In this document: positions 1 through 64,000 of the stretch, one piece after another
Layout of the letters: the number at the start of each line of letters is the position of its first letter
Position numbering within the stretch: the stretch's first letter is position 1
Notes under the pieces: generated by a model
Databases searched by the model: none
What the model saw: the letters and a program-made list of their open reading frames with translations, nothing else
What the model was told of the DNA's origin: nothing
From: Streptomyces formicae
Lineage (GTDB): Bacteria; Actinomycetota; Actinomycetes; Streptomycetales; Streptomycetaceae
Assembly (NCBI RefSeq): GCF_002556545.1
Contig: NZ_CP022685.1
Coordinates: 496,001-560,000 of the forward strand
Direction of reading: 5' to 3'
Length of the DNA stretch: 64,000 nt
Made by a program: the position numbers and the translations under genes

Positions 1-230
1 GCCTGCTGCTCGGCCGTCTGGTGACGCTCGCGGTCGAGGCGGGCTGCGACAGCGTGTACGCGGTGACGCAGGCGTCCAACACGGGAATGGTCGCGGCGAT
101 GCGCGGGCTCGGCCTGCCGCTCGACTACCAGATCGAGGAGGGCACGCTGGTGATCACGGCCCGCCTCGACACCACGCCGGTCAACTCACGACTGCCGTAC
201 GACCACGAACGCCAGCAGGCGGACCGCTGA
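1..230 (+). CDS. GNAT-family N-acetyltransferase, C-terminal fragment
   Basis: The reading frame is open from the left edge (first full codon at position 3) to a TGA at 228-230, so the 5' part lies outside the window. The remaining 75 or so residues fit the end of an acetyl-CoA-dependent N-acetyltransferase: an alpha helix after the acetyl-CoA loop, then AGCDSVYAVTQASNTGM, where an Asn precedes the last helix, then the final strand. The substrate cannot be told. Its last 50 nt overlap the convergent PLP-enzyme gene. The family call rests on this short tail alone. Confidence 0.6.
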   Translation, partial: LLLGRLVTLAVEAGCDSVYAVTQASNTGMVAAMRGLGLPLDYQIEEGTLVITARLDTTPVNSRLPYDHERQQADR

Positions 231-1467
231 CAGGTCCGAGTGCCCTGTCCAGGTCGCGCCAGAGGTCATCGACGTCCTCGAGCCCCGCCGACATGCGCAG
301 CAGCCGGTCGCTCACCCCGCAGGCGCGCCGGTCCGCCGGGTCGACGACCCGGTGGCTGATGGACGCCGGGTGCTGGATGAGCGTGTCGACGCTGCCGAGG
401 CTGACCGCCGGGGTGATCAGGCGTACTCCCGCGATCACCTCGTGCGGGTCGCCGTGCACCTCGAAGGCGACCATGGCGCCGCCGAGCCGCGGATAGTGGA
501 CGCGGGACACGCGCGGGTCGGCGGCGAGGCGGCGTGCCAGTTCCGCCGCGTTGGCCGACGCCGCGCGCACCCGTACGGGGAGCGTGGCCAGGCCGCGCAG
601 CAGCAGATAGCCGGCGAGTGGGTGCAGCACCCCGCCGGTGGTGAACCGCACCTGGCGCAGCCGTCGCGCGAGTTCCTCGTCGCAGGCGACCACGCCGCCC
701 ATGACGTCGCCGTGCCCGCCCAGGTACTTGGTCGCGCTGTGCAGCACGAGCCGGGCGCCGCTCTCGGCGGGCCGTTGCAGCACGGGCGTGGCGAAGGTGT
801 TGTCGGCGAGCAGCGGCACCTCGCCGCAGGCGCGGGCGACGGCGGACAGGTCGAGTTCGGCGAGCGTGGGGTTGGCCGGTGACTCGACCATCACCAGGCC
901 GGTGTCGGGGCGGACGGCGGCCGCGATGGCGGCGGCCGCGTCGCCCTCCCCTTCGGGGCCCTCGAGGTCCCACCGGTCCACCCAGGTCACCTCGGTGCCG
1001 ACGAGGCTCGCGGTCAGGAGGTGGTCGCTGCACCCGTACAGCGGCCGGACCGCGACGACGTGGCGCAGGCCCGCCGCCGCACGGGCCAGGACCACCGCGG
1101 TCAGGGCCGCCATGCCGCTGGCGAACGCGACCGCGCTCTCGGTGCCTTCGAGCCGGGCGAGCGCGGTCTCGAACCGGGCGACGGTCGGATTGCCGAGGCG
1201 TGCGTAGACGGGCGGCCCGCCGTCCAGCGCGCCGTCCGCGGCGAAGGCGTCGATGCGGGCGGCCTCGCCCCTGCTGTCGTAGGAGGGGTAGGTCGTGGAG
1301 AGGTCGATCGGCGCGGCGTGCAGGCCGAGTTCGGCCAGGTCGTCCCGTCCGGCGTGCACGGCCTCGGTGGCCAGGGCACGCGAGGGGCGGGTGCTCGTGG
1401 CCACCGCCGTCGCCAGGGCGCCGCCATCGGTGGTGGGGCGCCGTGCCGTGTTCGTGTTCGCTTCCAT
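181..1467 (-). CDS. PLP-dependent trans-sulfuration enzyme (cystathionine gamma-synthase/lyase or methionine gamma-lyase type)
   Basis: The product is 428 aa, the usual length for the Cys/Met metabolism PLP family. It shows the ARLGNPT substrate-loop motif, the SGMAA phosphate-binding motif, VESPANPTL, the Asp of LLADNTFATPVLQ that pairs with the PLP ring nitrogen, and SATKYLGGHGD with the Schiff-base lysine. The C-terminal SVDTLIQHPASISH is the classical end of the fold. Enzymes of this family cleave or exchange C-gamma to S bonds of cysteine, homocysteine, cystathionine or methionine; the exact reaction cannot be read from sequence. The ATG at 1467 was chosen because residues further upstream lack family similarity and run into the divergent regulator. 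An Lrp-type regulator starts 60 nt away on the other strand and is the probable controller. Confidence 0.87.
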   Translation of the reverse strand: MEANTNTARRPTTDGGALATAVATSTRPSRALATEAVHAGRDDLAELGLHAAPIDLSTTYPSYDSRGEAARIDAFAADGALDGGPPVYARLGNPTVARFETALARLEGTESAVAFASGMAALTAVVLARAAAGLRHVVAVRPLYGCSDHLLTASLVGTEVTWVDRWDLEGPEGEGDAAAAIAAAVRPDTGLVMVESPANPTLAELDLSAVARACGEVPLLADNTFATPVLQRPAESGARLVLHSATKYLGGHGDVMGGVVACDEELARRLRQVRFTTGGVLHPLAGYLLLRGLATLPVRVRAASANAAELARRLAADPRVSRVHYPRLGGAMVAFEVHGDPHEVIAGVRLITPAVSLGSVDTLIQHPASISHRVVDPADRRACGVSDRLLRMSAGLEDVDDLWRDLDRALGPVSGPPAGVRGRTAVVS

Positions 1468-1527
1468 GCCGCACAGCCTGAACATCGCCCGGGTCCCGAG
1501 GGTCAAGTACCGTGCTACGTTCGGCCG

Positions 1528-2043
1528 ATGGCCGAATCTGTCGCACTCGACCCGGTGGATCTCCACATCCTGCGGCTGTTGCAGAACGACGCCCGGACCA
1601 CCTACCGGGATCTCGCCGCGCAGGTCGGCGTCGCGCCGTCGACCTGTCTTGATCGTGTGACGCGGCTGCGGCGCTCGGGAGTGATTCTCGGACATCAGCT
1701 GCGGCTCGACCCCGCGAAGCTCGGGCGCGGCCTCGAAGCACTGCTCTCGGTGCAGGTGCGCCCGCACCGCCGTGATCTCGTGGGGCCGTTCGTGGACCGG
1801 ATCAGAGCGCTGCCCGAGGCGCTCTCGCTGTTCCACCTCACGGGTCCTGAGGACTTTCTCGTGCATGTCGCCGTGGCCGACCCGGCCGATCTGCAGCGGC
1901 TGGTGCTCGACGAGTTCACCGCGCGGCGCGAAGTGGCCCGCGTGGAGACCCGGTTGATCTTCCAGCAATGGGCGTGCGGCCCGCTGCTTCCGCCGGACGC
2001 CGAAGCCGTCGGCGCCCGTGAATCCTCCGACCAATCATGGTGA
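1528..2043 (+). CDS. Lrp/AsnC-family transcriptional regulator
   Basis: This is a 171-aa protein. Its N-terminal winged helix (LDPVDLHILRLLQNDARTT, then DLAAQVGVAPSTCLDRVTRL) is followed by an alpha/beta RAM/ligand-binding domain. Lrp proteins form octamers that sense amino acids. The gene is divergent from the trans-sulfuration enzyme, with only 60 nt between the starts, a classic arrangement for local control of sulfur amino-acid metabolism (inference). The ATG at 1528 begins the conserved LDPVDLHIL block. Its 3' end overlaps a possible upstream start (2037) of the next gene. Confidence 0.88.
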   Translation: MAESVALDPVDLHILRLLQNDARTTYRDLAAQVGVAPSTCLDRVTRLRRSGVILGHQLRLDPAKLGRGLEALLSVQVRPHRRDLVGPFVDRIRALPEALSLFHLTGPEDFLVHVAVADPADLQRLVLDEFTARREVARVETRLIFQQWACGPLLPPDAEAVGARESSDQSW

Positions 2044-2075
2044 CGCACACCCCCTCGCCGTACGAGGATGTCCGC

Positions 2076-3788
2076 ATGGCAGCCACGAAGAACCCGCAGG
2101 CGAACACCGCCCCGCTCCCCCGTGACGTCGCCGACGCCTACGTCGACGAACTCATCGCGCTCGACCCGATCACCGGCACCTTCCTCGGCGTCAAGGAGAG
2201 CCATCGCAGGCTGCCCGATCCCTCTCCCGAGGGCCAGGAGGCGCTGGCGCGGCTCGCGCGGACGACCCTGGCGCGGCTCGACGAGGCGGAGCGCGAGCCG
2301 GGCGCGCAGAGCGAGATCGAGCGCCGGTGCGGCCGACTGCTGCGCGAGCGGCTCACCGCGCAGCTCGCCGTGCACGAGGCCGACGAAGGGCTGCGCGCGG
2401 TCGGCAATCTGCACACCGTGCCGCATCAGGTGCGCGAGGTCTTCACCGTGACGCCCACGGACACCGAGGAGGACTGGGCGGCGGTCGCCGAACGGCTGCG
2501 GGCCGTGCCCGCCGCGTACGAGGCGTACCGCGCCTCGCTCGCACTCGGCCTGGAGCGGAAGCTGTTCGCGGCCCCCCGCCCCACCGCCACCTTCATCGAC
2601 CAGCTCACGCAGTGGGCGGGCCCCGGCGGCGCGGACGGCCGAGGCTGGTTCGAGGACTTCGCCGCCACCGGGCCCGACGCGCTGCGCGCGGAGCTCGACG
2701 CGGCCGGGCGGGACGCCACCGCGGCGGTCGTGGCGCTGCGCGACTGGATGCGGGACGTGTACGCCCCCGCCATCGAGGGCGCCCCCGACATCGTGGGCCG
2801 CGAGCGCTACGCCCGCCTGTCCCGCGAGTGCAACGGCGCCGACCTGGACTTCGACGAGGCGTACGCGTACGGCTGGGCGGAGTTCCACCGCCTGCTCGGC
2901 GAGATGCGGTCCGAGGGCGAGAAGATCCTGCCCGGCGCGGCGACGCCCTGGGTGGTGCTCGCGCACCTGGACGAGCACGGGACGCACATCGAGGGCGTCG
3001 AAGAGACCAGGGCCTGGCTCCAGGAGCTGATGGACGAGGCGATCAGGGAGCTGGACGGCACGCACTTCGAACTCGCCGAGCGGGTGCGGACGGTGGAGTC
3101 GCGCATCGCCCCGCCCGGCGGCGCGGCCGCGCCCTACTACACGGGCCCCTCCGAGGACTTCTCACGCCCCGGCCGCACCTGGCTGCCGACCATGGGCGAG
3201 ACCCGCTTCCCCGTCTACGACCTCGTCTCCACCTGGTACCACGAGGGCGTGCCAGGACATCACCTGCAGATCGCCCAGTGGGCGCACGTCGCTGCGGACC
3301 TCTCCCGCTACCAGGCGACCGTGGGCATCGTCAGCGCCAACGCGGAGGGCTGGGCGCTGTACGCGGAGCGGCTGATGGACGAGCTCGGTTTCCTCACGGA
3401 CCCGGAGCGCAGGCTCGGCTACCTCGACGCGCAGATGACGCGCGCGCTGCGGGTCATCGTCGACATCGGCATGCACCTGGAACTGGAGATCCCCGCGGAC
3501 TCGCCCTTCCACCCGGGTGAGCGCTGGACCCCCGATCTCGCCCAGGAGTTCTACGACGCGCACTGCAGCCGCCCCACGGAGTACGTGGCGAGCGAGATGA
3601 CCCGCTATCTGACGATCCCCGGGCAGGCCATCGGCTACAAGCTGGGCGAGCGGGCCTGGCTGCTCGGGCGCGAGAACGCCCGGCGGCGGCACGGCGACGC
3701 GTTCGACGCCAAGGCCTGGCACATGGCCGCGCTCTCGCAGGGCTCGCTGGGCCTCGACGATCTGGTGGACGAGCTCTCCGCGCTGTGA
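2076..3788 (+). CDS. DUF885-family putative zinc carboxypeptidase
   Basis: The 570-aa soluble protein carries the DUF885 metallopeptidase signature HEGVPGHHLQ near residue 389, an HExxxGHH-like zinc site, followed by NAEGWALYAERL, which supplies the downstream glutamate, and the family-typical TEYVASEMTRYLTIPGQAIGYKLGE close to the C-terminus. Family members are thought to be cytoplasmic peptidases; the substrate is unknown. The ATG at 2076 is preferred over 2037 because GAGGA lies 6-7 nt upstream and because the extra 13 residues of the longer form overlap the Lrp gene and look non-conserved. A strong bidirectional hairpin follows the stop. Confidence 0.85.
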   Translation: MAATKNPQANTAPLPRDVADAYVDELIALDPITGTFLGVKESHRRLPDPSPEGQEALARLARTTLARLDEAEREPGAQSEIERRCGRLLRERLTAQLAVHEADEGLRAVGNLHTVPHQVREVFTVTPTDTEEDWAAVAERLRAVPAAYEAYRASLALGLERKLFAAPRPTATFIDQLTQWAGPGGADGRGWFEDFAATGPDALRAELDAAGRDATAAVVALRDWMRDVYAPAIEGAPDIVGRERYARLSRECNGADLDFDEAYAYGWAEFHRLLGEMRSEGEKILPGAATPWVVLAHLDEHGTHIEGVEETRAWLQELMDEAIRELDGTHFELAERVRTVESRIAPPGGAAAPYYTGPSEDFSRPGRTWLPTMGETRFPVYDLVSTWYHEGVPGHHLQIAQWAHVAADLSRYQATVGIVSANAEGWALYAERLMDELGFLTDPERRLGYLDAQMTRALRVIVDIGMHLELEIPADSPFHPGERWTPDLAQEFYDAHCSRPTEYVASEMTRYLTIPGQAIGYKLGERAWLLGRENARRRHGDAFDAKAWHMAALSQGSLGLDDLVDELSAL

Positions 3789-3795
3789 GTGCCGC

Positions 3796-3832
3796 GCTGA
3801 CGTCCCTCGCCCACCCGGCGAGGGGCGTCAGC
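3796..3832. terminator. bidirectional rho-independent-like terminator
   Basis: The hairpin GCTGACG-t-CCCTCGC / GCGAGGG-g-CGTCAGC has a 7-nt loop. It sits between two convergent genes and just overlaps the stop codon of the SDR gene. There is no U-tract, as is usual in Streptomyces. Confidence 0.7.
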
Positions 3833-4673
3833 GGCGGAAGCCGCCCTCCGAGTCGATGACCTGCCCGCTGATCCAGGCGGCCTCGTCCGTGGCGAGCCAG
3901 GAGATGAGCCGGGCCGGGTCGTCCGGCATGCCCCAGCGGCCCGCGGGGAACCGTGCCTGGACCGCCGCGTAGTCGTCACCGGTGAGGTAATCCGTGTCCA
4001 CGGGGCCGGGGTTGACGCAGTTCACCGTGACGGCGAGTTCGGCGAGCGTGGTCGCGAGGGTGCGGGTCGCCGAGGCGAGCGCGCCCTTCTGCAGGCCGTA
4101 GGCGACCTCGCCCGGCATGCCGCCCGCGATGTCCTGCCCCGACGTCATCATCACGATCCGTCCGCCGGGCGTACGGGACGGGAGCTTCGCGCGCAGCCTG
4201 GCGTACGCCTGCACGAGCAGGATCACGGAGTGGGTGTCCACCGCCCAGTGCGCGTCGAGCATGGCGGCGTCGATCTCGGCCAGTTCGCCGTCGCGGCCGC
4301 TCAGCGCGTGGTTGGCGACGAGGATGTCGAGCCGACCGCCGAGCGCGTCGGCGGCGGTCTCGATCAGCCGGGCAGGGGCGTCGGCCTCCGTCAGGTCACC
4401 GGGCCCCGCGAGGACCGGCGCCTCCGGATCTCCGAGCACCTCGCGCACCCCCTCGACGACGTCCTCGGGGCGGTCGGCGCCCCAGGGCATCGCGGCGTCG
4501 TGCGGAACGTGGTGGTGCAGATAGACACCGGCTCCGTACGCGGCGAGCCGCCGCGCGACGGCGTACCCGATGCCGCCACGCCTGCTGGCGCCGGTGACGA
4601 GCGCGGTGCGCCCGCGCAGCGGCAGCGGATCGCGGCGGAGTTGGTCGGCTGTGGGGTGAGGGAGGTGCGGCAT
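3828..4673 (-). CDS. SDR-family short-chain dehydrogenase/reductase
   Basis: The 281-aa Rossmann oxidoreductase has the coenzyme motif TALVTGASRRGGIGYAVARRL, the NHA variant of the NNAG motif (VANHALSG), and the catalytic YxxxK pair in EVAYGLQKGALAS. The catalytic serine is probably the one in MMTSGQ, one residue further from Tyr than usual. NPGPVDTDYLTG and WISGQVIDSEGGF complete the fold. The histidine-rich stretch after the first strand (YLHHHVPHDAAMPWG) is a little unusual. The substrate cannot be predicted. The ATG at 4673 starts a run leading directly into the Rossmann fold. The DNA just upstream holds simple-sequence and 15-bp repeats; see findings for a possible out-of-frame leader. 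Confidence 0.85.
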   Translation of the reverse strand: MPHLPHPTADQLRRDPLPLRGRTALVTGASRRGGIGYAVARRLAAYGAGVYLHHHVPHDAAMPWGADRPEDVVEGVREVLGDPEAPVLAGPGDLTEADAPARLIETAADALGGRLDILVANHALSGRDGELAEIDAAMLDAHWAVDTHSVILLVQAYARLRAKLPSRTPGGRIVMMTSGQDIAGGMPGEVAYGLQKGALASATRTLATTLAELAVTVNCVNPGPVDTDYLTGDDYAAVQARFPAGRWGMPDDPARLISWLATDEAAWISGQVIDSEGGFRR

Positions 4674-4728
4674 GACAGACCATGATGCGCGCGTGCGCTG
4701 CGCATCGCACGGCGTTTTTCGTGGTGGA

Positions 4729-4747
4729 TGTGTGTGTGTGGGGGGGG
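4729..4747. repeat. simple sequence tract (TG)6 followed by G8
   Basis: A dinucleotide TG tract (4729-4740) runs directly into a homopolymer of eight G (4740-4747). Such tracts slip easily during replication and are rare in Streptomyces chromosomes. It lies 55-75 nt upstream of the SDR start, inside a reading frame that is open in the SDR phase back to 4748. Confidence 0.8.
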
Positions 4748-4866
4748 CTCATGGGCTCATGACACTCGGACACCGCTACCTGGGCGTGCCTCGGCGTGGG
4801 CGTGCGTGACATGAGCGTGGGCGGCGTAGGCGTGCCGTGGCGTATGCACGCCGCGGCCTGCGCGAG

Positions 4867-4956
4867 GTAAGCCTGCGCGGCGTAAGCCTGCGCGGCGTAA
4901 GCCTGCGCGGCGGTGGGCTGCGCGGCGGTGGGCTGCGCGGCGGTGGGCTGGTGCGC
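4867..4956. repeat. tandem 15-bp repeat array, about six units of two subtypes
   Basis: Three exact copies of the 15-mer GTAAGCCTGCGCGGC (4867-4911) are followed by two copies and a partial third of a related 15-mer GGTGGGCTGCGCGGC (4912-4956). On the minus strand they encode QPTAA repeated three times then QAYAA repeated three times in an open frame. That frame starts at a GTG (4962) preceded by a good ribosome site, GGGAGGA with 7-nt spacing. The array lies between the rhodanese and SDR genes. It may be a short repeat gene or non-coding; coding status is unproven. Confidence 0.75.
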
Positions 4957-4995
4957 CGACACGCCGTGTCCTCCCGTCCCGGCGCCCCGCCCGCC

Positions 4996-5454
4996 TCAGC
5001 AGCCGCAGTCCTCGGCGTCGACCGGCGCCGTGAGCGGGTCAGGAGTGCGCTGCTCACGTCCCTCCCACGTCTCGAACTCGAAGCCCTCGCGGGCCCAGTA
5101 CTCGAAGCCGCCGAGCATCTCCTTGACCTGGAAGCCGAGTTGCGCGAGGGCGAGCGCCGCACGGGTCGCGCCGTTGCAGCCGGGGCCCCAGCAGTAGGTG
5201 ATCACCGGCACCGACTTGTCGAGCAGCGCGTCGGCCTGCTCGGGGATGAGCGCGGTGGGCAGGTGGAGGGCGCCGGGGACGTGGCCCTGGTCCCAGGACG
5301 CGGTGGACCGGGTGTCGATCACGACGAAGCCCGGGTCGCCACCGGCGGCGAGCGCGGACGCCACATCGGAGACGTCGGCGTGGAAGACGAGGCTCGCGCC
5401 GAAGTACGCCGCGGCGGCGGAAGGGCTGCTGAACTGCGTGTTCGTGTTGTTCAT
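4996..5454 (-). CDS. rhodanese-like domain protein
   Basis: The 152-aa single rhodanese domain shows FVVIDTRSTASWDQGHVPGALHLP, the typical start, and the active-site loop TYCWGPGCNGATRAA with the catalytic Cys, then LGFQVKEMLGGFEYWAREGF. Single-domain rhodaneses move sulfane sulfur or act as persulfide carriers; the loop does not fit the thiosulfate-specific CRKGVT form. The C-terminus ends in DCGC, an additional cysteine pair that could bind metal or sulfur. The ATG at 5454 is the only start before the conserved fold. Confidence 0.86.
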   Translation of the reverse strand: MNNTNTQFSSPSAAAAYFGASLVFHADVSDVASALAAGGDPGFVVIDTRSTASWDQGHVPGALHLPTALIPEQADALLDKSVPVITYCWGPGCNGATRAALALAQLGFQVKEMLGGFEYWAREGFEFETWEGREQRTPDPLTAPVDAEDCGC

Positions 5455-6029
5455 GGCGAAAAATCTACGGTCGGCGGCCGGAACCCTGAAGGGGCGATCC
5501 CCGGCATCCCGACGATGCCACCGGGGATTTCCCGGTGAGTCGCCACCCCTTCATGGGTGATTCACGGCGAGTCGCCGCGCGGGCGCGCGCACGGCCCTGT
5601 CGGGCCCTCGCGGAGCGTGGGAGCGGACACCCGGGGGCCAACAGGTTTGTCGCGAAAGACAGTTGCCAGGGAAGCACCGGCTCCATTGAGAATGGTCCAG
5701 ACCAGAACCGATTGGTCATACGTCGATGCGCAAGCCCACACGGTGGCTCCACGCCGCCCGGGGTCGCCGTCGCATGCCGTCTCGCGGTGAATCGCCGAAT
5801 CGGCCGCGCGCCCTCCCGGCCAACGGAACGACGAAATTCGGGCAGTCGCCTACCTCTTGCGCCGCCGACGGCTCCTCTGCCAGATTCACCCCAGCCAGAG
5901 ATGGCATGCACGCGACAGGACACACTCGCCTTCCGCGCGTGCACCAGTGCCGCATACCTATGCGGTTCTGTCCTCACCCCAGGACGTTCCACCCTCACAC
6001 AGTTCCATCCCCACACAATGGAGACGAAC
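5455..6029. other. 575-nt intergenic region between rhodanese and secreted protease
   Basis: I see no convincing gene here; long open frames on both strands lack ribosome sites and family features. A hairpin at 5497-5528 (GGCATC-N5-GATGCC inside ATCCCC/GGGGAT with a 3-nt bulge) lies about 45 nt upstream of the rhodanese start and could be a 5' leader structure. The protease-proximal side holds the inverted repeats annotated separately. Confidence 0.5.
5950..5985. promoter_or_regulatory. two adjacent inverted repeats upstream of the secreted protease
   Basis: A perfect palindrome CCGCATA-CC-TATGCGG (5950-5965) is followed by GTCCT-N6-AGGAC (5970-5985). They end about 45 nt before the protease start, where operators commonly lie. 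The binding protein is unknown. Confidence 0.4.
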
Positions 6030-6770
6030 GTGCGAATACCCAGACTCGCCCCCGCGATCGCGGCCACCGCACTCGCCGTACTCGGCCTCGGGGCCCCCAC
6101 CGCCGCCGCCCAGGGCGCGGCGGACACACAGGCGCCCCGCGCGGCGTCCGTCAACTCGCCCCAGCCGATCATCGGCGGCGGCTACGCCAGCAACGCCCCC
6201 TGGGCCGCCAGGCTCTTCTCCAACGGGCGCCAGACCTGTAGCGCCACGATCGTCGCCCCGACCTGGATCCTCACCGCGAAGCACTGTGTCAGCGGCGGCG
6301 GCCTCTCGTTCCGCATCGGCAGCCTCGACCAGACGTCCGGCGGCACGGTGGCCAACGGCATCCGCGTCCAGAGCCACTCGACCGCGGACCTCTCCCTGGT
6401 CCAGCTCGACCGTTCCGTGCCGGGCACCTACGCACAACTGGGCAATCCGGGTTCGGTCCAGGTGGGCCAGACCGTGCAGGTCTACGGCTGGGGGGCCACC
6501 TCCCAGTGCAGCCCGGAGATCAACTGCCAGTCCCAGCGCCTGAAGGTCGCCAACGTCGTGGTCACCGGCGGCTGCACCGACGCCTACGGCGGCCGCGCCA
6601 TCTGCGCCAGGCGCGGCGACGGCATCACCGCGGGCGGCGACTCGGGCGGTCCCATGATGGCGGGCGGCGCGCAGGTCGGCGTCGCCTCCACCAGCGACCG
6701 CCAGACCACGACCGCGTACACGAACGTGACGGCGTACCGCTCCTGGATCCAGAGCGTCGCGGGCGTCTGA
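6030..6770 (+). CDS. secreted trypsin-like serine protease (S1 family)
   Basis: The 246-aa precursor starts with a Sec signal peptide (basic MRIPRLAP, then a hydrophobic stretch to APTAAAQGA, with probable cleavage after AAA or AQG) and a short propeptide. IIGGGYASNAPWAARL resembles the mature trypsin N-terminus. The catalytic triad is visible: His in LTAKHCV, Asp in STADLSLVQL, Ser in GGDSGGPM. Cysteines typical of bacterial trypsins are present. GTG 6030 is preferred to ATG 6018 because GGAG lies 7 nt upstream of it, inside the longer reading. It is presumably exported to degrade protein in the medium. It is monocistronic, with its own upstream region of more than 500 nt. Confidence 0.9.
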   Translation: MRIPRLAPAIAATALAVLGLGAPTAAAQGAADTQAPRAASVNSPQPIIGGGYASNAPWAARLFSNGRQTCSATIVAPTWILTAKHCVSGGGLSFRIGSLDQTSGGTVANGIRVQSHSTADLSLVQLDRSVPGTYAQLGNPGSVQVGQTVQVYGWGATSQCSPEINCQSQRLKVANVVVTGGCTDAYGGRAICARRGDGITAGGDSGGPMMAGGAQVGVASTSDRQTTTAYTNVTAYRSWIQSVAGV

Positions 6771-6923
6771 CCGGACTCACGCGCCCGACAGGGCCGTACC
6801 GTCGCCCCCGCACTCCGACCGCGCGGGGGCGACACGCGGCACGGCGGGCGAAATGCGGACGAGCGGGACCGTTCCCCGGCACCCCCCTTGTCCGGCCGGG
6901 GATTTCCCTGTTACCTCTCCGGG

Positions 6924-7370
6924 ATGACCGGTTATTCCACGGACGCCACCGACTGGCGCATCCTCGACGTCCTTCAGCGCGAGGGCCGCGCCAGCTACGC
7001 GGAGCTCGCGCGCGCCGTCTCGATGTCCCCGAGCGCCGTCACCGAGCGCGTGCGGCGCCTGGAGGAGGCGGGGGTGATCCAGGGGTACGCGGCCGTGATC
7101 GATCCGGAGCGGCTCGGCCTGCCCATCCTGGCCTTCGTGCGGCTCCGCTACCCCAACGGCCATTACAAGCCGTTCCACGACCTGGTCGACGCGACCCCCG
7201 AGATCCTCGAGGCACACCACGTCACGGGCGACGACTGCTTCGTCATCAAGGTCACCGCGCGCTCGATGCAGCACCTCGAAGAGGTCTCGGGGAAGATCGG
7301 CGCACTCGGCTCGGTGACGACGAGCGTCGTCTACTCCTCTCCCCTGCCGCGCCGCCCGCTCGGCCGCTGA
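6924..7370 (+). CDS. Lrp/AsnC-family transcriptional regulator
   Basis: The 148-aa protein has a winged-helix domain (TDWRILDVLQREGRASYAELARAVSMSPSAVTERVRRLEEAGVI) and an Lrp ligand-binding domain ending in SVTTSVVYSSPLPRRP. The second half reads GDDCFVIKVTARSMQHLEEV, typical of amino-acid-sensing Lrp proteins. ATG 6924 was chosen because it begins next to the helix-turn-helix; an alternative start at 6888 would add 12 poorly fitting residues. It converges on sbcC with a 21-nt gap. Its target is not evident from neighbours. Confidence 0.87.
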   Translation: MTGYSTDATDWRILDVLQREGRASYAELARAVSMSPSAVTERVRRLEEAGVIQGYAAVIDPERLGLPILAFVRLRYPNGHYKPFHDLVDATPEILEAHHVTGDDCFVIKVTARSMQHLEEVSGKIGALGSVTTSVVYSSPLPRRPLGR

Positions 7371-7391
7371 CCGGGAAGTCCTCCGCCCGCC

Positions 7392-10300
7392 TCAGGCCCC
7401 GCCCCGCTGGCGCACCACCGAGCCCGCCCGCCCCTTCACGACCTCCAACTGCGCGTGCACGCGGCGCCGCAGGTCCGCGACGTGACTGACGATGCCGACG
7501 CTGCGGTCCCGCTCGCGCAGCGAGTCCAGGACGTCGAGGACCTCGTCGAGCGTCTGGTCGTCGAGGCTGCCGAAGCCCTCGTCGATGAAGAGGGTGTCGA
7601 GCCGGACACCGCCCGCCTCGTCGGTGACCACGTCCGCGAGGCCGAGGGCGAGCGCGAGCGAGGCGAAGAACGTCTCACCACCGGAGAGCGTCGCCGTGTC
7701 GCGTTCACGGCCCGTCCAGGCGTCGACCACGTGCAGGCCGAGGCCCGAACGGCCGCGCCCCGTACGGTCGTCGGAGTGGACCAGGGTGTAGCGCCCGGAG
7801 GACATGCGGCGCAGCCGGACGGTCGCGGCCGCGGCGACCTGTTCGAGCCGGGCGGCGAGCACGTACGACTCCAGGCGCATCCTGCGTTCGTTGTCCGCCG
7901 AGGTGCCCGCCGCCAGACCGGCGAGCCGCGCGACCCGGTCGTACGCCGCGCGCAGCGGTGCCAGCCTGCGCGTCTGAGCGGCGGCGCGGGCGGAGAGCCG
8001 GTCGAGTTCGGCGCACCGGGCCGCCGCCGCGTCGCGTCCGGAGGCGGCGGCGCGCAGGCGGTGGCCGGCGGCCTCGGCCGCGGTGCCGGCCGCCGCGAGA
8101 TCGGCTGCGGGCTGCCGCGCGGCGGCGGCCGTGTCGGGCTCCGCGAGGACGGCGCGCACCGCGGCCCTCTCGTTGCGCCAGGCGTCGATGCGGTGCTGGA
8201 TCTCGCTGTACCTGGCGTCGTCGAGCAGGGCGGCGGCCGCACTCGTCGGCGTGTCGAACCCGGCGCGGAAGGCGGCGTCGGCGAGTCGCGCGTCCGCGTC
8301 CTTGAGCCGCTCCGCGGTGTCGGCGGCGGCGCGGGCGGCGTCCGCGGCCTCGGTGAGCAGGGCCGCCTGACGCTCCAGTTGTGACGCGCGCGCCGCGACA
8401 CTGCCACTGGCGCCCCGCGCGCGGGTCAACTCCGCGTCCAGGGATTCCTGTTCGCGGTCGAGGGCGTCCCGCAGGGTGGCCCGGGACGCGGCACGCGTGG
8501 TGGCCTCCTGCTGTCCGGCGAGCCTGCGGTCGTACTCGCGCTCGGCACGGGCGAGGGCCTCGCGCGCCGCGTGCAGCCCCGAGGCGCGGTCGCGGGCCTC
8601 GGCGTGCGCGCGGCGCAACGCGTCGAGGGCCGTGGCGAGTTCGGCCACGGACGGCTCTTCGCCGGGCTCCCGCGTGCTGCCCTCCGCGCGCGCCGACTCC
8701 GTGTCCGCCACCGACGTGTCCGCCGCCGACGCCACGGTCCCGGCCGCGTCGTCCGGACCGGTCGCGTCGTCCGGACCGGTCGCGGCATCGGGTTCCTTCG
8801 ATGCCGCCGCGCCCCGCGCCGCCTCCGTCGCCGCCGCCAGTGATTCGCGTACGTCGCCCAGAGCGCGCTCGGCGGCGGCGCGCTCCTCGTCGGCGCGCCG
8901 GTGGGCGGCGAGCGCCGCCTCCTCCGCGCCGCGGTCGACGTGGCCCGCGATCTTCCGGGCGGGGTCCGGGTGCTCGGTCGCGCCGCACACCGCGCACGGT
9001 TCGCCGTCGGTCAGGTGCGCCGCCAGCTCGGCCGCGATCCCGTTGAGGCGCTGCTCCTTGAGGGCCAGCCAGTGCTCGTGGGCGGCGGTGGAGCGTTCGC
9101 GCGCGGCGAGGGCGCGATCGTGTGCGCTCGCCGCGTCCTGGGCGAGCCGGTCGCGTCGGCGTGCGGCGTCGAGACGGGCCTGCGCCGGTTCGACGCGGCC
9201 CGCCAGGCGCTCGGCGTGGGTCGCCGACTCCTGGGCGGCCTCGATGCGCTCCTGGAGCGCCGCGCGGGTCGCCTCCCATCCCGCCAGCCAGCCGGTGGCC
9301 TCCTGGAGCAGCTCGTCGTCGGCCCTTTCCTCACGCTCGACGGCGGCCCGCTCGGTGCCGATCTCGGCGAGCCGGTGCTCGGCGCGCCGGGCGCCCGCGA
9401 GGCCGCCCAGTTCCTCGGCGGCCTTGCGCGCGGCGGCGGCCAGACCCGTCGCATCGGAGTCGGCGAAGGTCTCGGGAAGGCGGGCACGCGTGCGTGCCTC
9501 GTCGTGCGCGGCGCGGCGGTGTTCGGCCTCCGCGGACTGGCGCAGGCCGAGCGCGGGGGCGACCTGCTCCGCCTTCCTGGCCCGGTCGAGGCGCTCCTGG
9601 AGCTCCTGGACCTCGCCCGCGCGCGCGTCGAGGTGCTCCGCGCGCTCCGTGGCCTCGGTGAACCGGCGCTGGAGCCGGTCGAGTTCGCGTGCGTCGGCGA
9701 GCCCGCGTGCCGCGGCGGCCTGGGCGGATTCGGCGGCGGTGAGCGCGCAGTGCGCGACGGTGAGGCGCTCGCGGGCGCTGGTGCGGGCGACGGCGGCCCA
9801 GGTGAGCACATCGGCCGCGAGGCCCGGGTCGCCGGGTGCCACGTCGGGCAGCGGCAGCTCGGCACCGTGGCGGCCGTCGTCGGCCGCCTGCTGCATGCGG
9901 TGGGCGTCGGCGAGGAGCGCGGCGTCGCCCTCCTTGACCTCGGCCTCGGTGGTGCGCCGCTGCTCGGCGAGACGTTGTTCCACCGCGGCGAACCTGCGCG
10001 TGTCGAAGAGCCGTCCGAGGAGCTTGCCGCGCGCCTCCGCGTCGGCGCGCAGGAACCGCGCGAAGTCGCCCTGGGGCAGGAGCACGACCTGGCAGAACTG
10101 CTCCTTGCTCATGCCGAGCAGCTGCGTGATCTCCTCGCCGATCTCCTGATGGGAGCGGCTGAGGTCCTTCCAGGAGCCCGCGCCGCCCTCCTCCGCCGCC
10201 TCGGGGTCGTACGCGCGCAGCCAGCTCTGGGCCTTCTCGGTGGTGGTGCCCGTGCCGCGCTTCTTGGGGCGCTCCCACGGGGGCTGCCGGGTGACCTCGA

Positions 10301-10580
10301 TGCGGCGACCGGCGACGGTCAGTTCGAGGCACACCTCGGTGCGCGTGCCCTGTCGCGCGTGGTCGCTGCGCAGGCCCATGCCCTGGCCGCCGCTGCCCTG
10401 CCGGGGGCCCGGCACCGAGCCGTACAGCGCGTAGCAGACGGCGTCGAGGACGGAGGTCTTGCCCGCGCCCGTCGGGCCGTGCAGCAGGAAGAGTCCGGCG
10501 GAGGAGAGCTCGTCGAAGTCGATGTCCTGGGTGGTGCCGAAGGGGCCGAAGGCGGTGAGGCGCAGCCGGTGCAGTCTCAT
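7392..10580 (-). CDS. sbcC: exonuclease SbcCD subunit C (SMC-like ATPase)
   Basis: The 1062-aa protein has the full SbcC/Rad50 plan: N-terminal Walker A LLHGPTGAGKTSVLDAV and Q-loop region, a long two-part coiled coil rich in Ala, Arg and Glu, a zinc hook CAVCG (EPCAVCGATEHPDPA) near its middle, the ABC signature LSGGETFFASLALALGL, and Walker B LDTLFIDEGFGSLD at the C-terminus. With SbcD it forms an ATP-driven nuclease that opens hairpins and protein-blocked DNA ends. Its ATG overlaps the sbcD stop by 4 nt, so the two are translationally coupled. Confidence 0.96.
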   Translation of the reverse strand: MRLHRLRLTAFGPFGTTQDIDFDELSSAGLFLLHGPTGAGKTSVLDAVCYALYGSVPGPRQGSGGQGMGLRSDHARQGTRTEVCLELTVAGRRIEVTRQPPWERPKKRGTGTTTEKAQSWLRAYDPEAAEEGGAGSWKDLSRSHQEIGEEITQLLGMSKEQFCQVVLLPQGDFARFLRADAEARGKLLGRLFDTRRFAAVEQRLAEQRRTTEAEVKEGDAALLADAHRMQQAADDGRHGAELPLPDVAPGDPGLAADVLTWAAVARTSARERLTVAHCALTAAESAQAAAARGLADARELDRLQRRFTEATERAEHLDARAGEVQELQERLDRARKAEQVAPALGLRQSAEAEHRRAAHDEARTRARLPETFADSDATGLAAAARKAAEELGGLAGARRAEHRLAEIGTERAAVEREERADDELLQEATGWLAGWEATRAALQERIEAAQESATHAERLAGRVEPAQARLDAARRRDRLAQDAASAHDRALAARERSTAAHEHWLALKEQRLNGIAAELAAHLTDGEPCAVCGATEHPDPARKIAGHVDRGAEEAALAAHRRADEERAAAERALGDVRESLAAATEAARGAAASKEPDAATGPDDATGPDDAAGTVASAADTSVADTESARAEGSTREPGEEPSVAELATALDALRRAHAEARDRASGLHAAREALARAEREYDRRLAGQQEATTRAASRATLRDALDREQESLDAELTRARGASGSVAARASQLERQAALLTEAADAARAAADTAERLKDADARLADAAFRAGFDTPTSAAAALLDDARYSEIQHRIDAWRNERAAVRAVLAEPDTAAAARQPAADLAAAGTAAEAAGHRLRAAASGRDAAAARCAELDRLSARAAAQTRRLAPLRAAYDRVARLAGLAAGTSADNERRMRLESYVLAARLEQVAAAATVRLRRMSSGRYTLVHSDDRTGRGRSGLGLHVVDAWTGRERDTATLSGGETFFASLALALGLADVVTDEAGGVRLDTLFIDEGFGSLDDQTLDEVLDVLDSLRERDRSVGIVSHVADLRRRVHAQLEVVKGRAGSVVRQRGGA

Positions 10581-11740
10581 CGGGCCACTTCCTGGAGCGT
10601 GTCGTCGGTGCGGACGGCGTCGAAGGCCGACCGCAGCACGGCCTGCTCCTGCTCGTCGGGCCCCGCGCCGCGCACGTGGACCACGAAGTCCTCGGCGATC
10701 TGCTGATCGCTACGGCCCTGGAGGCGCCGGGCGTACGAGAGGTCCGGGTCGTCGGGTGCCCGATCCGGGTCGAAGACCAGGCTGAGGGTGTGCGGGAAGC
10801 GCTCGCAGAGCCGGGCCATGGGGTCGTCGGGGCGGATCGAGTCGGTGAGGGTCGCCTCGACCCAGGCGTCCTCGTGGCGGGCGAGCTCCGGGTCGGCGAG
10901 CAGCTCCTCCAGGGTGCCTCTGACGCGGGCGAGCGCGCGCGGCACCGGGCAGTCGACGCGCTCGGCGGTGAGGTCCCCTTCGGGGCCGAGGTCGACGAGC
11001 CACATGCTCTTGCGGTGGTCGGCCTCGGAGAACGAGTACGGCAGCGGGGACCCGGAGTAGCGCACGCGCGCGTCGAGCGTCTGGCTGCCGTGCAGGTGGC
11101 CGAGCGCCGCGTAGTCCACGCCGTCGAAGACCGCGGAGGGCACGGCGGCGACTCCGCCGACCGTGATGTCCCGTTCGCTGTCGCTGGCCTGTCCGCCGGT
11201 CACGAAGGCGTGCGCGAGCACGACCGAGCGGGTGCCGGGCGCGCGGGTGGCGAGGTCGGCGCGGACGCGCTCCATGGCCGCGCCGAGCACCGCCTCGTGG
11301 CCCGCCTTCGTCACCCCGAACTCGTCCTTGACCAGGGCGGGTTCCAGGTAGGGCAGGCCGTAGAACGCGACGTCCCCGTGGGCGTCGGCGAGCACCACGG
11401 GCTCGGCGCAGGCCGAGGGGTCGGTGCGCAGGTGGATGCCCGCGCGGTCGATGAGACCCGCGCCGACGCCGAGGCGCCGCGCGGAGTCGTGGTTCCCGGA
11501 GATCATGACCGTCGGCACACCGAGGTCGGCGAGGCGGTGCAGCGCGTCGTCGAACAGCTCGACGGCGGCGAGCGGCGGCACCGCCCTGTCGTACACGTCA
11601 CCGGACACCACGACGGCGTCCACCTCCCGCTCCCGCACGGTGCGGACGAGGTGGCCGATGAACGCGGCTTGGGCATCGAGCATGTTCACGCGGTGGAACG
11701 ATCGCCCCAGATGCCAGTCGGACGTGTGCAGGATCCTCAA
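10577..11740 (-). CDS. sbcD: exonuclease SbcCD subunit D (Mre11-like nuclease)
   Basis: The 387-aa calcineurin-like phosphoesterase carries the metal-binding motifs of SbcD in order: HTSDWHLGR, VSGDVYDR, SGNHDS, LAHAFVTGG and ALGHLHGSQ, followed by the C-terminal capping domain. It is the nuclease partner of the adjacent SbcC. The start is an unusual TTG at 11740, which gives the conserved MRILHTSDWHLG N-terminus; no ATG or GTG lies in frame upstream. The TTG overlaps the stop of a 7-codon frame that begins at ATG 11760 behind GAGGAG; see findings. Confidence 0.95.
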   Translation of the reverse strand: MRILHTSDWHLGRSFHRVNMLDAQAAFIGHLVRTVREREVDAVVVSGDVYDRAVPPLAAVELFDDALHRLADLGVPTVMISGNHDSARRLGVGAGLIDRAGIHLRTDPSACAEPVVLADAHGDVAFYGLPYLEPALVKDEFGVTKAGHEAVLGAAMERVRADLATRAPGTRSVVLAHAFVTGGQASDSERDITVGGVAAVPSAVFDGVDYAALGHLHGSQTLDARVRYSGSPLPYSFSEADHRKSMWLVDLGPEGDLTAERVDCPVPRALARVRGTLEELLADPELARHEDAWVEATLTDSIRPDDPMARLCERFPHTLSLVFDPDRAPDDPDLSYARRLQGRSDQQIAEDFVVHVRGAGPDEQEQAVLRSAFDAVRTDDTLQEVAR

Positions 11741-11938
11741 CGTACCGCTCCGACCTGCATGTTCTCCTCAATCCGCCCCTGGCCCCAGCACCAAACCAGC
11801 ACCGGCCTCGCCAACCTCACCCACTACGCTATCGCCCGTCAGCACCCTGCCCATCACGAACCTCGCTTGTACGGCCTTGTCGGGCGGGCCCGCCGACCGC
11901 TAGGTCTGCGACCGGGGGGGCCGATGACGCACAGCCGC

Positions 11939-13141
11939 TCATGCCTTCGCCAGGACTACGACCGCGTTGTGTCCACCGAAACCGAAGGAATTGCTGACGG
12001 CGATGTCGTTCTCGTGCTGTCGGCACGCCCCGGTGACGAGGTCGATGGCGAAGGCCGGGTCGGGTTCCGTCAGGCCCGCCACGGGGGGAACGGTGTCCTC
12101 GCGCAGAGCGAGGACGGTCAGGGCCGCCTCGATCGCCCCTGCCGCGCCCAGGGTGTGGCCGAGGGTGCCCTTGGCGGAGGTCACGGGTGGGCTGTGTGTG
12201 AAGACCCGGGCCAGCAGGGACGCTTCCACGGCGTCGCCACGAGGTGTGGACGTGCCGTGCGCGTTGACGTGGCCGACGTCGCCGGGGCCGATGCCTGCCT
12301 CGGCGAGCGCGGCCCGCAGGGCTCGCTCGGCCTCCCGCCCTTCCGGGTGAGGTGCGACGAGGTGATGGGCGTCGGTGGTCGCCGCATACCCGATGAGGCG
12401 TGCCAGGTGTGGCGCCGAGCGGGCGGCGGCGTGCTCGGGCCGCTCGAGGACCAGGGCTCCCGCGCCCTCGGCGATGACGAATCCGTCGCGTGCCGTGTCG
12501 AACGGGCGAGAGCCTCGGTCGGACAGCGCGCCCAGCTGGGCGAAGCCGGTCACGACGGCCGGGGTCACGGCCGCGTCGGCGCCGCACACGATGGCGATGT
12601 CGCACTGGTTCGATGCGAGCAGGTCCCGGGCCGTGCCGAGGGCGGTGGTCCCTGAGGCGCACGCGGTCGCGACGTTCAGGACCGGACCCCGTACGCCCAG
12701 GTGCAGGGCGACGGTGGCGGACACCATGTTGATCAGGTAGCCGGTGAGGAAGTAGGGCGAGACGCTCGTCGGGCCGTCGGCGGCGAGCCTCGCGGCGGCG
12801 ACCTGCGCCGTGTGCATGCCGCCGAGCGAGCAGCCGGTGACGATGGCCACGCGGGCCGGGTCCCAGTCGGCGGGGTCGATCTTCGCCCGTTCCAGGGCTT
12901 GGGTGACGGCGGTCAGCCCCATGCGCGCGCAGGGGTCGAGCCGCAGGGCCGGGCTGTGGCGCGGCGTGCTGTCCGCGAGGTCGACGCGGCAGCTCAAGGA
13001 GATCGGCAGCTCCCCCGGTTCAGGATCCCGCCGGGCCGTGGCACGGCCCGCGCGGATGGCGGCCCAGGTGGCTTCCGTGTCTGGGCCCGCCGCGGTGACC
13101 AGACCGAGCCCGGTCACGATGACATCAAGGCTCCGGCTCAT
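11939..13141 (-). CDS. beta-ketoacyl-ACP synthase (FabF/KAS II-like)
   Basis: The 400-aa thiolase-fold condensing enzyme has an intact Cys-His-His triad: Cys161 in VATACASGTTAL, His in VNAHGTSTPRGD and His in GTLGHTLGAAGA. NSFGFGGHNAVVVLA is the normal C-terminal signature. This type extends ACP-bound acyl chains by decarboxylating malonyl-ACP. It has no acyltransferase or other domains. It follows a free ACP with a 4-nt overlap, so the two are coupled and probably act together. It is next to, but not like, the housekeeping fab operon: no FabD, FabH or FabG is present. The product may be a special fatty acid or a short polyketide chain (inference). Confidence 0.9.
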   Translation of the reverse strand: MSRSLDVIVTGLGLVTAAGPDTEATWAAIRAGRATARRDPEPGELPISLSCRVDLADSTPRHSPALRLDPCARMGLTAVTQALERAKIDPADWDPARVAIVTGCSLGGMHTAQVAAARLAADGPTSVSPYFLTGYLINMVSATVALHLGVRGPVLNVATACASGTTALGTARDLLASNQCDIAIVCGADAAVTPAVVTGFAQLGALSDRGSRPFDTARDGFVIAEGAGALVLERPEHAAARSAPHLARLIGYAATTDAHHLVAPHPEGREAERALRAALAEAGIGPGDVGHVNAHGTSTPRGDAVEASLLARVFTHSPPVTSAKGTLGHTLGAAGAIEAALTVLALREDTVPPVAGLTEPDPAFAIDLVTGACRQHENDIAVSNSFGFGGHNAVVVLAKA

Positions 13142-13395
13142 CCGATGCGCCGCTGGTCGATGCGGGCCGCGAATGCGCCGAAGGTGAGTTGGCGCAGTTC
13201 ATCCTCGGTGGTGCTGACGCCGAGTTCGTCCTTGAGCGTGATGGCCATCTCCACGACCATCAACGAGTCGGTCAGCAGGTCAGTCATCGGGGTGTCGGTG
13301 CTGATGTCCGCCCTGTCGACCTGGAATTTGTCGACGAGCAGGTTGGCGATCAAGTCCGTCGTCGCGGGCGCAGAGGGGGGAGTGGAGGAATTCAT
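13138..13395 (-). CDS. free-standing acyl carrier protein
   Basis: The 85-aa protein is acidic and helical with the phosphopantetheine attachment serine in LLTDSLMVVEM (DSL motif), preceded by FQVDRADISTDTPMTDL and followed by the helix III region LGVSTTEDELRQLTF. The length is normal for a discrete ACP. ATG 13395 is preceded by AGGGAAGG-like sequence; upstream frames are unrelated. It is coupled to the downstream ketosynthase by a 4-nt overlap. An Sfp-type transferase that could activate it is encoded at 18091. Confidence 0.9.
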   Translation of the reverse strand: MNSSTPPSAPATTDLIANLLVDKFQVDRADISTDTPMTDLLTDSLMVVEMAITLKDELGVSTTEDELRQLTFGAFAARIDQRRIG

Positions 13396-13504
13396 GGCGC
13401 CTTCCCTCGGGGATAAGTCCTGAATCGGGTGGACACTTAAAGGAACCACCTGATTGGCTTCCGTACTCTTGCGACCACCCGCTTTCAGTAGAAAGTGGGA
13501 TCTT

Positions 13505-14245
13505 ATGGTGGAATCGAACCCCCGATCACTCGACGAGATCGCTACCAATGCGTTGAGCGGTGTGCTGGCCTGGCTGGCAGACGACTACCTGCGGGTCGAG
13601 GTGTCAGGGATGGACAACGTCCCGGAGTGCGGGCCCGCCATATTCGTCGCCAATCACTCAGGTGCCTGGGGCCTGGACGCACTCGTCCTGCATCATCTGC
13701 TGCACCGAGAACTGCGGCGCCCTGTCTATTTCTACGCGTCGCCCGTCGTTTTCCGACTGCCCCCGGTGGCTTCGTACGCACGCCATCACGGTGCGTTCGC
13801 CGACGATCCGACAATGGGCCGTGACCGGCTCACCGAAGGGAATCTCGTCGGGGTTTTCCCCGAGGGACTCAGCGGAGTGGGCAAGCCCTTCTCGCAGCGC
13901 TATCGTCTGCGGCCGTTCAGTCCCGGGTTCGCGGTCACCGCGATGCAGACCGGTGCGCCCGTCATTCCGGTGTCGATCGTGGGGGCCGAGGAGACATATC
14001 CGAAACTGGGCAGCATCGCGTCGCTGGCCCGCCGGTTCGATCTTCCCTACTTTCCCGTCACGACGCTCCTGCCCCTCCCGGCGAAATGGCGCATCACCGT
14101 GGGCGAACCGGTTCCCGCTCCCCCGCCCCCCGACTCCTTCGCCGAACGATCCGCGGCTACGCGCCGGTTGTGCGACGCGGCCTGGGTGACCGTGCAGAGC
14201 ATGGTCGACCGGGACGTGCGTCGCCGGACGAACCCGTTCTGGTGA
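13505..14245 (+). CDS. lysophospholipid acyltransferase-like enzyme (PlsC/LPLAT superfamily)
   Basis: The 246-aa protein contains the acyltransferase block I as VANHSGAWGLDALVLH (His-x6-Asp spacing, as in the NHSGxxPxD branch rather than the classical HX4D), block III VGVFPEGLSGVGKPF and block IV APVIPVSIVGAEETYP. Such enzymes move an acyl group from ACP or CoA to a lipid hydroxyl. It is divergent from the KS/ACP pair across 109 nt. A natural hypothesis is that it off-loads the chain made by that pair. The start is ATG 13505; 13454 would add 17 atypical residues. A small soluble enzyme with no evident signal peptide. Confidence 0.82.
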   Translation: MVESNPRSLDEIATNALSGVLAWLADDYLRVEVSGMDNVPECGPAIFVANHSGAWGLDALVLHHLLHRELRRPVYFYASPVVFRLPPVASYARHHGAFADDPTMGRDRLTEGNLVGVFPEGLSGVGKPFSQRYRLRPFSPGFAVTAMQTGAPVIPVSIVGAEETYPKLGSIASLARRFDLPYFPVTTLLPLPAKWRITVGEPVPAPPPPDSFAERSAATRRLCDAAWVTVQSMVDRDVRRRTNPFW

Positions 14246-14271
14246 TGAGTCCCAGCTGGTGGACGACGTTC

Positions 14272-15714
14272 TCACCTGGCGAGCCACCGGGCGGCACGGT
14301 CCACGTCCGCGGCCGCGCGGGCGCAGCGCTCGGCATGGGCCAGCAACGTCATCCGGCACTGCTCCCCGAAGGCGTCGTGATTCCAGCCGGGCTGCTTCGC
14401 ACAGTCCGCGAGCTGTCGGGCGTGCTCCGCGAGACTGCGGGCGCTGTCGGAGGTGAGGGCGGCGTGGCGGGTGAGCCCGGCCCCCGCAAGAGGGGCGGAC
14501 GCTCCCACTCTTGGGGCGGGCGCCCCGTCGGACACGTTCCGGTCCACATCTGTGAGAGCGAGGTCGAGCGAGTCGGCGTGGAGATCGGCGGGCAGCGCGT
14601 CGGGGTCGATCCGAGGGGCGCGCACGACGGGTTCGGCGTGCCGCATGAGGGCGCGGGTGAGTTCGCCCGCGGCCAGCACGGCCAGTTCCGCTGAGGTGCA
14701 GGGTGCGGGAGCAGCGCACAGCGATGCCGACGGGGCCTCGTCGTGGTGCCCCTGCGCTTCGTCCCCGTCACGCAGCCAGGCGGTCGCGTACAGGATCTCG
14801 GTGCCCGAGTCGATGCTCATGCCGCGCCACGGGAACGGAACACGGACCTCGTGCACCGTGGCGGACAGGGGCGGATAGCGGCGCAGTGCCGCGGTCACCG
14901 CTTGCTCGGCCCGGTCGGTGGCGGGCGCGACGGGAAGAACCGAGGCAAGGGCCAGCGCCTGGGGGACCGTGTCGGTCAGCACCTGGGTGACGGCCTCCAG
15001 AGCGTGTTCGACCACGCCTTCCCTCGTGCTGTCGTCGGGGACCGCGGCGGCGAGCGACTCCGGGGCGGCGTCCTGGACGTACGGCTCGAGGCGTCGGCGC
15101 AGGGCGGCGAGGCGAGCGGCGTACTCGGTGGCGTCCGCCGCGCGCGAAGTCGCATCGAGGATGTCGCCGACGAGGGTGTCGTCGGCTGCCGCCTCACCGA
15201 GCACGATCCGTCGTGCGAGCCGACGGGCGACGGCACACCAGTCGGCCCGGTCCAGGGCGGAGCCGACGCCCCGGGCGGCGAGGAGCTCCTGGGCCTCCTC
15301 TGCGGCGACGGACCGCACCCGGGCGCTCAGAGACCCGAGGGTGACGGGCAGCGGAGTGTGCGCCGTGAGCCGCAGCCGACGGCCGTGCGCGGTCAGACCG
15401 GTGACGGCACCTCGGGCCCCGGCCTCCTCAGCCTGGCCGAGCAGGCTCCGCGCGTCCTCGGCGGTCAACGGCGTCACGAACGTGCCGAACGCGGTGTGCA
15501 GCAGGATCGGCCGACCGCGCGAGGTCCGCCGCAACTGAGCGAGGACCTGGCGCGTCAGGTACTGCCGGGTGAACACCTTGAGTCCCAGCGCCCGGGCCGG
15601 GGCGTCGATCCACGAGATGCGCTGGGCAGCCAAGGCCGCGCTGACCAGGGCGTTCTCCAGGGGCCAAGCCCTGGTGGGCAGCCGGAATGCGGTCGTGATG
15701 TCACTGGCGTTCAT
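14272..15714 (-). CDS. cytochrome P450-fold protein with degenerate heme-binding motifs
   Basis: The 480-aa protein has P450 landmarks in the second half. AALRRYPPLSATVHEVRVPF, then GMSIDSGTEILYATAWLRD, matches the K-helix and beta-1/meander region. LCAAPAPCTSAELAVLAAGELTRAL matches the Cys loop and L-helix. Key residues are altered: the Glu of ExxR is Ala275 (A275xxR278), and the loop FxxGxRxCxG reads L332..A335..A337-P-C339-T-S341, keeping the Cys but losing Phe, both Gly and Arg. The I-helix acid/Thr pair is not evident. It may bind heme poorly, use an altered site as in some non-oxidising P450s, or be inactive. It is probably cotranscribed with the hydrolase 40 nt upstream and converges on the acyltransferase. 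Confidence 0.68.
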   Translation of the reverse strand: MNASDITTAFRLPTRAWPLENALVSAALAAQRISWIDAPARALGLKVFTRQYLTRQVLAQLRRTSRGRPILLHTAFGTFVTPLTAEDARSLLGQAEEAGARGAVTGLTAHGRRLRLTAHTPLPVTLGSLSARVRSVAAEEAQELLAARGVGSALDRADWCAVARRLARRIVLGEAAADDTLVGDILDATSRAADATEYAARLAALRRRLEPYVQDAAPESLAAAVPDDSTREGVVEHALEAVTQVLTDTVPQALALASVLPVAPATDRAEQAVTAALRRYPPLSATVHEVRVPFPWRGMSIDSGTEILYATAWLRDGDEAQGHHDEAPSASLCAAPAPCTSAELAVLAAGELTRALMRHAEPVVRAPRIDPDALPADLHADSLDLALTDVDRNVSDGAPAPRVGASAPLAGAGLTRHAALTSDSARSLAEHARQLADCAKQPGWNHDAFGEQCRMTLLAHAERCARAAADVDRAARWLAR

Positions 15715-15754
15715 CGCGGATCTCCTGGGAGGCGAGGGCGGACCACCGCGGGGC

Positions 15755-17173
15755 TCACTTGTCCAACAGCAGGTAGGGCTGATTGCCGACGATCTCCCCG
15801 TCGTACGCCGTGATCAGCTCGTTCACCTGCGCGCGGTGTCGCAGTTGTGCACCACGGAGCGTGCTGGCGTACGCCTGTGGTGCGTGTGACAGGGGGTAGT
15901 CGTACGTCTCGTCCACCCAGGTCAGTTCGAGCCAGCTCTCGGGGATGTCGAGGGCCGTGGCCGGTCCGCGCCCGTCGAGGCCGGGGATCACGTCGTGCTT
16001 GTTCACGAGGCTGATGACCTGGACAGTGCGATCGACTGCGCGCTTGGTGTCGATGGGCGAGCCGACGGCGATCACATGACTGAGCCGGTACGTGGACACG
16101 AAGTCCAGATCGGATGCCAGGTTCATGGCCGTGATGCCCCCGAGGCTGTGCCCGACGACCATGAGCTCGGCGCCCTCGGGGACCCCCGCGCGCACGAGGA
16201 GATGCTTGACGGAGCGCGTGTACGTGGTGTCGGTGCGCAGCAATCCGTCGAACGCCCCGACGAGATCCTGCGGGCTGCTGTTCCTCAGACGCCCGAAGCT
16301 GGTGCCGGGCAGCAGCAGGACGAAGCGCTCCGACCCGTCCGCACAGTGGACGCGGCGCAGCAGGGCGAGGCCGTGGTTGCCGAGGGCGGAGATGTCGTCG
16401 ATGTACCGGACGATGTCGTTGCCGGAGCGCTCCAGGACGCGAGCGAGCAGAGCGTCTGCTTCGGTGCGCTCGGCCGTGCCCTTGCCCTGGTTGAGGCGCT
16501 GGAGCAGTTCGCTGGGGAGCCCCAGCAGTGGCTCGGTGGTGGGTGTGCCACCGGCCAGGGTCACCCAGGCGAAGCTGTCGTTGGTCGGGTTCTCGTCGAG
16601 GAGCGCGAGGATCGCGAGCAGCTCCATCAGCACGGGGCTGAGCGTGGTGAGAGAGCGGGTGACACCGAGCAGCTGTATCAACTCCCGCGCGGCACGCAGT
16701 GCTTCCATTCTGCGGCCGGCCACGATGGCGTCCGTGAGGTGCTTGGCCTGCGGCACGGCCAAGTTGGGGTGCTCGGCGGTGGCGGCTTCTATTCGGAGGG
16801 CGAAGGCCTCGACCGCCATCCTCACGGAGGCCGCTCTGTGTCGGCTGACGGTGGCCACGGACCGGGCGAGCTCACCGACCGGGCCTCCGTTGGCGCCGAA
16901 TCCGAGGCCCGCCGAGTTCGTCACGGCACGGCCCGCGGCCAGCGCCGTGGCCAGACCCCACATGGGGTGGCGAGCCGCCCGGACCCCGAACTGCCAGCTG
17001 GCGCAGGCCGCGGTGAGCGCCGCGCCGGACCTCCGCGCAGCCAGGGCCGCATCCGCCAGAAGCACCGATGCCTCCCTCAGCAGGTCGGGGTCGGTGCGCC
17101 GTTCCTCGGTGGTGACGTACGGCGCTCCCGTCGGGGTCCGCTCAGCCACCTCGCCTGCCGTATCGGCCGTCAT
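15755..17173 (-). CDS. alpha/beta hydrolase (lipase-like) with long helical N-terminal region
   Basis: The 472-aa protein has the nucleophile elbow VVGHSLGGITA (Ser343), a likely Asp in SLVNKHDVIPGL and a His in YPLSHAPQAYA, the order expected of a lipase triad. The first 200 or so residues are Ala-rich helices with no recognised domain; no signal peptide is clear. ATG 17173 was chosen for its site AAGGTGG with about 6-nt spacing; a longer reading to 17308 is possible. It lies 40 nt upstream of the P450-like gene in the same direction. In this setting it could release or transfer an acyl chain (inference); a cytoplasmic thioesterase or lipase role is equally open. Confidence 0.75.
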   Translation of the reverse strand: MTADTAGEVAERTPTGAPYVTTEERRTDPDLLREASVLLADAALAARRSGAALTAACASWQFGVRAARHPMWGLATALAAGRAVTNSAGLGFGANGGPVGELARSVATVSRHRAASVRMAVEAFALRIEAATAEHPNLAVPQAKHLTDAIVAGRRMEALRAARELIQLLGVTRSLTTLSPVLMELLAILALLDENPTNDSFAWVTLAGGTPTTEPLLGLPSELLQRLNQGKGTAERTEADALLARVLERSGNDIVRYIDDISALGNHGLALLRRVHCADGSERFVLLLPGTSFGRLRNSSPQDLVGAFDGLLRTDTTYTRSVKHLLVRAGVPEGAELMVVGHSLGGITAMNLASDLDFVSTYRLSHVIAVGSPIDTKRAVDRTVQVISLVNKHDVIPGLDGRGPATALDIPESWLELTWVDETYDYPLSHAPQAYASTLRGAQLRHRAQVNELITAYDGEIVGNQPYLLLDK

Positions 17174-17354
17174 CACGCCCACCTTGCTCCGGATCGCCGG
17201 GGACTTCACCAGGTCCTTTTCAGTAGATCCGGTGTTCCGCCGAGGGGCAGGGCCGCGGCGGCCGTTCGGGTGCATGACGGACTGGTCGAGCCGGTGGATC
17301 AGCGGCACGGTTGGGGTGATGGTGCCGGTGTGCCGGTGGATCTCGCGGGCCCGC

Positions 17355-17981
17355 TCACGCGTCCCCGTACGCCTCTCCCCCGAGCTCGAACACCGCGCTG
17401 CCCGCCGTGGCGTCGGCGAGCCAGCCGCGGAAGGTGTCCACGTCGGCGTCGGGCAGGCCGATCTCGATCGTCACCGCCTCCCCGTAGTTGACGTCGCGCA
17501 CCTCGCGCCCGGCCGAGCGCAGGTCGTTCTGGAGCTTGCCCGCGCGCTGGTGGTCGACCGTGACCGTGGCGAGGCGGAAGCGGCGGCGGGTGACGGTGCC
17601 GAGGGTGTCGAGGGCCTCGCCGACCGCTCCTCCGTAGGCACGGATGAGGCCCCCGGCGCCGAGCTTGACCCCTCCGTAGTAGCGGGTCACGACCGCGGCG
17701 ACGTAGCGCATGTCGCGGCGCATGAGCATCTGCAGCATGGGGACGCCCGCGGTGCCGCCGGGTTCGCCGTCGTCGCTCGCCTTCTGGACGGCGGCGTCGG
17801 CCCCGATGACGTACGCGAAGCAGTTGTGGGTCGCGGTCGGGTGTTCCTTGCGGATCCGCGCGACGAAGTCCTGGGCCTCCTGCTCGGTGGCCGCGGGCGC
17901 GAGGGCGCACAGGAAGCGCGAGCGGTTGATCTCGATCTCGTGCACGCCCTCGCGGGCCACTGTGCGGTACTCGTCCTGCAT
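17355..17981 (-). CDS. YigZ/IMPACT-family protein
   Basis: The 208-aa protein matches the UPF0029/YigZ family: an N-terminal RNase-PH-like fold with EINRSRFLCALAPA, FVARIRKEHPTATHNCFAYVIG, then SDDGEPGGTAGVPMLQML and VVTRYYGGVKLGAGGLIRAY, which is the family signature, and a C-terminal ferredoxin-like EF-G-type domain. A role in translation control is proposed for the family. The ATG at 17981 begins this block. It is divergent from the phosphopantetheinyl transferase, with 109 nt between starts. Confidence 0.92.
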   Translation of the reverse strand: MQDEYRTVAREGVHEIEINRSRFLCALAPAATEQEAQDFVARIRKEHPTATHNCFAYVIGADAAVQKASDDGEPGGTAGVPMLQMLMRRDMRYVAAVVTRYYGGVKLGAGGLIRAYGGAVGEALDTLGTVTRRRFRLATVTVDHQRAGKLQNDLRSAGREVRDVNYGEAVTIEIGLPDADVDTFRGWLADATAGSAVFELGGEAYGDA

Positions 17982-18090
17982 CAGGCCAGCGTAGGCGCTC
18001 GGCAGGGGCCGCCCCGACCCGGGCGGGCCGCCGTGCGGTGCGGGCCGCCGTTCACGCGCGCGTGACGGCCGCCGGGTACGGTGATCCCTT

Positions 18091-18837
18091 GTGACGTCAC
18101 CCTCGATACCCGTGCGCCAAGTCCCGGACTCCTCGGGCCTCTTGGCAGCCCTGCTCAGCGCCGTGCCCGTCACCGTCGTCGAGACCAGGGTCGACCCGCC
18201 CGACGCGGTCCTCTTCCCCGAGGAGGCGGCCGTCGTCGCGAACTCGGTGGCCAAGCGGCGCGACGAGTTCACCACCGTGCGGCACTGCGCGCGTACCGCG
18301 CTGGCCGGCATCGGAGTACCGCCCGCGCCGATCCTGCCGGGACAGCGGGGCGCGCCGCGCTGGCCCGACGGCGTCGTCGGCAGCATGACGCACTGCGCCG
18401 GATACCGTGCCGCGGTCGTGGCGCGGGCCGCGGAGGTCGCCTCGCTGGGCATCGACGCGGAGCCCGCGGAGCCGCTGCGCGACCCCGACGTGCTGAAGCT
18501 GGTCGCCGACGAATCGGAGCGCGCCGCGCTCAAGGCGCTCGGCGCCGCGCATCCCGACACTCCCTGGGACCGGCTGCTCTTCAGCGCCAAGGAGTCCGTC
18601 TACAAGACGTGGTTCCCGCTCACCGGGCGCTGGCTCGGCTTCGAGGAGGCCCGGGTCGAGCTGGTTCCCGACGGCACCTTCACCGCGCGCCTGCTGGTCG
18701 AGGGCCCCGTGGTGGAGGGCGTCGAGCTGAAGGTGTTCTCCGGTCAGTGGGCGGTGCGCGACGGGATCGCCGCCACCGCCATCGTGCTCCCGTTCACGAC
18801 GGGTCCTTCCGCCCCTGCTGGTCCTTCCGGTAGGTAG
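18091..18837 (+). CDS. 4'-phosphopantetheinyl transferase (Sfp/EntD superfamily)
   Basis: The 248-aa protein has the superfamily motifs GSMTHCAGYRAA, LGIDAEPAEPL (the GIDxE Mg-binding pair) and WDRLLFSAKESVYKTWFPLTGRWLGFEEA (WxxKEAxxK-like, here FSAKESVYK). It transfers phosphopantetheine from CoA to the serine of carrier proteins. The GTG at 18091 is the start. The nearby ACP (13138-13395) is a plausible client but not proven, since such enzymes often serve distant synthases. The 3' end overlaps the convergent amidohydrolase by 44 nt. Confidence 0.9.
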   Translation: MTSPSIPVRQVPDSSGLLAALLSAVPVTVVETRVDPPDAVLFPEEAAVVANSVAKRRDEFTTVRHCARTALAGIGVPPAPILPGQRGAPRWPDGVVGSMTHCAGYRAAVVARAAEVASLGIDAEPAEPLRDPDVLKLVADESERAALKALGAAHPDTPWDRLLFSAKESVYKTWFPLTGRWLGFEEARVELVPDGTFTARLLVEGPVVEGVELKVFSGQWAVRDGIAATAIVLPFTTGPSAPAGPSGR

Positions 18838-20434
18838 GGCGGCCGCCGAGCCAGGTGCCGAGCACGCGCGCGTGGCGGATCTCCATCGGATCCACGGCGC
18901 GCGGGTCGGCGGAGAGCAGGACCAGATCGGCCGGGGCGCCGGGGGCCAGGGTCAGTCGGTCGTCGGCGCCCGCCTGGTGGGCGACGCCCGCCGTCGCCGC
19001 CGTCAGCGCCTCTTCGACGGTGAGCCGCTGGTGCGGCAGCCAGCCCGCTTCCGGCTCCCCGGCGAAGGTGCGCCGGGTGACGGCGACCTGGATGCCCTCC
19101 AGCGGCACGTGGGAGCTGACGGGCCAGTCGCTGCCGAAGGAGAGGCGCACACCGTCGCGCGCGAGGTGGCCCATCGGGTACTGGAGGGCGGCCCGCTCCG
19201 CGCCGATCCGCGGGATGGACAGCTCGGTCTGCAAGGGGTCGGGCTGCGCCCACAGGGGCTCGAAGTTGGCGATGACGCCGAGGGCGGCGAAGCGGGGCAG
19301 GTCGGCGGGGTCCACGACTTGGACGTGGGTGATCACCGGGCGGCGGTCCCAGGCCGGGTTGGTGACGATCGCCGATTCGACGGCGTCGAGCGCGGCGCGG
19401 ACACCCGCGTCGCCGATGGCGTGGATGTGCGTCTGGAAGCCGTCGGTGTCGAAGGCCCGCACGGCCTCGGCGAGCGCCCGCGGCTCCCAGACGGGCATGC
19501 CGCAGCTGTGCGGCGCGTCCAGGTAGGGCGCGAGCATCGCGGCCGTGCCGCCCTCGACGACGCCGTCGCTGAAGTACTTCACGGTGCGCGCGGTCAGCAG
19601 CTCGCCGCCCTCGGCCGCCACCCGCGCGCGCGTGGCGGCGAACCGCTCCCGCTGTGCGCGCCAGTGGTCGGGGTCCGCGCGCTGGGCGAGGTCCACGCGG
19701 AAGCCGAGCGCCCCGCGCCGCGCCGCGGCCAGGTAGGCGTCGACCATCTCCGGTTCCACCCAGGCGTCCTGGACCCAGGTCAGGCCCGCCCGCGCGTAGG
19801 TGTCCCCGGCGCGCCGCAGCGCTTCGACGAGTTCGTCCTCGGCGCGCGCGGGCACCTGGTCGAGCACGAGGTCGCAGGCGTGCCACTCGCGCAGCGTGCC
19901 CAGCGGCGTGCCGTCGGGGCGGCGCACGATCCAGCCGAGGCGCGGCTCCTCGGTCGCCGCCGTCACTCCGGCCCTGCGCAGCGCCTCGGTGTTGCACCAC
20001 ACGGTGTGGTAGTCGTCGGCGCGCAGCACGACGGGCCGGTCGGCCACCGCGTCGTCCAGCCAGCGGGCGTCGAACTCCCCGTCGGGCGCGAGCGCGGGAT
20101 CGTACGAAGCCCCGACGATCCACTCCGCCGCCGGATGCTCCTTCGCCCAGCGCCCCACTTCGGAGACGATGTCTGCGACGGAGCCGAGTCCCTTGATCCG
20201 CGGTCCGAAGCTCTCCAGGCCCCCGAAGAGGGGGTGTGCGTGGCCGTCTCCGAAGGCGGCCATCAGCAGGCCATCGCCCACCTCGACGACCTCGTCGGCG
20301 TCCGCGGCGAGGGCCAGGGCCGCGTCGCCGAGCGCGTGGATCCGGCCGTCGCGCACGGCGAGCGCGGTGGTGTCGTCGCCGGGTTGTGAACCGGTGCGGA
20401 TCGTGCCGAGGAAGACGAGGGTCGTCGCCGTCAT
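18794..20434 (-). CDS. amidohydrolase, YtcJ-like (Amidohydro_3)
   Basis: The 546-aa metal-dependent hydrolase of the amidohydrolase superfamily has GDGHAHPLFGG (metal-binding HxH), VKYFSDGVVEGGTAAM, a middle-domain His in HIHAIGDAG and ITHVQVV, and FGSDWPVSSHVPLEG with the metal Asp, then a C-terminal beta-sandwich PADLVLLSADPRAV. The YtcJ branch hydrolyses amides or imidazolones of small molecules. It sits 105 nt downstream of an APC permease in the same direction, so the pair may import and hydrolyse one substrate (inference). Confidence 0.88.
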   Translation of the reverse strand: MTATTLVFLGTIRTGSQPGDDTTALAVRDGRIHALGDAALALAADADEVVEVGDGLLMAAFGDGHAHPLFGGLESFGPRIKGLGSVADIVSEVGRWAKEHPAAEWIVGASYDPALAPDGEFDARWLDDAVADRPVVLRADDYHTVWCNTEALRRAGVTAATEEPRLGWIVRRPDGTPLGTLREWHACDLVLDQVPARAEDELVEALRRAGDTYARAGLTWVQDAWVEPEMVDAYLAAARRGALGFRVDLAQRADPDHWRAQRERFAATRARVAAEGGELLTARTVKYFSDGVVEGGTAAMLAPYLDAPHSCGMPVWEPRALAEAVRAFDTDGFQTHIHAIGDAGVRAALDAVESAIVTNPAWDRRPVITHVQVVDPADLPRFAALGVIANFEPLWAQPDPLQTELSIPRIGAERAALQYPMGHLARDGVRLSFGSDWPVSSHVPLEGIQVAVTRRTFAGEPEAGWLPHQRLTVEEALTAATAGVAHQAGADDRLTLAPGAPADLVLLSADPRAVDPMEIRHARVLGTWLGGRPTYRKDQQGRKDPS

Positions 20435-20539
20435 GCTGGGGTGCTCTCCCTGTTCGTGCTGGTCGGTTCTGCGATGCCTGCGCCGCCGGGCCGCGTCGTG
20501 CCGCTCGGTCCGTCGTGCCCTTCAGAGCCGTCGGGCCCG

Positions 20540-22078
20540 TCAGACGCGCTCCGTGTCCACCGTCGTCAGTCGCCCGTACGCCTCCGGGTCGCGCCGTCTG
20601 ATCCGCAGCGCCACCGCGACCCCGGCCACGAACAGCAGCGGCAGCGGGGCGATCAGGGCCGCGTTGACGCCTGCCGACGCCCCGGTGAGCAGATCGAGGT
20701 TGGCGCAGACCAGGACGATCATGACGACGAGCCCCGCGCAGGCGAGCAGCGGGGCCACGGCCACCCGCCACAGGGGCATGGCGCGCCGGTTCCCCCGGAA
20801 GAAGCCGTAGACCGCGAGCGCGGCCAGCGCCTGCATGAGCATCACGCCGAGGATGCCGGAGCCACTGCTCCACAGGAAGGTGACGGCGTACGGATCGGCT
20901 CCGGCCAGCACGGTGACGACGATCACGGCGAGCGCGACGACCGACTGCGTGAGGACCGCGGCGGCGGGCGCCCGGGTCCTGGCGGAGACGGTGCCGAGGC
21001 GGGCGGGGAGCAGGCCCTCCCTGCCGAGCGCGTAGAAGTAGCGGGCCGCGCCGTTGTGGAAGGCGAGGGTGGCGGCGAAGGCACTCGTGATGATCAGCAC
21101 GTGCATGGAGTCGGCGGCCCACGCTCCCGCGAAGCGTTCGGTGGCCGAGAAGACCATGTCGGCTCCGCCGTCGCCGTTCGCGACGGCCTGGGCGCGGTCC
21201 GCGCCGTAGGCGTTGATGATCATCCAGACGGTGAAGGTGTAGAAGAGCGCGAGGAACGCCACGGCGATGTAGGTGGCGCGCGGCACCGTCCTGGCCGGCT
21301 GCCGCGCCTCCTCGGCGTAGATCGCGGTCGCCTCGAAGCCCACGAAGGCGCCGATGGCGAGGACGAACATGCCGCCCACGCCCGACTCGCCGAGGTGCGC
21401 CGGGGAGAAGGTGCCGGGGTCGAGGCCCTGTGGGCCGCCGCCGTGCGCGAGGACGCCCGCCTCGAACACGAGCAGCACGAGGACTTCGAGCACGAGCGCG
21501 ACGCCGAGCACCTTGGCGCTGAGCGTCACCTTGAGGTAGCCGAGCACGCCGATGGCGACGAGGCCGCCCAACGCCCAGGCCCACCAGGGCACGTGGACGC
21601 CGGTGAGGTCCTCGAAGCCCGCTTCGGTGAACCAGCCGAAGGCGGCGAGCAGGCCGACCTCGATGGCGTTGTACGCGAAGAGCGCGACGTACGCGGAGCC
21701 CGCTCCGGTCGGCAGGCCGAGGCCGCGCCCGATGTAGGCGTAGAAGGCACCGGCGTTGCGCACGAACCGGCTCATCGCGGTGAATCCCGCGGCGAAGACG
21801 ATGAGCAGCAGCCCGGAGAGGAGATAGCCGAGCGGTGCCGCGCGGCCCGCCATGCCGATGGCCAGCGGGGCGACGCCCGCCATGACCGTCAGCGGGGCGG
21901 CGGCCGCGACGACGAAGAACACCAGGTCGCCGGTCCCGACGGCACCGCCCTTGAGGCCGCGGGAGGAGGCCGCGGACGCGGGCCCGGATGCGGATGCGGA
22001 GTCGGATTCGGACGGGGCATCGGCGACAGGCGCGGGCTTCGGCACGGGAGGCGATGCGGAGGAGCGAGGTGCGGTCAC
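20540..22078 (-). CDS. APC-superfamily amino acid/amine permease
   Basis: The 512-aa integral membrane protein has about 12 hydrophobic segments. The first contains AAAAPLTVMAGVAPLAIG, the APC signature, and later FVGFEATAIYAEEARQPARTVPRATY matches the conserved E/D-rich loop after TM6. The N-terminal 40 residues are a Ser/Ala/Pro-rich tail. GTG 22078 is preferred to 22234: GGAAG lies upstream, and the extra 52 residues are Arg/Pro-rich with no family likeness. It probably forms an operon with the downstream amidohydrolase. The substrate is unknown. Confidence 0.88.
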   Translation of the reverse strand: MTAPRSSASPPVPKPAPVADAPSESDSASASGPASAASSRGLKGGAVGTGDLVFFVVAAAAPLTVMAGVAPLAIGMAGRAAPLGYLLSGLLLIVFAAGFTAMSRFVRNAGAFYAYIGRGLGLPTGAGSAYVALFAYNAIEVGLLAAFGWFTEAGFEDLTGVHVPWWAWALGGLVAIGVLGYLKVTLSAKVLGVALVLEVLVLLVFEAGVLAHGGGPQGLDPGTFSPAHLGESGVGGMFVLAIGAFVGFEATAIYAEEARQPARTVPRATYIAVAFLALFYTFTVWMIINAYGADRAQAVANGDGGADMVFSATERFAGAWAADSMHVLIITSAFAATLAFHNGAARYFYALGREGLLPARLGTVSARTRAPAAAVLTQSVVALAVIVVTVLAGADPYAVTFLWSSGSGILGVMLMQALAALAVYGFFRGNRRAMPLWRVAVAPLLACAGLVVMIVLVCANLDLLTGASAGVNAALIAPLPLLFVAGVAVALRIRRRDPEAYGRLTTVDTERV

Positions 22079-22158
22079 GCGCGTACTTCCGGTCTCGGGA
22101 TCCCGGACGGGCCGGGACGGCGGGAACGACGGGAGCCCGGAAAAAGCTAGACCCTTTA

Positions 22159-22175
22159 GTCCTGGCTGGCAGGAC
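22159..22175. promoter_or_regulatory. inverted repeat upstream of the APC permease
   Basis: GTCCTG-GCTGG-CAGGAC is a perfect 6-bp dyad in a short AT-richer patch (it follows TAGACCCTTTA), 81 nt upstream of the permease start and 80 nt past the TenA-like stop. It could be an operator or a weak terminator. Confidence 0.35.
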
Positions 22176-22254
22176 CGTACCCGGCGCCCGGCGCGACGGG
22201 GAAGACCCTCTTGCGCCAAGGGAGTTGCGGACACCGGGAAAGACCGGGCGCCCG

Positions 22255-22938
22255 TCAGCGGCCCCGCGCCGCCGCGTCGCCGTCCGCGAGCGTCTGCCAG
22301 AACATCGCCTCGTAGCGCTGCACGAGCCTCCCGTAGCGCAGGTGCACCGCGGTGATCCGGCCACGGTCGAGCCCGGCCTGCACGGCGGCCAGCGCGTGGC
22401 GGTCCAGGTCGGGCGCGGGCTCGGCGAACAGGTCGAAGAAGCCGCAGGCCTCGTCCGTGAAGCCGTGGTGGTCGCGCAGCGCACGGGCGATCGTCGCGCA
22501 GTAGCGGCCCCAGGAGGCGAAGTTGGCGGTGAGCGCGAGCGCGACGTCGGCGGGTTCCCCGTTCAGGGCGAGCCAGGCCACGTACGCCGGGTAGGCCTGG
22601 CAGCCCGCCTGCGGCTCGTACGTCTCCGCCTCCGTCTTGCTCACCGAACAGGCGTCGAGAAGGGGGGCGAGCCGCTCCTGGGCGAGTGATTCACCATCGG
22701 CGAGCGCGTCGAAGAAGGCGGTGGACTCCGCGTCGCCCGACTCGGCGGCGCGCTGGGCGAGATGACGGAAGGAGCGCTGGTCGGCGGGGATGACGTGGCG
22801 TTGTTCCAGTGCGAGGAGCGCGAGGGTCCGGAGCTGCGCGGTGCCGTCCGCGACGATGGGGACGAGCGGGTTGGCGTCCGCTGCGGGGGCGAGGCGTTCG
22901 GTCGTGGTGCGCAGGAGCTCGTATGCCGTCGGTGTCAT
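22255..22938 (-). CDS. TenA/heme-oxygenase-fold family protein
   Basis: The 227-aa all-helical protein fits the TenA/THI-4/PqqC superfamily. The helix with ASWGRYCATIARAL corresponds to the TenA substrate helix, and the C-terminal YEAMFWQTLADGD has the YExxFW signature with the catalytic Glu of TenA. The usual active-site Cys of TenA_C enzymes is not at the expected place, so it is more like the TenA_E type (thiamine salvage) or a different cofactor-related enzyme. ATG 22938 has GGAAGG upstream; GTG 22941 is an alternative. It is divergent from TerB across a putative BlaI operator. Confidence 0.75.
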   Translation of the reverse strand: MTPTAYELLRTTTERLAPAADANPLVPIVADGTAQLRTLALLALEQRHVIPADQRSFRHLAQRAAESGDAESTAFFDALADGESLAQERLAPLLDACSVSKTEAETYEPQAGCQAYPAYVAWLALNGEPADVALALTANFASWGRYCATIARALRDHHGFTDEACGFFDLFAEPAPDLDRHALAAVQAGLDRGRITAVHLRYGRLVQRYEAMFWQTLADGDAAARGR

Positions 22939-22983
22939 CACACGCGCCTTCCGGTCGGGAACTTCTCGCTCCGACTGCTAGTT

Positions 22984-22999
22984 TCTACTCTGTTGTAGA
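22984..22999. promoter_or_regulatory. putative BlaI-type operator between TenA-like and TerB genes
   Basis: TCTAC-TCTGTT-GTAGA is a dyad whose core CTAC-N6-GTAG is also found in the blaI/terD divergent promoter at 25088-25101. Both sites sit in TTCTAC...GTAGAT context. This one lies 45 nt from the TenA-like start and 83 nt from the TerB start. Confidence 0.55.
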
Positions 23000-23082
23000 T
23001 ATTGGCGAGGCCCCGGACCCGCGCACGGCGGACCGGACCGCGCCGAACACCCCTGATACATCGATTTTTTATGGAGTTCTCC

Positions 23083-23538
23083 ATGGCCCTGTGGGACCGC
23101 GTCAAGGAATCCGCATCGACGATGCAGACCCAGCTGATGGCGAAGAAGAACGACCTCAAGAGCGGCGCCTTCCGTGACGCCAGTATGGCGATGTGCGCCC
23201 TGGTCGCGGCGGCCGACGGCACCGTCGACGCCTCCGAGCGCCAGCGCGTGGCCCAGCTCATCGGTACGAACGAGGTGCTGCAGAACTTCGCCGCGGACGA
23301 CCTGCAGCGCCGGTTCAACGAGTACGTCGACAAGCTGACCGCCGACTTCGCGTTCGGCAAGGTGAGCGTCCTCCAGGAGGTCGCCAAGGCGAAGAAGAAG
23401 CCCGCCGAGGCGCGTGCCGTGATCCAGATCGGCATCGTCATCGGCGGCGCCGACGGCGACTTCGACAAGGACGAGCAGGCCGTCGTGCGCGAGGCGTGCT
23501 TCGCGCTCGACCTGCCGCCGCACGAGTTCGACCTCTAG
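23083..23538 (+). CDS. TerB-family tellurite/stress protein
   Basis: The 151-aa all-helical protein has the TerB pattern: DASMAMCALVAAADGTVDASERQRVAQLI and a second half IVIGGADGDFDKDEQAVVREACFALDL, the two acidic DGxxDxxE metal-binding-like repeats that define the fold. TerB associates with the inner face of the membrane and with TerC/TerD. ATG 23083 has GGAG 7 nt upstream, which itself overlaps the alternative ATG 23071. The gene is monocistronic and ended by a strong hairpin. Confidence 0.93.
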   Translation: MALWDRVKESASTMQTQLMAKKNDLKSGAFRDASMAMCALVAAADGTVDASERQRVAQLIGTNEVLQNFAADDLQRRFNEYVDKLTADFAFGKVSVLQEVAKAKKKPAEARAVIQIGIVIGGADGDFDKDEQAVVREACFALDLPPHEFDL

Positions 23539-23556
23539 CCTCCGGCCGGGGCCGCC

Positions 23557-23593
23557 CCGCGTGGGACACCGCTGCGAGCGGTGTCCCACGCGG
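23557..23593. terminator. bidirectional terminator hairpin after TerB
   Basis: Perfect 17-bp arms (CCGCGTGGGACACCGCT and its complement) with a GCG loop lie between the convergent TerB and M56 genes. Confidence 0.85.
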
Positions 23594-23618
23594 CATCAGA
23601 GCGGTGCCTCACGCCGCG

Positions 23619-24554
23619 TCAGAGCGGTGTCGCCGCGCGGAGGATGAGCACCATCGTCACCGCGGAGTTCGCCGAGGACATCGCGGAGACGGCGGTGCCG
23701 AACGCGGCACCCCACAGGGCGAGGCCCACGCTGGTGAAGACCGAGGGCGGCCGGTTGCGGGACGCGGGCGCCGGGGCGAGCAGGGCGGCCACGCGGCGCG
23801 GTACGGGTCCCGCCGCGGCGAGGCCCGCGAGCGACGGCGCGGGGGTCCCCCGCGAGACCAGCGCGGCCTTGCCGATCGCCCGGGCCACGACACGGCGGTC
23901 GGCCACCGCGCGCGCCGCCGTCTCGTCCGCCCACCGCTCCGCGGTGTAGGCGACGGAGGTGCGCAGCGGCCGCAGGAACGGATTGGCGCGGGCCGCCAGC
24001 TGCGTGACCAGCAGGTGCCGGTGGTGCCGACCGGCCAGATGCGCCCGCTCGTGCGCGAACAGCGCCCGCCGCTCGGGGGCCGCGAGTTTGCCGAGCATGC
24101 CGGTGGTGACCACGACCCGGCCGCCCTCGCGCGAGGGCAGGGCGTACGCGTACGACGCCTCGTCGGCGAGCACCGCGACGGAGGAGCCCGGCAGTCCTTC
24201 GACGGCGCGGCGCGCCCCTCTGCGCACCCTGCCGTGCCGCCAGAGTGTGTGGACACAGGCCGCGCACACCAGGAGCAGCGCGGGGATCGCGGCCCGGCCC
24301 GCGTACTCGTCGAAGGGCACCGCGGCCCGGACCTCGGGATCGGACCACGCGTCGGGCAGCGGGTTGCCGGGCAGTTGGGCGGTGCCGACGACCATGAGGA
24401 GCGCCAGGCAGAGCGTGCTGCACAGGGCCATCACTCCGGCGACCGCGGTGAGCAGCCGGGTCGCGGCGCGCGGATGCAGATGCTGTTCGGCGAGGCGGGC
24501 GATCGGCCACGCGGTCAGCGGCAGGACGAGGGGCAGGAAGACGAAGACGCCCAT
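23619..24554 (-). CDS. M56-family membrane metallopeptidase (BlaR1/MecR1-like)
   Basis: The 311-aa protein has predicted membrane helices at the N-terminus (VFLPLVLPLTAWPIARL), near residues 35-55 and 90-105, and at the C-terminus (VFTSVGLALWGAAFGTAVSAM). The zinc site HERAHLAGRHH (HExxH) lies in a cytoplasmic loop, with AERWADETAAR downstream as the third-ligand region. It has no penicillin-binding sensor domain, so it is the short actinobacterial M56 type. It lies 23 nt after blaI; such pairs work by the peptidase cleaving or inactivating the BlaI repressor when a signal arrives. Confidence 0.9.
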   Translation of the reverse strand: MGVFVFLPLVLPLTAWPIARLAEQHLHPRAATRLLTAVAGVMALCSTLCLALLMVVGTAQLPGNPLPDAWSDPEVRAAVPFDEYAGRAAIPALLLVCAACVHTLWRHGRVRRGARRAVEGLPGSSVAVLADEASYAYALPSREGGRVVVTTGMLGKLAAPERRALFAHERAHLAGRHHRHLLVTQLAARANPFLRPLRTSVAYTAERWADETAARAVADRRVVARAIGKAALVSRGTPAPSLAGLAAAGPVPRRVAALLAPAPASRNRPPSVFTSVGLALWGAAFGTAVSAMSSANSAVTMVLILRAATPL

Positions 24555-24577
24555 CAGTGGAGCACTCCCATCAGGCG

Positions 24578-24982
24578 TCAGTCGTCGGGCTCGGCGTCCG
24601 CCCGCCCGAGCAGCTCGCGCAGGAGCTGCTCGTCGCCGGGCGACAGGGTCGTCACGAAGCTGGCGAGCACGGCCTCGCGGTCGCTCTCGCCGTCGAGCAC
24701 CTTGCGCATCCGGAAGGCCGCGAGGCCCGCCTCGTCGGACGCGGACGTCCAGGCGAAGGAGCGGCCCGCGCGCTCGCGGGTCACCACGTCCTTGGCGAGC
24801 AGGCGCGTCAGGATCGTCATCACGGTCGTATAGGCGAGGTCACCGCCGATGCGTTCCTGCACCCAGGCGGCGCTCACCGGCTCGCGCGCGGACTGCAGCG
24901 CGGCGAGCACCTGCGCCTCCAGCTCGCCCTGCGCGCGCCGCCGCAGCCTCGGCTGCGGCTCTTCGCGTTCGTGGTCCGTCAT
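24578..24982 (-). CDS. BlaI/MecI-family transcriptional repressor
   Basis: The 134-aa protein has a winged helix ([27 protein letters not shown], then [30 protein letters not shown]), the canonical BlaI/MecI DNA-binding domain, followed by the helical dimerisation part [23 protein letters not shown] 24982 begins the conserved part; the longer frame to 25081 crosses the promoter. It is cotranscribed with the M56 peptidase and divergent from terD, with a perfect dyad between them as its likely operator. Confidence 0.93.
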
Positions 24983-25087
24983 GCCCTGCGCCCCTCCGCC
25001 CTCTCGTGTCCCGCTGCCGCCGCGCGGGGGAATCCGCGTCGCTCGCGAGCGCCACATCGTAACGGGCGACCGCCGCTCCACCTTCTT

Positions 25088-25101
25088 CTACAGTCCTGTA
25101 G
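25088..25101. promoter_or_regulatory. putative BlaI operator in the blaI-terD divergent promoter
   Basis: CTACAG-TC-CTGTAG is a perfect 14-bp palindrome of the ACA...TGT class bound by BlaI/MecI repressors. It lies 65 nt before terD and 105 nt before blaI. It shares the CTAC-N6-GTAG core and TTCTAC/GTAGAT flanks with the site at 22984-22999. Confidence 0.65.
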
Positions 25102-25166
25102 ATTTTAAGGTCCCGGCCGCGACCAAGGGCCGGGACGCACCAGACCCCGGAACGCAGGAGGACATC

Positions 25167-25742
25167 GTGGGAGTTTCCCTGGCCAAGGGCGGCAACGTCT
25201 CGCTCAGCAAGGAGGCCCCTGGCCTGACCGCCGTCCTTGTCGGTCTCGGCTGGGACGTGCGCACCACGACCGGCACGGACTACGACCTCGACGCGAGCGC
25301 GCTGCTCTGCGACGAGTCCGGCAAGGTCGTCTCCGACCAGCACTTCGTCTTCTACAACAACCTCACGAGCCCCGACGGGTCCGTCGAGCACACCGGTGAC
25401 AACCTCACCGGCGAGGGCGAGGGCGACGACGAGGCCGTCAAGGTCAACCTCGCGCAGGTGCCCGCCGACATCTCGAAGATCGTCTTCCCGGTCTCGATCC
25501 ACGACGCGGAGAACCGCGGCCAGAGCTTCGGCCAGGTCCGCAACGCCTTCATCCGCGTGGTGAACCAGGCCGACAACGCCGAGATCGCCCGCTACGACCT
25601 GTCCGAGGACGCGTCGACCGAGACCGCCATGGTCTTCGGCGAGCTGTACCGGCACGGCGCCGAGTGGAAATTCCGCGCGGTCGGCCAGGGTTATGCCAGT
25701 GGGCTGCGCGGCATCGCGTCGGACTTCGGCGTCAACGTCTGA
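25167..25742 (+). CDS. TerD-family calcium-binding stress protein
   Basis: The 191-aa protein is a full single TerD domain: [86 protein letters not shown] (acidic calcium-binding loops), [21 protein letters not shown], and [23 protein letters not shown] 25167 follows a strong site, GCAGGAGG. TerD proteins act in tellurite, phage and oxidative stress responses and in Streptomyces development. It is followed after 31 nt by a CoA-binding protein, likely cotranscribed. Confidence 0.96.
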
Positions 25743-25773
25743 GCCACGCCCGCGAATCTTCAGGAGGCAGGCC

Positions 25774-26181
25774 ATGTACGGCGACCGGGAAACGGTGCGC
25801 GAGATCCTGACGGAGCTGGGTGACACCTGGGCGGTCGTCGGCCTGTCCAACAACCAGGACCGGGCGGCGTACGGAGTCGCCGCCGTCCTGAGGCGCTTCG
25901 GCAAGCGCGTCGTACCGGTCCACCCCAAGGCCGAGACGGTCCACGGCGAGCAGGGCTACCCGTCCCTGGCCGACGTGCCGTTCAAGGTCGACGTGGTCGA
26001 CGTGTTCGTGAACAGCGAGCTCGCGGGCGACGTCGCCGACCAGGCCGTGGCGGCCGGGGCGGACGCGGTGTGGTTCCAGCTCGGCGTGGTCGACGAGGCG
26101 GCGTACGACCGTACCCGCGCGGCGGGCCTCGCCATGGTGATGGACCGCTGCCCGGCGATCGAGATTCCGCAGCTGCCGTGA
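25774..26181 (+). CDS. CoA-binding domain protein (YccU-like)
   Basis: The 135-aa Rossmann-like CoA_binding_2 protein has WAVVGLSNNQDRAAYGVAAVLRRFGKRVVPVHPKAE, the family start, YPSLADVPFKVDVVDVFVNSE, and AVWFQLGVVDEAAYDRTRAAGLAMVMDRCPAIE with the conserved RCP end. ATG 25774 follows CAGGAGGCAGG. Proteins of this family bind CoA; their role is unclear. It is in an apparent operon with terD and ended by a strong terminator. Confidence 0.9.
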   Translation: MYGDRETVREILTELGDTWAVVGLSNNQDRAAYGVAAVLRRFGKRVVPVHPKAETVHGEQGYPSLADVPFKVDVVDVFVNSELAGDVADQAVAAGADAVWFQLGVVDEAAYDRTRAAGLAMVMDRCPAIEIPQLP

Positions 26182-26185
26182 GGCT

Positions 26186-26215
26186 CGGGCCCGGGTCCAC
26201 ACGGACCCGGGCCCG
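26186..26215. terminator. terminator after terD operon
   Basis: A perfect 13-bp hairpin CGGGCCCGGGTCC-ACAC-GGACCCGGGCCCG lies 5 nt after the stop codon and also serves the convergent PucR gene. Confidence 0.88.
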
Positions 26216-26251
26216 TGCCTTCGCGCAACGCCCAGGGCTGGGAACCCGCCC

Positions 26252-27313
26252 TCAGAACTCCTTGTCGGGCCAGTCGAGGAGCCGCGCGCCGATCACCGCG
26301 GTCTGCAAGGTGTAGCGGTGCACCGGGTCGGCGGGATCGGCGCCGGTGAGCTGGTGGATGCGTTCGAGGCGGTAGGTCAGGGCGCGCACGCTCAGCGCCA
26401 GCCTGCGGGCCGCCTCCGCCGCGACACAGCCCGCGTCGAAGAACACCGTCAGCGTCTCCAGGAGCGGCCGCGCGCCGCCACGGGCCTGGCGCAGCGGGCC
26501 GAGCGTGTTCAGGACCAGGTCGGCCATGGCCTGCCTGTCCCGGGTGAGCACCGGGTAGACCAGCAGGTCGGCGGCGCGCAGCACGGGCTCGTCGAGCTCC
26601 AGGCGCGCCGCGAGGTCGAGGGCGTTGAGCGCTTCTTCGTACGACTGGACGACGCCACCGGGACCGGCCTGCGGGCGCCCGATGGCGACGCGGCCGCCGT
26701 CGGTGGCGGCGTACGCCCGCTTGGCGAAGAAGGCGAGCACCTCGTCCTGGTCGCCGGGGGCGATGCACACCAGGCGGCCGTCCTTCGTGGTGACCAGGAT
26801 GCTGCGGTCGCCGAACCGGCCGATCAGCGCGCGCTCGACCTCGCGGGGCACGGCGTGCCCCTCCTCGTAGCCGTCGGGCCCCTGGGCGACGGCTACGGCG
26901 TGTTCGTAGGAGAGGCGGAGACCGAAGCGTTCCGCGCGCTCCGCGAGCAGACCGAGGTCGCTGCGTCCGTACAGCAGGTCGTCGATGAACTCCCGCCGTG
27001 CCGCCTCCTCCTGGCGTACGGCGAGGCGCTGGGCCCGCTCGTACCCCTCGGCGAACGCGTCCACGGCCTGCTCGGCGGCGGCCAGCGCGCCGTCGACGGA
27101 GGCCGCGTGCGCGGCGGGCCAGTGGGCGCGGGTGGCGGCCAGGTGCGCGCCCACCAGGGCGCGCAGTCCATGGCCCGCGTCGGCGGCCCGCTCCCCGAGG
27201 ACGCGCCGCGACTCCAGCTCGTCGCGGGTCAGCCTGCGTCCGGTCGCGGAGGCGTCGGCGAGGATGCGGGCGTAGCCGTCGAGATACCCCTCGGGTATGC
27301 CCTGCCCCGTCAT
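26252..27313 (-). CDS. PucR-family transcriptional regulator
   Basis: The 353-aa protein has an N-terminal helical region, a middle GGDEF-like/PucR domain (QRLAVRQEEAARREFIDDLLYGRSDLG through YEEALNALDLAARL), and the PucR C-terminal helix-turn-helix: LETLTVFFDAGCVAAEAARRLALSVRALTYRLERIHQLTGADPADPVHRYTLQTAV. Related regulators control purine, amino-acid or other nitrogen catabolism. It follows a permease and a nitrilase in the same direction and may regulate them. Confidence 0.92.
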   Translation of the reverse strand: MTGQGIPEGYLDGYARILADASATGRRLTRDELESRRVLGERAADAGHGLRALVGAHLAATRAHWPAAHAASVDGALAAAEQAVDAFAEGYERAQRLAVRQEEAARREFIDDLLYGRSDLGLLAERAERFGLRLSYEHAVAVAQGPDGYEEGHAVPREVERALIGRFGDRSILVTTKDGRLVCIAPGDQDEVLAFFAKRAYAATDGGRVAIGRPQAGPGGVVQSYEEALNALDLAARLELDEPVLRAADLLVYPVLTRDRQAMADLVLNTLGPLRQARGGARPLLETLTVFFDAGCVAAEAARRLALSVRALTYRLERIHQLTGADPADPVHRYTLQTAVIGARLLDWPDKEF

Positions 27314-27343
27314 GTTCTGCCCCCGATGTCCTGGTGAATCATT

Positions 27344-27362
27344 GATGCATTTCTAACGCATC
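27344..27362. promoter_or_regulatory. inverted repeat upstream of PucR gene
   Basis: GATGC-ATTTCTAAC-GCATC is a perfect 5-bp dyad in a short AT-rich patch 31 nt before the PucR start. It may be a promoter or autoregulatory operator. Confidence 0.4.
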
Positions 27363-27416
27363 GCGGGTCGGCGGGGGTGGGGCGGGTCCGGATCCCGCGC
27401 CGGCGGACGACGCTCT

Positions 27417-28280
27417 TCAGACCTGCCAGGGAGCCCTTCGGAACGTCCCGCCGTACATGGGCAGCTCGACGCCCTCTCCGTAGCGGGCGAGTTGGGCCCA
27501 GGGCCGGTTGAGTCCTGCGGAGCCGTAGGCGCGCACGCGCGTGACCGCGTCCAGGTCGAGGACGTCGACGAGCACCTCCTCGCCGCCGCCCGCCTGCTGG
27601 CGCACGAGGCCCTCGGGGTCGACGATCAGGCTGGCGCCGACGCCCGCGGGGTCGGCGGCGTTGACGTTGACGACGTACACCTGGTTGGTCCAGGCGTTGG
27701 CCCGCGCGCAGACGAGTTCCATCTCGCGGTCGCGGGTGGTGGTGAGGGTCGGCTGGATGATCACCTCGGCACCCAGCCAGGCCAGTTGGCGCGCCGTCTC
27801 GGGGAAGGAGCCGTCGTAGCAGATGGCGAGGCCCGCGCGGCCGATGCCCGGCAGGTCGAAGACGACGAACTCCTCCCCCGGCGCGGTCCGTTCGTAGGGC
27901 TGCCAGGGGAACACCTTGCGGTACCTGGCGGCGATCTCGCCGTCCGGGGAGATGGCGAGCGCGGTGTTGTGGACGCGCCCGTCGTCCGCCTTCTCGTACA
28001 CGGTGCCGGGGACCAGCCACAGGCCGGTCTCCCTGGCGAGCGTGCTGAGGCGGTCGGTGAGCGGTCCCGGCACGGTGCGGGCCGATTCGGTCGGCCACGT
28101 GCCGCTGTCCGCGAGGAGCGGGGCCTCGGCGCTGAGCATCAGCTCGGGCACGACGACGAGCTGGACGTGCGGGAAGGTCCGCCGCACCGCGCGGACCCGG
28201 CCCGCGAAGCGTTCGAAGCTGGCGGGCAGGTCGTGCGGGACGGGGGTGGTCTGGACGGCGGCGATGGCCAGGGTGCGCAT
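27417..28280 (-). CDS. carbon-nitrogen hydrolase (nitrilase superfamily)
   Basis: The 287-aa protein has the nitrilase catalytic triad: Glu in VVVPELMLS, Lys in ARYRKVFPWQPYE and Cys in AICYDGSFPETARQL. The length and order fit a cytosolic amidase/omega-amidase type. The end, YGSAGLNRPWAQL, is common to aliphatic amidase-like actinobacterial members. It starts 6 nt after the permease stop, so the two form an operon; the permease probably brings in its amide or nitrogen substrate. Confidence 0.9.
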   Translation of the reverse strand: MRTLAIAAVQTTPVPHDLPASFERFAGRVRAVRRTFPHVQLVVVPELMLSAEAPLLADSGTWPTESARTVPGPLTDRLSTLARETGLWLVPGTVYEKADDGRVHNTALAISPDGEIAARYRKVFPWQPYERTAPGEEFVVFDLPGIGRAGLAICYDGSFPETARQLAWLGAEVIIQPTLTTTRDREMELVCARANAWTNQVYVVNVNAADPAGVGASLIVDPEGLVRQQAGGGEEVLVDVLDLDAVTRVRAYGSAGLNRPWAQLARYGEGVELPMYGGTFRRAPWQV

Positions 28281-28286
28281 GGGGGT

Positions 28287-29777
28287 TCACTTCTCCGTGA
28301 CGGTGAGGCGGGTGACGGCCGTGCGGCCGTGCCGGAAGAAGCCGGTGTGACGGCCGCGGAGGGCGGTCATGACGAGGGCCCCGGCGAGGACCGAGCCGAC
28401 ACCGAGCAGGAAGACTCCCCCGACGCCGCCGAGGGACGTGCTGCCGTACGCCGGGTCGAACATGTCGTAGGCGCTGCGGGCGAAGGCCGCGAGCATCATG
28501 AGGCCGCCGAGGAAGGGCATGACGCCCCGGGTCAGCAGGTCCCGTACAGAACCGCGCAGCCGATGGCGGAAGTACCAGGCGCAGGCGATTCCGGTCACTC
28601 CGTAGTAGAGGGCGATGAGCAGGCCGACGCAGCGGATCGCGTCGCCGAGGAAGTCGGTGGAGATGACGGTCAGCAGGACGAGGACGGTGGCCGCCGCGCC
28701 GCCGAAGAACACCGTGCCGAAGGCGGGGGTGCGGTGGCGCGGATGGATCCGGGCGAAGGCGCCGGGCAGCGCGCCGTGGGCCGACATCGACAGGGCGGTG
28801 CGCGGGGCGGCGGCGGCGCTGGTCAGCAGGGCGCCGACGGCCGAGACGCCGATGGCCAGCTGGACGACCTTGGCGAGCGCGTCGCCGAGCACGGCGGGCC
28901 CGAGACCGGTGAGGACGTCGCCCGCGACCACCGCGTTGCCGAGGCCGAGGCCCGAACTGCCGGTACCCGCGAAGGAGATCGCGGCGAACGCCGTGAAGAG
29001 GTACGTCACCAGGAGCACGACGGTGGAGATCAGCGCGGCCCTGCCGGGGGTCCTTCCGCTGTCGGCGGTCTCCTCGTTGAAGGTGATGAGCGCGTCCCAG
29101 CCCCAGTAGATGTACAGGCACAGCAGGACCGCCTCGGTGAGCGAACCGAAGCCGTCGAAGCCCAGCGGGTCGAAGAACCCCGGGGAGGGTGTCGCGGCGC
29201 CGTCCCTGACCAGGGCCGCGACGCCGAACGCGAGCAGCGCGACGAGTTGGAGGCCGAGCATCGCGTACTGCACCCGGGCCGCGAGCCGCACCCCCCGGTA
29301 GGCGACCAGGGCGGTGAGGGCGATCAGCAGGACGGCGGTGGCGGCGACCGCCGCGCTGCTGTCGGCCGCCGCGTCCGGAGCGGCGAAGCCGAGGAGCGCA
29401 CCCGCGCCGACCCGCGCGAGCGCCGTCATGGCGAACACGATGGCGACGAGGGGGATCCAGCCGCCCGCGAGCCAGCCCGCGGCCGGGCCGAAGACCCGGG
29501 TGTTCCAGACGAAGGTGGTGCCGCAGTCCGGCATCTCGCGGTTGAGCGCGCGGAACGCGAACGCGGTGAGCAGGATCGGCACGAAGCCGAGCAGCAGGGC
29601 CGCCGGCGCCAGGTCCCCGACGACCAGGGTCACGAGGCCGAGGGTGACGGCGAAGCTGTAGGCGGGTGCGACCGAGGCGAGCCCGAGGGCGACGGTGGCG
29701 AGCAGCCCGACGGAGCCGCTCCTGAGTCCCTTGCCCCGCGGGGTGTCCGGGGGCGCACCGGCGGCATCGGTGGTCAT
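28287..29777 (-). CDS. APC-superfamily amino acid permease
   Basis: The 496-aa integral membrane protein has about 12 hydrophobic segments. Its first two carry GLASVAPAYSFAVTLGLVTLVVG, the APC N-terminal signature, and a later loop LITFNEETADSGRTPGRAALIST matches the conserved acidic motif. ATG 29777 has GGAGG 5 nt upstream. It is the first gene of a set with the nitrilase and, more loosely, PucR. It is divergent from a TetR regulator across 137 nt that holds a dyad. Confidence 0.9.
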   Translation of the reverse strand: MTTDAAGAPPDTPRGKGLRSGSVGLLATVALGLASVAPAYSFAVTLGLVTLVVGDLAPAALLLGFVPILLTAFAFRALNREMPDCGTTFVWNTRVFGPAAGWLAGGWIPLVAIVFAMTALARVGAGALLGFAAPDAAADSSAAVAATAVLLIALTALVAYRGVRLAARVQYAMLGLQLVALLAFGVAALVRDGAATPSPGFFDPLGFDGFGSLTEAVLLCLYIYWGWDALITFNEETADSGRTPGRAALISTVVLLVTYLFTAFAAISFAGTGSSGLGLGNAVVAGDVLTGLGPAVLGDALAKVVQLAIGVSAVGALLTSAAAAPRTALSMSAHGALPGAFARIHPRHRTPAFGTVFFGGAAATVLVLLTVISTDFLGDAIRCVGLLIALYYGVTGIACAWYFRHRLRGSVRDLLTRGVMPFLGGLMMLAAFARSAYDMFDPAYGSTSLGGVGGVFLLGVGSVLAGALVMTALRGRHTGFFRHGRTAVTRLTVTEK

Positions 29778-29873
29778 GAGGGCCTCCACGAAGAGTGCGG
29801 CACGTTCACTAAACGCAGATTTAAGAAAACAGCGCTCGCCGCGTCAACCCCGGTGCGGGTATCTTTTGGCTCT

Positions 29874-29886
29874 GGTTCAAAGAACC
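29874..29886. promoter_or_regulatory. small palindrome upstream of TetR regulator
   Basis: GGTTC-AAA-GAACC is a perfect 5-bp dyad 28 nt before the TetR start, in an AT-rich stretch shared with the divergent permease promoter. It is a candidate autoregulatory operator. Confidence 0.4.
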
Positions 29887-29914
29887 GGCGTTGGGGAAGA
29901 GAAGAGGGGGCGCG

Positions 29915-30514
29915 GTGGCGCGGCGCAAGGACCAGGAGGCCAGGCGGGCCCAGTTGGGCGAGGCGGCGGAGCGGGCGCTGCTCAGCCGTGGCCTGGAGGG
30001 GCTGCGCCTGCGGGACGTGGCACAGGAGGCGGGCGTCACCCCGGCGGCGGTCCTCTACTACTACGAAGACCTCGACGCCCTGATGTACGAGACGTTCCAG
30101 CAGGGCATCGAGCGGTTCTGCCGGAGCCGGGAGCAGGCGGCGGCGCGGCACGACGACGCCAGGGAGCAGTTGCTCGACTGCATCCGCCACGGGGTGGCGA
30201 CGGGGCCGCAGGACCGGCTGCCCCGGCTGCTCTTCGAGTACTGGCCGCGCACACTGCGCGACCCCAAGGCGGCCTCGCTCGACAGCGTCCTCGCGGAACG
30301 CCAGATCTCCGTCTACCAGGGCATCCTCGTCCTCGGCGAGGCCCAGGGGCACTTCACCCTCCAGGATCCGACGCGCCTGGTGGCCGCCAACTTCGTGGCG
30401 CTGGAGGACGGTTACCAGATGGACGTCCTCGCGGGGCGCAGGAGCCGCCAGGAGGTGATCACGGCGCTGCACTCCTACGCGCGCGTGGCGATCGGATACC
30501 GGCCCGACGAGTGA
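29915..30514 (+). CDS. TetR-family transcriptional regulator
   Basis: The 199-aa protein has a TetR helix-turn-helix (RRAQLGEAAERALLSRGLEGLRLRDVAQEAGVTPAAVLYYYEDLDALMYETF) and a helical ligand domain with ARDQL-like dimer helices. GTG 29915 follows GAGGGGG; the longer TTG reading from 29891 is less likely. The DNA motif VLYYYEDLDAL resembles regulators of amine and aromatic-acid catabolism. It is divergent from the permease/nitrilase genes and is their likely repressor. Confidence 0.92.
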   Translation: MARRKDQEARRAQLGEAAERALLSRGLEGLRLRDVAQEAGVTPAAVLYYYEDLDALMYETFQQGIERFCRSREQAAARHDDAREQLLDCIRHGVATGPQDRLPRLLFEYWPRTLRDPKAASLDSVLAERQISVYQGILVLGEAQGHFTLQDPTRLVAANFVALEDGYQMDVLAGRRSRQEVITALHSYARVAIGYRPDE

Positions 30515-30592
30515 CGGCCCCCGGTCGGGTGACATCCGGGAGCACCGGGCGGCGTCAGGAACAATCGCGGAGCACCCCGCGTTGGACGGGTC

Positions 30593-31033
30593 ATGCCTTT
30601 GACTGGAGAGTACGAGCCCGGGACTTGGGACTGGGCGAGCAAGCAGGCCGAGCTGTACGAGAGCTCCGGCGGTACCGAGGGCACGACCATGAAGGACAAG
30701 CCCGTCATCTTGCTGACGTCGGTCGGCGCCAAGAGCGGCAAGCTCCGCAAGAACCCCCTGATGCGCGTGGAGCACGACGGGGAGTACGCGGTGGTGGCCT
30801 CCAAGGGCGGCGACCCGGCACACCCGTCCTGGTACCACAACCTCGTCGCCCAGCCCCACGTCGAGCTGCAGGACGGCCCGGTGCGCAAGGACTACCGCGC
30901 GCGCGTCGCCACCGGTGACGAGCGGCGCGCCTGGTGGGAGCGCGCGGTGGCGGCCTGGCCCGACTACGCCGAGTACCAGAAGAAGACGACCCGGGAGATC
31001 CCGGTGTTCGTCCTGACGCCCTTCGACGCCTGA
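30593..31033 (+). CDS. deazaflavin (F420)-dependent nitroreductase, Ddn family
   Basis: The 146-aa split-barrel protein has the family sequence [57 protein letters not shown], which binds the F420 phosphate and ring, and ends [14 protein letters not shown]. The family reduces quinones, nitro compounds and other acceptors with F420H2. ATG 30593 has a preceding region without a strong ribosome site. It belongs to a group of redox genes (OYE, LLM) nearby. Confidence 0.94.
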
Positions 31034-31065
31034 TCACACCGGCCCAGCGACGCGCGGGGGCGCGG

Positions 31066-31623
31066 TCAGTCCGCCCGCTCGCGCCGCCGGGCCCGGTAGG
31101 CCCGCAGGTTCGCCGCGTTCCCGCAGGTCTTGACGTCGTGCCAGACACCGCTGTTGTTCCGTGAGCGGTCATAGAAGGCGACGCGGCAGAGCGGGTTGCG
31201 GCACGTCTTGAGGCGGCGCCTGGTGTCCGCCTGCTGTGCCTCGTAGAGCGCGGCGAGGACCAGCGAGACCACCAGGTGCGCTCCCGCACCGCGCGGCTCC
31301 AGGCGTACGACGCCGTCCGGACCGAGCCGCAGCCCGGCGTCGGCGCCGGTCTCCTCGGCGTGTCCGCCAAGGGCGTCACGGAGGTCCCGGAGCGCCTGCC
31401 ATCCGTCGGCGTCGTCAAGGACCACCGTCGGCGCGGGCCGCCCCGTGGCCGACGCCCACGCGGCGACGGCGTCGTCCGCCCACACCTGCGCGCGCGTGAG
31501 GTCGGCCAGGAGGTCCGGGCGCTCGGGCAGGCCCGCGGAGACGGTGTTGAGCAGGTCCTGGACGAGTCCCAGGCCGCCGGGAGCAGGCTCCAGGTGGTAG
31601 CGCTCGGTCGCGGACCAGGTCAT
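31066..31623 (-). CDS. CGNR zinc-finger (ABATE) transcriptional regulator
   Basis: The 185-aa protein has an N-terminal ABATE stress-sensor-like domain (GLGLVQDLLNTVSAGLPERPDLLADLTRAQVWAD) and a C-terminal zinc finger, CRNPLCRVAFYDRSRNNSGVWHDVKTCGNAANLRAYRAR. The usual third cysteine (WC) is His here and the CGNR box reads CGNA. A Cys3His site is still possible. Members are thought to be DNA-binding stress regulators. It lies 41 nt downstream of the OYE gene. Confidence 0.85.
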   Translation of the reverse strand: MTWSATERYHLEPAPGGLGLVQDLLNTVSAGLPERPDLLADLTRAQVWADDAVAAWASATGRPAPTVVLDDADGWQALRDLRDALGGHAEETGADAGLRLGPDGVVRLEPRGAGAHLVVSLVLAALYEAQQADTRRRLKTCRNPLCRVAFYDRSRNNSGVWHDVKTCGNAANLRAYRARRRERAD

Positions 31624-31664
31624 GACGGCTCACTCTCCAGGGGTGGACGGGGTGCCCCACTCTT

Positions 31665-32819
31665 TCAGACCAGGGCGTCGAGCAGCGACGCGTCGTACGG
31701 CACCGCCTCGTCGAGGCGGCCGGTGAGCGCCTTGGCGGGCCACTCGGGGTCGGCGACGATCGCGCGCGCCACGGCGACCAGGTCGAACTCGTCCCGCTCC
31801 AGTCGGTCGAGGAGCGGTGCGATGCCGCTGACACCGGACCGCTGGGTGCGCCCCGGCGCACCGTCGAACTGCTGGGCGAGGCCGACGGAGCCCACGGTGA
31901 TGGAGGGCCTGCCGGTGAGCTTCTTCACCCAGCCCGCCAGGTTGAGGTCGCTGCCCTCGAACTCGGGCAGCCAGTAGCGGCGCGTGGAGGCGTGGAAGGC
32001 GTCGACGCCCGCCGCGGCGAGCGGGGTCAGCAGCTCCTCCAGTTCCTCGGGCCGTTCGGCGAGCCGCGCGTCGTAGTGGTCGGTCTTCCACTGGGAGAGC
32101 CGGAAGAGGACAGGGAAACCGGGCGAGACCGCGGCCCGCACCGCGGCGGCGATCTCGGCGGCGAAGCGGGCGCGCGAGGCGAAGTCGCCACCGTAGGCGT
32201 CGGCCCTGGTGTTGGTGCCGTGCCACAGGAAGGTGTCGATCAAATAGCCGTGCGCGCCGTGCAGTTCGACCCCGTCGAAGCCGATGCGCTCGGCCGCCGC
32301 CGCGGCCTCGGCGAAGGAGCGCACGACGTCGTCGATGTCGTCGAGCGTCATGGCGCCGCCGTGCGGACGGCCGTCGAGGTCCACGCCGCACGGACCCTCG
32401 GCGGGGGCGCCGGGTGACGCCTCGGTGCGGGCGACGCCGGTGTGCCACAGCTGGGGCATGATCCGGCCACCGGCGGCGTGCACGCGGTCGGCCACCCGCG
32501 CCCAGCCCGCCAGCGCCTCGTCGCCGTGGAAGTGCGGCACGCGGGTGTAGGCGGCGGCCGCCTCCCGTCCGATGTAGGTGCCCTCCGTGATCACCAGACC
32601 GGCGCCGCCCGCCGCACGCCGGGCGTAGTACGCGGCGACGTCCTCGCCGGGCACCCCGCCCGGCGAGAAGCGCCGGGTCACCGCGGCCATCGCGATCCGG
32701 TTCCGCAGCGTCAGGTCGCCGAGGGTGAAGGGCCTGCCGAGCAGCCGGGCGGCGCGGGAGTGCCCTTCGGGACCGGAGCGGGTGTCGGTCGAGGGGGCGT
32801 CGGTCCAGGGGGTAGCCAT
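31665..32819 (-). CDS. NADH:flavin oxidoreductase (Old Yellow Enzyme family)
   Basis: The 384-aa TIM-barrel flavoprotein has LTLRNRIAMAAVTRRFSPGGVPG, the OYE FMN-site start, IMPQLWHTGV with the substrate His, GFDGVELHGAHGYLIDTFLW, and NTRADAYGGDFASRARF, all family signatures. OYE enzymes reduce activated alkenes with NAD(P)H. ATG 32819 is used. A perfect inverted repeat lies 56 nt upstream. It is followed by the CGNR regulator in the same direction. Confidence 0.93.
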   Translation of the reverse strand: MATPWTDAPSTDTRSGPEGHSRAARLLGRPFTLGDLTLRNRIAMAAVTRRFSPGGVPGEDVAAYYARRAAGGAGLVITEGTYIGREAAAAYTRVPHFHGDEALAGWARVADRVHAAGGRIMPQLWHTGVARTEASPGAPAEGPCGVDLDGRPHGGAMTLDDIDDVVRSFAEAAAAAERIGFDGVELHGAHGYLIDTFLWHGTNTRADAYGGDFASRARFAAEIAAAVRAAVSPGFPVLFRLSQWKTDHYDARLAERPEELEELLTPLAAAGVDAFHASTRRYWLPEFEGSDLNLAGWVKKLTGRPSITVGSVGLAQQFDGAPGRTQRSGVSGIAPLLDRLERDEFDLVAVARAIVADPEWPAKALTGRLDEAVPYDASLLDALV

Positions 32820-32875
32820 GACGGGTTCCTCTGCTGAGTGCGTACGAGATCAACAAAAGAAGCGTAGACCGTTTA

Positions 32876-32894
32876 CCTATGTCTGGGAAATAGG
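32876..32894. promoter_or_regulatory. inverted repeat upstream of OYE gene
   Basis: CCTAT-N9-ATAGG is a perfect dyad in an AT-rich stretch (CAACAAAAG, GTTTACC) between the OYE start and the LLM oxidoreductase stop. It is a good operator or promoter candidate, perhaps for the CGNR or HxlR regulator. Confidence 0.45.
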
Positions 32895-32935
32895 CATCGG
32901 CGTTTTACTTCTGTCGACCTCTCGCGCCCCTCCCC

Positions 32936-33991
32936 CTACGCCTCGGCCTCCACCTCCCCCACGAGCTCGATCGCCCGCCCCAGCGTGGCCAGACGCGCGT
33001 CAAGGGTCTCGCCCGCCGGGTAGAGGCGGACCGTGTCGACGCCCGCCGCGCGCCAGACCCGCAGCCGAGCGCGCACCATCTCCTCGGTGCCGATCAGCGT
33101 GGTCGCGAGGACCATCTCGTCGGTGATCAGACCGGCGGCGCCCTCGCGGTCGCCCGACTGCCAGCGCTCGCGGACCTCCCCGGCCACCTCCGACCAGCCC
33201 TGCCTGCTGTAGGCGCTGTTGTAGAAGTTGGTGGTGGCGGAGCCCATCCCGCCCAGGCTGAAGGCGAGTTCCTTCTTGCGGCCCGCGACCATCGTCCGCA
33301 GCGCGCCCTCGTCGGCCGCGAAGGCCACCTCCGCGCCCTGGCAGACGTCGAGATCGGCACGGGTCCGCCCCGCCGCCGCGAGGCCCGCGTCCAGATGGTC
33401 GAAGTACGCCTCCTTCGCGCCCTCCGGAACGAAGCTGGTGCCCAGCCAGCCGTCCGCGACCTCGCCGGTCAGGCGGAGCATCTTCGGTGACAGCGTGGCG
33501 AGATGGACGGGGATGTCGTGCTCCGCGCGCATCGACAGACGCATGGGGCGCGCGTCGCCGCCGGGCAGCGGGATCACGAACTCGCGCCCCTCGTAGGCGA
33601 TCCTCTCCCCCGCGACCGCCCGGCGGACGATCTCCACGGTCTCCCGCATGCGGGACAGCGGGCGCGCGAAGGGCACCCCGTGCAGCCCCTCGATCACCTG
33701 GGGCCCTGACGGTCCGAGGCCCAGCAGGAAGCGCCCCTCGGAGATCTGCGACAGCGTGATCGCCGCGCGGGCGATGGCGACGGGACTCCTGGTCGCGAGC
33801 TGGATGATCCCCGAACCGAGGAGCAGGCGCTCCGTGCGGGCCGCCAAGTAGCCCAGCGGGGAGGGGGCTTCGGAGCCCCACGCCTCGGCGACCCAGCAGA
33901 TGTCCATGCCGAGCTTCTCGGCCTCGGTGACGAAGTCGACGGTCTCCCGCCAGTTCGCGCCGGACGCCTCCACGGTCGTGGACGTACGCAT
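32936..33991 (-). CDS. LLM-class F420-dependent oxidoreductase
   Basis: The 351-aa luciferase-like TIM barrel has AWGSEAPSPLGYLAARTERLLLGSGIIQLATRSPVAIARAA, RFLLGLGPSGPQVIEGLHGVPF, the typical substrate loop LATLSPKMLRLTGEVADGWLG, and the family end RVWRAAGVDTVRLYPAG. These enzymes use F420 or FMN to oxidise or reduce diverse substrates. The start ATG 33991 overlaps the SRPBCC stop (TGATG, 1 nt), so the two are cotranscribed. Confidence 0.93.
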   Translation of the reverse strand: MRTSTTVEASGANWRETVDFVTEAEKLGMDICWVAEAWGSEAPSPLGYLAARTERLLLGSGIIQLATRSPVAIARAAITLSQISEGRFLLGLGPSGPQVIEGLHGVPFARPLSRMRETVEIVRRAVAGERIAYEGREFVIPLPGGDARPMRLSMRAEHDIPVHLATLSPKMLRLTGEVADGWLGTSFVPEGAKEAYFDHLDAGLAAAGRTRADLDVCQGAEVAFAADEGALRTMVAGRKKELAFSLGGMGSATTNFYNSAYSRQGWSEVAGEVRERWQSGDREGAAGLITDEMVLATTLIGTEEMVRARLRVWRAAGVDTVRLYPAGETLDARLATLGRAIELVGEVEAEA

Positions 33992-34536
33992 CAGGCGCCC
34001 TCCCCCTGCCGAGTCGGCAGCGTCGCCGTCCCCTCGGCCAGATGCTTGATCGCGTCGACCGTGGCCGTCATGCTCCGCTCGAACTCCCGCAGCCGCACGA
34101 ACACGATCTTCTGCTCCTTCTCCGGCATCCGGTCGATCGCGTGGGACAGCCCGGAACGGCCGGGGCCAAGCCGCATCCACTGCGTCAGCTCGGTGCCGCC
34201 GTCCTCGCCCGCCGCGAGGGTGAACCGCCACGTGGCGCTGGGCCGTTCGGGGTCGGACACCGCCCAGGCGAACACCCGTGGTGCCGCGCACTCCACGACG
34301 TACGACGTGGTCTCCCACTCCCCGAGGGACGGGTGGCTGCTCCGGCCGGTGAACCGGGCTCCGCGCACGGGACCCGATGCCCCGTCCAGCCACGCGACCG
34401 ACCGCAGCTCCGCACTCAGCGCGGGCATCAGGCCGATGTCGGAGACCAGTTCCCACACCCGTTCCGGTGAGGCGGCGATCCGCCCGCGCACCTCGACCGT
34501 CGCCCCGTCCGCATACCGCGCACCCGTCCACTCCAT
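33991..34536 (-). CDS. SRPBCC/polyketide-cyclase-like lipid-binding domain protein
   Basis: The 181-aa START-like helix-grip protein has GRIAASPERVWELVSDIGLMPALSAELRSVAWL (typical first strand and helix), SLGEWETTSYVVECAAPRVFAWAV, and the C-terminal long helix EKEQKIVFVRLREFERSMTATVDAIKHLAEG. Such proteins bind hydrophobic ligands or act as enzymes in ring closure. It is 1-nt coupled to the downstream LLM enzyme and preceded by a perfect palindrome, so it forms an inducible redox operon. Confidence 0.85.
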   Translation of the reverse strand: MEWTGARYADGATVEVRGRIAASPERVWELVSDIGLMPALSAELRSVAWLDGASGPVRGARFTGRSSHPSLGEWETTSYVVECAAPRVFAWAVSDPERPSATWRFTLAAGEDGGTELTQWMRLGPGRSGLSHAIDRMPEKEQKIVFVRLREFERSMTATVDAIKHLAEGTATLPTRQGEGA

Positions 34537-34553
34537 CGTCGACTGCCCTCCAT

Positions 34554-34568
34554 AAGGTCGCTGACCTT
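34554..34568. promoter_or_regulatory. palindrome upstream of SRPBCC/LLM operon
   Basis: AAGGTC-GCT-GACCTT is perfect on 6 bp each side, 17 nt before the SRPBCC start. The half-site GGTC/GACC recurs in the palindrome ahead of the HxlR gene at 35164-35180, so HxlR may bind both. Confidence 0.55.
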
Positions 34569-34649
34569 GAGAGTTGCGTAGATGAACTCACTCGTCAAGG
34601 GTCAGCGAAGCAGCCGTACGGACGGCGGAGACGACCGGAAGGGGCGGGA

Positions 34650-35147
34650 TCAGGCGCCGAACCGCGCCTGGACGTCGGGGCGTTCGGCGAGGCGGGGCGG
34701 GTAGCCGGGGCCCAGGCGCGGCCGTGTGTTCGCGGCCGTCATCGGCTCCTTGCAGTGCGCGCACACGACTTCGGCGGAGCTCTCGTGGCCGCAGCTGTCG
34801 TGGTGGAAGACGACGGGTGCGCCCTCGTCACCGCTCAGCCAGCGGTCGCCCCAGCTGTTCATGGCCGCGAGGACGCCGAAGAAGTCCCGGCCCTTCTCCG
34901 TGAGCACGTAGTCGTAGCGCACGGGGTCCCGCTGGTAGGGCCGCTTCTCCAGGAGTCCCTCGTCGACCAGGCGGCGCAGCCGGTCGGTCAGGGTGTTCCT
35001 GGCGATCCCCAGCTCCTGCTGGAACACGTCGAACCGCTTGATGCCGTAGAACGCCTCCCGCAGGACCAGGGGCGTCCACCAGTCGCCGAGCAGGTCCATC
35101 GTGCGGGCGATGGAGCACGGCCAGTTCGCGAAGGAAGTACGCCTCAT
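34650..35147 (-). CDS. HxlR-family transcriptional regulator
   Basis: The 165-aa protein has the HxlR winged helix: RRTSFANWPCSIARTMDLLGDWWTPLVLREAFYGIKRFDVFQQELGIARNTLTDRLRRLVDEGLLEKRPY, with the sensing Cys in NWPC. Its C-terminal tail holds CAHCKEP (with CGHESSAEVVC before it), a possible zinc-binding extension. ATG 35147 is chosen from the conserved MRRTSFANWPC start; a longer start at 35174 would overlap the palindrome. It lies upstream of the SRPBCC/LLM genes and is the likely controller. Confidence 0.92.
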   Translation of the reverse strand: MRRTSFANWPCSIARTMDLLGDWWTPLVLREAFYGIKRFDVFQQELGIARNTLTDRLRRLVDEGLLEKRPYQRDPVRYDYVLTEKGRDFFGVLAAMNSWGDRWLSGDEGAPVVFHHDSCGHESSAEVVCAHCKEPMTAANTRPRLGPGYPPRLAERPDVQARFGA

Positions 35148-35163
35148 GCCCTCAGCATACGAA

Positions 35164-35180
35164 GGTCTCACCATGAGACC
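35164..35180. promoter_or_regulatory. palindrome upstream of HxlR gene
   Basis: GGTCTCA-CCA-TGAGACC is perfect on 7 bp each side, 17 nt before the HxlR start. It is probably an autoregulatory operator. Confidence 0.55.
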
Positions 35181-35321
35181 CAGCAGTCCGGACGCCGGGC
35201 CCGGCGCCGCGGCCCGGGCACGTGACGTTCGACGCAAACGGCGCCCGGGTGTTGTGGGGCGCGCCCGGAACTGATCGGGTACGAGTGCCGCAGGAGCCCG
35301 AGGAACCAGGAGAACTCGCCC

Positions 35322-36191
35322 ATGACGACCGGGTACTTCACGTCCGTCGACGACGTCGCGGCCCGACTCGCCGAGACCGGGTACCTGGCCTCGCCCGCCG
35401 TCGCCACCACTGTGTTCCTCGCCGACCGGCTCGGCAAGCCGCTGCTCGTCGAGGGCCCCGCGGGCGTGGGCAAGACCGAACTGGCCAAGGCCGTCGCACA
35501 GGTGGCGGACGCGCGGCTGGTGCGGCTCCAGTGCTACGAGGGCGTCGACGAGTCGCGCGCGCTCTACGAGTGGAACCACGCCAAACAGCTCCTGCGCATC
35601 ACCGCGGGCCGCGACGAGTCCTGGGACGAGACGCGCACGGACATCTTCAGCGAGGAGTTCCTGCTCTCGCGCCCGCTCCTGAGCGCGATCCGCGGCGCGG
35701 AGCCGAAGGTGCTCCTGATCGACGAGACCGACAAGGCGGACGTCGAGGTCGAGGGCCTGCTGCTCGAAGTGCTCAGTGACTTCCAGGTGACCGTTCCCGA
35801 ACTCGGCACCATCAGCGCGGAGCGCCGCCCCTTCGTCGTCCTGACCTCCAACGCGAGCCGCGAACTCTCCGAGGCGCTGCGCCGCCGCTGTCTCTTCCTG
35901 CACATCGGCTTCCCCGACGAGGAGTTGGAGCGCCGCATCGTACGGCTCAAGGTGCCGGGGCTCGACGAGGCGCTCGCCGCGTCGGTGGTGCGTGTCGTCG
36001 GCGCGCTGCGCGCGATGGACCTGCGCAAGGTGCCCTCGGTCGCCGAGACCATCGACTGGGCGCGGACGCTGCTCGCGCTCGGCGCCGACACCCTCGACGA
36101 GACCGTCGTACGCGACAGCCTCGGTGTCGTGCTCAAGCACCAGGACGACGTGCTCAAAGCGAGCGCCAAGCTGGATCTGGACGCCGTGTGA
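35322..36191 (+). CDS. MoxR-family AAA+ ATPase (CoxD-like)
   Basis: The 289-aa AAA+ protein has Walker A LVEGPAGVGKTELAKAV, Walker B VLLIDETDKADVEVEG, sensor I LTSNASRELSEALRRRCLFLHIGFP with the arginine finger region, and the C-terminal lid PSVAETIDWARTLLALGA. MoxR ATPases work with VWA-domain proteins to mature or remodel metalloenzymes. The gene overlaps the next by 4 nt. In CO dehydrogenase clusters the same pair is CoxD/CoxE. Confidence 0.92.
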   Translation: MTTGYFTSVDDVAARLAETGYLASPAVATTVFLADRLGKPLLVEGPAGVGKTELAKAVAQVADARLVRLQCYEGVDESRALYEWNHAKQLLRITAGRDESWDETRTDIFSEEFLLSRPLLSAIRGAEPKVLLIDETDKADVEVEGLLLEVLSDFQVTVPELGTISAERRPFVVLTSNASRELSEALRRRCLFLHIGFPDEELERRIVRLKVPGLDEALAASVVRVVGALRAMDLRKVPSVAETIDWARTLLALGADTLDETVVRDSLGVVLKHQDDVLKASAKLDLDAV

Positions 36192-37594
36192 CGGCGCGCC
36201 CCGACCGGGTCGTCGACCAGCTCACCGACCGGGTCACCGGGCTTGCGCGTGCCCTGCGCTCGCACGGCATCCGCGTCGGCACCGGTGAGACCGTCGACGC
36301 CGCGGCCGCCCTCGCGGCGCTCGGCCTCGACGACCGGGAGCGGGTGCGCGAGGGCCTCGCCGCCGCGCTGCTGCACCAGGAGAGCCAGCGGGCGGTCTTC
36401 GACCCGGTCTTCGATCTGTACTTCCCGCTCGGTGTCGGCGGGCCCGACGGCTCCGACACGCATCGCGAGGCGGCCGGGCGCGGCGCCGACAGGGACGAGC
36501 TGCGCGACCGCATCGCCGACGCGCTCGCCGCCGACGACCAGGCACTGATCGGGCAGCTCGCCGTGGAGGCGGTGGACGGCTTCGGCGGGTACGGCTCGTC
36601 GCCGGGGTCGGACGGCTGGTCCTCGCACCAGACGCTCGACCGGCTGCGGCCCGAGACGCTGCTCGCCCGTGTCCTGGCCGCCATCCGCGCGGGGTCCGCC
36701 GCGCAGGGCGGCGCGTTCACGGAGCGGCTGGAGGCCGACGAGATCCGGCGGCGCATCGAGGGGTTCCGCGAGCGCGTCCGCACCGAGGCGCGGCGCAGGG
36801 TCGCCGAGCGGCGCGGCACCGAGGAGATCGCACGCCGTGCCGTGGCACCCTCCGCGGAGCGGGTCGACTTCCTCCTCGCGGGCCGGGCCCACCTGGACGA
36901 ACTCCGCAGGGCGGTGCACCCGTTGGCCCGCAAGCTGGCCACCCGGCTCGCCGCGCGGCGCCGGCGTGCCGCGCACGGCAGCATCGACCTGCGCCGCACG
37001 CTGCGCGGCTCGCTCTCCACCGGCGGCGTGCCGATGCGGCCCGTGCTGCGGCGGCGCAGGCCCGCGCGCCCGGAGCTGGTGCTGCTCTGCGACGTGTCGG
37101 GGTCGGTCGCGGGCTTCGCCAACTTCACGATGCTCCTGGTCCAGGCGCTGCACGACCAGTTCAGCAAGGTCCGCGTGTTCGCGTTCGTCAACCGCGTCGA
37201 CGAGGTGACGGGGCTGCTCTCGCACGGCGGGGCGGACCCTGCGGGCCTGGGCGGCCGCATCCTGGGCGAGGCCACGGTCACGGGCTGGCACGGCAGCAGC
37301 GACTACGGCACCTCGCTCGGCGAGTTCGCGGAGCGCTACCTGGAGGCGGTCGGCCCGCGCTCCACGGTGTTCGTCCTCGGCGACGCCCGCACGAACATGA
37401 GCGACCCGAACCTCCCCGCGCTTCGCCAGATCGCCGAGCGGGCCCGCCGGGTGTACTGGCTCAACCCCGAGCAGCGCGGCCAGTGGTCGACCGGCGACTC
37501 GGCGGCGGACGCGTACGCGGAACTGGTCGAGATGCACGAGTGCCGTAACGCGGTGCAACTGAGCGGGTTGATCGCGCGGTTGCTGCCGGTCTGA
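36188..37594 (+). CDS. VWA-domain protein, CoxE-like
   Basis: The 468-aa protein has an N-terminal helical region (DRVVDQLTDRVTGLARALRSHGIRVGTGETVDAAAAL, the DUF/VWA_CoxE start) and a VWA domain from about residue 290: PELVLLCDVSGSVAGFANFTMLLV (DxSxS MIDAS), GTSLGEFAERYLEAVGPRSTVFVLGDARTN, ending WLNPEQRGQWSTGDS. It is translationally coupled to the MoxR ATPase. CoxE proteins act with CoxD in inserting sulfur and copper into molybdenum hydroxylases; the adjacent genome section does hold a molybdenum hydroxylase (44-49 kb), so a link is possible. Confidence 0.92.
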   Translation: MTARPDRVVDQLTDRVTGLARALRSHGIRVGTGETVDAAAALAALGLDDRERVREGLAAALLHQESQRAVFDPVFDLYFPLGVGGPDGSDTHREAAGRGADRDELRDRIADALAADDQALIGQLAVEAVDGFGGYGSSPGSDGWSSHQTLDRLRPETLLARVLAAIRAGSAAQGGAFTERLEADEIRRRIEGFRERVRTEARRRVAERRGTEEIARRAVAPSAERVDFLLAGRAHLDELRRAVHPLARKLATRLAARRRRAAHGSIDLRRTLRGSLSTGGVPMRPVLRRRRPARPELVLLCDVSGSVAGFANFTMLLVQALHDQFSKVRVFAFVNRVDEVTGLLSHGGADPAGLGGRILGEATVTGWHGSSDYGTSLGEFAERYLEAVGPRSTVFVLGDARTNMSDPNLPALRQIAERARRVYWLNPEQRGQWSTGDSAADAYAELVEMHECRNAVQLSGLIARLLPV

Positions 37595-37636
37595 GGAGGC
37601 GTGCGGCTGAGCCGGGGCTCCGTGCGGGGCCCCTGC

Positions 37637-38860
37637 CTACGTCACGTCCGGGCCCGGTCCGCTCACCAGGGGCGCGGACGTGGGCCCGGGGTCGCCCGTG
37701 CGCGCGAAGGTGAGCCAGGCGGCGCGGGTCGCCTTGCCCAGGGCCTCCGTCTCCTCCCAGGACGCGTCGCCGAGCATGGGTGATCCGCGCCAGGCCTCGC
37801 GGGTCCCGAAGAGCAGCGGCAGTTCGAGGCAGTGCGTGGCGCCGAAGGGAGATCCGGCGGGGCGCCAGTCGAGGCGGTAGGCGTGGACCGTGGCACCGGC
37901 CCGTGCCAGGCGCGCTCCGAAGCGGGCGAGCGGCTCGTCGTAGGCACGGCGGGTCAGCCCGGCCGTGTCGTCGCCCTCGCTGGGGAAGGCCGTCATGTCG
38001 TCGGCGTTCCAGCCGTAGAGGACGTCGAGGCCGCGCACGTTCTCCTCGAAGGCCGTGTCCGGCCCGACCGGGGGATCGCTCCCCGCGACCGGGAGGAACG
38101 CGGGCTCCATCGGCCGTCCGGTGCGCCGGAGGTTGGCCAGGGCGGTCTCGCGCTGCGCGGCGAGCAGCTCGGGGATCCCTGCCTCGCGCGGATCAACCCC
38201 GAGGGCCTCGGCGAAGTCGCGGCCGACGGCGAGGGAGTCCTCCCGGGGGCGTGCGGTGAACGCGAGCGGGGCGCTCTGCAGAACGGCCCTGCGGAACAGG
38301 CCACGGACCTCCGGCAGGTCCATCAGGAGCCGGACGGAGATGCCTCCCGCGGACTGGCCGAGGACGGTGACGTTGCCGGGATCCCCGCCGTACGCGCCGA
38401 TGTGCGCGCTCACCCAGCGCAACGCCTCCACCTGGTCGTACAGGCCGAGATTCCCCTCACTGACGCCGTCCAGGCAGAGGTATCCGAGCGCGCCGAGCCG
38501 GTAGTTCACGGTGACGACGACCACGTCGCCCTCGGCGGCGAGGGCCCCGCCGTCGTACCAGTCCAGGAGCCCCGCCCCGCTGCTGAACCCGCCCCCGTGG
38601 AACCACACGAGCACCGGTCTGGCCCCGGCGTCCCGCGCCGGTGTGGTGACCGACAGGTTCAGGCAGTCCTCCCCCTGCGGGTGGTCGTCGCGCGGCGGGC
38701 CCATCACCGCGTCGAGCCGGGAGGGCAGTTGGGGGCTGATCTGACCGCTCGACGGGCGGCTTTCGTCCGCCGCCACCGGCCCTGGCCTGGCGAAGCGCTC
38801 CGCCGTGGCGTACCGGATCGGACCGGTGCGGATCAGTTCGGTGCGGATCAGTTCGGTCAT
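37637..38860 (-). CDS. carboxylesterase type B family protein
   Basis: The 407-aa alpha/beta hydrolase of the type B family (para-nitrobenzyl esterase type) has the oxyanion loop VWFHGGGFSSGAG, LGALGYLCLDGVSEGNLGLYDQVEALRWV, nucleophile VTVLGQSAGGISV, and His in GATHCLELPLLFG. It is somewhat shorter than most type B esterases (about 500 aa). There is no signal peptide. ATG 38860 overlaps the beta-lactamase stop by 4 nt (ATGA). A 15-bp exact tandem duplication in the start region (38826-38855) gives TELIRTELIR. Confidence 0.88.
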   Translation of the reverse strand: MTELIRTELIRTGPIRYATAERFARPGPVAADESRPSSGQISPQLPSRLDAVMGPPRDDHPQGEDCLNLSVTTPARDAGARPVLVWFHGGGFSSGAGLLDWYDGGALAAEGDVVVVTVNYRLGALGYLCLDGVSEGNLGLYDQVEALRWVSAHIGAYGGDPGNVTVLGQSAGGISVRLLMDLPEVRGLFRRAVLQSAPLAFTARPREDSLAVGRDFAEALGVDPREAGIPELLAAQRETALANLRRTGRPMEPAFLPVAGSDPPVGPDTAFEENVRGLDVLYGWNADDMTAFPSEGDDTAGLTRRAYDEPLARFGARLARAGATVHAYRLDWRPAGSPFGATHCLELPLLFGTREAWRGSPMLGDASWEETEALGKATRAAWLTFARTGDPGPTSAPLVSGPGPDVT

Positions 38861-40032
38861 GCGGGTGCACCTCCGGCGCACAGTGCTCGGTCGATCAGGG
38901 CGCTCGCCGCTTCCTCCTGTTCCAGTATGTGCTCCATGGTGTCGCCGCGGGCCTCGGACATGGAGACCACGGCGCTGCGCCGGCCGTCCTCGGTGACGCC
39001 GTTGAGCGTGACGTAGCCGCCGTCACCACCCTCGTGACTCCAGTAGGTTCCTCCGCAGCTCAGGGGGCGTTCGGCGAGGCCGAGCCCGTAGCGGCCGCCG
39101 GGCCACGGCTTCTGGAACTCCTCGTTCACCGGGACGGTCTGCTTCATCTCGGCCAGGTGGCGCGGCGGGAGCAGGCGGCCCCCGAGCAACGCGCGGAAGA
39201 AGTCGTTCTCGTCCTGGGTGGTCGTGACCCACGCCAGGATCTCCTGGTCCATCGGAACCTGGCGTGTGACGTCCACCCGGGAGCCGGGGCCGAAGAACTG
39301 GTAGGCCCTGGCGTGCGGCCGGGGCAGCGTGGGCGAGAGGCCCACCCACCGGGTCCCTTCGAGGCCGAGCGGCCGCAGGACGCGGTTCTGGATCTCCTCG
39401 TGGGCGGGGTGGCCCGTGGCCTTCTGGATGATCATCTGGAGCAGGACGTAGCCGGTGTTGGAGTACGCCCAGCCCTTGCCCGGCCGGAAGTCCGGCGCGT
39501 GTTCCATGGCGCGGGCGACCAGTTCCCCGGGGCGGTGGACGTCGTCGCGCTGCTCGTAGTACTCCTCCGGCGTGGTGTATCCGGGCAGGTCGTCGTGGAT
39601 GCCGCTGGTGTGCTGGAGCAGTTGGCGGACGGTGATCCGGCGGCCGTCGTTGCCCTTGCCCCGCACCGTGCCCGGCAGCCAGTGCTCGACGGTGTCGTCC
39701 AGGGACAGAGCGCCCTCGGCCTCCAGTTGGAGGGTCACGGTGGCGACGAGGGTCTTGGCCGTGCTGGCCATGCGGAAGTAGCCGTCGGAACGGACCGGGC
39801 GGCCGGTCGTCAGGTCGGCAGTGCCGCTGGTGGCGACGGTCCCTCTGCCGTCAGGAGCGATGACGCGTGCCTGTACACCGCTGACACCGAGGGCGTGGAT
39901 CGCCTCGACGTCCTGGCGCAACCGCTTCGCGGGCGAGACTCCCGCGGGCTGGGCGGCGGCGGTGGCACCCGCCGTGACGAGCGTGGCGATGCCGAGTGCC
40001 AGGGCGAGGCACTTGTGTGCTGTCCGAGTCAT
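38857..40032 (-). CDS. secreted serine beta-lactamase/D-alanyl-D-alanine carboxypeptidase family (class C-like)
   Basis: The 391-aa protein has a Sec signal peptide (HKCLALALGIATLVTAGATAAAQPA), then the serine-hydrolase motifs: SxxK in MASTAKTLVATV, YSN in WAYSNTGYVLLQMI and a KTG-box variant in YWSHEGGDGGY (HEGG). The family includes DD-peptidases, esterases and beta-lactamases; HEGG and the overall sequence point to a D-aminopeptidase/esterase or DD-carboxypeptidase rather than a true beta-lactamase. It is coupled to the esterase downstream. Confidence 0.9.
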   Translation of the reverse strand: MTRTAHKCLALALGIATLVTAGATAAAQPAGVSPAKRLRQDVEAIHALGVSGVQARVIAPDGRGTVATSGTADLTTGRPVRSDGYFRMASTAKTLVATVTLQLEAEGALSLDDTVEHWLPGTVRGKGNDGRRITVRQLLQHTSGIHDDLPGYTTPEEYYEQRDDVHRPGELVARAMEHAPDFRPGKGWAYSNTGYVLLQMIIQKATGHPAHEEIQNRVLRPLGLEGTRWVGLSPTLPRPHARAYQFFGPGSRVDVTRQVPMDQEILAWVTTTQDENDFFRALLGGRLLPPRHLAEMKQTVPVNEEFQKPWPGGRYGLGLAERPLSCGGTYWSHEGGDGGYVTLNGVTEDGRRSAVVSMSEARGDTMEHILEQEEAASALIDRALCAGGAPA

Positions 40033-40123
40033 GGCCGCACGCTAGTTTTCCCCCTGCCCGGGCACGATCCGGCCTGCCCCACGATCAGCCGGGGGATCCC
40101 CCCCCCGCCCGGAGCGCGGAAGC

Positions 40124-41086
40124 TCAACGGCGGAAGTACAGCCGCACGACCGACCCCCGCGTGCGGATCCGCTCGGTGACCAGGTCGCTCAACTGCCGTA
40201 CGACCCACAAACCGTGGCCCGTAGCGGCGTAGGGGTCCGGTGGCACGTGGCCGAGGAAGCCCGCGTCCTCGACGGGCGCGGCCCTCGCTCCGCCGCCGTG
40301 GTCGGCGACCTCGCAGACCACCCAGTCGGCGTCCTGCCACAGCCGAAGGACTCCGCCCCCGCCGCCGAACCGCACGGCGTTGACCGTCACTTCGTGCACG
40401 GCGGCCGCCATGTCCCTCGCGCGCTCCCGGTCGAGGCCGCCCCGGCGCGCGAACTCGGCGGCGGCGAGGCGCGCGGCCACCGACTCGCCCCTCCTGAAGC
40501 CGACTTCCCGCACGGAACCCGCCGGGGCCGCGGGCTCCGTGCCCAGCCCGTCGCACTCGGCGACGAACTCCGCGGGTTCCGTGTACCGGCCGCTCGACCG
40601 GAGGCCGCCGGAGCCGAGCGCGAGCTCCGGGTGGGTGCGCCGGACACCGGCCAGCACGTCGGCGGGGAGCACACGGGTGTCGTACGGGCACAGGATCCGG
40701 TGCCCGGATTCCGCGAACGCCACGTTCACCAGGGACTCGTAGCGGATCCACTCCCGCGTCTCGAAGGGGGTGCGCCCCGCCCACACCGGTTCGCCGATGA
40801 CGCGGACGCCCCGGGCGCCGCCTCGGGCGTGCTCGGTGCAGTAGTCGTGGTAGCGGCCGAGGGTGCGTGCCGGGAAGCCGTACCAGTCGACGGCGTCCAC
40901 GTAGTCGACCTCCTTCTCCGCGCCGCCCAGCGCGTCCCGGAGTAGACCCACGTTGTGCCGGGCGACGACGGCGAGGACCGCGTCGTCCGCCGCCAGGCCC
41001 GCGCGGACGAAGTCCACCGTCCCGGCGAGGAATTCCTCGTCCGATGCGTAGCACAGCGCCTGATGGACGAAGCCGGTGCACGTCAT
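40124..41086 (-). CDS. MEDS-domain sensor with HATPase (RsbW/anti-sigma-type) domain
   Basis: The 320-aa protein has an N-terminal MEDS domain ([37 protein letters not shown], ending in the CPYDTR motif at [10 protein letters not shown]) and a C-terminal serine-kinase ATPase domain ([53 protein letters not shown]). It resembles RsbA-type anti-sigma factor partners. It overlaps the preceding MEDS/STAS gene by 4 nt. The two probably act together in a partner-switching signal path. Confidence 0.9.
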
Positions 41087-41985
41087 GAGTCCTCGCTCTC
41101 CCCGTCGCCGCCCATGTCGAGACCGGGGACGCGGTCCCAGCCCGTGACCCGCATGACCCGGCGCACGTGCGGCGCGACGCCGTCCAGGAGGAGGCCGCCG
41201 CCCATCGCGTACAGGCCGAGGCCCGTGAAGACGAGCAGGCGCAGCGCGCACACGTCGATGAACGTCAGGTCGCGCAGGTCGAGCCGGGTGCGGTGGGGTG
41301 CGTCCCGCCGGTCGGCGGCCCGCTCGGCCTCGCCGCGCAGGGCGCGGGCCACCGCCGTGACGTTGCTGTCGTCCACCTCGCCGCGCAGCGCGAGTCCGGG
41401 CGGCGTGAACGTCCGGGTGATGCGCAGGAGTTCGTCCTGCCAGATGTGGTCGGCGATCGCCCTGCCGTGGTGCAGGGCGCCGAGCGAGGCCAGTTCGTGC
41501 CGGTCGTAGGCGCGCTGGTCGTACTGGCAGAGTCCGAGCACGGGCAGCGACTGGAAGACGGGGTCGAGGAGCCGCTCGGTGTCGCACAGCCCCTTGGGCG
41601 CGGCGCCCTCGCCCTGGCCCCTCGGCACTTCGAGGGCGACCCGGAGTCCCAGGTAGCCGTCGGCCACCGCCTGTTCCGCCTCGCGGCGCACCAGTTCGTC
41701 CAGGTCCCACAGGCCACCGGGCGCACCGAGCCGCGCGTTCACCTTCAGCCTGCACGCGGCCAGTTCCTCGGACACGTCGCAGCCCTCGCGCCGCAGGAAG
41801 CCGAGGAGTTCACCGGGCGGCGCGTCGGAGGCGGTGAGGAGCAGTCCGCGATGCCCGTTGGCGAGCCCGTCGAGGAGGAAGGCGGCGAGCACCGTCTCGC
41901 GTTCCTCGTCCGTCGCGTAGCCGAGGAGCAGATGGTCTCCGGGCCGCATCTCCCCCACGACCAGCAAGGCGGGAGCGGTGTCCAT
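41083..41985 (-). CDS. MEDS-domain protein with C-terminal STAS domain
   Basis: The 300-aa protein has a MEDS sensor ([51 protein letters not shown]) followed by a STAS domain ([41 protein letters not shown]). The STAS site usually phosphorylated (DSxGL) reads DVCALRLL, so it lacks the Ser/Thr and probably acts as a constitutive or non-phosphorylated partner. ATG 41985 is chosen; a longer GTG start (42012) exists. It is coupled to the HATPase gene. Confidence 0.85.
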
Positions 41986-42119
41986 CCTCACGCACCTCTC
42001 TGCGTACGCCACGTGCCACGCCGCTGCCCGACGTCGCTGGACGACTACACCGTACGCATCCGAAGGCCCCGCCGGAACGGGCTATGGTGATCCGCGTCAC
42101 ATGCGGATCTAGGGGGAGC

Positions 42120-44222
42120 ATGGCGGCCTCAGTGCGCGAGGACCACGCCCGGAGCGGCAATCTTCCGACGGAAGTGAACGTGTTCATCGGGCGCGGCGCC
42201 GAACTCGCGCGCATCGCCGCTCTGTTGGGGAGCGCCCGGCTCGTGACCCTGACCGGACCCGGCGGGGTGGGCAAGTCCCGTCTCGCGCTGCGCGCCGCCC
42301 ACGAGGCGCAGGGCGGTTTTCCGGGCGGCGCCTGGCTGGTGGAGCTCTCCCCGCTCACCGACGCGGCACTCCTGACCCACGCCGTCGTGGAGGCGTTGCG
42401 GCACCCCGATCAGACCGTACGCCCTTTGAGGGACGTGCTGGTCGAGCAGTTGACGGGCGCCGCTGTGCTGCTGGTGCTCGACACCTGCGAGCACGTCCTT
42501 CAGCCCTGTGCGCGGCTGGTGTCGGAGTTGCTCGCGCGGGTGCCCGAGTTGCGGATCCTGACCACCAGCAGGCAGCCGCTCGCCGTGCCCGGTGAGCAGG
42601 TGCTCGCGCTGGGCCCGCTGCCCCTGGAGCCGACCGGCGCGGACGGCGCCGACAGCCCGGCGGTGGAGCTGTTCACGGCCAGGGCGAGCGCGGCGGTGCC
42701 CGAGTTCAAGGTGACCCGCGCCAACCGGGCGCAGATCGCCGCCATCTGCGCCCGTCTCGACGGCATCCCGCTCGCCATCGAGCTGGCCGCCGTCCGCATG
42801 CGCGGCGTGCCCCTCAACCGTTTACTGGAGGGCCTGGACTCCCGCTTCGACCTGCTCGCCGCCCGTACGGAGCCGCTGCTCGCCCGGCACCGGACGCTGC
42901 GGACGGCGATCGGCTGGAGTCACGAACTGTGCACGCCGCTGGAGCGGCTGCTGTGGGCCAGGCTGTCGGTGTTCGCGGGCGGCTGGGACGTGGAGGCGGC
43001 CGAGATCGTCTGCCACGGGGGCCCACTGGCGACCGAGAGCGTCCTCGCGCTGCTCTCCTGCCTCACCGAGAAGTCCATCGTCGTTCAGGAGGCGGACGGG
43101 TCCGGGCTGCGGTTCCGGATGCTCGACACCCTGCGGGACTTCGGCGCCCAGTGGCTGGACGGGCTCGGCGAGACGGAGTCCGTGCGGCGCCGCCACCGCG
43201 ACTACTACCGGTGGCTCGCCCGGCGCGGCGAGCCCGAGTGGCTCGGCTCCGCGCAGCGGCACTGGGCCGAGCGGATGCGCGCCGAACACGCCAATCTGCG
43301 GCTCGCCGTGGAGGAGTGCCTCGCCGACCCGGACCCCTCGTGCGCGCTCGAACTGACGGGCACGCTCTGGTTCTTCTGGTTCGCCTGCGGATACGCCGAG
43401 GAGGGCCGGGGCTATCTGGCGCGCGCCCTGCGCCGGGGCGCGGGGACCGGCGCCGAGCGGGTCCTCGCGCTGTGGGCCCAGCGGCTCATCACCCTCACCC
43501 CCGACGACCTGGACGCGGCCGAACAGGTCGCCGCCGCCTATGCGCGCCTCGCGGCCCGGCGCGGACTGCCGGAGGTGGCCGCGCAGTTGCCGCTGGGCGG
43601 CGCGAGCATCGCCGTGCGCGGGGAGTCCGCGCGCTCGGCCGTCCTGCACGGCCCGTCGGGTCAGGCACCGACGGGCGGCGGGGGCGCGGTGTTCTTCCGC
43701 CTCACCGCGCTCGCCGTCCAGGCGTATCTGCTCGCCGCCCAGGGCGCGTTCGAGCGGGTGGCCGCCGTCGCGGGGCGGCTGCGGGCCGAGTGCGACAAGT
43801 GCGGCGAGCTGTGGATGCGGGCCTGGGGCGACTACTTCCTCGCGCTCGCCCGGCTCGGGCAGGGCGACGCGGAGGCCGCGGCCGCCCACGCCCGCGAGGC
43901 GCTCACCGCCAAGTGGCGCGTCCACGACCGGCTCGGCACCGCCGCCGCCATGGACCTGCTCAGCGCCGCCGAGGCGGGCCGGGGCAGGTCCGAACGGGCC
44001 GCGCGGCTCCTCGGCGCGAGCGCGCGGCTGTGGCACGCGGCCGGGCTCCCCGAGCTCGGCCGCGCCACCTCCACCGGCTTCCGCGACCACCACGAGCGGC
44101 GGCTCGGGGACCTCATCGGCGAGACCCGATGCCGTCAACTCCTTGCCGAAGGGCGGGAGCTGACCATCGATCAGGCCATCGCGCTCGTCCGCGCCGACCA
44201 GCCGCCCGGCACGTCGTGGTGA
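42120..44222 (+). CDS. NB-ARC-type ATPase with TPR-like repeats, no evident DNA-binding domain
   Basis: The 700-aa protein has a P-loop LVTLTGPGGVGKSRLALRA, Walker B VLLVLDTCEHVLQP, sensor ILTTSRQPL and GIPLAIELAA (GLPL motif of NB-ARC/STAND), a winged-helix segment (LLARHRTLRTAIGWSHELCTPLERLLWARLSVFAGGWD), then helical TPR-like repeats to the end. It matches the COG3903-type predicted ATPase family that usually ends in a LuxR helix-turn-helix; here the C-terminus is ELTIDQAIALVRADQPPG with no HTH. Start ATG 42120 is preceded by AGGGGGAG. It overlaps the convergent XdhC-like gene by 52 nt. Confidence 0.88.
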   Translation: MAASVREDHARSGNLPTEVNVFIGRGAELARIAALLGSARLVTLTGPGGVGKSRLALRAAHEAQGGFPGGAWLVELSPLTDAALLTHAVVEALRHPDQTVRPLRDVLVEQLTGAAVLLVLDTCEHVLQPCARLVSELLARVPELRILTTSRQPLAVPGEQVLALGPLPLEPTGADGADSPAVELFTARASAAVPEFKVTRANRAQIAAICARLDGIPLAIELAAVRMRGVPLNRLLEGLDSRFDLLAARTEPLLARHRTLRTAIGWSHELCTPLERLLWARLSVFAGGWDVEAAEIVCHGGPLATESVLALLSCLTEKSIVVQEADGSGLRFRMLDTLRDFGAQWLDGLGETESVRRRHRDYYRWLARRGEPEWLGSAQRHWAERMRAEHANLRLAVEECLADPDPSCALELTGTLWFFWFACGYAEEGRGYLARALRRGAGTGAERVLALWAQRLITLTPDDLDAAEQVAAAYARLAARRGLPEVAAQLPLGGASIAVRGESARSAVLHGPSGQAPTGGGGAVFFRLTALAVQAYLLAAQGAFERVAAVAGRLRAECDKCGELWMRAWGDYFLALARLGQGDAEAAAAHAREALTAKWRVHDRLGTAAAMDLLSAAEAGRGRSERAARLLGASARLWHAAGLPELGRATSTGFRDHHERRLGDLIGETRCRQLLAEGRELTIDQAIALVRADQPPGTSW

Positions 44223-45322
44223 ATCGGCGTCCCCGAGCCGGTGAGCGGCAGGCCCGAGCCGCCCTGCCGCGCCGCGATGATCTCGGCGGCGATCGACAGG
44301 GCCGTCTCCTCCGGCGTACGGGCCCCGAGGTCGAGGCCGATCGGGGAGCGCAGCCTGGCCAGCTCGTCCGGGGTGACACCGGCCTCGCGCAGCTTGCGGC
44401 CCCGGTCCTCGTGCGTACGGCGCGAACCCATCGCGCCGACGAAGGCGACGGGCAGCCGCAGCGCCTCCACGAGGAGCGGCACGTCGAACTTGGCGTCGTG
44501 CGTGAGGACGCACAGGACCGTGCGGCTGTCGGTGTCGGTGCCGCGCAGATAGCGGTCCGGCCACTCGACGACGACCTCGTCCGCCTCGGGGAAACGGGCC
44601 CGCGTCGCGAAGACGGGCCGGGCGTCGCACACCGTGACGCGGTAGCCGAGGAACTTCCCCGTACGGACGAGGGCCGCCGCGAAGTCCACCGCGCCGAACA
44701 CGATCATCCGGGGCGGCGGCACGCTCGACTCGACGAGGACCGTCAGGGCGCTGTCGCAGCGCGAGCCGCTCGCCGAGACGGCGAACTCGCCGGTGCGGCC
44801 CGCCGCGAGGAGCGCGCGACTCTCCCCCGCCGCCGAACGGTCGAGGTCCGGGTGTCCGCCGAGACTTCCCTCGTACGTCCCGTCGCCGCCGACCAGGAGC
44901 GGCCTGCCGAGCAGCTCGGCAGGCCCCCTGAACACCCGGGCCAGGGCGGTCACCCCGCCCCGGGCGGCGGCCGCCAGGGCGGTGGCGAACACCGCCCTGT
45001 CCGGTGCGTCGGCCCGCACCGGATCGACCAGGACCTCGATCTCACCGCCGCAGGTCAAACCGACGGCGAAGGCGTCCTCGTCGCTGTAGCCGAACCGCTC
45101 GACGACGGCCTCGCCGTCGAGCAGGGCCTGCACGCACAGCTCGTACACCGCCCCTTCCACGCAGCCGCCGGAGACCGATCCGATGACCGTGCCCCCGCCG
45201 TCGACGGCGAGCGCGGCGCCGATGCCCCGCGGTGCGCTGCCGCCGACGGAGACGACGGTGGCGACGGCGAAGTCCCTGCCCTCGTCGATCCAGCGGGTCA
45301 GCTCCTCGGCGATGTCGAGCAC
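44171..45322 (-). CDS. XdhC/CoxI-family molybdenum enzyme maturation factor (PaoD-like)
   Basis: The 383-aa protein has an N-terminal XdhC/CoxI domain (FAVATVVSVGGSAPRGIGAALAVDGGGTVIGSVSGGCVEGAVYE, LTCGGEIEVLVDP) and a C-terminal Rossmann domain (PRMIVFGAVDFAAALVRTGKFLGYRVTVCDARPVFATRARFPEADEVV; AFVGAMGSRRTHEDRGRKLREAG). It binds Mo cofactor and passes it, after sulfuration, to the hydroxylase. GTG 45322 follows GAGGAGG at 8 nt and 13 nt after the large-subunit stop. It is the last gene of the operon, in paoD position. Confidence 0.92.
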   Translation of the reverse strand: MLDIAEELTRWIDEGRDFAVATVVSVGGSAPRGIGAALAVDGGGTVIGSVSGGCVEGAVYELCVQALLDGEAVVERFGYSDEDAFAVGLTCGGEIEVLVDPVRADAPDRAVFATALAAAARGGVTALARVFRGPAELLGRPLLVGGDGTYEGSLGGHPDLDRSAAGESRALLAAGRTGEFAVSASGSRCDSALTVLVESSVPPPRMIVFGAVDFAAALVRTGKFLGYRVTVCDARPVFATRARFPEADEVVVEWPDRYLRGTDTDSRTVLCVLTHDAKFDVPLLVEALRLPVAFVGAMGSRRTHEDRGRKLREAGVTPDELARLRSPIGLDLGARTPEETALSIAAEIIAARQGGSGLPLTGSGTPIHHDVPGGWSARTSAMA

Positions 45323-45335
45323 GTGGCTCGCCTCC

Positions 45336-47477
45336 TCATCCGCTCTCCCCCGCTCCCCGGCCCGCCAGCAGGACACGGTCGGGCCGGATCGGCAGGGCCC
45401 GGTGACGTACGCCCGTCGCGTGCCAGACCGCGTTGGCGATCGCCGCGGCGGCGCCCACGATGCCGATCTCGCCGATGCCCTTGATGCCGACGGGGTCGTT
45501 CGGGTCGGGAACGTCCACCCAGTCCGCCTCGATCTCCGGCACGTCGGCGTGCGCGGCGAAGTGGTAGCCCGCGAAGTCGGGGTTGGCCAGGGCGCCCGAG
45601 GCGCGGTCCCTGATCGCCTCCTCGTGCAGGGCCATGGACAGGCCGCCGATCATGCCGCCGACGAACTGGCTGCGCGCGGTCAGCGGGTTGACGATCCGGC
45701 CCGCCGAGAAGATCCCGAGCATCCGCCGCACGCGCACCTCACCGGTACCGACGTCCACGGCGACCTCGGCGAACTGCGCGCCGTGCGAGTGGTGTTCGCG
45801 CGCGGCCACCGACGCGACCTGGTCCGTGGTGTCCGAGCGGACCGTGATCCCCTCGGCGGGGACCTCCGCCCCGGGCACCAGGATCTCGCGCAGCTCGCGC
45901 GCCGCGACGATGACCGCCCAGGCCCAGGAGCGGGTGCCCATGGAGCCGCCGCCGAGCCAGGCGTTGCCGAAGTCGCTGTCGCCGATCCGCACCCTGACCC
46001 GGTCCGTCTCGACCTCCAGGGCGTCGGCGGCCACCTGGGTGAGCGCCGTCCGCGCGCCGGTGCCAACGTCGGACGCGGCGATCCGCACGCTGAAGGTGCC
46101 GTCGGGCTCGGCGGTGATGGCCGCCTGCGAGGGGAAGGCGCCGACGAAGAACCCCGCCCCCGCGGTGCCGGTCCCGAGCAGCCAGCGGCCTTCGCGGCGG
46201 ACACCAGGGCGCGGGTCGCGCCCCGCCCAGCCGAACCGGCGTGCGCCCTCCTCGAAGCACGGCAGCAGGCCGCGGGCCTCGACGGGCAGGCCCGTGACGG
46301 GTCCGACCACCGGTTCGTTGCGGACCCGCAGCTCGATCGGGTCGAGCCCGCACTTGTGGGCGAGTTCGTCGACCGCGGACTCCAGCGCGAACGATCCCGG
46401 CGTCTCGCCGGGCGCACGCATGAACGTGGGCGTCGGCACGTCGAGCGGCACCACGCTGTTGACGGTGCGGTGCGCGTCCGCGTCGTACATCGAGCGCCCG
46501 AAGTTGGCGCCCGCCTCGATGAACTCGTCGAGGCGGGACGTGCGCGAGAGGGAGACGTGGTCGAGGACGCGCAGGCGCCCCTCGGCATCCGCGCCGAGCC
46601 TGACCCGCTGGGCCGTGGGGCTGCGGTGGCCGATCAGCGAGAAGACCTGACGGCGTGTCAGCGCGATCCTGACAGGGCGCCCTATCACGGTCGTCGCCAT
46701 CACGGCGAGCACGAGATGCGCGCGCATCTGCCCCTTGGCGCCGAACGCCCCGCCGACGTGTTCGGCGCGCACGCGCACCGAGGCCGGGTCGAGGGAGAAG
46801 AGCTTCGCGAGGTCGCTCGCCGTCACGAACGTGCCCTGGGAGGAGTCGACGACCTCGAGGCGTCCGTTGTCCCAGCGCGCCATGGCCGCGTGCGGCTCCA
46901 TCGCGTTGTGGTGCTGTTCGGGAGTGGTGTACCGCTCGTCCACGACCACGGCGGAGGCGGCGAGTTCGCTCTCGACGTCCCCCTTCTCCGAGGTCGCGGG
47001 GCCGACCATCGTCGACTCCGGCGTGTAGCGGTCGGGGTGCTCGGCGGAGAATCCGACGTCGTGCGACTCGGTCTCGTAGCGGACGACGAGCGCCTCCGCC
47101 GCCTCCCTCGCCTGCTCGGAGGTCTCCGCCACGACGACCGCCACCGGCCACCCGGCGTACGGCACCCGGTCGTGCTGGAGCATCAGCGCGGTCGCGTCGG
47201 GCCCGAGCGTCCCCGCGAAGCCCTCCTGGAGCCGCGGCGCGTTCTCGTGGTGCAGGACCTCGATCACTCCGGGCATCCGCCGTACGGGACCGTCCTCGAC
47301 GGCCAGGACGCGCCCGCGCGCGACGGTGGAGAGGACCACCCAGCCGTGGGCGAGCTCGGCGTGCGGCACCTCTCCGGCGTAGCGGGCCTCTCCGGTGACC
47401 TTGGCCACGCCTTCCCGCCGGGTGTGCGCGGTGCCGACGGACCTGGTCGCCGTGGGCACTCCGGTGGTCGTGGTCAT
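45336..47477 (-). CDS. molybdenum hydroxylase large (Moco-binding) subunit, PaoC-like
   Basis: The 713-aa subunit of the xanthine dehydrogenase/aldehyde oxidase family has Mo-site sequences RREGVAKVTGEARYAGEV, VGGAFGAKGQMRAH, APGETPGSFALESAVDELA, GTGTAGAGFF, ASDVGTGARTALTQVAADAL, and the end VKGIGEIGIVGAAAAIANAV carrying the catalytic Glu region (KGIGEIG). It is the Moco-binding subunit that oxidises aldehydes or N-heterocycles. ATG 47477 overlaps the FAD-subunit stop by 4 nt. It is cytoplasmic, with no Tat signal. Confidence 0.95.
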   Translation of the reverse strand: MTTTTGVPTATRSVGTAHTRREGVAKVTGEARYAGEVPHAELAHGWVVLSTVARGRVLAVEDGPVRRMPGVIEVLHHENAPRLQEGFAGTLGPDATALMLQHDRVPYAGWPVAVVVAETSEQAREAAEALVVRYETESHDVGFSAEHPDRYTPESTMVGPATSEKGDVESELAASAVVVDERYTTPEQHHNAMEPHAAMARWDNGRLEVVDSSQGTFVTASDLAKLFSLDPASVRVRAEHVGGAFGAKGQMRAHLVLAVMATTVIGRPVRIALTRRQVFSLIGHRSPTAQRVRLGADAEGRLRVLDHVSLSRTSRLDEFIEAGANFGRSMYDADAHRTVNSVVPLDVPTPTFMRAPGETPGSFALESAVDELAHKCGLDPIELRVRNEPVVGPVTGLPVEARGLLPCFEEGARRFGWAGRDPRPGVRREGRWLLGTGTAGAGFFVGAFPSQAAITAEPDGTFSVRIAASDVGTGARTALTQVAADALEVETDRVRVRIGDSDFGNAWLGGGSMGTRSWAWAVIVAARELREILVPGAEVPAEGITVRSDTTDQVASVAAREHHSHGAQFAEVAVDVGTGEVRVRRMLGIFSAGRIVNPLTARSQFVGGMIGGLSMALHEEAIRDRASGALANPDFAGYHFAAHADVPEIEADWVDVPDPNDPVGIKGIGEIGIVGAAAAIANAVWHATGVRHRALPIRPDRVLLAGRGAGESG

Positions 47478-48466
47478 CGGGCGGCCTCCTCGGTCAGTTC
47501 GGTGAGCACGGCCACGACGAGGTTGCGCAGCAGCGTCACCTTGTAGCCGTTGTGGGGCAGCGGCCGCGCGGCGGCCAGTTCCGCGTCCGCGGCGGCGGCG
47601 AACGCCTCGGCGCTCACCGGGCCGCCGGTCAGCGCCCGTTCGGCCGCGCGGGCCCGCCACGGCCGCGAGGCGACCGCCCCGAAGGCGATGCGGGCCTCGC
47701 GTACGACGCCGTCCTCGACGTCGACGGCGGCGGCGATCGAGCCGATGGCGAACGCGTACGAGGCGCGCTCGCGCACCTTGCGGTAGCGCGAGACGGTCGC
47801 GAAGGGCACGGGCGGCAGGACGACGCCGGTGATCAGCGCGCCGGGCGGCAGCGCGGTCTCCAGGTGCGGGGTGTCGCCGACCGGCAGGTAGAAGTCGGCG
47901 AGCGGCAGTTCGCCCGGCCCGTCCACGGTCTCGTAGGTGACGACGGCGTCGAAGGCCGCGAGTGCCACGCCCATGTCCGAGGGGTGGATCGCCACGCAGT
48001 GGTCGGTGGCGCCGAGGATGGCGTGGTTGTGGTGCTCGCCCTCGATCGCGGAGCAACCGCTGCCGGGGGTGCGCTTGTTGCACGGCTTGGACAGGTCGGT
48101 GAAGTAGCCGCAGCGGGTGCGTTGCAGCAGGTTCCCGCCGACCGTCGCCATGTTGCGCAACTGTCCCGACGCCCCCGCGAGGACCGCCTGCGCGAGCGCC
48201 GGGTAGCGGCGCCGCACTTCGGGGTGGGCCGCGAGGTCGCTGTTGGTGACGGTCGCGCCGATGCGCAACCCGCCCTCCGGCGTCGACTCGATGTGGTCCA
48301 GGGGCAGTTCGCGCACGTCGACCAGGAAGCCCGGACGCTCCACGCCGGACTTCATCAGGTCGACGAGGTTGGTGCCGCCGCCCAGGGGGCGGGCCTCAGG
48401 ATCGGCGCCGAGCAGCGCGACCGCGCCGGGCACGTCGTGGGCCCTCTCGTATCCGAATTCCCTCAT
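47474..48466 (-). CDS. molybdenum hydroxylase FAD subunit with extra [4Fe-4S] motif, PaoB-like
   Basis: The 330-aa CO-dehydrogenase-M-type FAD protein has RPLGGGTNLVDLMK (FAD loop), GASGQLRNMATVGGNLLQRTRCGYF, IHPSDMGVALAAF and the C-terminal cluster domain. QRTRCGYFTDLSKPCNK followed by PGSGCSA supplies cysteines arranged as in E. coli PaoB, which carries an additional [4Fe-4S] cluster. This marks it as a PaoABC-type rather than a classical XDH. It is coupled by 4-nt overlaps to both neighbours. Confidence 0.93.
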   Translation of the reverse strand: MREFGYERAHDVPGAVALLGADPEARPLGGGTNLVDLMKSGVERPGFLVDVRELPLDHIESTPEGGLRIGATVTNSDLAAHPEVRRRYPALAQAVLAGASGQLRNMATVGGNLLQRTRCGYFTDLSKPCNKRTPGSGCSAIEGEHHNHAILGATDHCVAIHPSDMGVALAAFDAVVTYETVDGPGELPLADFYLPVGDTPHLETALPPGALITGVVLPPVPFATVSRYRKVRERASYAFAIGSIAAAVDVEDGVVREARIAFGAVASRPWRARAAERALTGGPVSAEAFAAAADAELAAARPLPHNGYKVTLLRNLVVAVLTELTEEAAR

Positions 48467-49005
48467 GCCACGCCCTCCTCGTTCTTCGCGGCCCGCGCCA
48501 CGGCCTGCACGATCGACACGTAGGCGCCGCAGCGGCAGAGGTTTCCGCTCATCCGCTCACGGATCTCCTCCGCGGTGAGCTCGGGCACGCCCGCCTCGGG
48601 GCGCACGTCGTCGGTGGCGGCACTCGGCCAGCCCGCCGCGTGCTCCGCGATCACCCCGAGGGCCGAACAGATCTGCCCCGGCGTGCAGTAGCCGCACTGG
48701 AAGCCGTCGAGGTCGAGGAACGCCTGCTGCACGGGGTGCAGCGTGTCGCCCTGCGCCACGCCCTCGATGGTGGTGATCTCGCGCCCGTCGGCGGCGACCG
48801 CGAGTTGCAGGCAGGAGACGGTGCGCCGGCCGTCGATGAGCACGGTGCAGGCGCCGCACTGGCCCTGGTCGCAGCCCTTCTTGGTGCCGGTGAGGTCGAG
48901 TCGCTCGCGCAGGGCGTCGAGCAGGGTGGTGCGGTGGTCGACGGACAGTGAGTGCTTCTCGCCGTTGATGTTCAGGATGACGGCACTGGTCGTCGATGGA
49001 GCCAT
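48463..49005 (-). CDS. molybdenum hydroxylase [2Fe-2S] subunit, PaoA-like
   Basis: The 180-aa protein has the plant-ferredoxin-type cluster KKGCDQGQCGACTVLIDGRRTVSC and the second cluster motif FQCGYCTPGQI, then GNLCRCGAYVSIVQAV. It is the electron-transfer subunit and the first gene of the operon. Unlike E. coli PaoA no twin-arginine leader is present, so the enzyme is probably cytoplasmic. The divergent promoter region (331 nt) holds two TetR-type operators. Confidence 0.95.
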   Translation of the reverse strand: MAPSTTSAVILNINGEKHSLSVDHRTTLLDALRERLDLTGTKKGCDQGQCGACTVLIDGRRTVSCLQLAVAADGREITTIEGVAQGDTLHPVQQAFLDLDGFQCGYCTPGQICSALGVIAEHAAGWPSAATDDVRPEAGVPELTAEEIRERMSGNLCRCGAYVSIVQAVARAAKNEEGVA

Positions 49006-49220
49006 GAGCAGCCTTCTTTCGCGAATCGCGTCGAACGAGGCCGTCCCGGCGGGGAGTTCGGGAGGCGGGAGGTGGCGAGCGGGGGTGGCGGAGCGCCGAA
49101 CGGGGAGTCGGATCCGCGGCGAGCTGGGAGTTCGTGGCTCTGTCGGAAGCGGGTGGCGCCGTGCGTAGCGGGTGGTTGCACTGTCCCCAGCGGCTCCGGC
49201 GCCGCTATGGTGGGCTCAAA

Positions 49221-49265
49221 CGGACAACTGTCCGTTAGCTTCAAAACTTAACGGACAGTTGTCCG
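49221..49265. promoter_or_regulatory. large paired inverted repeat, probable TetR operator
   Basis: Two arms CGGACAACTGTCCGTTA (49221-49237) and its exact complement (49249-49265) are separated by 11 nt. Each arm is itself a near-palindrome GGACA-N2-TGTCC, a typical TetR half-site pair. The region lies 71 nt upstream of the TetR start and 216 nt from the PaoA-like start. It probably binds two TetR dimers and represses both operon and regulator. Confidence 0.75.
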
Positions 49266-49335
49266 CTTAGGCAAGAGCGAAATCCAGCGCGTACCGCTCG
49301 GCGGTTCGGGCCGACCGCCCGGGAGGAGAACGAGA

Positions 49336-49914
49336 GTGGGGCACCACAAGGACATTCCCCTGCGCTCGGACGCGCTGCGCAACCGCGAGCGCATCCTGGA
49401 GGTGGCCCTCGTCGAGCTGACCGAGGCGTGCGACACCCCCCTGAGCGTCATCGCGAAGAAGGCGGGCGTCGGACAGGGAACGTTCTACCGCAACTTCCCG
49501 CACCGCGAGGCACTCGTCCTCGAGGTCTACCGCTACGAGGTGCAGCAAGTCGCCGACTGCGCGGCCCAGTTGCTCTGCACACGCGCCCCGGACCAGGCGC
49601 TGCGCGAATGGATGAGCCGCCTCGCACAGTACGCCATGGCCAAGGCGGGCCTCGCCGACGCGATCCGCAAGGCCACCAGCCAGCAGGGCAGCCTGGCCGG
49701 TATCGGGCACGGCCCGGTGACCGAGGCCATCACGCTGCTGCTCACGGCGAACGAGGAGGCTGGCACCATCCGCCCCGGAGTGAGCGCCGACGACTTCTTC
49801 CTCGCCATCGCGGGCCTGTGGCAGATCGACCCGCGCAGCGACTGGCAGGCGCGGGCCGGTTGGCTCATGGACCTGGTCATGGACGGGCTGCGGGCGGGGG
49901 CTCCGGGGCGGTGA
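49336..49914 (+). CDS. TetR-family transcriptional regulator of the Pao-like operon
   Basis: The 192-aa protein has a TetR HTH (SDALRNRERILEVALVELTEACDTPLSVIAKKAGVGQGTFYRNFPHREALVLEVYRYE) and a long helical C-terminal domain. GTG 49336 has GGGAGGAG upstream. It is divergent from the molybdenum hydroxylase genes and separated by the double palindrome, so it most likely represses them. The 3' end overlaps a convergent TPR gene by 38 nt. Confidence 0.93.
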   Translation: MGHHKDIPLRSDALRNRERILEVALVELTEACDTPLSVIAKKAGVGQGTFYRNFPHREALVLEVYRYEVQQVADCAAQLLCTRAPDQALREWMSRLAQYAMAKAGLADAIRKATSQQGSLAGIGHGPVTEAITLLLTANEEAGTIRPGVSADDFFLAIAGLWQIDPRSDWQARAGWLMDLVMDGLRAGAPGR

Positions 49915-50890
49915 GCGGTCCGGCCGCCCGCTCGGGCAGCTGTTCCAGCAGGTGGACCGCCGCGTCGCGCAGCGCCGTGGGGACGCCGGTGCGGCCCCGC
50001 AGCCGTACGGCCGTTTCCGTCAGTGTCTCGGTCGTGCGCACGGATCCGATGCGGGCGGCACGCGGCGCGAGCCGTGCGATCAGCTCCTCGGCGTCGCGCC
50101 ATGCCCCGGCGCCCACCAGGGCGCCGAGCAGTTCGGCGGTGAACAGGTCGCGGTAGGCGGGCCCCGGCACCGCGACGGCCTGCCGCAGCAGATCGATGGC
50201 CGGGTCCCAGCGGCGCGTGCGCGCGTGGACCCAGCCTTGGTGGCCGAGCAGCTCGGTCTCGTCGATCCACCAGGACCACGCGGGGTCGCGGCGCGAAACG
50301 CCGTCCAGGAACCGGCTCCGGGCACGCGAGATCAGCTCCACGGGCTCGCGGTCCCCGCCGAACAGGGCCACGGCGTGCGCCGTGCGGATCAGGACGAGCG
50401 CGCCGACCCTGGCGGGCAGGGGGCCGGGACCGGCCGCCACGCGCGATGCGCTCTCCAGGGCGGCCCGGGCGTGGCCCGTACGGGCCTGGAGCATGCTGTG
50501 GTTCAGGAGGGTGAGCCGGGCCGTCCAGGTGTCGCCGCAGAGTCCGGCGACGGCGAGCGCCCGGGCGTTCGCGCGGCGCGCGCCCGCGTAGCGGCCCGCG
50601 TCGAAGAGGATCCAGCCGACGACCTCGCTCAACTCGGCCAGGGCGGCGAGCAGTTCGCGGTCCAGGCCGCGCAGGCGCGCGGGATCCCCGGAGAGTTCGG
50701 GAACGCCGCGTACGACGGCGCGGACGGCGGGCAGCGCGGCGCTCGCGCCCTGCGTGGCATCGAGGGCGAGGAGGTGTTCGGTCGCGCGGACGACGGAGGA
50801 CGTCGAGGTACCGGTCCGCTCACTCCTGGCTGCCAAGGCCGCTTCCCTCCCTCTCGTGCTTGCTCCGCACATCGCCCTCGGGCACCTCAT
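49877..50890 (-). CDS. orphan TPR-like helical protein, resembling the sensor half of Streptomyces XRE regulators
   Basis: The 337-aa protein is made of helical repeats: LLAALAELSEVVGWILFDAGRYAGARRANARALAVAGLCG, LTLLNHSMLQARTGHARAALESASR, WWIDETELLGHQGWVHARTRRWDPAIDLLRQAV, and RDLFTAELLGALVGAGAWRDAEELI. This matches the C-terminal part of Streptomyces helix-turn-helix/TPR regulators, but no HTH precedes it; the frame starts at ATG 50890 with MRCPRAMCG. It could be a truncated regulator or an independent scaffold. The first 35 residues are low complexity. Confidence 0.6.
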   Translation of the reverse strand: MRCPRAMCGASTRGREAALAARSERTGTSTSSVVRATEHLLALDATQGASAALPAVRAVVRGVPELSGDPARLRGLDRELLAALAELSEVVGWILFDAGRYAGARRANARALAVAGLCGDTWTARLTLLNHSMLQARTGHARAALESASRVAAGPGPLPARVGALVLIRTAHAVALFGGDREPVELISRARSRFLDGVSRRDPAWSWWIDETELLGHQGWVHARTRRWDPAIDLLRQAVAVPGPAYRDLFTAELLGALVGAGAWRDAEELIARLAPRAARIGSVRTTETLTETAVRLRGRTGVPTALRDAAVHLLEQLPERAAGPLTAPEPPPAARP

Positions 50891-51009
50891 GCTTCTCGTG
50901 CTCCTCAGAGGCTACGTGGGGTCTCCCGCAGCCCCCTCGCTGGCCGGACCCGGCGCCGCGGCCTAGGTTCGAGACCGGCCCCCTGAAGCCGAGCTGGGAG
51001 ATGAACACC

Positions 51010-51705
51010 ATGTCGAAGATCCTTTACGTCGTGACCGGCGCCGACCACTGGACGCTGGCCGACGGTTCCGCGCACCCCACCGGGTTCTGGGCCGAGGAGG
51101 CCGTCGCCCCCTACGAGGCGTTCAAGGAGGCGGGGCACGAGGTCGTCGTCGCCACGCCCGGCGGTGTCGTGCCCACGCTGGACCGGGGCTCGCTCGCGCC
51201 GGAGTTCAACGGCGGCCAGGAGGGCGCCGACCGGGTCGAGGCCGGGCTCGCCGCGTTCACCGAGCTCCAGCACCCCGTGAAGCTGTCCGAGGTGGACCTC
51301 GACGAGTACGCCGCGGTCTTCTACCCCGGCGGCCACGGCCCCATGGAGGACCTCTCCGTCTCCGCCGAGTCCGGCGACCTGCTGACCCGCGCGCTGGATT
51401 CCGGCAAGCCGCTCGGTGTGGTCTGTCACGCCCCTGCCGCGCTGCTCGCCGCCGCGCGGGCCGACGGCACCAACCCCTTCGCCGGATACCGCGTCACCGC
51501 GTTCACCAATGCCGAGGAGGCCCAGGCGGGCTTCGCCGACCGGGCGAAGTGGCTGCTCCAGGACCGGCTCGTCGCGGCGGGCGTGGACTTCCAGGAGGGC
51601 GAGCCCTGGGCGCCGCACGTGATCGTCGACCGCAACCTCGTCACCGGCCAGAACCCCGCGTCCGCCGCCCCGCTCGCCGCCGAGCTGCTCCGGAAACTGG
51701 CCTGA
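51010..51705 (+). CDS. DJ-1/PfpI-family protein (Hsp31-like)
   Basis: The 231-aa protein has the Hsp31/HchA-type plan: LYVVTGADHWTLADGSAHPTGFWAEEAVAPYEAFKEAGHEVVVATPGG, the acidic YAAVFYPGGHGPMEDL, and the nucleophile elbow GVVCHAPAALL with catalytic Cys. PHVIVDRNLVTGQNPASAAPLA is the usual C-terminus. Family roles are glyoxalase/deglycase, chaperone or protease. ATG 51010 has GGGAG 9-10 nt upstream; ATG 51001 lies directly on that site. Confidence 0.93.
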   Translation: MSKILYVVTGADHWTLADGSAHPTGFWAEEAVAPYEAFKEAGHEVVVATPGGVVPTLDRGSLAPEFNGGQEGADRVEAGLAAFTELQHPVKLSEVDLDEYAAVFYPGGHGPMEDLSVSAESGDLLTRALDSGKPLGVVCHAPAALLAAARADGTNPFAGYRVTAFTNAEEAQAGFADRAKWLLQDRLVAAGVDFQEGEPWAPHVIVDRNLVTGQNPASAAPLAAELLRKLA

Positions 51706-51809
51706 GCCGAGGCCGGTCGCCCTCGCGTCGCGCCTGAGCCGCCCGGCCGATCCCTGCCCTGGCGGCCCGGCTAATGTGTGCGCCTTCGGGTTCGGGCGCG
51801 AGGTGAGGG

Positions 51810-53087
51810 ATGTGGCTGCGCATGGGGGAAGGGCGGTCACTGGGACGGCGCTTCGGATGGCTGTGGACGGCGTTCGCGATCAGCACGTTCGGCACCTGGC
51901 TCGCGTTCGACGCGTTCCCCTTGATCGCGATCCTGGTGCTCGACGCGGGCACCACCCAGGTGTCCCTGCTCGCGGCCGCCGGGCTCGCGGTGGGGGCCGT
52001 GGTGGCGGTGCCGCTCGGCCCGTGGGTGGAGTTCCGCCGCAAGCGTCCGGTGATGGTCACGATGGACCTGATCCGGTGCGCGGCGCTCCTGAGCGTCCCC
52101 CTCGCGTACGCGTTCGACCTGCTCAGCTTCGCGCAGCTCCTGGTCGTCTCGGTGACGGTCGTCGCGGCCGACATCACGTTCAACGCGGCGAGCGGCGCCT
52201 TCCTCAAGTCGCTCGTGCCGCAGCAGGACCTGCTCGTCGCGAACAGCCGGTTCGAGTCGACCATGTGGACCGCCAGTGTGCTCGGGCCGCCGCTGGGCGG
52301 AGCCGCGCTCGGCCTCTTCGGACCGGTCCTCACGGTGACGGCCGACGCGCTCAGCTATCTGCTCTCGGCGGCGGGGATCCGTGCGATCGGCGGAAAGGAG
52401 GCCCACCCCGAGCGCCCCGAGCGTGCCTCGGGCGCGCCCGGCCTGCGCGCGGCGGACCTCCTCGACGGCTGGCGGTACATCCTGGGCCACCCGCTGCTGC
52501 GGCCGCTGTTCCTCAACTCGCTCCTGGTCAACAGCCTGATCATGGCGATCCACCCGCTGCTCGCCGTCCTCATGCTCGGCGACCTCGGGTTCGCCGCGTG
52601 GCAGTACGGGCTCGCCTTCGCGGTGCCGTGTCTCGGCGGCCTGATCGGCTCACGGCTCGCCCGCCCCCTCGCGGCCCGCTTCGGGCGGCACAGGGTTCTG
52701 CTCGTCGCCGGTGCGCTGCGCGCGTGCTGGTCCCTCGGTCTGGCGTTCGTCGGCCCCGGAGTCGCCGGTCTGGTGCTCGTCATGGGCATCGAGTTCGGCC
52801 TCATCATCAGCGCGGGTGTCTTCAACCCGATGCTCGCCACCCAGCGCCTCGAACAGACCCCGAAGGACCGGGTCGCCCGCACCCTGACCGCCTGGTCGGT
52901 CACCGGCAAGCTGACCACCGCCGCCATGACGGCCCTGTGGGGTCTGCTCGCCGCCCTCACCGGGCCCCGTACGGCGATCGCGGTCGCCGGTGCCCTGCTC
53001 CTCGCCTCGCCCTTGCTGCTCCCCCGCAAGGAACACACGCCGCGGACCGGCGACCGCTACACCGACCCGTTGGCCAAGGCGCCGTAG
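51810..53087 (+). CDS. MFS transporter
   Basis: The 425-aa integral membrane protein has about 12 hydrophobic segments. The first is LWTAFAISTFGTWLAFDAFPLIAILVL. The A-motif-like loop VPLGPWVEFRRKRPVMVTMDLIR follows TM2-TM3, and PLAARFGRHRVLLVAGALRA marks the second half. It is the short MFS type used for efflux of drugs or small metabolites. The 3' end overlaps the convergent VanX-like gene by 31 nt. Confidence 0.9.
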   Translation: MWLRMGEGRSLGRRFGWLWTAFAISTFGTWLAFDAFPLIAILVLDAGTTQVSLLAAAGLAVGAVVAVPLGPWVEFRRKRPVMVTMDLIRCAALLSVPLAYAFDLLSFAQLLVVSVTVVAADITFNAASGAFLKSLVPQQDLLVANSRFESTMWTASVLGPPLGGAALGLFGPVLTVTADALSYLLSAAGIRAIGGKEAHPERPERASGAPGLRAADLLDGWRYILGHPLLRPLFLNSLLVNSLIMAIHPLLAVLMLGDLGFAAWQYGLAFAVPCLGGLIGSRLARPLAARFGRHRVLLVAGALRACWSLGLAFVGPGVAGLVLVMGIEFGLIISAGVFNPMLATQRLEQTPKDRVARTLTAWSVTGKLTTAAMTALWGLLAALTGPRTAIAVAGALLLASPLLLPRKEHTPRTGDRYTDPLAKAP

Positions 53088-53713
53088 GTCATCGGTCCGT
53101 ACCGGGCGGTGGGGGAGCTGGTCGCGTAGGCCCAGTAGCGGTCGCCGTACGACCAGTGCCACCACTCCGTGGGGTAGTTGACCAGGCCCGCCATGGCGAG
53201 GGCCGCCGAGAGGGTGCGGCGGTTGCGGCGGGCGGCGGTGGAGACGCCGTCGGCGTCCGTGTAACAGCCGCCGTCGCTCTCCTCGGGGCTGGCGTTCACC
53301 GGGGTGCCCAGGTCGAGTTCGGTGCCCGCCACGGTGCACAGGGTGACGTCGACGGCGGCACCCGCGACGTGCGGGCCCACTTCGGGCGGCGACAGGGAGC
53401 GGCTCGTCTGCATGTGCAGATGCTCGTCCGACCAGTGCGGATGGGCGCATCTGAGTTCGGCCGCGTAGTCCTCGAAGTACTTGATCTGCAAGGACAGCGG
53501 CCGATAGCCCTCGGTGACCAGGAGCCGCAGCCCCTCGGGGAGCAGCCGGGCGGCGCGGGCGAGGCGCCAGGCCACGCCCTCGCGCAGTTGCGCGTAGGCC
53601 CCGGCCTGGTCGGCGAGCCGTTCGTCGACGTCCACGAACGGCAGTTGGCGCAGGTCGACGAGGGGCTCGCCGCACTCGTGGACCGGGATGTCGACGACTC
53701 TGGGGTCGTTCAT
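53057..53713 (-). CDS. M15D family D-Ala-D-Ala dipeptidase (VanX-like)
   Basis: The 218-aa zinc dipeptidase has LLVTEGYRPLSLQIKYFEDY with the catalytic Arg, a zinc motif GPHVAGAAVDVTL (HxxGxAxD) and NYPTEWWHWSYGDRYWAYAT, carrying catalytic Glu and the zinc His, the family signature. VanX hydrolyses D-Ala-D-Ala; chromosomal relatives without vanHA serve in peptidoglycan turnover. ATG 53713 is used; a TTG at 53731 behind AAGGAG is an equally good start by ribosome-site criteria. Confidence 0.9.
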   Translation of the reverse strand: MNDPRVVDIPVHECGEPLVDLRQLPFVDVDERLADQAGAYAQLREGVAWRLARAARLLPEGLRLLVTEGYRPLSLQIKYFEDYAAELRCAHPHWSDEHLHMQTSRSLSPPEVGPHVAGAAVDVTLCTVAGTELDLGTPVNASPEESDGGCYTDADGVSTAARRNRRTLSAALAMAGLVNYPTEWWHWSYGDRYWAYATSSPTARYGPMTYGALANGSV

Positions 53714-53766
53714 GAGGATGATCGGCGGCAAGCTCGGCTCCTTCGGGACAGGAGTGACGGGCACAG

Positions 53767-53798
53767 CTCCGGGGGCGGGCTGCCGCCCGCCCCCGGAG
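53767..53798. terminator. GC hairpin in the VanX-SARP intergenic region
   Basis: Perfect 14-bp arms CTCCGGGGGCGGGC and its complement with a TGCC loop. It could end transcription from the SARP gene or act in the 5' leader of the VanX-like gene. Confidence 0.55.
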
Positions 53799-53830
53799 TC
53801 CCCCTTCTTTGCAGTGGCTCCACGCGAAGT

Positions 53831-53869
53831 ACGGCCCATACGGCCGACTGACTCGGTCGTATGGGCCGT
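53831..53869 (-). terminator. probable terminator of the SARP regulator gene
   Basis: Arms ACGGCCCATACG and CGTATGGGCCGT (12 bp, perfect) enclose an inner CCGA/TCGG stem. It lies 120 nt past the stop codon of the SARP gene. Confidence 0.7.
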
Positions 53870-53990
53870 GCGAGGCAACAGTGGCCTATCCCCCGTGATG
53901 TCCCCCGTTGCTGTCGGCCTGTTGGCGCCGCCGACTCCCTGAGCATGCCGGGGGCCGCTGCAAGTTCTCTGCAAATCCGCACCAAGCGGG

Positions 53991-56900
53991 TCAGCCGTCC
54001 GGTTCGTCCCGTTCTCGTGCTTCGTACGCGGTGAAGACCTGCCGCGCCTCCGCGCGCAGCGCCCGGGCCCCCACCGCATCCCCCGCCGCCTCCCGGGTGG
54101 CGGCGAGGTCGCGCAGGGTGCGGGCGCGGGGCAGCGGCAGTTCCAGGGCCGACCAGCGGGCGGCGGCATCGGACAGGTGCCGCTCGGCGCTTTCGAGGCG
54201 GCCCGCCGCCAGCTCGCACTCGCCGAGGGTGCGCAGGGCGAGCGCCTCGCCGAAGCGGTCGTGATGGGCGCGACAGGTCTCCAGGACGGACCGCAGATCG
54301 GCGGCCGCCATGTCCCAACGCCCGAGGCGGAAGCGGCACTTGGCCCGCGCCTGGATCGCGTACGCCGCCATCAGCGGGTCCCCGATGGCGCTCAGGAGCC
54401 GCACCGCGCGGTCGGAGAACTCCTCCGCCTCCGCGTACGCGCCGAGTGCCCGGTGCACCAGGCCGATCGAGCGGAGCGTGAGCGCCTCGCCGCGACGGCT
54501 GCCGAGGCTTCGGTAGGCCCGCAGGGACTCGTCGAGGAGGGTGAACGCCGCCTCGTGCTCGCCGAGTTCGAGGTGGACGGTGCCCGCGAAGCGGCAGGAG
54601 AGGCCGAGGCCCGGGTCGTCGCCGAGCGCGCGGAAGTCGTCGACCGCCCGCGTCAGCGCGTCGAGCGCGGCGCGCAGGCCGCCCGCCTCGCGCAGGGCGC
54701 TGCCGAGACCGGCGAGGGCGGCGGCCCTGCCGCGCGTGTCGCCGAGTTCGGTGCACAGGCGCGCGGCGAGGCGGAAGTACGCCTGCGACTCGGCGAAGCG
54801 GTCCTGTTCGTAGCGGAGCTGGCCGAGGCCGATGAGCAGCAGGGCCTCGCCGGAGCGGTCCTCGGCACGGCGTGCGGCGGCCAGGGCGGCGTCGTGACTG
54901 CGCCACCACGCCTCGAAGCGGTTGCCGACGGCGTACGCGGACGAGCACAGGGCGGCCGCGGCCTCGCAGGCCAGGGTGTGCAGGTCGTAGGCGGCCGCGC
55001 GCTCCACAGCGGCGGCGAAGGCGTCGGCCTCCGCCTCGAACCAGGCGGCGGGGTCGGCGAGGGCCCGCCGGGTGGCCTCGGGCCCGACGGGGCGCACGAG
55101 GTCGCGCAGCGCGGCGGAGGCCGCGCTCACGGGGCCGCTGGAGTCCAGGAAGCCGCGGTGCAGCTCGACCGCGCCGGAGGGGGTGGCGGACGCGACGCGG
55201 CCGGTCAGCCAGAGCCCGGCGCCGAGGGCCCGGCCGATGGCGGCGGCGCGTTCGGCGGGCGGGTCCTCGGCCTCGGCGCGTTCGGCGGCGTAGACCCGTA
55301 CGAGGTCGTGCGGCCCGAACCGGGGCTGTCCTGCCCGGTCGACGCCGGTGCAGTGCAGCAGTTGGGCGTCGATGAGCTGCTCCACGACGCGGTCCGCGGC
55401 GGCCTCCGACACGTCGAGCAGCGCGGCGATCACCCAGGCGGCGACGTCGGGCGCGGCGAGCAGCCCGATGCGTTGCAGGGCGGTGCGCGCCGCGGTGTCC
55501 AGGGAGCGGAAGCTCAGACCGAGTCCGGCCCGTACCTCCAGATCGCCGACGGCGAGTTCGTCCAGGCGGCGGCGTTCGTCGGCGAGCCGCTCGGCGAGCG
55601 TCCGCGCGGTCCAGTGTCGGCGCGTGGCGAGCCGGGCACCGGCGATCCTGATGGCCAGCGGCAGGCCGCCGCACAGCTCGACGATGCGCCGGGCGGCCGC
55701 GGGTTCGGCGCGCACCCGCGACTCCCCCGCGACCTTGGCGAGCAGGCGGCTGCCCGTCTCGGTCTCCAGCACGTCGAGGTCGGTGCGGTGGGTGCAGGGC
55801 AGGCCGCCGAGTCGGGAGCGCGCCGTGATGAGCACGCCGCAGGTGGCACTGCCGGGCAGCAGCGGGCGCACCTGTGACTCGCTGCCCGCGTCGTCGAGTA
55901 CGAGCAGCATGCGGCGCCCCGCGACCAGGCTGCGGAAGAGGTCCCTGCGTTCGGCGTCCCCCTCGGGCGGGTCGGCGCCGAGCGCGCGCAGCAGCCTCCC
56001 GAGGACTTCGCCGGGCGTCACGGGGTCGGTGGCGCCGCGCAGCTCGGCGTACAGCTGCCCGTCCGGGTAGGCGTCGGCGACCCGGTGGGCCGCCGTGACG
56101 CCGAGCACGGACTTGCCCACGCCGCCGGGGCCCGAGAGGACGACGACGGGCATGGTGTCGTGCTGTCCCGTCAGCGCGGTGCTGATCTCCCGCACCTGTG
56201 CGTCGCGTCCGGTGAAGTCGCCGATGGCGGGCGGCAGCAGGGCGGGGGCCGGAGCGGCTGCCGCCGGGGCGGCGGCCTGGCCCGCGCCGTCCTCCGGTGC
56301 GGGCAGCAGCCCGTCGTCCGCCCGCAGGATCGCCTCGTACATCCCCTGGAGCCCGGGCCCGGGATCGATCCCCAGCTCGTCGGCGAGTACGTCGCGGCCC
56401 TCCGCGTACACCGCGAGCGCGTCCGCCTGGCGGCCCAACCGGTACAGGGCGACCATCAGTTGGCCGCGCAGCCGCTCCCGCGTGGGGTGCGTGGCGACCA
56501 GGGCGGTGAGTTCGGCGACCAGTTCCGTCTCGCGGCCCGTCTGGGCCAGGTCCGCGGCGATGCGCTCCTCCAGGGCCGCCTGGCGCGCCTCCTCCAGCTG
56601 GTCGGCCATGGCGCGCAGCGTCTCGCCGATCCCGCCGAGCGCGGGGCCGCGCCACAGGTCGAGCGCGGCGCCGAGCAGCCGGGCGGCCGCCGCGTGATCG
56701 CCCGCGGCGGCGGCCTGCCGTCCCTGGCCCGTGAGGCGCTCGAACGCGGCGCGGTCGACGAAGGAGCCGTCCGCGTGGATCAGATAGCCGGGCGGCCGGG
56801 TCTCGATGGCGTCGGCGGACAGCGCGCGGCGCAGCGCGGAGACGTACGACTGGATCAGGGAGCGCGCGGTGTCCGGCGGCCGGTCGCCCCAGATGACGTC

Positions 56901-57062
56901 GATCAGGGTGTCGGCGGACACCACCCGGCCCGGCTGCAGGAGCAGCGCCGCGAGCAGCGCGCGCGGCTTGGGGCCGCCGAGGCTCAGGCGTCGTCCCGCG
57001 CGCCACGCCTCGACCGGTCCCAGCAAGCGGTAGTCGGTGTCCCTGTCCACGCCCATCTCCAT
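53991..57062 (-). CDS. AfsR/SARP-family transcriptional regulator with NB-ARC and TPR domains
   Basis: The 1023-aa protein has an OmpR-like DNA-binding domain (YRLLGPVEAWRAGRRLSLGGPKPRALLAALLLQPGRVVSADTLIDVIWGDRPPDTARSLIQSYVSALRR, residues 10-100), a BTAD domain (SFVDRAAFERLTGQGR... LYRLGRQADALAVYAEGRDVLADELGIDPGPGLQGMYEAIL, to about 250), NB-ARC ATPase (VVVLSGPGGVGKSVLGV, MLLVLDDAGSESQVRPLLPG, GGLPLAIRIAGARLA, 310-560), and C-terminal TPRs (680-1000). Its start is uncertain between ATG 57062, ATG 57056 and GTG 57050; the last has GGAG at a good distance. AfsR-type proteins activate secondary-metabolite genes; no antibiotic cluster is in the window. Confidence 0.94.
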   Translation of the reverse strand: MEMGVDRDTDYRLLGPVEAWRAGRRLSLGGPKPRALLAALLLQPGRVVSADTLIDVIWGDRPPDTARSLIQSYVSALRRALSADAIETRPPGYLIHADGSFVDRAAFERLTGQGRQAAAAGDHAAAARLLGAALDLWRGPALGGIGETLRAMADQLEEARQAALEERIAADLAQTGRETELVAELTALVATHPTRERLRGQLMVALYRLGRQADALAVYAEGRDVLADELGIDPGPGLQGMYEAILRADDGLLPAPEDGAGQAAAPAAAAPAPALLPPAIGDFTGRDAQVREISTALTGQHDTMPVVVLSGPGGVGKSVLGVTAAHRVADAYPDGQLYAELRGATDPVTPGEVLGRLLRALGADPPEGDAERRDLFRSLVAGRRMLLVLDDAGSESQVRPLLPGSATCGVLITARSRLGGLPCTHRTDLDVLETETGSRLLAKVAGESRVRAEPAAARRIVELCGGLPLAIRIAGARLATRRHWTARTLAERLADERRRLDELAVGDLEVRAGLGLSFRSLDTAARTALQRIGLLAAPDVAAWVIAALLDVSEAAADRVVEQLIDAQLLHCTGVDRAGQPRFGPHDLVRVYAAERAEAEDPPAERAAAIGRALGAGLWLTGRVASATPSGAVELHRGFLDSSGPVSAASAALRDLVRPVGPEATRRALADPAAWFEAEADAFAAAVERAAAYDLHTLACEAAAALCSSAYAVGNRFEAWWRSHDAALAAARRAEDRSGEALLLIGLGQLRYEQDRFAESQAYFRLAARLCTELGDTRGRAAALAGLGSALREAGGLRAALDALTRAVDDFRALGDDPGLGLSCRFAGTVHLELGEHEAAFTLLDESLRAYRSLGSRRGEALTLRSIGLVHRALGAYAEAEEFSDRAVRLLSAIGDPLMAAYAIQARAKCRFRLGRWDMAAADLRSVLETCRAHHDRFGEALALRTLGECELAAGRLESAERHLSDAAARWSALELPLPRARTLRDLAATREAAGDAVGARALRAEARQVFTAYEARERDEPDG

Positions 57063-57230
57063 GGGTCTTCGCCCCGCGCCGCCCCCCGCTCCCGGCCCCC
57101 ACCCCAGGCCGACTGGCATGTTACGTCCGCCGGGACCCAACTGGCGCACCCGGAAAGGGAATCAAGCCACCGGCCAGCGCGCCGCCCCCCGCTCCCCGCC
57201 CCGGCGGCCCTGATCGCATAGGGTCGGCGG

Positions 57231-57851
57231 ATGGCGAAGTACTTCGACGTTCACCCCGAGAACCCCCAGCGGCGCATCATCGGCAGCGTGGTGGACAGCA
57301 TCCGGTCCGGCGCGCTCGTCGCCTATCCGACGGATTCCTGTTTCGCGCTCGGCTGCCAGCTCGGCAACCGCGAGGGCATGGGCCGCATCCGCTCGATCCG
57401 CAACCTCGACGAGCGGCACCACTTCACGCTGGTCTGCGAGAACTTCGCACAGCTGGGCCAGTTCGTGTACGTCGACAACGACGTGTTCCGCGCGATCAAG
57501 GCCGCGACCCCGGGCAGCTACACGTTCATCCTGCCCGCGACCAAGGAAGTGCCGCGCCAGCTCCTGCACCCGAAGAAGAAGACGGTGGGCGTCCGCATCC
57601 CGGACCACACGGTGACCCAGGCGCTCCTCGCCGAGCTGGGCGAGCCGCTCCTGTCCAGCACACTCCTGCTGCCGGACGAGGAGGAGCCGCTGACCCAGGG
57701 CTGGGAGATCAAGGAGCGGCTCGATCACGTGGTGGACGCCGTCGTGGACTCGGGCGACTGCGGCACCGAGCCGACGACGGTCATCGACTTCTCCAGCGGC
57801 GAGGCCGAGATCGTGCGCAGGGGCGCGGGCGACACCGCGCCGTTCGAGTAG
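57231..57851 (+). CDS. YciO/Sua5/YrdC-family protein (L-threonylcarbamoyladenylate synthase type)
   Basis: The 206-aa protein has the YrdC fold: IGSVVDSIRSGALVAYPTDSCFALGCQLGNREGMGRIRSIRNLDERHHFTLVCENFAQLGQFVYVDNDVFRAIKAATPGSYTFILPATKEVPRQL. The KKKTVGVRIPDHTVTQALL and LLSSTLLLP motifs match the YciO branch more than full-length Sua5 (no C-terminal domain). The tRNA t6A role is established for the YrdC family; for YciO it is less certain. It converges on the reductase gene over a strong terminator. Confidence 0.92.
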   Translation: MAKYFDVHPENPQRRIIGSVVDSIRSGALVAYPTDSCFALGCQLGNREGMGRIRSIRNLDERHHFTLVCENFAQLGQFVYVDNDVFRAIKAATPGSYTFILPATKEVPRQLLHPKKKTVGVRIPDHTVTQALLAELGEPLLSSTLLLPDEEEPLTQGWEIKERLDHVVDAVVDSGDCGTEPTTVIDFSSGEAEIVRRGAGDTAPFE

Positions 57852-57869
57852 GCGGGGCCCCGACCGACG

Positions 57870-57908
57870 ACGGAGGCCGCGGCGCACTCGGTGCGCCGCG
57901 GCCTCCGT
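57870..57908. terminator. bidirectional terminator between YciO-type gene and ferredoxin reductase
   Basis: Perfect 17-bp arms ACGGAGGCCGCGGCGCA / complement with a CTCGG loop, between two convergent stops. Confidence 0.9.
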
Positions 57909-57926
57909 GCCGGTCCGGACGTGTGG

Positions 57927-59291
57927 TTACGCGCCGCTCGCGTCGAGCATGTCCGCGCGCTCGACGATCTTCACGCGCTCGCGGCCCTGCGGCTCGCCGA
58001 GCGCCTTCTCGGCGGCGTCCAGGCGGTACCAGCCGTCCCACGTGGTGAAGCGGACGTTCCGCTCGCCCAGGAAGGCGTCGACGGCCTCCGGAGCGGGCGC
58101 GGTGGGGGTGTGCAGGCGGCCGTTGGCGTGGTCGTCGAGGAGGCTGGCGACCGTCTCGTTGGCGTCGCCCTTGGTGTGGCCGATCAGGCCCACGGGACCG
58201 CGCCTGATCCAGCCGGTGACGTACGTGGACGTGAGGTGCTCGCCGGACTCCTCGATCACGCGTCCCGCCTCGTCGGGAACCGTGCCGGAGGCGACGTCCC
58301 AGGGCAGCTTGGGCAGCTCGTCGGAGAGGTAGCCGACGGCGCGGTAGACGGCGCCGAGGTCCCAGTCCTTGAACTCGCCGGTGCCCTTCACGTTGCCGGT
58401 GCCGTCGAGGGCGGTGCGCTCGGTGCGCAGGCCGACGACCTCGCCGTCCTCGCCGAGGATCTCGACGGGCGACTCGAAGAAGTGCAGGAAGAGCTTGTGC
58501 GGCCGGTCGCCGACGTCGCGGATCGCCCAGTTCTCCAGGGTCTTGGCGACCATGTCCGCCTGCTTGTTGCCGCGCCGGGTGGCGATCGACCCTTCGTCGT
58601 AGTCGATGTCCTCGGGGTCGACGATGACCTCGATGTTCGGGGAGTGGTCGAGCTCCCTGAGCTCCATCGGGCTGAACTTGGCCTGGGCGGGGCCGCGGCG
58701 ACCGAAGACGTGCACCTCGAGGGCCTTGTTGGCCTTGAGTCCCTCGTGGACGTTGGCCGGGATCTCGGTCGGAAGCAGTTCCTCCGCGGTCTTGGCGAGG
58801 ATGCGCGCGACGTCGAGTGCGACGTTGCCGACGCCGAGGACGGCGACCTTCTCCGCGTCGAGGGGCCAGGTCCGCGGGACGTCGGGGTGTCCGTCGTACC
58901 AGGAGACGAAGTCCGCGGCGCCGTACGAACCGGCGAGGTCGATGCCGGGTATGTCCAGCGCCCTGTCGGCGGTCGCGCCCGTGGAGAAGATCACTCCGTC
59001 GTAGAACTCGCGCAGGTCGTCCAGGCTGATGTCGCCCGGGTAGTCGACGTTGCCGAAGAGGCGGATCTGGGGCTTGTCGAGGACCTGGTGCAGGGCCGTG
59101 ATGATGCCCTTGATGCGCGGGTGGTCGGGGGCGACACCGTAGCGGATCAGACCGAAGGGGGCGGGCATCCGCTCGAAGAGGTCGATGGAGACACCGGGCT
59201 CGACGGCAACTGCGGATTTGAGCAGCGCGTCGGCGGCGTAGATCCCGGCGGGGCCGGCTCCGACAATGGCTACCCGCAGAGGGCGAGGCAT
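57927..59291 (-). CDS. fprA: ferredoxin/adrenodoxin-NADP+ reductase, FprA type
   Basis: The 454-aa flavoenzyme has an N-terminal FAD motif RVAIVGAGPAGIYAADALL, LFERMPAPFGLIRYGVAPDHPRIKGI (adrenodoxin reductase signature), NADP motif VAVLGVGNVALDVARIL, VHVFGRRGPAQAKFSPMELREL, and TGWIRRGPVGLIGHTKGDANETV near the C-terminus. It passes electrons from NADPH to ferredoxins. An iron-box-like site lies 64 nt upstream, suggesting IdeR/DmdR control. Confidence 0.95.
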   Translation of the reverse strand: MPRPLRVAIVGAGPAGIYAADALLKSAVAVEPGVSIDLFERMPAPFGLIRYGVAPDHPRIKGIITALHQVLDKPQIRLFGNVDYPGDISLDDLREFYDGVIFSTGATADRALDIPGIDLAGSYGAADFVSWYDGHPDVPRTWPLDAEKVAVLGVGNVALDVARILAKTAEELLPTEIPANVHEGLKANKALEVHVFGRRGPAQAKFSPMELRELDHSPNIEVIVDPEDIDYDEGSIATRRGNKQADMVAKTLENWAIRDVGDRPHKLFLHFFESPVEILGEDGEVVGLRTERTALDGTGNVKGTGEFKDWDLGAVYRAVGYLSDELPKLPWDVASGTVPDEAGRVIEESGEHLTSTYVTGWIRRGPVGLIGHTKGDANETVASLLDDHANGRLHTPTAPAPEAVDAFLGERNVRFTTWDGWYRLDAAEKALGEPQGRERVKIVERADMLDASGA

Positions 59292-59354
59292 GTTCAGGTT
59301 CCCTTCGAGCGGTGGCGGTACGCGTCTCGTAGCGGCGGTACTCAGCGGGAAGCC

Positions 59355-59373
59355 TAAACTAAGGCAAGCCTAA
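59355..59373. promoter_or_regulatory. iron-box-like IdeR/DmdR operator upstream of fprA
   Basis: TAAACTAAGGCAAGCCTAA matches the 19-bp actinobacterial iron-box consensus TTAGGTTAGGCTAACCTAA at 13 of 19 positions by my alignment, best in the right half AGGCAAGCCTAA. It is centred about 73 nt before the fprA start, as expected for an operator. Confidence 0.55.
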
Positions 59374-59649
59374 GTCAGTAGGCGGGTCCGATCTATGACC
59401 CCATAAGCCGCACTTATGACCCGGCACCACGCTGTCGCCACGGGGTCCCCGACGGGCGCTGACCTCCCCCGCTGCCGTATCCGTCCCCGCACTCGCGGGC
59501 GTGGACGGTTTATGCAGGTGCCGGATGAGGGCACGCTCGCGGGGCTGACGCTGGCTGTTTACCCGTGTATTCATGTCATGCACGTCGGGAGTCACCGAGG
59601 AAACACTGATCCCTTGCCGCAATGAAGCAACAAGAAGGAGATCTCAACC
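59374..59649. other. intergenic region upstream of XRE gene, promoter-like
   Basis: An unusually AT-rich region for this genome with a dyad CATAAG-CCGCA-CTTATG at 59402-59418 and an A/T-rich stretch CTGTTTACCCGTGTATTC near 59550-59575. It probably contains the promoter for the short peptide at 59650 and the XRE gene. No gene seen. Confidence 0.5.
59402..59418. promoter_or_regulatory. inverted repeat in fprA/XRE divergent region
   Basis: CATAAG-CCGCA-CTTATG, perfect 6-bp arms, flanked by a repeated ATGACC on both sides (TATGACC before, TATGACC after). It resembles a regulator binding site; the binding protein is unknown, and the downstream XRE protein is one candidate. Confidence 0.45.
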
Positions 59650-59778
59650 GTGCTTCACGTGACGCTGCGCACGTCAACTTCCGTCGCGGATTTCAGAGCC
59701 ACCCCGCCCTCGAAAAGGAAGGACACCGCAAGGATCGCACCCGGCCCCGGCGAATCGGATACCACGGGCTGGGACTGA
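59650..59778 (+). CDS. candidate short peptide, 42 aa, unknown function
   Basis: A GTG-started frame of 42 codons begins 9 nt after AAGGAG (59635-59640), a good ribosome site. It encodes MLHVTLRTSTSVADFRATPP, then a basic SKRKDTARIAP and an acidic PGPGESDTTGWD C-terminus. A basic leader with an acidic Thr/Gly/Trp/Asp tail is compatible with a short modified-peptide precursor or a signalling peptide, but no family is recognised and a 79-codon frame overlaps it in another phase. It lies upstream of the XRE regulator, about 98 nt away. Confidence 0.35.
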   Translation: MLHVTLRTSTSVADFRATPPSKRKDTARIAPGPGESDTTGWD

Positions 59779-59875
59779 GCATGCCGCCGCGCCACCGTGC
59801 GGCAGCCCTTGCGAAAGAGCGTCTTCTCATGGCGGAAGGACCGAAATCCCGTTGGCCGGGTTGACTGGAGGGGCT

Positions 59876-60325
59876 GTGCAGTCGCGCTGGAAGGAAAACG
59901 AGTTCGGATCCATTCTGCAGTTCTATCGGACCTGGCGGGGGCTTACCCAGCAGCAGCTGGCCGACCTTTCCGTCCTGAGCGTACGGGCGTTGCGGGACCT
60001 GGAGCACGGCCGGGCCAAGCGGCCCCGGCGGGAAACCGTCCGACTCCTCGCCGATGCCCTCAGGCTCGACACCGAGAGGCGCGAGGTCTTCGAGCAGGCG
60101 GCTCGCCCGACGCCGGTCGGCGGTGCCGAACTGTCCGGCATCCCCTTCATGGGCGACGTCTATGAATACGCCACGGTGCCCCTCGACTCCCCGACCGCCG
60201 AACATCCGCAGGGCGGCTGGGCCGAGGCGCTCAACGACCTGGCGAAGCAGTCCTGGCGGCTCGTCACCGTCGATCGCGGCGTGGCGTTCCTCGAGCGCCA
60301 GCTCTGCCCCAGGGCCGACGTCTGA
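59876..60325 (+). CDS. XRE-family HTH protein fused to a DUF4177-like C-terminal domain
   Basis: The 149-aa protein has an XRE helix-turn-helix at residues 10-60 (FGSILQFYRTWRGLTQQQLADLSVLSVRALRDLEHGRAKRPRRETVRLLADAL). The C-terminal 60 residues, VYEYATVPLDSP...GGWAEALNDLAKQSWRLVTVDRGVAFLERQL, look like a DUF4177 domain (YEYxxVxL, LNxLxxxxWxLVxV, FLxR). GTG 59876 follows GGAGGGG at 4 nt. The combination in such a short protein is uncommon. It may regulate the short peptide at 59650 or the neighbouring genes. Confidence 0.78.
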   Translation: MQSRWKENEFGSILQFYRTWRGLTQQQLADLSVLSVRALRDLEHGRAKRPRRETVRLLADALRLDTERREVFEQAARPTPVGGAELSGIPFMGDVYEYATVPLDSPTAEHPQGGWAEALNDLAKQSWRLVTVDRGVAFLERQLCPRADV

Positions 60326-60342
60326 CCGGTCGGTCCCTGACG

Positions 60343-60358
60343 GGCGGTGGTCACCGCC
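60343..60358. terminator. hairpin after XRE gene
   Basis: GGCGGTG-GT-CACCGCC lies 18 nt after the stop, between the convergent XRE and LuxR-type genes. Small but perfect. Confidence 0.5.
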
Positions 60359-60448
60359 GGGCCCTTCCCCGCTCCCCCGCTCCCCGGATCCCTCCGCGCG
60401 GATCGGCGGCGCACCGGCGGTGACCTCGTCATCCAGGCCGCGGCCCGG

Positions 60449-61492
60449 TCATTCGTCTCCCGAGAGCCACCCTCGCGCCCCTGCCCGCACCCCGGCCTGG
60501 AAGCGGCTGCGGGCGCCGAGGAGGGCCATCACGTTGGCGGCGATACGACGTGCGGTGCGTGGCGAGACCCCGAGCCTGGCGGCCACGGCCTCGTCGGTGA
60601 GGCCCTGCCCGAGCAGCCTCAGCGCCTCGGTCTCCTGAGCGGTCAGTCCCGACTCGTCGCGGCCCCGCACCTTCGCGCCGAGGGGCGCCGCCGTCTCCCA
60701 ACACCGTTCGAACAGCGCGCAGAGCGCCGCGAGCGTGCCGTCGTCCCTGAGCACCAGGGCCCCTGCCGCACTGTCCTTGTCGTCGGTCGCGAGGACCGCC
60801 GTGGTGTGGTCGAGGATCATCAGCCGGATGGGGAGCGACACCGCGGTGCGCACCTCGCCGCCGAACTCCGTGAGCCACTGGGCGTACTCCATGGTGGCGG
60901 GGCTGTTGCGACAGCTGTCGAGGTAGAGGGTGCGCATCCGAATGCCCCTGCGCAGCAGTTCGCGGTCCTGCGGCTTGGCGCGCTCCAGGCTCGCCTCGCT
61001 CTGGGCGCCGCCCGGCGCGAAGGTCATCACGGCGCCGGTCACGGACTTGACGAGGGTGCCGATCCGGTCGCGGATCGCCTCGATGCCGTGGAGCTGTTCG
61101 ACTCCGTCGGGATATCCGTGGGGCCGGGCGCCGTTCACCACGTCGGAGGTCAACTCGGCGGCGAGCAGCTGTATCTGGGCGACACGGCGCTGTTCGGCCG
61201 CGATGCGCTCCTGGTGGTGCGCGATGAGCATGTGGGCGGCGACGTTGGGATCGACGGCGCGATAGTGCTCCGGCGCTTCGAGCGTGGCGCGTATCAACGA
61301 CAGTTCGCTGAGCCGGGCCAGGATCTCGCGCAACCGGCCCTGCGAAATGTCGAGCCGGGAGGAGAGTCCCGCGATGTCCGCGCCGAAATCGGCAAGGATG
61401 GCCTTGTAGACCGCCTTGCCCTCCTCGTCCAACTGCAACGCGTCAAACGACGCGAATCCGGATTGATGTCCCTGCGGGGTATGTAGGTTCAT
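60449..61492 (-). CDS. TrmB-like/LuxR-type transcriptional regulator
   Basis: The 347-aa protein has an N-terminal TrmB-like winged helix (LQLDEEGKAVYKAILADFGADIAGLSSRLDISQGRLREILARLSELSLIRA), a middle sensor-like region with IRDRIGTLVKSVTGAVMTFAPGG and LRRGIRMRTLYLDSCRN, and a C-terminal LuxR HTH (GLTAQETEALRLLGQGLTDEAVAARLGVSPRTARRIAANVMALLGARSRFQAGVRA). This architecture is common for pathway-specific regulators in Streptomyces peptide clusters. A possible 18-aa peptide frame lies 17 nt upstream in the same direction. Confidence 0.88.
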   Translation of the reverse strand: MNLHTPQGHQSGFASFDALQLDEEGKAVYKAILADFGADIAGLSSRLDISQGRLREILARLSELSLIRATLEAPEHYRAVDPNVAAHMLIAHHQERIAAEQRRVAQIQLLAAELTSDVVNGARPHGYPDGVEQLHGIEAIRDRIGTLVKSVTGAVMTFAPGGAQSEASLERAKPQDRELLRRGIRMRTLYLDSCRNSPATMEYAQWLTEFGGEVRTAVSLPIRLMILDHTTAVLATDDKDSAAGALVLRDDGTLAALCALFERCWETAAPLGAKVRGRDESGLTAQETEALRLLGQGLTDEAVAARLGVSPRTARRIAANVMALLGARSRFQAGVRAGARGWLSGDE

Positions 61493-61509
61493 CCAGAGTT
61501 CCCTCAGCC

Positions 61510-61566
61510 TCAGTCATGGTGGGGCTTAGCTGAGCGCATGGCGAATTCCGCGGGGATGTGGCTCAT
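61510..61566 (-). CDS. candidate 18-aa leader or signal peptide upstream of LuxR-type regulator
   Basis: The short frame encodes MSHIPAEFAMRSAKPHHD. Its ATG 61566 follows a very strong ribosome site (GGAGG, about 7-8 nt away, in GTGGAGGTATGGAA). It ends 17 nt before the regulator start. It could be a translated leader peptide, a signalling peptide or a modified-peptide core. No homologue is recognised; expression is unknown. Confidence 0.35.
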   Translation of the reverse strand: MSHIPAEFAMRSAKPHHD

Positions 61567-61937
61567 TTCCATACCTCCACACTCCCCGTGGTGAGTGGAC
61601 TGGCCGAAAATCTTGGTGAATCTTGGCCAACCTAGCCGACGGGGAACAACTGCACACCCCTGACGAAGCGTCAACAAACATTTATCGGACAGCCGACAGA
61701 TACCGCCATCAACTGGTTCGGCACGCGCCTGAACTGCCCATTCGACGGGGCGCACTCATCGCATTTCAACCATCACACGAACCAGGAAGTGGCCGAGATG
61801 CTGCGGGAGATCGTCTTCCGCAGCGGATCCCGCACACGACGGCGGAGGCCGGGCTCTCGGGCGACGGGGCATTCAAGCCAGACGGCATATGAACAACGCG
61901 CCGTCAACACACCGCCAACACACCACCACCACACGAA
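61567..61937. other. intergenic region with promoter features and an unassigned open frame
   Basis: The region is AT-richer than its surroundings. On the plus strand a frame open from 61633 reads INWFGTRLNCPFDGAHSSHF, then NHHTNQEVAEMLREIVFRSG, which looks protein-like but has no upstream start codon; a gene remnant or chance are both possible. Nothing else is recognised. Confidence 0.4.
61609..61626. repeat. direct repeat AATCTTGG with 10-bp period
   Basis: AATCTTGGTG followed by AATCTTGGCC, one helical turn apart, 43 nt upstream of the short peptide start at 61566. It is a candidate activator site for the peptide/LuxR transcript. Confidence 0.45.
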
Positions 61938-62002
61938 CGGCCCGGGCGGCCCGTCACCGAGGCGATCTGTTCACCTCGGCCGCTGACGGGCCGCCCGGGC
62001 CG
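61938..62002. terminator. long bifurcated hairpin terminator after PRMT-like gene
   Basis: Perfect 19-bp outer arms (61938-61956 and 61984-62002; GGCCCGGGCGGCCCGTCA and complement) enclose an inner CCGAGG/CCTCGG stem. It lies 81 nt past the methyltransferase stop. It is the strongest hairpin in the window. Confidence 0.88.
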
Positions 62003-62083
62003 GTGGATCAGGGCCGGATTACCGCTTGCGCATCGCTTCGCCCGGGGATCTCCGGACGCTCGTCGGTTCCCCTTGGCGAACGT

Positions 62084-63190
62084 TCAGGCGACGGTCACGC
62101 TCAGCCGGTAGTCGCTCCAGCTGAGCCGCAGCGGGACCTTCTCCCCCGCGGTGACGGGGACGGGCAGCTCGAAGGGGACGAGCGCCTGCATCCAGTGCGA
62201 GTCCTTGCTGTCGGGACCGTTGCACAAGGTCGTCGCGCCGAGATCGAGTTCGAACCAGACGACGAGCGCGTGGGCGAGCCCGTCGGTCTCGGCGGCCACC
62301 GGCAGGGTGCGCGCGCCGGGCCCCAGGATCCCCTTCTCCAGATCGAAGGCGACGAGCGGGACGGCTCCGGAGAGCATCTGATGCGGCCATGTGTTGAGGC
62401 GTACGGGGAAGTGCCCGGGCGTCGCCAGGGAGTTCATCAGGGAGACGTCGAACCCGCTCGCCATGTCGACACGGTTGAGCCGGGCCATGGACTCGCTCTG
62501 CACCAGCTGTCCGTACAGCCGCGCCGTGGCGGGCAGCATGATGCCGTCGGGCGCGAGCAGATGCTCGCGGGCGTGGCGGATGGAGGGCAGCAGGCCCTCG
62601 CCGATCAGCCCGCAGTCGACGATCTCGGAGACCAGGACGTCCGCGCGCGCGTCGATGTCCTTGCCGACCACGAGCTCCGTCGACGGCTTCCCGATGACGG
62701 TGATGGTGTCGGACATGCCGTGCGCGTCGATGATCTGCCGCGCGACCTCCGCGAGGAGCGGGTTGAGTTCGCACGTCGTCACGCGTCCCGCACCGGCCCG
62801 CACGGCCGCCATGGCGAGGAGTCCGGTCCCCGATCCGATGTCGAGGACGTGCGAACCGGGCGGCACGCTGCTCTCCAGCGCCGAGACGAGCGCGCTGTTG
62901 CGCTCCGTGTCGTTCAGCATCGCGAAGTGCCAGCGGGGCACGGAAGCGAGCGCGATGTCGGACATCGCACCCGAACCGGCGCCCAGGTGCGCCGCCGGGT
63001 CCCGCAGCGTCGCCTGCGCCCGCTCGGCGAGGTCCTTGATCTCCTGGGCCAGCGTCTGCAACGAGGCGACCGCCAGGCGGTACGCGCTGTCGGGCGGGTT
63101 CGGCGCCGAGCCGCTCCCGGTGTCGTCAGGCGCGGTGAGCGGACGGCGCACCCTGGTGGTCGTACTGGTCTCGCTCTCCTGCAGAAACAT
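62084..63190 (-). CDS. PRMT-family (protein arginine methyltransferase-like) SAM-dependent methyltransferase
   Basis: The 368-aa protein has SAM motif I VLDIGSGTGLLAMAAVRAGA, acidic post-I TTCELNPLLAEVA, the PRMT double-E loop VSEIVDCGLIGEGLLPSI, and the C-terminal beta-barrel with the THW-loop variant SHWMQALVPFELPVPVTAGEKVPLRLSWSDYRLSVTV. The double-E and HW motifs are what place the target guanidinium in PRMTs. The N-terminal 90 residues are extra (helical, linker-rich). ATG 63190 has AGGAG 5 nt upstream. It follows the Asp/Asn hydroxylase, 74 nt away, same strand, and is ended by a strong terminator. Confidence 0.85.
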   Translation of the reverse strand: MFLQESETSTTTRVRRPLTAPDDTGSGSAPNPPDSAYRLAVASLQTLAQEIKDLAERAQATLRDPAAHLGAGSGAMSDIALASVPRWHFAMLNDTERNSALVSALESSVPPGSHVLDIGSGTGLLAMAAVRAGAGRVTTCELNPLLAEVARQIIDAHGMSDTITVIGKPSTELVVGKDIDARADVLVSEIVDCGLIGEGLLPSIRHAREHLLAPDGIMLPATARLYGQLVQSESMARLNRVDMASGFDVSLMNSLATPGHFPVRLNTWPHQMLSGAVPLVAFDLEKGILGPGARTLPVAAETDGLAHALVVWFELDLGATTLCNGPDSKDSHWMQALVPFELPVPVTAGEKVPLRLSWSDYRLSVTVA

Positions 63191-63264
63191 TCTCGCTCCT
63201 GATGTCGGAAGCCTGCTCGGAAGCCAACTCGGCGGCCTGATCGGCGGCCTGAGGTGTGTGCGGC

Positions 63265-64000
63265 TCAGCCCGCGGGCCGTACCGCGGAGCGCAGGGCCTC
63301 CTCCGTACGGCTCCCGTGGCGCCTGCGGAAACGGACGCGCAGGCCGCCGTCGGCGGGCTCGACCTTGAGCGTGCGGTCCATCATTCCGCCGGTCATGCGG
63401 AACTCGCCCTCGCCGACGTGGACGAGCGATGCGGTCGGGACGCCGCCGACGTCGAGGATCAGACGGTCCTCGTCGAGCCGGAGTCGGCCTTCGAGGTCGG
63501 GTGTCGCCGCGTCGTCGAGTTCGTCGATCTCGCCGTACAGGAATTGTCCGGGAAGCGCGAAATCGGCGAGCATGGAATGCAGTTCGGCCTTGCCGAGCGG
63601 CATTTCGGGCCGGTCCACGAGTACGTCCGACCAGCGCATGGATTCCCGGAAGTCCGCGGGGAAGAGTTCCAGGAGTTCCCGGCTCACATAGCTGTCGATG
63701 ACGAGGTGGACGCGGCGTTCGCTGCCGCCGTTGCGCACCGAGTGCAGCCGGTTGAAGTCGCCGAACCACAGGGTGCCCGGCTGCCAGGTGTAGTCGACGC
63801 CGTCCAGGGTGAGAACGGCTTCCTCATTGGTGATCAGCGGTATGTGCAGCCGCACCCACCCGGCCGGCAGGCCGTAGGGATAGTCGCGGTGTTCGGAGAC
63901 CTCGGCGCCGGGGCCGAGTGCCATGAGCCGCACCGCGCGCACGTCGGTCGGCAGCGCGTCCACGATGGACGCGATGTAGGGGGCCTGCTCCATCCAGGGC
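63265..64000 (-). CDS. aspartyl/asparaginyl beta-hydroxylase-like dioxygenase, N-terminus outside window
   Basis: The frame is open through the right edge; ATG 63993 exists, but the preceding codons read Pro-Trp and fit the family N-terminus, so the true start is probably beyond the window. At least 242 aa: PYIASIVDALPTDVRAVRLMALGPGAEVSEHRDYPYGLP with the metal HxD motif (EHRDYP), VRLHIPLITNEEAVLTLDG, LWFGDFNRLHSVRNGGSERRVHLVIDSYV with the second His and 2-oxoglutarate Arg (Asp_Arg_Hydrox family). The C-terminal 110 residues are an added domain of unknown function. It is upstream of the PRMT gene and may act on the same target. Confidence 0.87.
   Translation of the reverse strand, partial: PWMEQAPYIASIVDALPTDVRAVRLMALGPGAEVSEHRDYPYGLPAGWVRLHIPLITNEEAVLTLDGVDYTWQPGTLWFGDFNRLHSVRNGGSERRVHLVIDSYVSRELLELFPADFRESMRWSDVLVDRPEMPLGKAELHSMLADFALPGQFLYGEIDELDDAATPDLEGRLRLDEDRLILDVGGVPTASLVHVGEGEFRMTGGMMDRTLKVEPADGGLRVRFRRRHGSRTEEALRSAVRPAG

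Follow-up and report, generated by a model that had tools for sequence, protein, structure and literature searches.

Gene organization at the locus

The window, i.e. the whole stretch of 64,000 nucleotides from Streptomyces formicae that was analyzed (G000:C1:496001-560000, + strand, with G000 being the organism's own genome, a single contig of 9.61 Mb), ends in two neighboring enzyme genes on the reverse strand. One of them encodes an SznE-family (PRMT7-like) arginine methyltransferase (MT) of 368 amino acids with an intact reading frame (62084..63190, −), and the other a putative Fe(II)/2-oxoglutarate amino-acid hydroxylase of family PF05118, of which the 3′ 736 of 975 nt lie within the window (63265..64000, −). 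The hydroxylase frame is also intact and comprises 324 amino acids in full length, its start being located outside the window at genome position 560239 (as taken from protein P0121). The 74 nt between hydroxylase stop and MT start (63191..63264, −) contain a GGAG ribosome-binding-like site before the MT ATG, which, together with the common strand, is consistent with one operon for both genes. MT is the last of a same-strand run of cluster genes and is directly followed by a strong hairpin (61935..62010, −; −64.6 kcal/mol for 76 nt, calculated without shuffle control), which is a probable operon end.

Two regulators, as already recognized in the sequence-only reading, are also encoded here. The TrmB/LuxR-type regulator (60449..61492, −) is conserved at 57-60% in three other genomes (G272, G447 and G627), while the XRE-type regulator (59852..60325, +) is found at 58-62% and nearly full length in G447 and G627. 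In a separate XRE search in 150 relatives, 14 matches were obtained (12 of them with loci), all of which, except for the own genome, cover the HTH half only. Two candidate small peptides had also been proposed for this region, a suggestion that could not be upheld: among 31 short frames (20-120 aa) in window positions 59001-62083, four match related clusters at E ≤ 0.01, all of them antisense to the TrmB/LuxR and XRE regulator genes, and no precursor-like conserved peptide was found among the 31.

MT and hydroxylase close the edge of a nonribosomal peptide synthetase (NRPS) cluster that extends about 27-29 kb past the window. The peptide context anticipated beyond the window is present in the form of C, A, T and TE domains plus tailoring genes adjoining the pair, most of them on the same strand. 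Encoded on the strand of MT are an MFS exporter, an ArsR-type HTH regulator, a glutamate-synthase-like (GltB-like) FMN protein, a methylaspartate (glutamate) mutase E-like and S-like pair, an SDR, a VioC/GntD-like arginine/enduracididine beta-hydroxylase (NCBIfam NF041363, 393.8 bits, cutoff 345), a large NRPS of 3286 aa (NRPS1), an AsnA-like synthetase (432 bits, cutoff 368), a stand-alone A-T didomain, a TauD-family protein, a thioesterase and MbtH. Both mutase proteins score under their NCBIfam equivalog cutoffs, the Pfam cutoff being passed by the E-like protein and not by the S-like one. The opposite strand carries a C-A NRPS fragment (NRPS3), a SnoaL-like protein and a branched-chain aminotransferase, after which a penicillin-amidase-family gene follows on the reverse strand. 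By Pfam and motif analysis, NRPS1 is organized as A (C-terminal part)-T-C-A-T-C-T-C-A-T-TE. As one of its C-T modules contains no A domain, this module may be fed by the stand-alone A-T didomain. The NRPS modules also share 77-81% identical DNA over 1.6-2.0 kb (L002 12525 to L003 2385), pointing to internal duplication or gene conversion.

The methyltransferase and its relatives

The earlier assignment of MT as a PRMT-type enzyme with double-E loop, HW loop and C-terminal barrel is borne out by domain content, residue conservation and predicted fold. A domain search identified a PRMT_C domain (39.2 bits vs a cutoff of 27) next to a methyltransferase domain, and the best sequence relatives in the PDB are PRMT9 and PRMT7 (8rbk, E=1.2e-42). 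In the predicted structure (mean pLDDT 82, with low confidence at residues 1-22), the barrel is present, and a PDB fold search with this model returned PRMT7 and PRMT9 chains first (4c4a, E=2e-26, TM 0.65 by query length). The sites that we take to be SAM-binding motif I, double-E loop and HW loop are all conserved in an alignment of 30 sequences: in VLDIGSGTGLL (residues 115-125; 62816..62848, −) V115, L116, D117, I118, G119, G121, G123 and L125 are invariant, and the double-E loop from E189 to E198 (62597..62626, −) as well as H332-W333 of the HW loop (62192..62197, −) occupy invariant columns. By alignment, the spacing between the two glutamates equals that of PRMT9. While fold and both loops are thus shared with eukaryotic PRMT7 and PRMT9, MT consists of one catalytic unit, whereas several of the matched PRMT7/9 chains exceed 600 aa; moreover, unlike for PRMT7/PRMT9, no protein substrate is indicated for MT.

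Out of 7995 candidates scored in one protein search, 689 are related to MT at E ≤ 1e-3. For the best 120 of these 689, the source names are bacterial, so the notion of PRMTs as almost entirely eukaryotic does not apply to this family. Many SznE-family proteins among the matches listed carry the NCBI label '50S ribosomal protein L11 methyltransferase', and such labels may conceal SznE-family enzymes from genome mining.

A scan of genome contigs gave 48 MT-related loci with flanks of up to 10 kb of contig (shorter in some). A SznF-like gene is located in 40 of these 48 loci, 36 times directly downstream of the MT relative and four times upstream; with at least 50% identity to MT, such a gene lies directly behind the MT relative in 29 of 30 loci, the exception being L035. 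In L007, the gene adjoining the MT relative corresponds to SznF over its whole length (PDB sequence match 6m9r, E=3.7e-293). A maximum-likelihood tree was calculated from 50 rows (window MT, P0002 and the 48 loci, SznE itself being no row), in which the window MT groups in a set of ten together with eight SznF-paired rows and one unclassified row at a support of 100/98. Its own branch measures 0.3, and several distant rows are long-branched with uncertain joins. Judged by phylogeny, MT belongs inside the SznE family, with the placement made via SznF-adjacent relatives. At the same time, G000 carries no SznF: a hidden copy was considered and rejected, as the sole genome match amounts to 24% over 149 aa (E=4.9e-6).

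The exception L035 (8987-11026, Streptomyces albus subsp. chlorinus) lacks SznF, and its SznE-like domain is part of a 679-aa frame, the beginning of which resembles, by eye, another methyltransferase, making a fusion possible. SznE-SznF-like pairs were also observed in cyanobacteria, myxobacteria, an acidobacterial MAG and a Pseudomonas (L037-L042, L044, L045, L047, L050, L053), and this spread beyond actinomycetes suggests a wider N-hydroxy or N-nitroso guanidine chemistry.

The neighboring hydroxylase

The proposal of an Asp/Asn beta-hydroxylase with an extra domain holds in part. PF05118 is confirmed as the sole domain found, including the HxD...H triad and the 2-oxoglutarate arginine, and a beta-rich C-terminal extension can be followed through the alignment of 30 sequences. 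In this alignment, H117 and D119 (63883..63891, −), H166 (63742..63744, −) and R176 are invariant, the first three presumably being the iron ligands by family knowledge. The AspH type, on the other hand, is not supported. AspH combines a TPR domain with the oxygenase, as named in PDB titles of the fold matches, and this TPR domain is absent from the domain search result. Among solved structures, L-proline cis-4-hydroxylase (E=2.4e-7) and a beta-hydroxylase are the best sequence relatives, while L-proline cis-4-hydroxylase, the same beta-hydroxylase (from a nucleoside-antibiotic pathway) and proline 3-hydroxylase all rank ahead of AspH in fold. Hence, the protein looks like an amino-acid hydroxylase. 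Normalized to query length, the fold matches reach TM values of 0.4-0.5, and normalization to target length gives up to 0.78 with the small beta-hydroxylase. Overall superposition with the proline hydroxylases is poor (rmsd of about 16 Å over the reported columns), so that the result is to be read at family and not at substrate level. L-proline cis-4-hydroxylase (4p7w) and proline 3-hydroxylase (1e5r), although among the best relatives in both sequence and fold, share about 20% identity with the hydroxylase, and only part of it superposes.

Co-occurrence and related clusters

Co-occurrence of the two enzymes, as implied by a functional pair, was not observed beyond the own genome. Among 392 sampled genomes of the genus, 33 contain the hydroxylase (E ≤ 1e-20) and 11 contain MT, and only G000 contains both, i.e. 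one genome versus 0.93 expected if both were distributed independently. A conserved MT/hydroxylase pair was therefore rejected. Likewise, the window hydroxylase was not found in any of the 48 MT-related loci (tblastn, E ≤ 1e-10). Of 12 MT matches in the 392 genomes, eight have a SznF-like gene within a 4-kb locus; of the other four, one is the window itself, two are fragments from a single genome, and one is a distant relative.

Three genomes, G256, G447 and G627, share with S. formicae the hydroxylase, MFS, stand-alone A-T, TauD, TE2 and MbtH genes, and additionally the GltB-like, MutE, SDR, VioC and NRPS genes. On other contigs of the same three genomes, AsnA (77-78%) directly precedes the NRPS start (the G256 contig begins at AsnA), with XRE and TrmB/LuxR genes beside this part in G447 and G627; these contigs, which are not physically linked to the former, were assigned to the same cluster on the basis of their matching gene order. 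In G256, G447, G627 and G272, MT was not found at E ≤ 1e-6, while the same query matched 11 genomes as positive control. The occurrence of this cluster with hydroxylase and without a detected MT in three other genomes means that the MT/hydroxylase pair is not conserved; instead, the hydroxylase forms part of the core, the cluster is repeatedly accompanied by the two regulators, and MT is its added last gene.

G272 holds a decayed remnant of the same NRPS cluster, in which the hydroxylase, MFS and TrmB/LuxR genes are left together with a TauD gene split in two and portions of the A-T didomain and of TE2; no strong match to the other cluster genes was found in this genome. Neighborhoods were fetched for 20 of the 33 hydroxylase genomes, and NRPS sequence is nearby in five of these 20. 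Five more NRPS loci (L109-L113) contain a hydroxylase of 44-46% identity together with MbtH and TrmB/LuxR in all five and TE2 in four, and constitute a second, related cluster family.

The first NRPS module and the A-domain pockets

NRPS1 of G000 starts at motif A8 of its first A domain, while the C-A fragment on the opposite strand stops after A7, with break points at genome positions 577266 and 585518 (L002+L003). The front part of this A domain is thus missing from the large NRPS, whereas the relatives possess a complete first A domain. An 8.25-kb inversion was considered as origin of the split and dropped, since AsnA directly precedes the NRPS start in the relatives as in G000 and NRPS3 is only 39-40% like the first A domain of the relatives; in addition, a search for long inverted repeats at both ends of the presumed inversion gave none. 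It rather seems that NRPS1 was truncated at the front of its first A domain and that NRPS3 is a fragment of non-orthologous origin; an assembly error may also lie behind the split. Production is uncertain, as module 1 of the NRPS looks damaged or rebuilt in S. formicae, and the pathway may be rewired here or dead or silent.

We assigned A-domain codes manually on the basis of aligned motifs; the Gln-like code of NRPS2 and the basic-residue code of module 4 obtained in this way are leads only. Compared to the three MT-less relatives, the last (module-4) A domain of G000 carries the code-position changes 239 M>V and 322 F>C, while the stand-alone A-T shows one code change and module 2 none (one relative available). 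The module-4 core, picked after viewing the alignment, diverges in 31 of 165 conserved columns (those where the relatives agree) vs 58 of 424 elsewhere, which is not significant (Fisher p=0.13). A matched change of the module-4 pocket with MT presence is therefore a lead only.

Proposed role of the methyltransferase

SznE/StzE is an arginine-guanidino methyltransferase that acts with SznF in streptozotocin biosynthesis, the substrate of SznF being N-omega-methyl-L-arginine (review PMC11705231), which SznF hydroxylates (PMC13108848). Like SznE/StzE, the window MT is a PRMT-like enzyme in an actinomycete biosynthetic cluster and falls inside the SznF-paired clade; unlike it, MT has no SznF partner and occurs in an NRPS context instead of a nitrosourea pathway. 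A further SznE homologue, 31% identical to SznE, led to the saskemycin cluster, where, as in our reading, an SznE-type gene serves an N-methylated guanidine outside streptozotocin; saskemycin is a glycolipid with a polyagmatine tail, and no NRPS is mentioned in the available part of the report (PMC12637814).

Based on this family placement and gene context, we consider it fairly probable that MT produces N-omega-methylarginine, with a building block of an orphan nonribosomal peptide being either this methylated arginine or the precursor from which it is made. MT would monomethylate arginine at its guanidine group with SAM as methyl donor, acting most likely on free L-arginine and alternatively on carrier-bound arginine, having been added at the end of the gene run that encodes the orphan pathway. 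In this pathway, the TauD-family enzyme, the VioC/GntD-like enzyme and the PF05118 protein would act as hydroxylases in trans, with the last one working independently of MT on a free or carrier-bound amino acid, and the glutamate-mutase-like pair may contribute as well. A literature search, with most subscription papers outside its coverage, found no NRPS product with methylarginine and such genes.

It is less likely that MT acts late, methylating an arginine side chain on a carrier protein or in the finished peptide, although this would agree with the general action of PRMTs on arginine in proteins and with the MT gene being the last before the hairpin. BlsL of blasticidin S biosynthesis, likewise performing SAM-dependent guanidine methylation for a Streptomyces product, shows efficient methylation of a leucyl intermediate but hardly any of the free one (PMC5572114). 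Unlike MT, however, BlsL targets the delta nitrogen of this late intermediate and displays low similarity to PRMT and GAMT (same source), while the clade of MT is that of SznF-paired enzymes, and SznF takes N-omega-methyl-L-arginine. Even less probable is a passenger gene from a decayed streptozotocin-type (SznE-SznF) locus without any role in the peptide: the genome lacks SznF and the MT/hydroxylase pairing was seen in G000 only, as expected for such a leftover, but MT is intact with all family-invariant residues kept, starts 74 nt after the hydroxylase stop, has a ribosome-binding-like site of its own and is followed by the hairpin. The original interpretation as an undescribed type of ribosomal-peptide modification cluster, built on a PRMT-like and an AspH-like enzyme lying side by side, is highly improbable given the NRPS surroundings, the lack of a conserved short frame among those in window 59001-62083, the SznE-SznF relatives of MT, the unconserved pair and a hydroxylase closest to amino-acid hydroxylases among solved structures.

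Returning to N-omega-methylarginine as product of MT, a more far-reaching and rather doubtful scenario is that the NRPS recruited the PRMT-family enzyme from an SznE-SznF operon while the pocket of its last A domain shifted, through the smaller residues at 239 and 322, toward acceptance of N-omega-methylarginine, possibly in a form that also carries a beta-hydroxyl group from the VioC/GntD-like enzyme. If true, the enzyme would have been recruited recently, with the gatekeeper changing to match.

Implications

The arrangement at this locus is real and its parts are ordinary, while their combination, an orphan NRPS pathway to which arginine methylation of the SznE type has been joined, is of interest. 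It places an SznE-type gene outside the nitrosourea setting and beside a peptide pathway, and the otherwise similar clusters offer a comparison with and without MT. For S. formicae, it is a pointer to an orphan peptide that likely carries a methylated guanidine.
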